This document shows, piece by piece, positions 1 to 34,007 of a DNA stretch of 34,007 nt. Under the pieces are notes generated by a model. That model saw only the letters and a program-made list of their open reading frames with translations, was not told where the DNA came from and did no database searches. The translations under genes and the position numbers were made by a program. This DNA is from Gammaproteobacteria bacterium. Its GTDB lineage: Bacteria; Pseudomonadota; Gammaproteobacteria; Pseudomonadales; Azotimanducaceae. Positions within the stretch are counted from its first letter, which is position 1. Every line of letters starts with the position of its first letter. The DNA is taken from contig JAADHW010000046.1 of the NCBI GenBank assembly GCA_013151695.1, positions 1 through 34,007 on the forward strand, in the 5' to 3' direction.

Positions 1-45
1 AGCTGAATTTCAGATTTGATGTCCCGGGTGAGCGCGTGTTTAAAA

Positions 46-741
46 ATGAAAGACTTGACGGCACAAACCGGCGTCAGTCGAGAAGCGATCCACTTCTACT
101 TGCGTGAGGGGTTGTTACCAGAACCAGCGCGCCCAAAGCCTAATGTCGCCCATTATACGCATGAGCATGTCGTTCGCATTAACACCATCAAGCAGTTGCA
201 ACAGCAGCGTTCGCTGTCTTTGGATACAATAAAGACGATGTTGCAGGAGTTTGACTACGACGCCTTGTCTGCCAGCGATGACCTAGCCATGTTTGAGCTG
301 TCGGTTCATTCTCATGTTAACGGCAGTCTACCCGCGCGGGATCAAGACCTCCACGTGGTCGCAGCTAAGGCGGGGCTTTGTGTGCAATCCATTCAACAGC
401 TACATGATCTAGGCGTTATCTCCATAACCCAATCTGCAGAAGGAGCGCGGGTCGATTTCCGTGATGCTGACATTGTCGAACAATGGGGGCAATTGTTGAA
501 CCGAGGGTATCAAGGCAAGTCAGGTTATGACGCGCAGTACTTAAAACGATTTTCGGACGCGATTAATACATTGGCAGAGTTCGAAGTGGAGATATTCCTC
601 AACGCGTTTACTGGCACCCTGTCGGAAGATACCGCAACGATGGCGGCGGAGGGGATCAACCTTTCAAACGAAATTCTCACTCGACTGCACACTCAAGCAC
701 TGATGCGTTTTCTCCGACGTCGGGTCGAAAACATAGACTAG
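46..741 (+). CDS. MerR-family transcriptional regulator with an additional C-terminal region
   Basis: ORF 16..741; N-terminus MKDLTAQTGVSREAIHFYLREGLLPEPARPKPNVAHYTHEHVVRI is a typical MerR HTH. Internal ATG at 46 chosen because homology begins there. Confidence 0.8.
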   Translation: MKDLTAQTGVSREAIHFYLREGLLPEPARPKPNVAHYTHEHVVRINTIKQLQQQRSLSLDTIKTMLQEFDYDALSASDDLAMFELSVHSHVNGSLPARDQDLHVVAAKAGLCVQSIQQLHDLGVISITQSAEGARVDFRDADIVEQWGQLLNRGYQGKSGYDAQYLKRFSDAINTLAEFEVEIFLNAFTGTLSEDTATMAAEGINLSNEILTRLHTQALMRFLRRRVENID

Positions 742-776
742 TCGAACGGGTGAATTTAGAAATCAGTACGAGGTTG

Positions 777-856
777 TTCGGTTTCGCACGCCGCTATTCG
801 GTTTCGCTCGCGGCTATTCGGTTTCGCTCGCGGCTATTCGGTTTCGCTCGCGGCGC
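777..856. repeat. Four tandem copies of a 20-bp repeat (TTCGGTTTCGCTCGCGGCTA)
   Basis: Units 777-796, 797-816, 817-836 and 837-856. The two middle units are identical; the outer two differ at a few positions. Confidence 0.95.
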
Positions 857-940
857 TTTTTATTTTGAACCGTGGCTCTCCTTTAACCTCAGACACAGGT
901 ATCATCCGCGGTTGTCGTAAATATATTGAGGGGAGTCACA

Positions 941-2674
941 TTGCAGTACCAACCGCCGGAGAGAGACGCCCAATTTCTACTGTTTGAAGTATTTCGTGTT
1001 CAAGACCTATGGCCAGAAATAGAAGCCTTTGCTGAAATTAGCGAAGACCTGGTGCGGGCAGTGGTTGCTGAGGGCGGTCGTATTGCAGCGGAAGTTGTTA
1101 CACCCAGTAACCAGCCCGGTGATGAGCAGGCCTGCACCTGGGATAATGGTGAGGTCTCCACTCCGGATGCCTATAAGTTACCCTTTACAGAAATTACCGG
1201 CGGGGGTTGGTTAGGTTTAGCGGGAAATGTCAATTATGGTGGTCAGGGCATGCCAAAAATGTTGGCGTGCATTGTCGAAGAGATGTTATGGGCAGCCAAT
1301 ACGAGTTTATATTTGTATGGCACGCTGACGGTAGGTTCCTCGTTGTGCATCGAAACACATGGCACCAAGCAGCAGAAAGAAACCTATTTGCCGAAGATGT
1401 ATGCAGGGCAATGGACCGGTGCCATGGCTTTAACTGAAAGCCATGCAGGCACGGATCTAGGCATTATGCGTGCCAAGGCGGAACCCCAAGCTGATGGCAG
1501 TTATCACATTTCTGGGACTAAAGTATTTATTACCGGCGGGGAACATGACCTGGCTGAAAATATTATTCACTTGGTGCTGGCCAAGTTACCTGGCGCGCCA
1601 GATGGTACCAAGGGTATATCACTGTTCATCGTTCCAAAATTCTTACCCAACGAAGACGGCAGTTTGGGTGAGCGCAACAGTTGGTCTAGTGGTTCCATAG
1701 AACATAAAATGGGTATTCGCGGGAGCGCAACCAGTGTCATCAACTACGATCAATCAACAGGTTTTTTGCTCGGTGAGGAAAACCGTGGGCTCGCTGCCAT
1801 GTTCACTATGATGAACTATGAGCGCTTGTCGGTGGGTTTGCAGGGTTTGGGCAGCGGAGAGTTGGCATATCAACAAGCCGCCAGTTACGCCAAAGACCGT
1901 TTACAGGGTAGGTCACCAACCGGTGCACAAAACCCCCACGCCGCTGCCGATTCTCTTCTGGTGCATCCAGATGTGCGGCGCATGTTGCTTACCCAGCGAG
2001 CATACAACGAAGCGGGACGGGCGTTTGGTTTGTTTGTAGGCATGCAGCTTGATCTTGCAAAATACAACGGCGACCGGTCGGCACAAGAGCTGGCGGAATT
2101 GCTAACGCCTGTGGCCAAAGCCTATTTGAGCGACAAAGGTTTTGAAGGTGCGGTGATGGCGCAACAAGTATTTGGTGGCCATGGTTATATTCGGGAATGG
2201 GGCGTTGAGCAGATTGTTAGAGATACGCGCATCTCGCAAATTTACGAAGGCACCAATGGGGTGCAAGCTTTAGACCTGGTTGGGCGTAAGGTGCTACGCG
2301 ATGGTGGTGCTACTGTGCGCAAGCTAGTCGATCAAATGGCCCAGACCCGAATTGCACAGGTTCATCAGATAGAGTTTAACGAGGCACTAGATAGGCTGGT
2401 TCGGGTAACGGCTTCTGTTGTTGGGCGTGCTAAAGACGAGCCTAATTTGCCCGGCGCTGTGTCTACTGACTATCTCGAACTCATGGGCTTAACCCTATAT
2501 GCTTGGTTATGGGCGCGCATGGCAGAACTAGCCCCGCAAGATGAGTTTGGGGAAGCTAAAAAAGCCACCTCAATGTTCTTTTACCAACGTTTGCTGCCAA
2601 AAACCCACGGTTTAGAGCGAAGTATCGCTGCAAGTGCACACGCGCTTATGGATTTTCCTGACGATCTGTTCTAG
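941..2674 (+). CDS. Acyl-CoA dehydrogenase (FadE/AcdA-like, long form with C-terminal extension)
   Basis: Motifs ALTESHAGTDLG, ISGTKVFITGGEHD, QQVFGGHGYIREWGVEQIVRDTRISQIYEGTNGVQALDLVGRK. TTG start at 941 preferred over 926 because GAGGGGAG lies just upstream. Confidence 0.92.
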   Translation: MQYQPPERDAQFLLFEVFRVQDLWPEIEAFAEISEDLVRAVVAEGGRIAAEVVTPSNQPGDEQACTWDNGEVSTPDAYKLPFTEITGGGWLGLAGNVNYGGQGMPKMLACIVEEMLWAANTSLYLYGTLTVGSSLCIETHGTKQQKETYLPKMYAGQWTGAMALTESHAGTDLGIMRAKAEPQADGSYHISGTKVFITGGEHDLAENIIHLVLAKLPGAPDGTKGISLFIVPKFLPNEDGSLGERNSWSSGSIEHKMGIRGSATSVINYDQSTGFLLGEENRGLAAMFTMMNYERLSVGLQGLGSGELAYQQAASYAKDRLQGRSPTGAQNPHAAADSLLVHPDVRRMLLTQRAYNEAGRAFGLFVGMQLDLAKYNGDRSAQELAELLTPVAKAYLSDKGFEGAVMAQQVFGGHGYIREWGVEQIVRDTRISQIYEGTNGVQALDLVGRKVLRDGGATVRKLVDQMAQTRIAQVHQIEFNEALDRLVRVTASVVGRAKDEPNLPGAVSTDYLELMGLTLYAWLWARMAELAPQDEFGEAKKATSMFFYQRLLPKTHGLERSIAASAHALMDFPDDLF

Positions 2675-2694
2675 GGGAGTCTGCGCAGGCTCCT
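2675..2694. terminator. Palindromic hairpin between two convergent stop codons (candidate bidirectional terminator, no clear T-tract)
   Basis: GGAG-T-CTGCGCAG-G-CTCC centred at 2684/2685, in the 18-bp gap between the convergent genes. Confidence 0.5.
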
Positions 2695-3775
2695 AGGCGT
2701 TGTTTGAAAGCACCGCTAAGCGATGTAGTGCTTCGGTAGCAAGTTGCTCGGTCAGTTCGCCGGCGCCCATTGTGCGACAGAGGCTCCCCGCTTGGCCTGA
2801 CCAAAGAGATCCGAAGTCGGCACTGCCCATCGCTTGTGCCTTTTTACGAAGCGGCGTTAGCGCGTTGCCTGCGGTTGGAAAGCTGGGTGCTTTATCTGAC
2901 ATTGGACCAATCTCTCGCATCATTCGGTTCATGATGCAGCGTGCAGGTTTTCCCGAAAAAACATTGGTCAGGGCGGTTTGATTGTCTTTGCATTGCAGCA
3001 ATGCCGTGCGGTGTAACTGCGAAATGGTTGCTTCTGGTGTCAGTAGGTATGCAGTGCCTAGTTGTACTCCAGCCGCACCGAGTGCAAAAGCGGCGGCTAT
3101 GCCTCTGCCATCGGCAATGCCTCCAGCGGCAATAACCGGTACTTTAACCGCATCCACCACTTGCGGTAATAACGCCATAATTCCCGGTTGAGTATTGATG
3201 TCTTGGCTGAGAAACATACCTCTATGTCCGCCTGCCTCGTAACCCTGGGCGATGATCGCGTCACAGCCATGGCTTTGTAACCACAAAGCTTCTTCGACAG
3301 TGGTTGCAGAGCTAATAATTTTACAGCCTGCTGATCTGACACGTTCAACCAGCTCAGGTTTAGGTAAGCCAAAATGGAAGCTCACCACACGAGGCCGGAA
3401 CTTTTCTACGATAGCGCAGCTGGCTGTGTCGAAAGGTAGGCGACTGGAAGTTGTTGGTGGTGGGGGCGGGCTGACCCCAAACTCATCAAAAAGTGATTGT
3501 AGTTGTGCGTGCCATATCTTGTGAGCAGCTGGATTCAGATCAGGCTCTTGATGACAGAAAAAGTTAACATTGAATGGTTTCGAAGTGGCTTGGGTGATGC
3601 TGCTGAGTTCGCGCTTAAGGCTTGCCTGGTCGAGCATGGCGCCAGGCAGAGAACCTAGGCCACCGGCCTGACTCACCGCTATGGTCATGGCAGAATCGTT
3701 GGCGCCGGCCATGGGTGCCTGAATGATGGGCAACTGCGTGCCAAATAACTCCAGTAATGTTGTTTGTGGCCACAT
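2693..3775 (-). CDS. Nitronate monooxygenase / 2-nitropropane dioxygenase-like flavoprotein
   Basis: PIIQAPMAGANDSAMTIAVSQAGGLGSLPGAML, IIAQGYEAGGHRG, VPVIAAGGIADGRGIAAAFALGAAGVQLGTAYL. Confidence 0.88.
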   Translation of the reverse strand: MWPQTTLLELFGTQLPIIQAPMAGANDSAMTIAVSQAGGLGSLPGAMLDQASLKRELSSITQATSKPFNVNFFCHQEPDLNPAAHKIWHAQLQSLFDEFGVSPPPPPTTSSRLPFDTASCAIVEKFRPRVVSFHFGLPKPELVERVRSAGCKIISSATTVEEALWLQSHGCDAIIAQGYEAGGHRGMFLSQDINTQPGIMALLPQVVDAVKVPVIAAGGIADGRGIAAAFALGAAGVQLGTAYLLTPEATISQLHRTALLQCKDNQTALTNVFSGKPARCIMNRMMREIGPMSDKAPSFPTAGNALTPLRKKAQAMGSADFGSLWSGQAGSLCRTMGAGELTEQLATEALHRLAVLSNNA

Positions 3776-3780
3776 GTCTC

Positions 3781-4449
3781 TTATGCCTTGGGAGAAAGGG
3801 CCTTGGGAGAAGGGGCCTTGGGAGAAGAGGTTTCGGGAGACGCCTTGGGAGTACAGGCGTGCGCCGCTAGACTACTGTCACAAAGGGTGATGGAGCGTAG
3901 TATTTGAGACCACGCCGCCACTTCTGCTTGATCGATAGGGAATTCGGCTTGTTGATCTGCAAGCTGAGGGGGCGTTTTCTCCAGCCGCCAGATTCTAGAT
4001 ATTATGTACAACGCTTTGTTACCGCGAATGACCTTTATCATAGTTAGAATGGGTTTATGGGTGCGGTGATTTTCGCCACACTGAAGTATTCGGACCACTG
4101 ATGGGTAGCCGTTTTCGAATCCAGCGAAGATATTGAAGTCTTCAAAATCGTTGCACAACTTGCTCTGCTGTTCAGCTAAGCCTTGAACAAAGGTTAATGG
4201 ATCAGGTAATCCGGAGCCTGAAAGTGCTTCATAAGACAGTTTTTGCTGCCAAGGAACTGGGCTGTTGGGGGGTAAGAATTCTTCGACGTGCAAATTGCCA
4301 ATATGTTTGTTTATGGCTTGTTCCCAAGCCTCGGGGACCTGAGCATGTAGAGTTTCTGTGTCGGCTTGAGCTGGGGAGTTTGTTTCGCTGGCGGTAGCGC
4401 AGGCACCCAGAGCACAGACGATCAAAAATGTGAGTAAACGCATATTCAT
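3781..4449 (-). CDS. Hypothetical lipoprotein
   Basis: Signal peptide with lipobox: MNMRLLTFLIVCALGAC; (S/P)SPKA repeats at the C-terminus. Confidence 0.75.
   Translation of the reverse strand: MNMRLLTFLIVCALGACATASETNSPAQADTETLHAQVPEAWEQAINKHIGNLHVEEFLPPNSPVPWQQKLSYEALSGSGLPDPLTFVQGLAEQQSKLCNDFEDFNIFAGFENGYPSVVRILQCGENHRTHKPILTMIKVIRGNKALYIISRIWRLEKTPPQLADQQAEFPIDQAEVAAWSQILRSITLCDSSLAAHACTPKASPETSSPKAPSPKALSPKA
3785..3844. repeat. 15-bp tandem repeat (GCCTTGGGAGAA...) in the 3' end of the lipoprotein gene
   Basis: Units 3785-3799, 3800-3814, 3815-3829 and a degenerate 3830-3844; encodes SPKAP/SPKAL/SPKA. Confidence 0.9.
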
Positions 4450-4482
4450 AACCCGTTGTTGGTCCTTGTTAGTTCCTGTTCA

Positions 4483-4657
4483 GAAATTGCCTTCCTGGCA
4501 ATTTCCTACCAACGGTTTCTTGTAGAAACCTTCCAAAACCCTATGGGTTTTGTCTCGTGGCATCTACCGTTGGCAAGCCAACGGGCGACGTTTGCATGCA
4601 AACGCCACTGCCCCTCGCTAGTTCTAGCCCCAAATACTGCGTATTTTGGACTGGAAC
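4483..4657. other. Intergenic array of six consecutive stem-loops
   Basis: H1 GAAATTGCC-TTCCT-GGCAATTTC (4483-4505); H2 GGTTTCT-TGT-AGAAACC (4514-4530); H3 AAAACCC-TAT-GGGTTTT (4535-4551); H4 CCGTTGGC-AA-GCCAACGG (4567-4584); H5 CGTTTGCATGCAAACG (4589-4604), extendable to about 4585-4606; H6 GTTCTAG...AAATAC-TGC-GTATTT...CTGGAAC (4621-4657). Confidence 0.9.
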
Positions 4658-4660
4658 TTA

Positions 4661-5440
4661 TTAGACTTTGGGAAACACCCAGGGATGTGAAGCAGATAAA
4701 CCGCCGTCCACGGGAACCGCTTGTCCGTTTACGTACGAGGCCCTATCGCTCAACAAAAAACACGCCATTTGACCAATCTCTTGCGGTTGGCCGTAACGTT
4801 TGGTCGGGTTGATTTGCCCTATGCGATCATCACTACCTTTGCCACGGGCTCGATCAAATATGGGTTTAGTCATACCGGTTTCGATCAGACCAGGGCAGAT
4901 GGCGTTGATGCGCACGCCCGTACCGTATAGTTGGTAGGCCACGGTTTGGACGATGCTTACCACGCCAGCTTTACTGGCACTGTAGTCAACGCCACCGGCG
5001 TTGGCGCGAAGTGCGGCAACAGAAGCGGTACACAAAATGGATCCAAAGCCTTGTTGGGTAAAATGAGGCACGGTGTGTTTGACCGCCAGAAAGACACTGA
5101 CAGTGTTGACTGTTAATGTTCGTTGCCAATCTTCTACAGTGAGTTCCAACATCGGTTTGCCGCCACCGCCGATGCCTGCGTTTGCGTAAATACCATCTAT
5201 GCGACCAAATTCGCAGATGCAGGTGTCGACGTACCCCTTTACTGCAGCTTCGTCACTGACATCGGCTTGAAGTGAGATCGCTCGTCCACCGGATTCATTG
5301 ATTTGTGCTGCGGTGTCATGCACAGCGTCAGATAAGTCGACACATAAAACTTGAGCGCCAAAATCGGCAGCAAGCTTGCTGCTGGCACGACCTATACCGC
5401 TGGCTGCCCCGGTTATAATGATGTTCTTGTTTTTGAGCAT
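4661..5440 (-). CDS. SDR-family NAD(P)-dependent oxidoreductase
   Basis: MLKNKNIIITGAASGIGRASSKLAADFGAQVLCVD; YSASKAG catalytic motif; NAGIGG. Start at 5440 chosen, since the longer ORF overlaps the upstream gene and the fold begins here. Confidence 0.9.
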   Translation of the reverse strand: MLKNKNIIITGAASGIGRASSKLAADFGAQVLCVDLSDAVHDTAAQINESGGRAISLQADVSDEAAVKGYVDTCICEFGRIDGIYANAGIGGGGKPMLELTVEDWQRTLTVNTVSVFLAVKHTVPHFTQQGFGSILCTASVAALRANAGGVDYSASKAGVVSIVQTVAYQLYGTGVRINAICPGLIETGMTKPIFDRARGKGSDDRIGQINPTKRYGQPQEIGQMACFLLSDRASYVNGQAVPVDGGLSASHPWVFPKV

Positions 5441-5453
5441 AACATCCACTAGA

Positions 5454-6332
5454 TCAATAAACCTCGCTAACAACTTTTTCGACGAATGCTCTCGCACCAC
5501 CTTGTGTAAACCCAGTGCAGTATGTGTGCTTAGGGCCGGAAAAATTGGGATCGCATTCAAATTTCTTATTATGCGCATCTATGCGCGCGCCTCTCTGTTC
5601 GTGCACAAACCAGCCCGCATTGAGGAGCCAAGCTATTGTGGCAGAGTCCCAGGGATGAAAACCCTCATCTACCGGGAAAGTTTTGGTCCAGTGATCACAC
5701 CAGGCGGCGGAGTTGTCGTAAAAATATTGTGCGGTAGGATTACCCTTGGCCTTGATCGTTTGTAAGTCTGACTTGGTAATACAAACCTGGCTCGTGAGTT
5801 CAAATCCCATCAGAACGCAGGGTATATTCGCTGACATTACTTTTTGAGCTGCTTCGATATCGCTTTCGAAATTAAAATCTTGAACAGGTCCGGTGTCGCC
5901 AATATAAAATTGTGCCCCTTTGCTGCGTCCCGCCACCATGATGAGAGTTTCGATGTTATGTAACACTTCAGGATAGTGTTCAACCAAAAGAGCAATGTTT
6001 GTCAGGGGACCAATCGCGGCAATAGTGAGAGGTTGCTTGCGCAGTTGTTCAGCTAAAAACTTTACCGCCGAAGTAACGATGCCATCTACTGCCATTGCTT
6101 CTTGCGCGCCCATGAGGACCGGGACAGCGGCTTTTTTTAATTCTACTATTTCGGTGGCAACGCGATATACCTCCTCAATGGGGCCGTTACCAAATACGCA
6201 AGTTATGCCTAACAATTCTATTGAGCTACTATTAATGGCTTCTACAATAGCAAAACCGTCATCTATATCTCTGGGGCGACCCTGGGCCCAAACACCCAAG
6301 GCAACATCGGTATCTATAATGAGTTTGGTCAT
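5454..6332 (-). CDS. Nucleoside hydrolase-family protein (IUNH-like, atypical N-terminal Asp motif)
   Basis: MTKLIIDTDVALGVWAQGRPRDIDDGFAIVEAINSSSIELLGITCVFGN; AAIGPLTNIALL; VAGRSKG; HPWDSATIAWLL. Confidence 0.82.
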   Translation of the reverse strand: MTKLIIDTDVALGVWAQGRPRDIDDGFAIVEAINSSSIELLGITCVFGNGPIEEVYRVATEIVELKKAAVPVLMGAQEAMAVDGIVTSAVKFLAEQLRKQPLTIAAIGPLTNIALLVEHYPEVLHNIETLIMVAGRSKGAQFYIGDTGPVQDFNFESDIEAAQKVMSANIPCVLMGFELTSQVCITKSDLQTIKAKGNPTAQYFYDNSAAWCDHWTKTFPVDEGFHPWDSATIAWLLNAGWFVHEQRGARIDAHNKKFECDPNFSGPKHTYCTGFTQGGARAFVEKVVSEVY

Positions 6333-7354
6333 GATGACATCAACATGTTGTGTGCGGTCATGAGAAGGTCACACTTTTTGTGGTCGCTAATTTGCAGCGG
6401 TAGCTGTGCAATCCCTAGTAGTCTGCGTGTGATTTCCACGCCCGTAAACTGCTGAGCCAGAATAGAATTGAAGTGGTTAGATGGGGTGTAGGCTTGCATC
6501 AGTTGCTTGCGGCTCACCTCAGATACACCTGCCATCATCAGGTGTGCGAACATAACGCCAAGGTCAAACTCTGCCGGACCTATAAACGAAAACTCTGGGT
6601 CAATGATCATGGCTCCGGATGATTTGTGTTGTAGCCAACTGCCAGGGTAGTAGTCACCATGCAACAGACAAGGCATGGAATCGTCAGGATAGCGACCTAG
6701 GTATATATCTCCTAGGCGGCGGGCAGCTGTAACTGTGTTGTTGTCATGAAAATGCTGCCGCGCAAACTCTGCGACAAGTGTCGGCAATTCGAAGCCGTTG
6801 TTTGCGTTGAACGGTAGGTCAAAAATATGTTGATGATTGAGCCTGCGCATGGCCATGTTTTGGAACTTGGCCGAGTCTAGGTCTGCTATCGGTTGGGAAT
6901 GCAGTTTGCTCAACCACACCAACAATTCTGTAAGAGCCTCACGACAATTGTCGCCGTCTTGGTCCACTTGGTCTGCCTGGCCGATTTGGTAGAGGCTCGT
7001 CATGTCGCTTGCACCATGGAGGTCTTGCATGCAGAGGAGGTGATGTTGGGGGTTGTACCCAAGAATTTTAGGCACCCTTGCTGACAATTCACTGTTGCTA
7101 CTCACGGCTGCATAAAACTCGGCTTCTGTATCTAGTCGTTCTATGGGTGCAGCAATGTCTGGATACTTTGCGACGTAGGGTAGCGACTGCTTGAATATCA
7201 GACTCTGACCATCGCTTAAGTTGGCGCGCAGAACCTTATTCATATTTCCCTCACCAGGTTTGCTGAGGGATATTATGTGGACGCTGAGATCAAGCCAGTG
7301 ATGAGCGTGTGCAAGTTGAGTTAGCGCGTCAATATTTTTTAGTGACAGTTCCAC
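6329..7354 (-). CDS. Phosphotransferase-fold sugar kinase-like protein (aminoglycoside phosphotransferase / methylthioribose kinase-like)
   Basis: KPGEGNMNKVLRA...SLIFKQSLPYVAKYPDIAAPIERLDTEAEFYAAV; LLHGDYYPGSWL and IIDPEFSFIGPAEFDLG kinase motifs. GTG start abuts the upstream stop codon. Confidence 0.75.
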   Translation of the reverse strand: MELSLKNIDALTQLAHAHHWLDLSVHIISLSKPGEGNMNKVLRANLSDGQSLIFKQSLPYVAKYPDIAAPIERLDTEAEFYAAVSSNSELSARVPKILGYNPQHHLLCMQDLHGASDMTSLYQIGQADQVDQDGDNCREALTELLVWLSKLHSQPIADLDSAKFQNMAMRRLNHQHIFDLPFNANNGFELPTLVAEFARQHFHDNNTVTAARRLGDIYLGRYPDDSMPCLLHGDYYPGSWLQHKSSGAMIIDPEFSFIGPAEFDLGVMFAHLMMAGVSEVSRKQLMQAYTPSNHFNSILAQQFTGVEITRRLLGIAQLPLQISDHKKCDLLMTAHNMLMSS

Positions 7355-8296
7355 TTAACGAATAGCGATTGGGTTGATCACCGCTTGCACAGCACCCACA
7401 AAACGGGGTTGGCCCAATACGAATAGAAACTCTGTAGCGTTGTCTGCAGCCAAGGCGCGGGTGTCCATGTTTTCTAGAATATAGACGCCATTTTTAGCCA
7501 ATAGTTCTGGGTGCACAGGAAATGCATGGGTTTTGTCCTCTGCAGGTAAAACTTCAAGTGCCCAGTTGTCTGCGCCAACTGCAACCACGCCAAGTTCGGC
7601 CAGATACTTTGCGCCTTGCAGCCCTAATCCGGGCTCTCCGGCCATGAAGCGTACGGGGTCACTGGACATTACATTCAGCCAGCCAGTGTGAAAAAGCACA
7701 ACGTCACCGTGTTCGATTTCTAGGTTAGCGGCTTTAGCTGCGGCATCTATTTCTTCACGATTAAAAGCAATGCCTTCGGCAATGAGGTCGGTACCAAGAA
7801 GCTTTGTCATATCGAGTAAAACGCCTCGGGAGACCATGGGTGGCAACTTGTCGATAGACAGTTTAGTTAGGCCCTTGAGCGTAACAAAATCGCTGGCATG
7901 ATGGCCGTTGTAATAGACGTGATTGATACCCATGTGGCCAAGCCCATCAATTTGGCTACCAATGCCCATCCACATGTTCATCAGATCGTCATTGCCCGTG
8001 GCTTTGTTACTGCCCAGAGGTGTGCCGGTGCCGTCGTCCAATTGAAGGATGGTCATCGAATAGGAGCGAGGTGGGTAAGCGGGGGAATCTGGTCCAGTTT
8101 CAACACCTAGCGCATAGGTTTTGCCTGTTTTAACTAGACGCACAGCTTGAAGTACTTTATCAGCACTGAGGTTGTTCAGAGCACCTAGAGTGTCGCCAGC
8201 TCCATATTTTGAAGGATACCAATCTTCTTTTGCCTGAATGGTCGATGCCAAGGCGAGGCCTATCAATAAAATTAAGGTATTGCGAATTATCATCAT
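7355..8296 (-). CDS. Exported cyclase-family metal-dependent hydrolase
   Basis: Signal peptide MMIIRNTLILLIGLALASTIQAK; GSQIDGLGHMG; VVLFHTGWLN; GLGLQGAKYLAELGVVAVGADNWALE. GAGGGA SD upstream of the ATG pair at 8291-8296. Confidence 0.75.
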   Translation of the reverse strand: MMIIRNTLILLIGLALASTIQAKEDWYPSKYGAGDTLGALNNLSADKVLQAVRLVKTGKTYALGVETGPDSPAYPPRSYSMTILQLDDGTGTPLGSNKATGNDDLMNMWMGIGSQIDGLGHMGINHVYYNGHHASDFVTLKGLTKLSIDKLPPMVSRGVLLDMTKLLGTDLIAEGIAFNREEIDAAAKAANLEIEHGDVVLFHTGWLNVMSSDPVRFMAGEPGLGLQGAKYLAELGVVAVGADNWALEVLPAEDKTHAFPVHPELLAKNGVYILENMDTRALAADNATEFLFVLGQPRFVGAVQAVINPIAIR

Positions 8297-8360
8297 TTCC
8301 CTCTTAGATAAGTGTCTGAGTTTTCTTATGGTTTGAGTCGCAACCTGCGCGGTACCGGCG

Positions 8361-9773
8361 CTAGGCGAGTTGTGCCACCAGGTCTTTGTAGATGCCACCA
8401 AAAGCACCATTGCTCATGATGACGACGTGGGTTTTTTTATTTTTCTGTGTGTTAGCGGCGCTGTTCTCCTGCAACAAACCTTTAATCAACCTATCGTGTT
8501 TGTCGAACATGGTCGCTGGCACGATGCTGTTTTGTTGTACTTCAGATAGGTCCCACTTGATGTTCTCGGCACGAAACCAAAATACTCGATCAGCTGCGGC
8601 GCAACAGGTCTTAAGCTCGTGGCGCAATGTGCCTAAGGACATCGTGTGGGTACGAGGTTCAATCACGGCGAGTATGTTGTCGCCGCCAACACTCTTGCGT
8701 AGACCCTCTAAGGTGCTGCGAATCGCTGTAGGATGGTGCGCAAAATCATCGTATAAGGCAAAATAATCATTTTCGAAAAGCAGCTCAAGGCGTCGTTTTA
8801 CACCTTCGAATTTATTCAGCGCGATAACCCCCTGATCAATTGGCACACCGACATGTCGTGCTGCCGCGAGGGCGTTTAGAGCGTTCTGTTGGTTATGGCG
8901 ACCCAGTAAGCTCCACGCTATGCGACCGTGAGATTTGCCATTGAGTACGATATCGAACCCAGTGCCATCCGCAGAGGTATTTGCAGCGGACCAAAGATCA
9001 CCATTGTCAGCGTCAAACGTTTTTTTGGGTACCTCATCACCTATTCGAGCCAGCTGTGACCAACACCCCATGGCGAGTACTTCGTTCATGTTGTCATCAG
9101 AACTCGGCGCCAGTATTAGCCCACTGCTGGGAACGGTGCGTAGCAGTTGGTGGAACTGAGTTTGAATGGCCTGGATGTCGTCAAAGATGTCTGCGTGATC
9201 AAACTCCAGGTTATTGAGTACCAAAGTGCGTGGTCGATAGTGGACAAATTTTGATCTACGGTCAAAGTAGCTGGTGTCGTACTCGTCTGCCTCCACCACA
9301 AAGAAAGAGCTGTCGCCTAAACGTGCTGATAAGGCAAGGTTGTTGGGCACGCCACCAATCAGGTAGCCCGGCTGTAGGCCGGCTTGGTCTAGAATCCATG
9401 TGAGCATGCTGGCGGTTGTGGTTTTGCCATGAGTTCCGGCAACTGCCAGGACCCAACGATTCCGTAGCACAGTGTCCCCCAACCACGCAGCGCCAGAGGT
9501 GTAAGCTAAGCCCTGATCGAGTATGTACTCAACGGCTGGATTGCCACGAGGTAAGCCAGCATTGCCTATGACAATTAGGTCCGGCGCAGGCTCTAGCTGT
9601 TTGGCGTCGAAACCTTCGTGCACAACAATGCCTGCGTCATCCAACTGGTCACTCATGGGTGGGTATATGGCTTGATCGCTGCCGCTGACTTGGTAACCCA
9701 TTTGGGTGGCAAGTTGCGCCAAACTTCCCATCAATGTCCCGCCGATACCTAAGAAGTAAATGTGTTGAGCCAC
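8361..9773 (-). CDS. mpl: UDP-N-acetylmuramate:L-alanyl-gamma-D-glutamyl-meso-diaminopimelate ligase
   Basis: VAQHIYFLGIGGTLMGSLAQLA; AGTHGKTTTASML; EADEYDTSYFDRRSKFVHYRP; YDDFAHHPTAIRSTLEGLR. GTG start at 9773 overlaps the upstream TAG by 1 nt. Confidence 0.92.
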   Translation of the reverse strand: MAQHIYFLGIGGTLMGSLAQLATQMGYQVSGSDQAIYPPMSDQLDDAGIVVHEGFDAKQLEPAPDLIVIGNAGLPRGNPAVEYILDQGLAYTSGAAWLGDTVLRNRWVLAVAGTHGKTTTASMLTWILDQAGLQPGYLIGGVPNNLALSARLGDSSFFVVEADEYDTSYFDRRSKFVHYRPRTLVLNNLEFDHADIFDDIQAIQTQFHQLLRTVPSSGLILAPSSDDNMNEVLAMGCWSQLARIGDEVPKKTFDADNGDLWSAANTSADGTGFDIVLNGKSHGRIAWSLLGRHNQQNALNALAAARHVGVPIDQGVIALNKFEGVKRRLELLFENDYFALYDDFAHHPTAIRSTLEGLRKSVGGDNILAVIEPRTHTMSLGTLRHELKTCCAAADRVFWFRAENIKWDLSEVQQNSIVPATMFDKHDRLIKGLLQENSAANTQKNKKTHVVIMSNGAFGGIYKDLVAQLA

Positions 9774-10342
9774 TAGATGACCGCCCAGGTGCTGAGCGCT
9801 AAAGAAAAGATGACCACAAACAAAGATATCGCAATGCCAAAGCCAATGTGAACCCCCAGTGCTTTGTGCAGGATAAAACCGATCACGGTCAAAGACCAAA
9901 ACATCAGCAGAGTGACAATAATTGAAGCCATGGCAGGGTTGATGGCAAATGCTAGAAAAATGATTACCCCTGAAACACTTGTTATGAATAGGTCTGCACC
10001 AAAAATTGCGGTGATGGTTCGAGGGAATCGATTGGCGTGACCCATGAGGTTCAAGAATAAGAAAATTGTACCCGCAACGGTGGCTTGGCTGACGATGACC
10101 TGAGTCAAGGTCTGAAACAACACAGCAGTGGAATAAGCATCATGCGTGGCAAGGTCTGGGTTTTGTTCAAGCAGAGTCGGATCTGCCGCCAGAACAGCAG
10201 TAGCGATCACGGTTGAAACAAGAATGCTAACCAGGGTGTTGGCTACAATGATGAGCCCGAGAAGTAAGACGCTAGTTGGAACGGATTCTGGTCCCGTCTT
10301 CAAACTACAGATTCGCCAGAACAAAACAAGAAGTGGGGTCAT
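9773..10342 (-). CDS. Multi-pass membrane protein (possibly YIP1-like)
   Basis: Several hydrophobic segments; no catalytic motif recognised; translationally linked to mpl. Confidence 0.6.
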   Translation of the reverse strand: MTPLLVLFWRICSLKTGPESVPTSVLLLGLIIVANTLVSILVSTVIATAVLAADPTLLEQNPDLATHDAYSTAVLFQTLTQVIVSQATVAGTIFLFLNLMGHANRFPRTITAIFGADLFITSVSGVIIFLAFAINPAMASIIVTLLMFWSLTVIGFILHKALGVHIGFGIAISLFVVIFSLALSTWAVI

Positions 10343-10454
10343 GGATGCATTTCAGATCAAGAAAGACAAATTGTCGCACAAATGAGGACACAAATAGTCG
10401 CAGAAAGTACCTCTATCGCCGACAATAGTGGTCTTAGCAGCAAAGGAAGGTACA

Positions 10455-11738
10455 GTGCGAGCATCACATACGATTCGGGGCAACGTATTTTATGCACAGT
10501 CAGGAGGCGTAACAGCAGTCATTAATGCGTCGGCTTGCGGTGTTATAGAAACAGCCCGAGCCCACCCCGATGTCATCGGCAAAGTATACGCAGGCAGAAA
10601 CGGTATTTTGGGCGCGCTGCATGAGGAACTGATTGATACCACTAAAGAAACAGCTAAAAGCATTGCGGGCTTGCGACAAACCCCCGCTGGTGCCTTTGGC
10701 TCTTGTCGTTATAAGTTGCAGTCTGCCGAAGATAATCCAAAACAATATCAGCGTCTGTTGGACGTATTTAAGGCACATAATATCCGCTACTTTTTCTATA
10801 ACGGCGGCGGCGACTCTCAAGACACGGCCAATAAGGTGTCCCAGTACGGTGCGCAGATTGGCTATCCACTACAGTGCATTGGGGTGCCGAAAACCGTAGA
10901 CAATGACCTACCCTTCACCGATTGCTGCCCTGGGTTTGGTTCCGTGGCGAAATATGTTGCGGTTTCCACTCGCGAGGCGGCTTTAGATGTAGCGTCTATG
11001 TGTGAGACATCGACCAAAATTTTTGTTCTAGAGGTGATGGGTCGCCACGCTGGATGGATTGCTGCGGCAGGGGCCTTAGCCCAAGAAAAAAGTGGCGATG
11101 CCCCACATATTATACTGTTACCAGAGGTGCCTTTTCAGAAGACTAAATTTCTAAAGAAAGTGCAACAAACAGTTAACAACAAGGGTTATTGCGTCATTGT
11201 GGTGTCAGAGGGCGCACAGTATAAAGATGGTAGCTTCCTTGCAAGTGCAAGTGCAAGTGCGGGCGGTAAAGATGCCTTTGGCCATACTCAGCTAGGTGGT
11301 GTTGCTCCTTTGGTGGCAGCAATGATCCATGCAAAATTTGGCTATAAATACCATTGGGCCGTGGCAGATTATTTGCAGCGTGCAGCCCGCCATATTGCCT
11401 CAGCAATTGATGTCGAGCAGGCGTACGCCTTGGGCAAGGCCGCAGTTGAGTTTGCTGTGGAAGGTAAAAATGCAGTGATGCCAACCATTGTTCGTATCAG
11501 TGACCGGCCCTATCGGTGGAAAATTGGCGAAGCCAAACTATCGCGTGTGGCCAATGTTGAACGAAAGATGCCCAAACAATTCATCAGTGCTGATGGGTTT
11601 GGTATCACTGCGGCAGCGAAACGATACTTAGCCCCATTGATCAATGGGGAGGATTATCCTAGTTATAAAAATGGCCTACCACAGTATGTGACGCTGAAGA
11701 ATATTTTGGTGAAACAGAAGTTACCGAAAAAGTGGTGA
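10455..11738 (+). CDS. pfp: Pyrophosphate-dependent 6-phosphofructokinase
   Basis: NVFYAQSGGVTAVINASACG; FYNGGGDSQDTANK; PKTVDNDL (PPi-type rather than ATP-type PGTIDND); MGRHAGWIAAAGAL. GTG at 10455 preceded by AAGGAAGG. Confidence 0.88.
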   Translation: MRASHTIRGNVFYAQSGGVTAVINASACGVIETARAHPDVIGKVYAGRNGILGALHEELIDTTKETAKSIAGLRQTPAGAFGSCRYKLQSAEDNPKQYQRLLDVFKAHNIRYFFYNGGGDSQDTANKVSQYGAQIGYPLQCIGVPKTVDNDLPFTDCCPGFGSVAKYVAVSTREAALDVASMCETSTKIFVLEVMGRHAGWIAAAGALAQEKSGDAPHIILLPEVPFQKTKFLKKVQQTVNNKGYCVIVVSEGAQYKDGSFLASASASAGGKDAFGHTQLGGVAPLVAAMIHAKFGYKYHWAVADYLQRAARHIASAIDVEQAYALGKAAVEFAVEGKNAVMPTIVRISDRPYRWKIGEAKLSRVANVERKMPKQFISADGFGITAAAKRYLAPLINGEDYPSYKNGLPQYVTLKNILVKQKLPKKW

Positions 11739-11759
11739 TTTAGGCAGCAACAGCAAGCA

Positions 11760-11790
11760 TTAAAAAGGGGCCTAGATCGCCCCTTTTTAA
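11760..11790. terminator. Bidirectional rho-independent-type terminator between convergent pfp and hppA
   Basis: TTAAAAAGGGGC (11760-11771), loop CTAGATC, GCCCCTTTTTAA (11779-11790): perfect 12-bp stem with A and T tracts. Confidence 0.92.
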
Positions 11791-11841
11791 CATAACCCAA
11801 CGCTTTTCACATTCAGTTACACACTTTTCTTACGCCTCTGT

Positions 11842-13872
11842 CTAAACGATAAGAGGCGCGATCACCAAGCTAACAATCGCCATCACATTGATGAGTATGT
11901 TCATGCTTGGACCCGAGGTGTCTTTGAACGGGTCACCAACTGTATCGCCCACAACCGCCGCAGTATGGGCATCTGAACCTTTGCCGCCAAGGTTGCCTTT
12001 TTCAACGTATTTCTTTGCATTATCCCAAGCACCACCGGCATTGGCCATGGTTAGAGCGAGTAGCACACAAGACAACAACGCACCACCTAGCGTGCCGCCG
12101 AGTGCTTCAGGACCCAACCCAAAGCCGACAACAATTGGTATGCCTACCGCGATTACGCCGGGTAGAAGCATCTTCTTTAACGCAGCCGTGGTTGCAATAT
12201 CAATACACTTGGCATTGTCTGGATCGGCAGTACCCTCCATTAGGCCTGGTATTTCGCGGAACTGCCGTCGAATTTCTTCGATCATATCCATTGCTGCTTC
12301 GCCCACGGCAGTCATAGTGATGCTGGCGATGAGGAATGGTACCAAGGCACCGATAAACATGCCGATTAGTACGGTGGGATCACCGATATGCAATATGAAT
12401 TCAGTGCCAGATACGGATGCCACGGTTTCACCAAATGCAGCAATGATGGCCAGTGCCGCCAGTGCCGCAGCACCAATGGCGAAACCTTTGCCCATGGCTG
12501 CTGTGGTGTTGCCTAACTCATCTAGTGAATCTGTAATGGCTCGGGTTTCTTCGCCCAAACCACCCATTTCAGCAATGCCACCTGCGTTATCAGCAATAGG
12601 ACCATAGGCATCAACGGCCATGGTCATACCAACCGTCGCAAGTAAGCCCACTGCAGCCACACCCACACCATATAAGCCAGCTAGGCTGGTTGATACGTAG
12701 ATGATGGCGCAAAGGGTCAATACCGGGATCACGACAGATTGCATGCCTACTGCTAGCCCCGTAATGATCAGGGTAGCCGGTCCAGTTTTACCTGCCTCGG
12801 CAATGCGAATGACCGGGGTTGATGACGTGTAGTACTCAGTGATTAAGCCGATAACGACACCGCCGGCCGCGCCAAACAATACTGACCACCAAATGTTGGT
12901 GGATACGCTTAAGGATTCCAGAATGAAATAGGCTGCGCCAATAAAAATGACTGGCGTGACGGTCATGCCAATACGCAGTGCCAAGGCTGGGTTTGCGTTT
13001 GAAAAGGCGCGTACGACACCAATACCGATAATGGAGGCGATCAAGCCGGTAGAGGCTAATGCGAGGGGTACGAACATTAATGCAGAACGTCCGTCTACTT
13101 CACTCAACCCTGGTGCTAGTTGACCTAGGCCAATAATGGAAAGCGTTGAAGCAATTGCAATAGTTGCAATCATTGCGCCGCAATAAGATTCGAATATATC
13201 TGATCCCATGCCTGCAACATCGCCGACGTTATCGCCGACATTGTCTGCGATAACACCTGGATTACGAGGGTCATCCTCTGGAATGCCCTGTTCCAATTTG
13301 CCCACCAAATCGGCGCCAATATCAGCACTCTTGGTGAAAATACCACCGCCGACACGAGAAAATAGAGCCACCACAGATGCACCCATTCCAAAGCCATGGA
13401 TGTGGTGTGCGGTGTGTGGATCACCGCCTAGAAAATAGTAAACTAAGCCTAGACCGAGCAAGCCAAGTGAAGCCACCAGGAGACCCATAATAGAGCCACC
13501 AAAAAAGGCCACGGATAATGCCGCCGACTGACCTTGGGTGTGGGCAGCATGGGTGGTGCGTACATTCGCCTTAGTAGCAGTGTACATCCCAAACCATCCT
13601 GCAGCTGCAGATGACAATGCGCCAGCTATAAATGCCCCCGCGGTGAGCCCACCTAGTGGGCTAAAGTAAATTAGGGCCAGCAATACGGCCGCAAATATGG
13701 ACAGCATGGAGTATTCCCTACGCAGGAATACCATGGCGCCAAGGTGAATTTGATCCGCGATCTTGCGCAGTGCTTCGCTGCCTTCGTCGTAACTCTTAAC
13801 AATGCCGTAAATAACCGCCGCTGCGACGAGCCCAATGACACCAAGAACTGGTGGAATTAGGTTTATTTCCAT
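11842..13872 (-). CDS. hppA: Membrane-bound ion-translocating pyrophosphatase (K+-dependent class signature)
   Basis: [97 protein letters not shown]. Confidence 0.95.
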
Positions 13873-14078
13873 CTTAAATCCCCAACTTTTTCGGTTTATA
13901 ATTCGTTAGTTGCTTGGTGCGTTTGCCTACTGCCTTTACTTTTCGGCGTACACCCGCTTCGCCCCTACCCGCAGGCGGCCCGTATGATACCAGCGTGAGC
14001 GGCCTGTGCCAGCCCATTTGTTACCTACACCCATTTGTTGTTCCAACAGTGAAATAAGATTGAGCTATATATCGCTCA

Positions 14079-15128
14079 CTAGCCTTGGGTTAACAGCGTT
14101 CTCAGATCGATGATGGCCGCATTGGCTCGTGATATATGCGATGCCATCACCAGTGAGTGATTTGCTAAGAGACCTAAACCATCACCGTTCAGCACCATCG
14201 GGCTCCACAGCATGTCTTGTGTGGGCTCTAATTCTCGAGTGATTTGCTGTAGCGAGACCCGTGCGTTTTTCTTATCAAGCACATCGCCAAAGTCATATTC
14301 CAATGCATGCAACATGTGTAGCAACGCCCAGGTGAAGCCACGGGTTTCGTAGAATACGTTGTCGATGTCAAGCCAAGGCGTCTTTACAATTGTTTCGTCT
14401 GGTGCTTGCGTAGATTGGCTGGCTGCGAGGTCGCCGGCGAGGTCTATGTTTAATTGGCGTTTCCCCACGCTTGAGCTAAGGCGTTGAGACAAACTACCTA
14501 AACGAGTTTCAACCGTTGCCAGCCACTGCTGTAGATTGTCGGCCCGGGCGAAAAACTGCGCATCGGTTTGGCCAGTGTCTGCCAGGCGTACTAAGTAGGA
14601 GCGGAACAGAGTGATGCTGTCGCGATACTCGTCCTCTGTCTGCGGTAACAGCCAAGAGCTGTTGTCGAAAAAAATCTTTCCCTCAGCTTCAGATAAATCT
14701 TTATCTTCAACGGACTGGCTTTGGGATCTTGAGAAGTCATTGCGGTAAACCCGCGCCGTGTCTCGAAGCAAGGTGAGCACACCGAATTCCCATTCGGGTA
14801 CGTTGTCCATCCAAATGCCTGGTGGAAACACATCGTTGCTCAGATAACCCCCTCTCTTGTCGAGGAGGGTTTCTGCTACGGTAATATATGTGGCGGTGGT
14901 GACGAAGCCGGTGACTTCAGTATCATTTGGAGTTTGTGCCAGTAGCGATGCGTTGTCTCGAACATTAAATTCGTCTGGCTGATAGTCCCACCACCAACTT
15001 AAATACAAGCTTAAAGCAATATAGAGACCAATAACGCCAGCGATTATTTTGCCGATTTTGCCGCCACTGCTGGGCATTGTGTCCTCCATATACACTGGTT
15101 CTGAACTTTGCCAAAATTTCCACTGCAT
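14079..15128 (-). CDS. DUF2333-family membrane-anchored protein
   Basis: MQWKFWQSSEPVY..., one TM segment (IIAGVIGLYIALSLYLSWWWDYQPDEF), RGGYLSNDVFPPGIWMDNVPEWEFGVLTLLRD. Confidence 0.75.
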   Translation of the reverse strand: MQWKFWQSSEPVYMEDTMPSSGGKIGKIIAGVIGLYIALSLYLSWWWDYQPDEFNVRDNASLLAQTPNDTEVTGFVTTATYITVAETLLDKRGGYLSNDVFPPGIWMDNVPEWEFGVLTLLRDTARVYRNDFSRSQSQSVEDKDLSEAEGKIFFDNSSWLLPQTEDEYRDSITLFRSYLVRLADTGQTDAQFFARADNLQQWLATVETRLGSLSQRLSSSVGKRQLNIDLAGDLAASQSTQAPDETIVKTPWLDIDNVFYETRGFTWALLHMLHALEYDFGDVLDKKNARVSLQQITRELEPTQDMLWSPMVLNGDGLGLLANHSLVMASHISRANAAIIDLRTLLTQG

Positions 15129-15264
15129 ATTCGACACTCCTGATGGTATACAAATTTGAGCGCTAATGAGCCTCTGGTTAAGTCTCATGTGCTCAGCGAT
15201 TCACACGGGCTCCCTAGCTTACTGGTCACGACTTAGAATCGCTATCTTGAGCTTGGCGCCTTTC

Positions 15265-15978
15265 TCATTGATCTTGTTGTGGCACAAAACAGATCCGTTC
15301 GACAGATGCTGGAAGCCTGAGACGTATTTGGGCGCGCAGACGGCTTTCATTGAAGACAGCGCTGAGTATTTGGTATACCCAGCGACCTTGTTTGTCGTTT
15401 TTGGCAGCAATAGTGAATCGGCAATTTCGTGATTGTGCGCCTTGGGCTAGTTTGGTGAGCTTGCTCACCAGAGTTGGATCTTGTCTTTGCAGAGCATTTT
15501 GCGCCAGCGTCAGCTTGACTCGATCTGCTTGAACCAACAGTCGTATTTGCTCAGCAGTTGGTTCTATTGAGGGGTGATTTGGTAAAATTATTCTGGCCCG
15601 TGACAACATAGAGCGTGCTGTAGCAAATTCATCACGGCGCAGTGCACGCATAGCCAGTTCAATGTAGTTTTCTACCAAATGCTCCAATCCTCTAATCGCA
15701 TCTTGTTGTTGTGGCTGCAAATTCAAGATACGCCTGTAAATTTCCAGCGCACTGCCTGTTTTGGGATAAGTGAGGTGATTGTTGGCCAGCGCAACGTTCG
15801 CTTGGTCCAGCCAATCTGTGAGCTGGGCAGCGTCTAATTTAGGCACAATAGGGGCGGGTGCAGGCACATCTATTGGCGGCTGCGGTGGGTTTTTCGTTTG
15901 ACAAGCGGCAAGGGTCATTGCCATTAGACAAACCACTAAATAGGATGGTGCAAATTGAAATGAAATGCGCAACGTCAC
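15265..15978 (-). CDS. Hypothetical TPR-like lipoprotein
   Basis: Lipobox VCLMAMTLAAC; repeat-like helices (LDQANVALANNHLTYPKTGSALEIYRRILNLQPQQQDAIRGLEHLVENYIELAMRALRRDEF). Confidence 0.7.
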   Translation of the reverse strand: MTLRISFQFAPSYLVVCLMAMTLAACQTKNPPQPPIDVPAPAPIVPKLDAAQLTDWLDQANVALANNHLTYPKTGSALEIYRRILNLQPQQQDAIRGLEHLVENYIELAMRALRRDEFATARSMLSRARIILPNHPSIEPTAEQIRLLVQADRVKLTLAQNALQRQDPTLVSKLTKLAQGAQSRNCRFTIAAKNDKQGRWVYQILSAVFNESRLRAQIRLRLPASVERICFVPQQDQ

Positions 15979-16114
15979 AGCAAATAGTCGCTTAAAGTGA
16001 TATCTAGGGTGGCCGATTGTGTCATTGTAGCGAACTTTGTTGGCTATAGGTCGTCAATCATAGCGTCGGATTTTTTTGTAGTGTGAACGAGCTGGTGAGC
16101 TCTGGAGAGGCTGG

Positions 16115-18046
16115 GTGCAACAACATAGTGAGAGATATAAATTGATGCGGAACTACGTAGCGCATGTGCGCAACACATCGATGGTATTGGTGTTGTGGTT
16201 GGGCATCGTAGTTGTAGGTCAGGCGCAGGAATTTGACTTCGAGAAAGGTGGCTTTTCGCAACAACAAGAGGTGTTTCTAAACGTTGATGAGGCTTTCATT
16301 CTTAGTACTTCACTCTCTGACCAGGGTGAATTATTGGTTCGTTGGGACATGCCAGATGGCTATTATTTGTACCGACACCAGTTTGATTTCGAATCTAAAG
16401 ATGACACTCAAGTGGTGCTGGGCGAGCCGGTAATAGCCCCAGGCGAGGCCAAGGTAGATGAATGGTTCGGCAATGTGGAAGTTTATTATCACAACGCAGA
16501 AGCCCGTATTGCCCTGAGCCACAACGCAGATGTACAAACCCAACTGGGAATATCCTATCAAGGCTGTGCCGATGCTGGGTTGTGTTATGCGCCGGAAACC
16601 CGTTGGTTTGACTACGACGGCGCAACCTTAATTCCCGTCTCCGCGGTGAGCGAGAAACCTATCGCGAGCACCACATTAGACAACCTGCCCGAGGTTGCAG
16701 CAACAGAAGAGCAGTTGTTGGCGGGAATTTTAGCCAACGACACCATGTTATATGCGCTGGCGTTATTTTTTATTGCAGGCATTGGTTTGGCATTTACGCC
16801 CTGTGTGCTGCCCATGGTGCCTATCTTATCCAGCATTATTGTTGGTGAGGGTGAAGGCATATCCAAACAACGAGCATTTACATTGTCATTGGCTTATGTA
16901 CTTGGCATGGCGTTGACTTATGCAGCACTGGGCACCGCAGTGGGTCAACTTGGTGCAGACCTGAATCTACAAGCTGCCTTGCAATCAACGCCGATATTGG
17001 TGTTTTTCGCCTTTATTTTTGTGCTGCTTTCGCTGTCCATGTTTGGCTTTTATGAACTGCAACTTCCTCAAGCTCTGCAGAATAAGTTGAACGCCATGGG
17101 CGAAAAGCAAAAAGGCGGCAAACATGCTTCGGTATTTGTCATGGGTTCGCTGTCCAGTTTGGTGGTGTCGCCGTGTATTTCAGCGCCTCTCGCTGGAGCA
17201 TTGGTCTACATCTCTACTACCAATGATGCGTTATTAGGCGGTTCAGCATTGTTGATGCTTGGATTAGGCATGGGGGTGCCATTGATGATTGTTGGCGGCA
17301 GTGGTGGGCATTGGCTGCCGCGTGCGGGCGCCTGGATGGACAACGTTAAAGCGGTATTTGGCGTGATGTTGCTTGGGGTTGCTATTTGGCTGTTAGAACG
17401 CGTGGTACCGCCGAGCGTAACCCTCGCGCTTTGGGCGACATTGTTAATGTGTAGTGGTGTATATCTTGGCGTCTTAGACTTTGCCCCGCGCAAGGGGTTT
17501 GCTCAGTTGGCCAAGGCCGTTGGCGCGATGAGCTTTATCTGGGCCGTTTTGTTATTCATTGGCGCAGCCAGCGGTGGGATCGATCCACTAAAACCGTTAG
17601 CTAAACTGAATCAATCACAAGGTGGTGGTGCTTTGGTTGGCGCTCAAGCCAACCTTGAGGTGCACTGGATTGCGGTGAAAAGCTTAGAAGACGTTGAAGC
17701 GAAGATTGCGGCCAGTGATAAACCCGTGTTGCTCGATCTGTATGCCGATTGGTGCATTTCCTGTAAGGCGATGGAAAGGAATGTTTTTCCAGAAGCGCAG
17801 GTGGCGGCAGGGTTGGCGCAGTTCACGCTGCTGCGGGCGGATGTGACAGATAATGATGAAATAGATCGCGCGCTATTGAATAACTATGGCCTGTTTGGAC
17901 CACCGAGTTTGGTGTTTTTCTCCGAAGATGGCAGCGAAATGACCGATGTTAGGATCCAGGGAGAGGTTAATGCGCCGACGCTGGCGCGCCATCTAAACGC
18001 TGTTCTGGCTCGAATTCTAGCGATTTCGACGGGAAACTTCGCTTAA
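16115..18046 (+). CDS. dsbD: Thiol:disulfide interchange protein DsbD
   Basis: N-terminal YQGCADAGLCYAPETRWF; TM cysteines FTPCVLPMVPILSS and VVSPCISAPLAGAL; C-terminal thioredoxin YADWCISCKAMERNVF. Confidence 0.93.
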   Translation: MQQHSERYKLMRNYVAHVRNTSMVLVLWLGIVVVGQAQEFDFEKGGFSQQQEVFLNVDEAFILSTSLSDQGELLVRWDMPDGYYLYRHQFDFESKDDTQVVLGEPVIAPGEAKVDEWFGNVEVYYHNAEARIALSHNADVQTQLGISYQGCADAGLCYAPETRWFDYDGATLIPVSAVSEKPIASTTLDNLPEVAATEEQLLAGILANDTMLYALALFFIAGIGLAFTPCVLPMVPILSSIIVGEGEGISKQRAFTLSLAYVLGMALTYAALGTAVGQLGADLNLQAALQSTPILVFFAFIFVLLSLSMFGFYELQLPQALQNKLNAMGEKQKGGKHASVFVMGSLSSLVVSPCISAPLAGALVYISTTNDALLGGSALLMLGLGMGVPLMIVGGSGGHWLPRAGAWMDNVKAVFGVMLLGVAIWLLERVVPPSVTLALWATLLMCSGVYLGVLDFAPRKGFAQLAKAVGAMSFIWAVLLFIGAASGGIDPLKPLAKLNQSQGGGALVGAQANLEVHWIAVKSLEDVEAKIAASDKPVLLDLYADWCISCKAMERNVFPEAQVAAGLAQFTLLRADVTDNDEIDRALLNNYGLFGPPSLVFFSEDGSEMTDVRIQGEVNAPTLARHLNAVLARILAISTGNFA

Positions 18047-18114
18047 AATACCGCTAAAATCCTATAACATGTGCGTAAAAATACTTCAATTAGCCCGCAA
18101 AGATCTTGCATCTT

Positions 18115-18157
18115 GAGGTGAATTGCGCAAAATGCGCCTCTTTATGGCGGGAGGCGC
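18115..18157 (+). promoter_or_regulatory. Putative aroQ 5' leader with two mutually exclusive hairpins, one sequestering the SD
   Basis: GCGCA-AAA-TGCGC (18125-18137) overlaps the 5' arm of GCGCCTC (18134-18140) / GAGGCGC (18151-18157). The latter 3' arm covers the GGGAGG SD upstream of ATG 18164. Confidence 0.45.
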
Positions 18158-18163
18158 GTTCTC

Positions 18164-18598
18164 ATGCCGACAATATTGGTTCTACATGGACCGAACTTAA
18201 ATTTACTGGGTAGTCGAGAGCCTGAGGTATACGGTTACGACACGCTGGCGGACATTAACGCAAGCATTGTGGAACATGCCCCGCCTGGGGCCGACATTGT
18301 TACCCGTCAAAGCAACGCCGAGCACGAACTCATTGCAGCAGTACACGCCGCAAAGGAGGATGGTGTTGCGTTCATAATTATTAATCCTGGTGCATTTACG
18401 CATACCAGTATCGCTCTTAGAGATGCATTTTTAGGCGTGCAAATACCGTTCATCGAAGTACATCTGTCTAATGTGCACTCGCGCGAAGAGTTTCGGCAAC
18501 ATTCATACCTTAGCGACATTGCAGTAGGGGTGATTACTGGTCTCGGTGCACAGGGCTATATATTTGCGTTGCAGGCTGCGTGCAAATCTATTCCATAA
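18164..18598 (+). CDS. aroQ: Type II 3-dehydroquinate dehydratase
   Basis: [65 protein letters not shown]. Confidence 0.96.
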
Positions 18599-18614
18599 CA
18601 GATCAGAGGGTATT

Positions 18615-19031
18615 GTGGATCTGCGTAAAATTAAGAAACTGATAGAGCTGGTAGAAGAATCAGGCATTGCTGAGCTGGAAGTATCTAGTGGCGATGAATC
18701 TGTGCGTATCGCAATGATTAGCAATACACCTCGGGTGATCAATAGCGTTCCGGTGACAGCAGCTACTGCGGTGGTTACAAGCTCATCAGCGACGAATAGC
18801 TTCGCCGTCGAGTCTCCCATGGCAGGTACGTTTTATCGATCTCCCGATCCTGAATCAGAACCTTATATAGATGTTGGCAGTACGGTGCAGGTAGGTGATG
18901 TGATCTGCGTTATTGAGAGCATGAAAATGATGCACGAAGTGCATGCAACACAGGCAGGTACGGTAGCAGAACTTTGTGTTGCTAATGCACAGCCCGTGAG
19001 CACGGGGGAAGTATTGTTTAGGTTGCTGTGA
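18615..19031 (+). CDS. accB: Biotin carboxyl carrier protein of acetyl-CoA carboxylase (variant biotinylation motif ESMKM)
   Basis: VDLRKIKKLIELVEESGIAELEVSSGDESVRI...VESPMAGTFYRSPDPESEPYIDVGSTVQVGDVICVIESMKMMHEV; GTG start. Confidence 0.92.
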   Translation: MDLRKIKKLIELVEESGIAELEVSSGDESVRIAMISNTPRVINSVPVTAATAVVTSSSATNSFAVESPMAGTFYRSPDPESEPYIDVGSTVQVGDVICVIESMKMMHEVHATQAGTVAELCVANAQPVSTGEVLFRLL

Positions 19032-19915
19032 GTTGGTTGCAGATAGAACTTAGCGTTGCACCGGTTGCTTTGCCCCGGCTGGAGCAGGCCCTGCTCAGCG
19101 TAGGCGCATTGTCCATTACTCTGCTCAGTGAAAGTGAAGTGCCTGTCTTAGAACCCAACCCCGGGGAGACACCACTTTGGTCGGGGATTCGCTTAAAAGC
19201 GTTGTTCGACCTTAACGTTGATATGGCACAAGTTCGCCGCAAGCTTGTCGAAACTGTAGAGCTGAGTGCTTGTGAACTTGAGGTGACCTTTGTTGGGAAC
19301 ACAGACTGGCTGGGTATTTCTCGGCAGCATGCAGTTAATGAAGTTTTTGCCGATCGACTTTGGCTCATGCCCAAAGATCAGCCCACCAATGCGCAATCGC
19401 ACCTTGTGCCGCTGAGGTTAGAGCCTGGCATGGCCTTTGGTTCTGGTACCCATCCAACCACGCGACTGTGCCTTGCGTGGATTGCCCAGCACGTTCACCC
19501 GGGCCAAAGGGTACTCGACTTTGGCTGTGGTTCCGGAATATTAGGTATTGCGGCAGCGCTATTGGGTGCCGAAGTGGTTGCGGTAGACCATGATGAGCAA
19601 GCGGTGATAGCGACCTTACAAAACGCGGCCTACAATGAACTAAGCGAACAACAAATAAAGGTACTTGGACTTAGCCAGTGGGATGTCCAGCAACAATACA
19701 ATTCTTTCGATGTTTTGGTGGCCAACATATTGGCTGGGCCCCTAAAACAATTGGCACCGAATTTTGAATACGTGATGAAACAGGATAAGGCGGCAATTAT
19801 TCTGTCGGGTTTGCTGCTTGACCAAGGCGAAGATGTCATGCGTAGTTATGCATCAACTTCTTTTACAACGCCCTCGAGCGAGGCTGGTTGGTTGTGTTTG
19901 ATTGGTCATGTCTGA
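19028..19915 (+). CDS. prmA: Ribosomal protein L11 methyltransferase
   Basis: GMAFGSGTHPTTRLCLAWI; VLDFGCGSGILGIAAALLGA; VANILAGPLKQLAP. GTGA overlap with accB. Confidence 0.94.
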   Translation: MSWLQIELSVAPVALPRLEQALLSVGALSITLLSESEVPVLEPNPGETPLWSGIRLKALFDLNVDMAQVRRKLVETVELSACELEVTFVGNTDWLGISRQHAVNEVFADRLWLMPKDQPTNAQSHLVPLRLEPGMAFGSGTHPTTRLCLAWIAQHVHPGQRVLDFGCGSGILGIAAALLGAEVVAVDHDEQAVIATLQNAAYNELSEQQIKVLGLSQWDVQQQYNSFDVLVANILAGPLKQLAPNFEYVMKQDKAAIILSGLLLDQGEDVMRSYASTSFTTPSSEAGWLCLIGHV

Positions 19916-21167
19916 AGACGCCCTAGATCCCTTAGTTACGCAGTGCCCAAACTGTGATACGCGCTTTCGGGTGACTGAGCAACAGTTGCGCGTAGCTTCT
20001 GGCCGGGTACGTTGTGGTGCTTGTTTGACCGTTTTTGAGGGTACAAGCTACCTGTTGATAGATGGCGAACCTTTAGCGTCTGGCGACAGCGAAGATGACG
20101 TGGATGCACTGCTTGATGAGATTGCGAGTTCTCCAGAGAAGGCAGATCTGCATGATGCCAGCGAGGCTTCGCAGGATGACGCGGCGAGCCCCTCGGAACA
20201 CGCTGATCTAGATGCACTAGAAGCCGACCTCATGGCAGAGTTACGCGGCGAGCCAACACCTACTGCGGCAAACGTCAGTGACGTAGCGGAAGAAAAACAA
20301 CAGGAGAGCCTAAAAGAGATCACAGTTGAGGCCAGCGAAGAACCCTCAATACAATCGGCAGAGCCGAAAGAGTCGGATGACTTGGATAAGGATGATGCTG
20401 ATAAGGATGACGCTGATAAGGATGACTCTGATGGGGATGATTCTGATAAGAATGAATCGTCTGCCTGGTCTGACGATATCGTCGAAGATGCTTGGTCCGA
20501 AAGTGCTGACGCCGAGGGTGAGTTAGAGGGCCAAGGTGAGCATAAAGCTGGGCAACCCCCGCAACTTCAGGTTACTGAAACATCGATATCGCCTGAACCA
20601 AGGCGCCCAAATGTGCCCGATGAATCTGCGGCGGTCGCATCGCTTTCCTTACCTTCGCCTTCATTATTAGAAGATGACGCCAATTTGCAAGCACCTCGAC
20701 AACGAGTTTGGGTCAGTTGGTTGTTGCTATTTTTGGGGCTCGTTGCACTACCGGCTCAAGTTTTATGGTTTCAATTCGACAGTTGGGGAAAGGACGACGC
20801 CTTTCGTCCGTTGTATGCACAAATTTGCGGCGTGGTGGGATGTGAGCTGCCGATTAAGCATGACGTGAGCCTGATCAGTGCTAAAGATGCAGTGCTTAGG
20901 GATCATCCCGACCGAGATGACGCTCTAATATACGATGCTTTGCTCATCAATAATGCAGATTTTCCGCAACCTTTCCCGATCATCGAGCTGATACTCACTT
21001 CTTTGAATGGCAATCTAGTCGCGGGCCGTCGATTTCAGCCCGGTGAATACTTGCGTGGCGAAGTGGTGGCGCAGCAAATGATGCAGCCTCGAACACCAGT
21101 GCATATTTCTATTCAAATGCAAGACCCGGGGGAAGACAGTTTGAACTACCGAGTCGTTTTTCGGTGA
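19908..21167 (+). CDS. DUF3426 / MJ0042-type zinc-ribbon membrane protein
   Basis: CPNCDTRFRVTEQQLRVASGRVRCGACLTVFEG at the N-terminus; acidic middle; TM segment VSWLLLFLGLVALPAQVLWFQ; C-terminal DUF3426-like domain. Confidence 0.85.
   Translation: MSEDALDPLVTQCPNCDTRFRVTEQQLRVASGRVRCGACLTVFEGTSYLLIDGEPLASGDSEDDVDALLDEIASSPEKADLHDASEASQDDAASPSEHADLDALEADLMAELRGEPTPTAANVSDVAEEKQQESLKEITVEASEEPSIQSAEPKESDDLDKDDADKDDADKDDSDGDDSDKNESSAWSDDIVEDAWSESADAEGELEGQGEHKAGQPPQLQVTETSISPEPRRPNVPDESAAVASLSLPSPSLLEDDANLQAPRQRVWVSWLLLFLGLVALPAQVLWFQFDSWGKDDAFRPLYAQICGVVGCELPIKHDVSLISAKDAVLRDHPDRDDALIYDALLINNADFPQPFPIIELILTSLNGNLVAGRRFQPGEYLRGEVVAQQMMQPRTPVHISIQMQDPGEDSLNYRVVFR
20385..20459. repeat. 15-bp in-frame tandem repeat (GATAAGGATGAYKCT) x5
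   Basis: Encodes DKDDA-DKDDA-DKDDS-DGDDS-DKNES within the DUF3426 protein. Confidence 0.9.
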
Positions 21168-21279
21168 CTGCGCTCTCGTGGCCAAATAGTGGGTGCAGAT
21201 AGGTAGGTGGCCGATGGTTAAGTAAAAGGCTTGCGCTTAGGTGTCGTGGCGCTGTTTACTAGCCGGCCAAAACATTTTG

Positions 21280-21663
21280 ATGGAAACTAACATGCTTGGA
21301 TATGTAACAATCGGTGTAAGCGACATGGCGAGCGCCGAAAGCTTCTACGGTCCTCTACTTGCTGAAGTAGGCGCCACGCAACTGTTTGGTCAAGATCGCA
21401 TCAAGTTCTACGGCACAGGTCCGGATGCTGCAATGTTGGCCATTTGTACCCCCTACGATGAGCAGGCACCGAACTGTGGAAACGGCAACATGATTGCGAT
21501 TCCGGGTGGCTCACGCGAAGGTGTAGACAAACTTTATGCAAAAGCAATGGAGTTGGGCGCCAAGGATGAAGGTGAGCCTGGCGATCGCCTGCCGATCTTC
21601 TACGGAGGGTATGTGCGCGACCCCGACGGAAATAAGTTGTGCTTTTTCGAAATGAAAATGTAA
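21280..21663 (+). CDS. VOC-family (glyoxalase/bleomycin-resistance fold) protein
   Basis: MLGYVTIGVSDMASAESFYGPLLAEVGA ... YVRDPDGNKLCFFEMK. Start at 21280 or 21292. Confidence 0.82.
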   Translation: METNMLGYVTIGVSDMASAESFYGPLLAEVGATQLFGQDRIKFYGTGPDAAMLAICTPYDEQAPNCGNGNMIAIPGGSREGVDKLYAKAMELGAKDEGEPGDRLPIFYGGYVRDPDGNKLCFFEMKM

Positions 21664-21753
21664 CATTTGACCCCGAGCTGGGGGCACTTTGTGTTCCCAG
21701 TATCCACTTTTAGCGAGTATGATGTGCGACCTTGCCGTTACATCCAACACTGC

Positions 21754-22728
21754 ATGCACATCGGTCCCTTCAAACTACGAAACAATATCGCTCTAGCGCC
21801 TATGGCGGGTCTTACAGATGTCCCGTTTCGCAGCCTTGCGTGGCGGTTCGGGGTTGGCTATATGGTCAGCGAGATGGTCGCAAGTCAACCTCAGCTTTGG
21901 GATACGGGTAAGAGTAGCTTGCGACGTGTGCCGGTGCCTGGGGCCTTTCCGGTGGCTGTGCAAATCGCGGGTACAGAACCTCAAGTGATGGCAGACGCCG
22001 CTAGGCGACATGTTGATTCAGGAGTCCAGGTGATCGATATCAACTTTGGTTGCCCGGCGAAGAAGGTTTGTAAGAAATCAGCAGGTTCGGCATTGTTGGC
22101 AGATAGCGCCCAAATCGGCCGAATTGTAGAAGCGGTAGCACGGGCCGTCGATGTGCCAGTTACTGTTAAAACTCGCACCGGGCTAACTCCCAACGATGAT
22201 TTGGGTGTTGTTGCGGGGGTTATCGCTGCAGCTGCGGGTGCGCAGCTCATTGTCATGCATGGCCGCAGTAAAGGGTGCAAATTTGTCGGCCAAATCGATT
22301 ATCGAAATGTTCGTAGGTTAAAACAGGCGGTGAGTATTCCTGTTTTAGTCAATGGTGATATCACCGATGTAGCTTCTGCGGCGATAGCGCTAGAACAATC
22401 ACAAGCAGATGGTCTGATGATTGGGCGCGCAGCGATCGGGCGGCCTTGGCTGTTTGCTGAACTCGCTGGCAGTGATGTGCCTTCATTGCGAGAAAAATGG
22501 CAAGTTGTGTTAGCGCATATCTGCGCTATGCATGAATTTTACGGAGAAGAAGCAGGGGTGCGAATTGCCCGCAAACACATAGCGGCATATTTCGCTGAAC
22601 TCGGCGTGGCAAAACCTACCCGAACAATGCAGACCATAGCTAAAGCCGATGAACAAATCTCCATGCTTCGTCAGATCGCGGACAGGCAATTGATTGATGA
22701 CGCGCAGAACTTGGTGGATGCGGCCTAA
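21754..22728 (+). CDS. dusB: tRNA-dihydrouridine synthase B
   Basis: MHIGPFKLRNNIALAPMAGLTDVPFRSLAWRFG; INFGCPAKKVCKKSAGSALL; VMHGRSKGCKFVGQIDY; GLMIGRAAIGRPWLF. Confidence 0.93.
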   Translation: MHIGPFKLRNNIALAPMAGLTDVPFRSLAWRFGVGYMVSEMVASQPQLWDTGKSSLRRVPVPGAFPVAVQIAGTEPQVMADAARRHVDSGVQVIDINFGCPAKKVCKKSAGSALLADSAQIGRIVEAVARAVDVPVTVKTRTGLTPNDDLGVVAGVIAAAAGAQLIVMHGRSKGCKFVGQIDYRNVRRLKQAVSIPVLVNGDITDVASAAIALEQSQADGLMIGRAAIGRPWLFAELAGSDVPSLREKWQVVLAHICAMHEFYGEEAGVRIARKHIAAYFAELGVAKPTRTMQTIAKADEQISMLRQIADRQLIDDAQNLVDAA

Positions 22729-22776
22729 CGTCGGCAGGTTTCTCGAATAGTCGACCAACAATTAGAAATAGGGGGA

Positions 22777-24324
22777 ATGGTGCCAGGGATAGAGGTACGG
22801 CGGGCGCTAATAAGTGTTTCAGATAAGACAGGTATTGTTGAGCTGGGTAAAGGGTTAGCGGCAGCAGGTGTAGAAATATTATCCACCGGCGGCACGTTTC
22901 GGGTTTTGAATGAAGCTGGAATCGTTGTAACAGAAGTTTCTGACTATACCGGTTTTCCAGAGATGATGGACGGGCGGGTTAAGACACTTCACCCTAAGGT
23001 ACATGGGGGGATTTTAGGCAGACGGGCTGTAGATGACGATGTCATGGCTGAGCACGGAATTGCACCCATCGACATGGTAGTGGTCAACCTCTACCCCTTT
23101 GCAGCGACAATTCAACGTGAAGATTGTACAGAACAACTGGCCATTGAAAATATTGATATCGGTGGACCTGCCATGCTGCGATCTTCAGCTAAGAACCACC
23201 AAGATGTGTTAGTGGTGGTTGACCCTGCAGACTATGAACACGTGTTAGCAAAGCTGACGGAAAGCATAGACTATGATATGCGACGGCAATTCGCCGTCAA
23301 AGCATTTAGGCACACAGCCCAATACGATGCCACTGTTGCAGCGTATCTTGGTGCGTCTGAAGCACTTCCAGACAGCATCACGTTGACCTTTAGTAAGATG
23401 AATGAAATGCGCTACGGGGAAAACCCTCATCAGCAAGCGGCATTCTACACTGAGGTGACTGGTACCAAGAGTGGCAATATTGCCAATTACCAACAATTTC
23501 AAGGTAAGACACTTTCTTATAACAATATTGCAGATACAGATGCAGCGTTGGAATGTGTGAAAGTGTTTGATGAGCCAGCCTGCGTCATAGTGAAACATGC
23601 TAATCCTTGTGGGGTTGGCGTGGCCGGCGATATCAGTGACGCGTACAATAAGGCGTTCGACACAGATACCAGCTCTGCGTTCGGCGGCATCATTGCCTTC
23701 AACCGGCCTTTGAGCGGGCCGCTCTTGGCGCATATTTTGGAGCGCCAGTTTGTTGAAGTCGTAATTGCCCCCACTGTGCAGGCAGATGCTGTGGAAGTTG
23801 CCAAGCAGAAAAAAAATGTACGTTTATTAGCTTGTGGCAAATTTACTGGTTTGTCTCGGGGCATAGACTTTAAGCGGGTAGGCGGTGGCTTGCTGGTACA
23901 AAGCGCAGACGAAATGTGTCTGGATGATAATGCATTAAAAGTTGTCACGCAGACTCAGCCCACCCAGCAACAAATGCAGGATCTTATGTTTGCCTGGAAG
24001 GTGGCTTGGTTTGTTAAATCTAACGCGATTGTTTATGCCAGAGATTTACAAACTGTAGGGGTTGGCGCAGGTCAAATGGCACGGGTGATGAGTGCGAAAA
24101 TAGCTGGAATGAAGGCTCAAGAAGCCGGTATTCCAGTGGCTGGTGCGGTGATGGCATCTGACGCATTTTTTCCTTTCCGTGACAGCATAGATGCTGCTGC
24201 TGCTGATGGTATCAGTGCCGTTATTCAACCCGGCGGTTCTATGCGAGATGGTGAAGTTATCGAAGCCGCTAACGAACATGGTCTGGCAATGGTATTTACC
24301 GGTGTTCGTCATTTTCGACACTAA
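22777..24324 (+). CDS. purH: Bifunctional AICAR transformylase/IMP cyclohydrolase
   Basis: [77 protein letters not shown]-terminus. Confidence 0.97.
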
Positions 24325-24363
24325 GAAATGAACGTGGCAATTTAACCAACACGAGGAATAGGT

Positions 24364-25639
24364 GATGAAGGTATTGGTGATTGGAGCAGGCGGGCGAGAG
24401 CATGCGCTGGCCTGGCGTCTAAGCCAAAGTGCTGGGGTTGAAGAGGTATTGGTTGCCCCGGGTAACGCAGGTACAGGGCTAGAAGAAGGCCTGCGTAACG
24501 TAGATATTGCGGTCGATGAATTTGATGCGCTGTTGAATTTGGTCGAGCAAGAAAAAATTGGCTTCACGATGGTGGGTCCTGAAGTGCCACTGGTCGCTGG
24601 TATTGTTGATTATTTTGCGCAAGCCGGACACCCATGTTTTGGTCCGACCCAGGCTGCAGCTCAACTGGAAGGATCTAAATCTTTTAGCAAAGAGTTTCTG
24701 GCGCGGTATGACATTCCAACCGCAGCCTATGAATCGTTTACTGATGCTGATAAAGCCAAGGCGTTTATTTCTGCGCAAGGTGTCCCCATTGTCATCAAGG
24801 CTGACGGCTTGGCCGCAGGCAAGGGGGTGGTGGTGGCGACAAGTATTCAACAAGCTTACTCTGCTGTGGAGGCTATGCTCAGTGAAAAAGCCCTAGGTGA
24901 TGCAGGTGCAAAGGTGGTTGTTGAGGAATTTATCGCCGGTGAAGAAGCGAGTTTCATATGTTTATGTGACGGGAAAACTGCAATTCCGTTCGCATCCTCG
25001 CAAGATCACAAAGCCCGTGATGATGGAGATACAGGACCTAATACAGGCGGGATGGGGGCTTACTCTCCTGCACCGGTCATCGATGCGCAGATGCATCAAA
25101 AGGTCATGCAACAAGTCATCGAACCAACCCTTGCCGGAATGGCGGCTGATGGTATTGCCTACACAGGTTTTTTGTATGCCGGTTTAATGATCACACCCCA
25201 GGGACAACCTAAGGTCATCGAATTTAATTGCCGGTTTGGTGATCCCGAAGCACAGCCGGTGATGATGCGTCTTCAGTCTGATTTGCTCGAGGTATGTCAA
25301 AAGGCTTTGGCTGGGGAGTTGGCGGGTACCCAACTCGAATTTGATGCTCGCACAGCCTTAGGGGTGGTGATGGCCGCCGGTGGTTATCCGCAAAGCTATG
25401 ACAAAGGCGAACCAATCAGTGGTTTAGACAAAGAATTGTTTGACACCAAGGTATTTCATGCGGGTACGGCGATGCATGCCAATGAGGTTGTTACCAATGG
25501 CGGGCGGGTTCTTTGTGTGGTGGGTCTCGGTGCGAGCGTGTCCAATGCCCAAGCGCGCGCATATGAGCGTGTGGATACTATTGGCTGGCGTAATCAATAC
25601 TACCGTAAAGATATTGGGCATCGTGCATTAAACCGTTAG
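24364..25639 (+). CDS. purD: Phosphoribosylamine-glycine ligase
   Basis: MKVLVIGAGGREHALAWRLSQS; VIKADGLAAGKGVVVA; SSQDHKARDDGDTGPNTGGMGAYSPAP; EFNCRFGDPEAQPVMMRL. Confidence 0.96.
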
Positions 25640-25740
25640 TCGTGGCTTGCCACATCAGAAGTTCCCTGGGGTTAATCTCTCACCCCTTACATTGACAAAA
25701 AGCGATAGCCGTATGCGGCTGTTGGGCGCAAATTGTCCCT

Positions 25741-26667
25741 ATGTTGCTACATCAGATTCAGCGCATCGAAGAGTTTTCTCAGGTTCCTAATTGTGAATTG
25801 AGAAGTTTGGCCAGCTCTGCACAGGTATTGTGTATTCCAACAGAACGTTGGGTGGTACAGAATCGTAAAGAAATGAGAAGCCACTTCTATTTGCTCAAAG
25901 GTACTGTCGCTACCCTCATGCCAAAGCGGGTTGTAAAAAGTGTCACCTCTGGCACAGTGCGCCACTTCTATCCTGGTTGTGAGGCGGTGCGTACAAAAAC
26001 TTCCTGCCAAATTCTTCTCGTTGCCGATTCCCGCCGAGAGTTCCTAATGAGTTATGGCCAAGCTGCTTTGAACGCAAAAACTTCACAAGCTGAAGGATGG
26101 CTACGGAATTTCCTTGGTTCGCATATGGTGCGTAACTTGGAGCCTAAACAATGGCAACAACTGCTTAGCAGCTTCAAAGTACAACATTTTCGTCAAGGTG
26201 CAGATTTGTTGTGCTGTGGCGATAGTGCCGATTGTTGCTTTGTAGTTGAGCAAGGACACGGCGTGGTTCATCGTGGCTCCACGACTCTGCGTCACCTCGC
26301 CCCTGGAGATTTTTTCGGAGAAGATGCACTGATACTCAATGGCCGGCGAAACGCCAATGTCACAGCGTTGGATGACATGGTGGTGCATGAAGTGCCGCGG
26401 AAAGTTTTTAGCGAAGTTATTTTACGGACCCTGGTGCACAGTGTTGGACAGGCTGGCGTAGGAATTACCTTAAAGCTAGGTGAGAATGTAGTGGCAGGTG
26501 CAGTATCGATATCCCTGCATCTGATTCGTGATCAAGCAACCCAGCTAGACCATAGGGTCAGCTACTATGTTGACGGCGGCAGTGTTGAACAGAGAACTTT
26601 GTGTGCGTTTTTACTTCTCCAGCGTGGCATCCGTTGTTTTCCTGTTATCCCTAATCTCTGTTCCTAA
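25741..26667 (+). CDS. Tandem cyclic-nucleotide-binding-domain protein with C-terminal rhodanese-like domain lacking the catalytic Cys
   Basis: Second CNB domain is clear (FRQGADLLCCGDSADCCFVVEQGHGVV...LAPGDFFGEDALILNGRRNANVTALDDMVVHEV); the first is divergent. C-terminal VVAGAVSISLHLIRDQATQLDHRVSYYVDGGSVEQRTLCAFLLLQRGIRCFPV resembles the rhodanese end. Confidence 0.75.
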   Translation: MLLHQIQRIEEFSQVPNCELRSLASSAQVLCIPTERWVVQNRKEMRSHFYLLKGTVATLMPKRVVKSVTSGTVRHFYPGCEAVRTKTSCQILLVADSRREFLMSYGQAALNAKTSQAEGWLRNFLGSHMVRNLEPKQWQQLLSSFKVQHFRQGADLLCCGDSADCCFVVEQGHGVVHRGSTTLRHLAPGDFFGEDALILNGRRNANVTALDDMVVHEVPRKVFSEVILRTLVHSVGQAGVGITLKLGENVVAGAVSISLHLIRDQATQLDHRVSYYVDGGSVEQRTLCAFLLLQRGIRCFPVIPNLCS

Positions 26668-28139
26668 GCGGGAACAGTTCTGTCAGCTGCCCAAGCGCGT
26701 AGTGAGCTAATGCTCTCGGCGCGTAGAACTGCGATGGGAAAGGTACGGTCAACGGCGGAAATAATGTCGTGTTGTGAAGTTTCACCGTCGCGAGCAGCGG
26801 CTAAATAGCGAGCTGATACAACAGCTTCCTCAATTTCTGCGCCGGTAAAATCGTCCGCGCACTGTGCCAGAGCGGTGAGATCAAAATTGTTCGGATCGAG
26901 GCCTCTTTTGGCGATATGAATACGAAAAATCTCTCGCCGCACTTCTTGATTAGGCAGGTCGATAAAGAAGGTTTCATCTAGGCGCCCCTTGCGCATTAGT
27001 TCTGGCGGCAACCCTGTGATGTCGTTGGAAGTAGCAACAATGAAAACCGGACTATCGTTCTCCGCCATCCAAGTTAACAGTGTTCCCAACACTCGGTGAG
27101 AAGTTGCATTGTCTCCCTGGCCGGTTGCCAAGCCCTTTTCTATTTCGTCCATCCAAAGTACGCAAGGTGCCATTTGTTCCGCTTGTTTAAGGGAGTTTCT
27201 TAAGTTTCGTTCGGTTTCGCCAAAATACTTGTTGTATAGGGTGCCAAAATCCAAACGTAACAACGGGATGGACCAAAAGCCTGCCACTGCTTTTGCAGCT
27301 AAACTCTTGCCTCCGCCTTGAACTCCCAACAGCAAAATTCCCTTGGGCCTGTCCGGTTGTGATCTTATTAGTGCATCTCGACGCAACTCTAGCCAATTTT
27401 TTAAGTTTAATAACCCGGCAACATTGGAGAATCGTTCTGTGTCGTATTCGAAATGCAATACGCCTTCCGCGTCCATGAGTTCGAATTTCAATTTGTTGAT
27501 TTCAGGAATGTCAGATTCGGTTATGGCACCATCTGTTTGGATGGCATGGCGGACCAATCTTTGTGCATCGGCGTGAGATACCCCACGCAAGTTTGCGATG
27601 AGCTTCTGTAACGTTGCATTGTCAGTTCGTACTTTCTTTCCCTTATTGTTCTCTGCCCAGTGTTGCGCTTGGCTACGTACCATGCTCATCAACTCGTCGT
27701 CGCTGGGTAGCCGTAGGTGTAAGTTGGCAGACATGTGTCCAACTTCTGTTGGAATTTTTAGTTGATGACTGACTAGTACAACGGTGTTGCCATTTTTGTT
27801 ATATGCGAAGGCGATGTCTTTAAGATAGCGAATGTTCTTGGCTTCGTCTTTGAGGTAGGGGTGGAAATCACATAACACGTATAGGCCAGGTCCAGGCGTT
27901 GTCGCGATGTGTTTAAGAACTTCTTCTGGTTCATCGTACTCGCTTGCTTCACGCCCCGGCCTTTCTCCAAAACCAGCTAGTTTGAGGCCGTTGGTAATGG
28001 TCCATTCATAATAGGAGAGATTACGTTGCATGGCAAAGCGCAAAAGTAATGCCAATACGCGCTGTTCGTCTGGTGATTCGATGCCAATGATGGGGACTTG
28101 CGCATCGAGCAATACATTCAAGTCTTTGGAATCGGCCAT
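26664..28139 (-). CDS. Ycf46-type AAA+ ATPase
   Basis: [95 protein letters not shown] chosen at MADSKDLNV. Confidence 0.85.
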
Positions 28140-28217
28140 GGTTTTATTATGCCTTAGATAAAGGCATGATGCTGGCGTTGTGTCGCAATTCCCAATCATG
28201 AACTGTAGGAACATCAG

Positions 28218-28847
28218 TTGGCAGACCCACTTGAGAAACTCATCATCGGCTTTGATCAGGCGCTTCGAACGTTAACCGGACAAAGCGGTTCGGGCCGAGC
28301 GAGCCCAGCTCAATCCACGCCTGAAGGCGAAATGAATGAGCAACAACGTCGGCATGCGGCGGGCTTAATGCGGGTTAATCACGCGGGTGAAATATGTGCA
28401 CAAGCACTTTACGAAGGCCAAGCGCTTGCGGCGAAATCGCAACAAGCTCGCGAAACCTTATTGCAAGCCGCGGCTGAGGAACAAGATCATTTACGCTGGT
28501 GTCGCGAACGACTTGAACAACTGGATTCAACCCCTAGTGTGCTCGACCCATTGTTCTATGGGGTTTCGTTTGTGATGGGTGCGTTTGCTGGGTTAGCTGG
28601 AGATAAGGTGAGTTTGGGTTTTGTAGAGGCAACTGAAGACCAGGTGATCGCCCATCTAGATCGTCATCTGCAGGATTTGCCAGAAGAAGACCGACGCAGT
28701 CGTCTCATCATTGAGCAGATGCGTGAGGATGAACAAAAACATGCAGCACACGCATTGGCTATGGGTGGCGAAGAATTCCCCCGACCTATAAAGGCGGCCA
28801 TGACGGTGGTTTCGCAATTAATGACAAAAACTACCTATCGGGTTTGA
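28218..28847 (+). CDS. coq7: 2-polyprenyl-3-methyl-6-methoxy-1,4-benzoquinone monooxygenase (Coq7 type)
   Basis: MRVNHAGEICAQALYEGQAL; EEQDHLRWCRERL; DKVSLGFVEATEDQVIAHLDRHL; MREDEQKHAAHAL. TTG start. Confidence 0.95.
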   Translation: MADPLEKLIIGFDQALRTLTGQSGSGRASPAQSTPEGEMNEQQRRHAAGLMRVNHAGEICAQALYEGQALAAKSQQARETLLQAAAEEQDHLRWCRERLEQLDSTPSVLDPLFYGVSFVMGAFAGLAGDKVSLGFVEATEDQVIAHLDRHLQDLPEEDRRSRLIIEQMREDEQKHAAHALAMGGEEFPRPIKAAMTVVSQLMTKTTYRV

Positions 28848-29062
28848 ACAAGCTAATTTACGTCTTCATGATTCTATCTATGTCTTCATGATTTAATATT
28901 TTTTGTATGAACTTGTAAAGTCGAACCATTCTTCGTTAAAAAATAGTGAACTGCGACCGTTTAAACTGTGAATTGGTGCCGTTTGTCGACCAAGTCTCGA
29001 AATAGTTCACATTACTAACCTAGTATTCATCACACGCACAGAGTTACGAAGGAGCGCAACCA

Positions 29063-29752
29063 ATGCTTGCAGCGAAGAACAATCATATGGGCCGGCCACT
29101 GACAGCCAAAGGTTTCCAAATGAATTTAAATGCAGAACCAGCAGACACGCATCTTGATGCGTTTCTAGCCGCGGCACATCGTCGCAAATACCCAGCAAAG
29201 AGTACTTTAATCTATGCGGGGGATAAGAGTGATTCGATCTATTACATCTTAAAAGGATCCGTAACGGTTCTGGTAGAGGATGAATCCGGACGCGAAATTA
29301 TTGTCGACTACCTAAATAAGGGCGACTTCTTTGGAGAAATGCCCCTATTTACAGAAAACACACCTCGGTCTGCTTGGGTAAAAGCAAAGATAGAGTGTGA
29401 GGTAGCCGAATTGTCTTATAACAAGTTTAAAGAACTTGTGGATAGACATTCTGAACTACTGTACGCGGTCGGGCGGCAAATGGCTGACCGTCTAAATCGT
29501 ACAACACAAAAGGTCAGTGACCTGGCGTTCTTAGACGTCACAGGCCGAGTTGCAAGAACGCTACTCGAACTAACCAAACAGCCAGATGCCATGACACACC
29601 CTGATGGTATGCAAATCAAAATCACTCGCCAAGAAATTGGTCGCATAGTGGGCTGTTCAAGAGAAATGGTTGGGCGTGTTCTAAAAACCCTCGTTGACCA
29701 AGGATTGGTCTCTGTCAAAGGAAAGACAATGGTGGTTTACGGCACTCGCTAA
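29063..29752 (+). CDS. crp: Crp/Vfr-type cAMP-responsive transcriptional regulator
   Basis: [99 protein letters not shown]. Confidence 0.92.
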
Positions 29753-29820
29753 CCAATAACAAGGAAAAACTATGCACAAGGATGTGCTTTTATGCCTCGC
29801 TTAGCGTTGGTATACAAAAG

Positions 29821-29844
29821 AAGGGTTCGTAAGAACCCTTTTTT
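29821..29844. terminator. Rho-independent terminator downstream of crp
   Basis: AAGGGTTC-GTAA-GAACCCTT followed by TTTT (29821-29844). Confidence 0.93.
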
Positions 29845-30346
29845 ACAAATTTCCTCCCTGCCGGAACCGTGCACACATTCCAAACACTTCCAAACTAGGG
29901 TTATTCATCTGAGAAAGCCACAGATAATGAGTCGAGTGTTTGTTTTTTTGAAGCCAACGAACTAGTGTCGAATACTGCGTTTTCGACAATGCCTCTTCTG
30001 CTTTTCTAAAGTACTTGGACATAATTTTTTTGCTCGCATCGTCTATTTTTTCCGCGGTTTTCTCGGGTTTCTCTTTCCACGTCTCGGCACTACAAGCGTT
30101 GAGCGTTTGCAACGTTTTTGCCATATCTGCCGCCATATCAGTCTGTGTAGTAATCAGCACCTCTTTTGTTCTTAACCAATCTGGGTCTGCGTCTTTATAG
30201 CCCAACGATTTAACTAAGTACCCATCGGGAGTCTTTCCTTGTGCATACAGCATTGAGATTCCAGCAAATAGCGTACTATCGTCTTCTTCCGCGTAGGCTG
30301 CTGTGATTGTGGTAAACAAAATCGATGTCAACAAAACTTTGTTCAT
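29843..30346 (-). CDS. Hypothetical small secreted/periplasmic protein
   Basis: Signal peptide MNKVLLTSILFTTITAAYA; GGAAAG SD upstream of ATG at 30346; two Cys in the mature region (NACSAE, FGMCAR). Confidence 0.7.
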   Translation of the reverse strand: MNKVLLTSILFTTITAAYAEEDDSTLFAGISMLYAQGKTPDGYLVKSLGYKDADPDWLRTKEVLITTQTDMAADMAKTLQTLNACSAETWKEKPEKTAEKIDDASKKIMSKYFRKAEEALSKTQYSTLVRWLQKNKHSTHYLWLSQMNNPSLEVFGMCARFRQGGNL

Positions 30347-30704
30347 GATCTTTCCTTTTGGCTTGAACATTGCCTTTTCACCCATCTAGCTAGTCCTTCG
30401 CTGCCTGCATTGCTCTCCCATCCGCTCTTGTGATTGGTCTTAATGTAGGTGGTGGTGGCGGATTGTTCTGCCAACCATGCAGTTAGCTTATTTCGCTTTG
30501 TGTTGAGACAGGCAGACACTGCCATTACCCTCATTAATTAGTTGCGTCGAAGATCGCAGGCTATTGCCCTACAACCCAGGCGTTAACTTGAGAAGCACTT
30601 GGTGGAGTTAGGCTTGTCTACGGTATACTTCTGGAAGGCACTGATCAACGGTAATATGGGAGGCGGTGGCAGCAGCAATCCCGCCTCTTACTCGATGTCT
30701 GAAA

Positions 30705-31493
30705 TTAGAAAAAAAGTGTTTTCAGTGCTTGGCCTGGATCGGGTGCGCGCATGAATGCCTCGCCTACCAAGAAACAATGTACGCCGTTTTTGCGCATGAG
30801 TTGTATGTCTGTATTTGACGATATCCCACTTTCGGTAACAACAGTGATGTGTTGGGGTATGTGTTCAAGCAAACTAAGGGTGTTTTGCAAATCTGTTTCG
30901 AAAGTTTTCAAATTGCGATTGTTGATGCCGATAAGAGCAGGTTGTTGGCTCAGTGCAGCTTGTAACTCACTTTTGTTGTGTACCTCTATAAGCACGTCGA
31001 GGCCAATATTTTTTGCTGTTTGATTAAAAACGGTGAGGTCCATGATATCGAGTACAGCCATGATGAGCAGGATACAATCTGCACCCAGTGCGCGAGCCTC
31101 GTAAATTTGATACTCATCAACAATAAAGTCTTTGCGGATGACGGGTAAACTCACCGCGTTCCTGGCGTCGACTAAAAATTGATCTTTGCCTTGAAAATAC
31201 TGCTGGTCAGTGAGAACCGATAAACAAGTGGCGCCGTTGTTGGCATAAGAATTCGCTATGGCTACCGGATCAAAGTGTTCGCGGATCACACCCTTGCTCG
31301 GAGAAGCTTTTTTAATTTCCGCGATGACACCTGCTTTTCCTGACGCAACCGCATTTTTCAACGCTGTCGCGAAACCGCGGGGCGATTCGATATCGCCAGC
31401 TCGTGCGCGCAGTTCTTCGATCGAAACGGCGGCTTGTCGCTGGCGTACTTCTTCGTGCTTAGTAGCAATAATTTTATCGAGAATATCGCTCAT
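30705..31493 (-). CDS. trpC: Indole-3-glycerol-phosphate synthase
   Basis: [88 protein letters not shown]. Confidence 0.97.
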   Translation of the reverse strand: MSDILDKIIATKHEEVRQRQAAVSIEELRARAGDIESPRGFATALKNAVASGKAGVIAEIKKASPSKGVIREHFDPVAIANSYANNGATCLSVLTDQQYFQGKDQFLVDARNAVSLPVIRKDFIVDEYQIYEARALGADCILLIMAVLDIMDLTVFNQTAKNIGLDVLIEVHNKSELQAALSQQPALIGINNRNLKTFETDLQNTLSLLEHIPQHITVVTESGISSNTDIQLMRKNGVHCFLVGEAFMRAPDPGQALKTLFF

Positions 31494-32521
31494 TTTTCGC
31501 CCATAAGTTTGGTGATGCGCACCAGTTCTGCTAAACGTTCTTTAGCCAAACCTGATGCAATTGCGTCTTGTGCCATATCCACACCGTTACTTAAGCTCAT
31601 GGCTACCCCGGAAACATAAATTGCTGCCCCAGCATTTAAACAGACAATATCCGCGGCCGGTGTGTCGGGTTGAGAAATGGCTTGTTGCACCAGTTGCAAA
31701 CTAGAATCTGTGGAATCGGCGGCTAGCTCGGCGATTACATCGGTGGGATGCATGTCGAGCCCAAAATCCGTCGGTGATATTTCGTACTCTTTAATTGAGC
31801 CCTGATGCAATTCAACGACTTTCGTCGGCGCATCGAGTCGAATTTCATCTAGTCCATTGCTGTGTACGATCATCGCGTGCTGCGCGCCGAGTAGTTTTAG
31901 CACTTCTGCCATCTTGCGCTGCCACTCTTCGGCAAACACGCCAATGACTTGGCGCTGAGCTCCCGCAGGGTTTGTCATGGGACCTAACACATTCATCATG
32001 GTGGGAACACCAATCTCTTGGCGTACGGGCCCGGCAAACCTCATCGCGGCGTGATGCGCTGGTGCGAACATGAAACCTACCCCAACTTCTAGAATACACG
32101 TTGCAATTTGGCTGGGGGTGAGTTCCAAGTTAACTCCGGCTGCCTCTAAGACGTCCGCGCTACCACAGAAGCTGGTCATTTTTCGATTACCATGTTTGGC
32201 AACCTTTGCTCCAGTTGCAGCAGTGACAAAGGCTGCAGCGGTGGATATGTTGAATAGCTTGGCACCGCTACCGCCGGTTCCGCAGGTATCTACGAGATGA
32301 GGATGGCTGACCTCTACCTTGGAAGAAAGTGCTCTCATGGTTGTTGCGGCGCCGGCAATTTCTTCTGGTGTTTCACCTTTTACTCGAATCGCGGCGAGAA
32401 AGGCGCCGATTTGTGCTGGGGTAGCGTCACCACTCATGATCAATTGAAAAATTTCAGCGGTGTCTTGTTGCGACAAATTTTTACCGTCTACCAATACGGC
32501 CAACGCTTGTTGTATATTCAT
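31490..32521 (-). CDS. trpD: Anthranilate phosphoribosyltransferase
   Basis: [91 protein letters not shown]. Confidence 0.97.
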
Positions 32522-33096
32522 GAGGCGTGAAGAAAGTTGTTGAGTAAGTCATGTCCTACACGGGTCATGATCGACTCGGGATGGAACTGCACACCTTGAA
32601 TATCGAAGGCGGTGTGTCTAAAGCCCATGATTTCATCCATCTTGCCGTCCTTTTCTGTCCATGCGGTCACCTCAAAACAATCGGGTAGAGTTTCTCGCTC
32701 CACCACTAACGAATGGTAGCGGGTGGCATCAAAAGGATTGGGTAGGTTGACAAATACGCCGGAGTTATTGTGATGTATAGGCGAGGTTTTGCCATGCATC
32801 ACTTCACGCGCGCGAACAACCTTACCGCCAAATGCTTGGCCGATACATTGATGGCCGAGACAGACGCCAAGAATGGGAAGCTTGCCAGCGAAATACTCAA
32901 CCCCCTCTAATGAAATACCCGCCTCATTTGGCGTGCAGGGTCCAGGAGAAATGACTATTTTTTCTGGGTTCATTGCTACAATTTGTGCTATCGATAATTC
33001 GTCGTTTCTAAATACGTCCACTTCAGCGCCTAGCTCACGCAAGTATTGTACGACGTTGTAGGTAAATGAATCGTAGTTGTCGAGCATTAAGATCAT
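32518..33096 (-). CDS. trpG: Anthranilate synthase component II (glutamine amidotransferase)
   Basis: [67 protein letters not shown]. Confidence 0.96.
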
Positions 33097-33104
33097 TAAA
33101 TTGC

Positions 33105-34007
33105 CTATACGTCTTTGGTTGAACGGAATTGGTTTTCTGCCAGCGCTGCGGCACGAAAGATAGCCCTGCCTTTATTAAGACTTTCCTTCCATTCCAGTCG
33201 TGGCACAGAGTCTGCGACCACACCGCCACCTGCTTGGATATACAAGGTATTGTCTTTGATGATCGCCGTGCGTATTGCGATGGCAGTGTCCATGTTGCCG
33301 TTCCATGCCAGATAGCCAACCGCGCCGCCATAAATACCGCGTTTTACGGGTTCTAGTTCATCGATAATTTGCATCGCCCGTACCTTGGGCGCGCCAGATA
33401 AGGTGCCCACAGGTAAGGTTGCGCGAAGTAGGTCCATTGCAGTCTTACCGGGTTTGAGTTGCCCTTCAACATTTGAGGAAATGTGCATCACATGAGAATA
33501 GCGCTCGATCACAAACTGTTCAGTCACCTCGACACTGCCCGTTTCGGCCACACGCCCAACGTCGTTACGGCCCAGGTCGATAAGCATAAGGTGTTCAGCC
33601 AGTTCCTTAGGATCGCTCAGAAGCTCCTTTTCTAAGGCGATGTCTTCTGCTTCATCGTGACCTCGCCGTCTGGTGCCTGCCAAGGGACGATTGGTTATCT
33701 TGCCATCTTCTAAGCGAGCGAGGATTTCTGGTGAAGAACTGACAATCTGAGTGTCACCCAGATTCATGTAGTACATGTAGGGGGAGGGGTTTAGATGTCG
33801 GAGGGCTCGATATAAATTGATAGGCGGTGAAGCAAAAGGAATAGACATGCGTTGTGAAAGAACTACCTGCATGACATCACCAGCACGAATGTACTCACGA
33901 ATTTTTTCTACCGACAGTTTAAATTCAGCCTCGCCAAATTCAGAGATAAAGTCTGATTCCTCAATTATCTGGTTGGCTTGGCTAGCAGGGATTGGCGGTA
34001 CAGCTTT
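33105..34007 (-). CDS. trpE: Anthranilate synthase component I, 5' end truncated by the window edge
   Basis: Frame stays open to 34007: ...[23 protein letters not shown]...; [70 protein letters not shown]. Confidence 0.97.

Follow-up and report, generated by a model that had tools for sequence, protein, structure and literature searches.

A BOX/MITE-like mobile element targeted to stop codons in marine Gammaproteobacteria with a candidate CsrA/RsmA-binding RNA

Bacterial genomes often contain small palindromic repeats, but seldom has it been demonstrated that the internal hairpins are conserved at the RNA level or linked to a particular protein. In Streptococcus pneumoniae, an upstream gene often takes its stop codon from a BOX element (36 cases in a single genome), and RNA processing precedents exist for the ERIC and Correia elements (PMC3049150). 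GTAG REPs often supply a TAG stop codon (PMC3733652). RsmZ is a 127-nt RNA with eight GGAs, displayed in A(N)GGAX loops whose stems close with a C-G pair and in single-stranded segments (PMC4005645), and TwoAYGGAY (RF01731) has been proposed as a CsrA-binding RNA (PMC4333381). The window analyzed here, a 34,007-nt stretch of DNA, contains a hairpin array between an SDR oxidoreductase gene and a lipoprotein-like gene. The array is a copy of a previously undescribed element family found in some marine Gammaproteobacteria. Comparison of the copies establishes the family as a mobile, stop-codon-targeted modular repeat that is flanked by target-site duplications (TSDs) and has a conserved fold. The reading we prefer, with about even confidence, is that the element is mobile, behaves like BOX elements and MITEs, targets stop codons, and carries a probable CsrA/RsmA-binding RNA.

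The element family and its modules

A sequence-only reading of the gap had described six successive inverted repeats and had offered two accounts of them, a structured RNA or mobile palindrome-mosaic DNA, with no link to a known family. All six repeats are present with the loops it listed. The array stands as described, and its extent was corrected from 4483-4657, which is slightly short, to the limits set by homologous copies (Table 1). A nucleotide search gave eight matches across several contigs of the same genome and, among 58 relatives, matches in three members of the genus (G009, G027, and G031). Twenty-one full copies were aligned (A1) and used to build a covariance model, R1, of 145 positions. 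The window copy scores 140.8 bits with R1 and 131.7 bits (E 3e-33) with model R2. Insertion of a three-way-junction module cost this copy the GGA loop of H2, and the loop of H5 is the single loop GGA that is left. The SDR ORF was listed with a start at 5578 that overlaps a nucleoside-hydrolase-like ORF upstream (window 5440-5578 and 5454-6332); homologues indicate that the true start is near 5440.

Table 1. Features of the hairpin element and its neighbors in the window
Feature	Position	Strand	Basis
Full copy of the mobile element (190 bp), with five core hairpins and three-way-junction insert	4470..4659	-	R1/R2 matches; ends from homologous copies
Left target duplication CTAAT, includes SDR stop TAA (4661-4663)	4660..4664	-	Sequence; flank comparison over 52 copies; stop analysis
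Right target duplication CTAAC, sharing CTA with the element end	4468..4472	-	Sequence; flank comparison
H1, 19-bp palindrome with GCA triloop; two facing terminal repeats	4619..4659	-	Fold; covariation; copies
Three-way-junction module inserted in place of the H2 GGA loop	4557..4608	-	Alignment A1; other copies
Hairpins inside the three-way-junction insert	4589-4604 and 4567-4584	-	Sequence
H3, CAAAACCC-ATA-GGGTTTTG hairpin	4534..4552	-	Fold; alignment A1; covariation
H4, GGTTTCT-ACA-AGAAACC hairpin	4514..4530	-	Fold; alignment A1; covariation
H5, GAAATTGCC-AGGAA-GGCAATTTC hairpin; A-GGA-X apical loop with C-G closing pair, Csr/Rsm-type	4483..4505	-	Fold; covariation; loop counts; consensus (PMC4005645)
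3' terminal inverted repeat GAACAGGAACTA; family consensus GGACAGAAACTA	4470..4481	-	Homologous copies; flank comparison
SDR oxidoreductase gene, co-directional, upstream; stop TAA 1 nt before the element	4661..5440	-	ORFs; relatives' loci; stop analysis
Lipoprotein-like gene, downstream; start codon 20 nt past the element	3781..4449	-	ORFs; relatives' loci

R1 located copies in 8 of the 40 genomes of the genus, the source genome and seven others. Counts of strong sense-strand matches are roughly 21 (G009), roughly 17 (G027), 8 (G006), and 5-6 (G019). With R2, which is stricter, 7 near full-length copies were found in the source genome, and across the order (295 genomes; the strict filters lose weak copies) matches were limited to the same genus and G051, a genome of another family. 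No matches to the element were found in the plasmid, phage, and viral collections. Rfam returned no family at the gathering score for the whole window and 14 other loci. A candidate match to AaHKsRNA22 on the window was rejected (22 bits, far under threshold, without GGA loops). Within the genus (g1), elements are confined to some species, in most cases with a genome larger than about 3.9 Mb, and are absent from many species with smaller genomes. One element-free, smaller-genome species (G017) is also without a csrA match.

Intact copies span TAGTNNNTGTCC...GGACANNNACTA and have TAGT...TGTCC/GGACA...ACTA ends. These two sequences are the terminal inverted repeats (TIRs) expected of a MITE. The element is ordered as H1, H2 (GGGC-AGGAC-GCCC), H3, H4, H5, and then the 3' end repeat, and H1 is a 41-base palindrome formed from two facing end repeats. 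The three-way-junction insert in H2 is common to the window copy, G000:C262, and G009:C382, while in other copies H4 is extended or is separated from H3 by GCGCTTTCAGAATGAAAGCGC. Two further arrangements were observed in the source genome. H1 stands alone at L042:741-781 (G000:C205) as a 41-bp near-perfect palindrome with flanks TTAAT/ATTAG, and it may be the minimal mobile unit. A tandem pair of copies with the common junction CTAACTAG is located at L039:133-378 (G000:C176), and the orthologous site in G009 (L145) has a single copy.

Many copies are truncated or degenerate and no autonomous partner was found, which would suit a dead relic family under neutral inheritance only. We regard this explanation as very improbable. 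The copies in G009 are about 90% identical at separate loci, pointing to activity within the lineage; species differ in the presence or absence of elements; and pairing is retained in diverged copies.

Insertion next to stop codons

The left and right flanks of the 52 copies were compared. Matches between the two flanks of the same copy total 162, compared to 125.7 with flanks shuffled among copies (0 of 2000 shuffles). The matching pairs include CCGGC/CCGGC, CTGAT/CTGAT, CAAGT/CAAGT, and CTAAG/CTAAG. The target duplication is 4-5 bp with the consensus YTARN, and position -5 by itself has no excess. Integron attC sites and tyrosine-recombinase sites were considered and set aside because the flanks match copy by copy and there are no GTTRRRY ends. 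At the window locus, the SDR and lipoprotein genes are directly adjacent and element-free in G003, G006, G008, G026, and G031, and G009 carries a shorter element copy. The five empty relatives and the shorter copy indicate that the window gap arose by insertion followed by module exchange in one lineage. Mobility of the element is well supported by these comparisons, and the proposal of mobile palindrome-mosaic DNA is borne out by a dispersed, TSD-flanked, modular repeat whose locus is empty in relatives.

The position of the copies relative to genes was determined using ORFs of at least 130 codons that end within about 60 bases of an element end, with genes taken as ORF calls only. A co-directional ORF near the left end stops exactly at the junction in 24 of 29 copies, compared to 2 of 2440 random positions in the same loci (0.08%). 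Either the duplication supplies the stop as a TAA that lies 1 nt upstream of the element, or, often, the stop is the TAG formed by the first three bases of the element itself. Convergent ORFs on the right have an exact junction stop in 11 of 23 cases. The left/right bias (24 versus 11, p = 0.04) is consistent with transcription of the sense strand, and it may also be explained by a preference for a target base or stop codon. The elements immediately follow stop codons, and the gene pairs around them are co-directional or convergent.

This pattern describes a non-autonomous modular element that inserts at YTARN sites, usually stop codons, and duplicates 4-5 bp. Comparison of the copies shows that the upstream frame stays terminated, by the TAA of the duplication or by the first TAG of the element. 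Because the element directly follows the stop codon, read-through transcription from the upstream gene is expected, and it would place the element in a 3' UTR or an intercistronic mRNA.

A mobilizing parent was sought by pairing end repeats at IS distance in five genomes (for G006, among the matches listed), and no autonomous element was detected. The Y1 and DDE_Tnp_1 transposase loci that were checked contain neither the TIRs nor the element. An autonomous parent with matching ends, as a MITE would have, was not found in these genomes, which are mostly draft assemblies, so it may be missing from the data. A REP/RAYT origin was rejected on the Y1 loci and an IS4/IS5-type parent on the DDE_Tnp_1 loci, none of which carries the element ends. 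The source genome has a Y1 (IS200-type) transposase with one in-frame TAG at L158 (G000:C6:9947-10300), unlinked to the element. The sequence-only reading had excluded a REP/BIME and stacked terminators, and we agree on both. A REP is a 20-40 bp palindrome with a GTAG/CGTC tag (PMC3733652), and the unit here is a 145-bp ordered array of five hairpins. The gap contains no intrinsic terminator. In a consensus scan, the element also lacked the promoter- and terminator-like sites that an independent sRNA gene would have.

Conservation of the fold and of GGA loops

The minus strand of 4460-4680 (221 bases) has a folding energy of -87.3 kcal/mol, compared to -59.5 ± 4.2 for dinucleotide shuffles (z = -6.57, 0 of 200), and the plus strand also has an excess (z = -5.2). 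Covariation was measured in two alignments. The structure-free alignment A1 contains two-sided changes in 14 pairs and 46 cells, compared to 7.5 and 12.9 in shuffled alignments (0 of 500 shuffles), and the proposed pairs also outscore every slid version. Alignment A3 contains 53 diverged copies, and 38 of 46 pairs have two-sided change with 92.7% of cells paired, percentages that lean upward because A3 was fitted to the structure. The A3 two-sided cells number 298, compared to 85.5 in shuffled controls and to 40-46 in slid controls. The shuffle controls in these analyses overstate significance because the copies are kin. The far lower slid counts show that composition does not explain the covariation signal. 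There are more G-T than A-C pairs, 120 against 47 overall and 47 against 30 without H1, an excess that favors the sense strand, mainly through H1. These comparisons show that the five core hairpins of the sense strand are maintained by compensatory change, and the fold probably matters as RNA of that strand. The structured-RNA and mobile-DNA accounts are supported jointly. The absence of a folding excess, the absence of homologues or covariation, and a match to a known family had been named as grounds for abandoning the array; we found dispersed copies in the same genome and in relatives, with pairs that covary, and none of the three.

The apical loops differ among the hairpins. GGA is in the apical loop of H2 in 41 of the 53 copies, of H5 in 46, and of both in 38, and it is in no H3 loop (0/53). 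The strict C-A(N)GGAX-G loop is present at H2 in 28 copies and at H5 in 38. Extra GGAs occur in the H4-H5 linker (48 copies) and at the 3' end base (43 copies). GGA loops total 86, compared to 29 in shuffled copies. The loops of H1, H3, and H4 are mostly C-GNA-G triloops. The family therefore has the multiple A(N)GGAX hairpin loops that characterize a Csr/Rsm-sequestering RNA. The source genome has two csrA genes, and the one that was fully read is canonical with a VHREEIYQRI segment. The conservation of A(N)GGAX loops as in RsmZ, together with csrA in the same genome, makes a CsrA role a specific, testable proposal, and we infer that the family RNA binds CsrA. GGA is short and CsrA is common, and the match could reflect another loop-binding factor. 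A literature search returned no papers that treat CsrA and repetitive elements together.

A purely selfish MITE is a possible, distinctly less probable explanation of the same features. The hairpins would be kept for recognition of single-stranded or cruciform DNA in transposition and by templated palindrome correction, and the RNA would be functionless. The presence of TIRs and TSDs fits this idea, as do H1, a palindrome of two facing TIRs that is also found alone, and insertion at stop codons, which minimizes harm. The triloops of H1, H3, and H4 also fit, and C-GNA-G triloops are very stable in DNA. However, H2 and H5 keep their GGA despite two-sided changes in the stems, a sister family of different sequence shows this as well, and the G-T excess indicates one strand. 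An unlikely second idea is that the element is a structured 3' UTR domain for mRNA stability or processing, an RNase E/III site or exonuclease block like those of REP, ERIC, and Correia, with GGA incidental or used by another factor. The very stable hairpins located directly after stops in co-directional or convergent pairs are consistent with this role, and the ERIC and Correia precedents (PMC3049150) support it, but stability by itself does not require two particular hairpins to keep their loop sequence or the order of hairpins to be conserved.

A CsrA/RsmA-binding platform is the most likely function. The sense strand is predicted to fold with A(N)GGAX loops at H2 and H5 and with linker GGAs, an arrangement like that of RsmZ/CsrB. 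Each copy would mark its host mRNA for CsrA or enlarge the pool of CsrA-sequestering sites. Stems that covary, two loops that hold a global-regulator motif, and insertion at stop codons make this a directly testable case. If true, a mobile element installs a post-transcriptional regulatory site in 3' UTRs and leaves the genes unbroken.

The sister family was detected by a DNA search around G051. Copies are found in 16 of 77 genomes, all of genus g16 (loci L214, L218, L220, and L225-L253), with up to at least 10 copies per genome. The ends are TAGCAGGCTGTTGAAAAA...TTTTTCAACAACCTGCTA with a CTGCTA terminus. The sequence is different from that of the window family, and the order of the five hairpins is the same. 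The H2/H5 loops include C-AUGGAG-G, C-AGGGAU-G, and C-AGGGAA-G, and several copies start or finish exactly at stop codons. A tentative proposal is that the two families belong to a superfamily of mobile elements, unrelated in sequence across at least two genera, that carries CsrA-binding RNA domains to gene 3' ends; it would rewire or buffer a global post-transcriptional regulator via stop-codon transposition. One sister copy (L226:1570-1662) matches TD-2 of Rfam at 39.6 bits, below the gathering score of 48.7. In the TD-2 consensus, a middle hairpin is flanked by two others whose loops read AUGGAU and ACGGAU, and these two A(N)GGAX loops suggest that TD-2 may itself be a CsrA-type RNA.

Relationship to described systems

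TD-2 (RF03162) has the sub-threshold match to one sister-family copy only and none to the window family. GTAG REP/BIMEs, which are mobilized by RAYT, also are intergenic palindromes close to gene ends. REPs are single hairpins of 20-40 bp, whereas the window family is about 145 bp with five ordered hairpins and TSDs, and unlike REP/RAYT its hairpins are absent beside the Y1 transposases examined. The MITEs Correia, ERIC, NEMIS, and RUP are likewise short, non-coding, and strongly folding with TIRs and TSDs. The window family differs in its conserved internal multi-hairpin RNA with loop motifs, and no parental IS was found for it. RsmX/Y/Z and CsrB/C also combine several A(N)GGAX loops, with stems closed by a C-G pair, and single-stranded GGAs. 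In contrast to these RNAs, the window family is multicopy, mobile, and placed after stop codons, with no promoter or terminator of its own found. BOX elements, compared by their published modular plan only, are similar in being modular, stem-loop-forming, and non-autonomous, with a core and optional, exchangeable internal modules, and they differ in sequence and host. In the window family, unlike BOX, two hairpins at set positions carry covarying A(N)GGAX loops, the TIR and TSD are defined, and the stop-codon target is near-exact.
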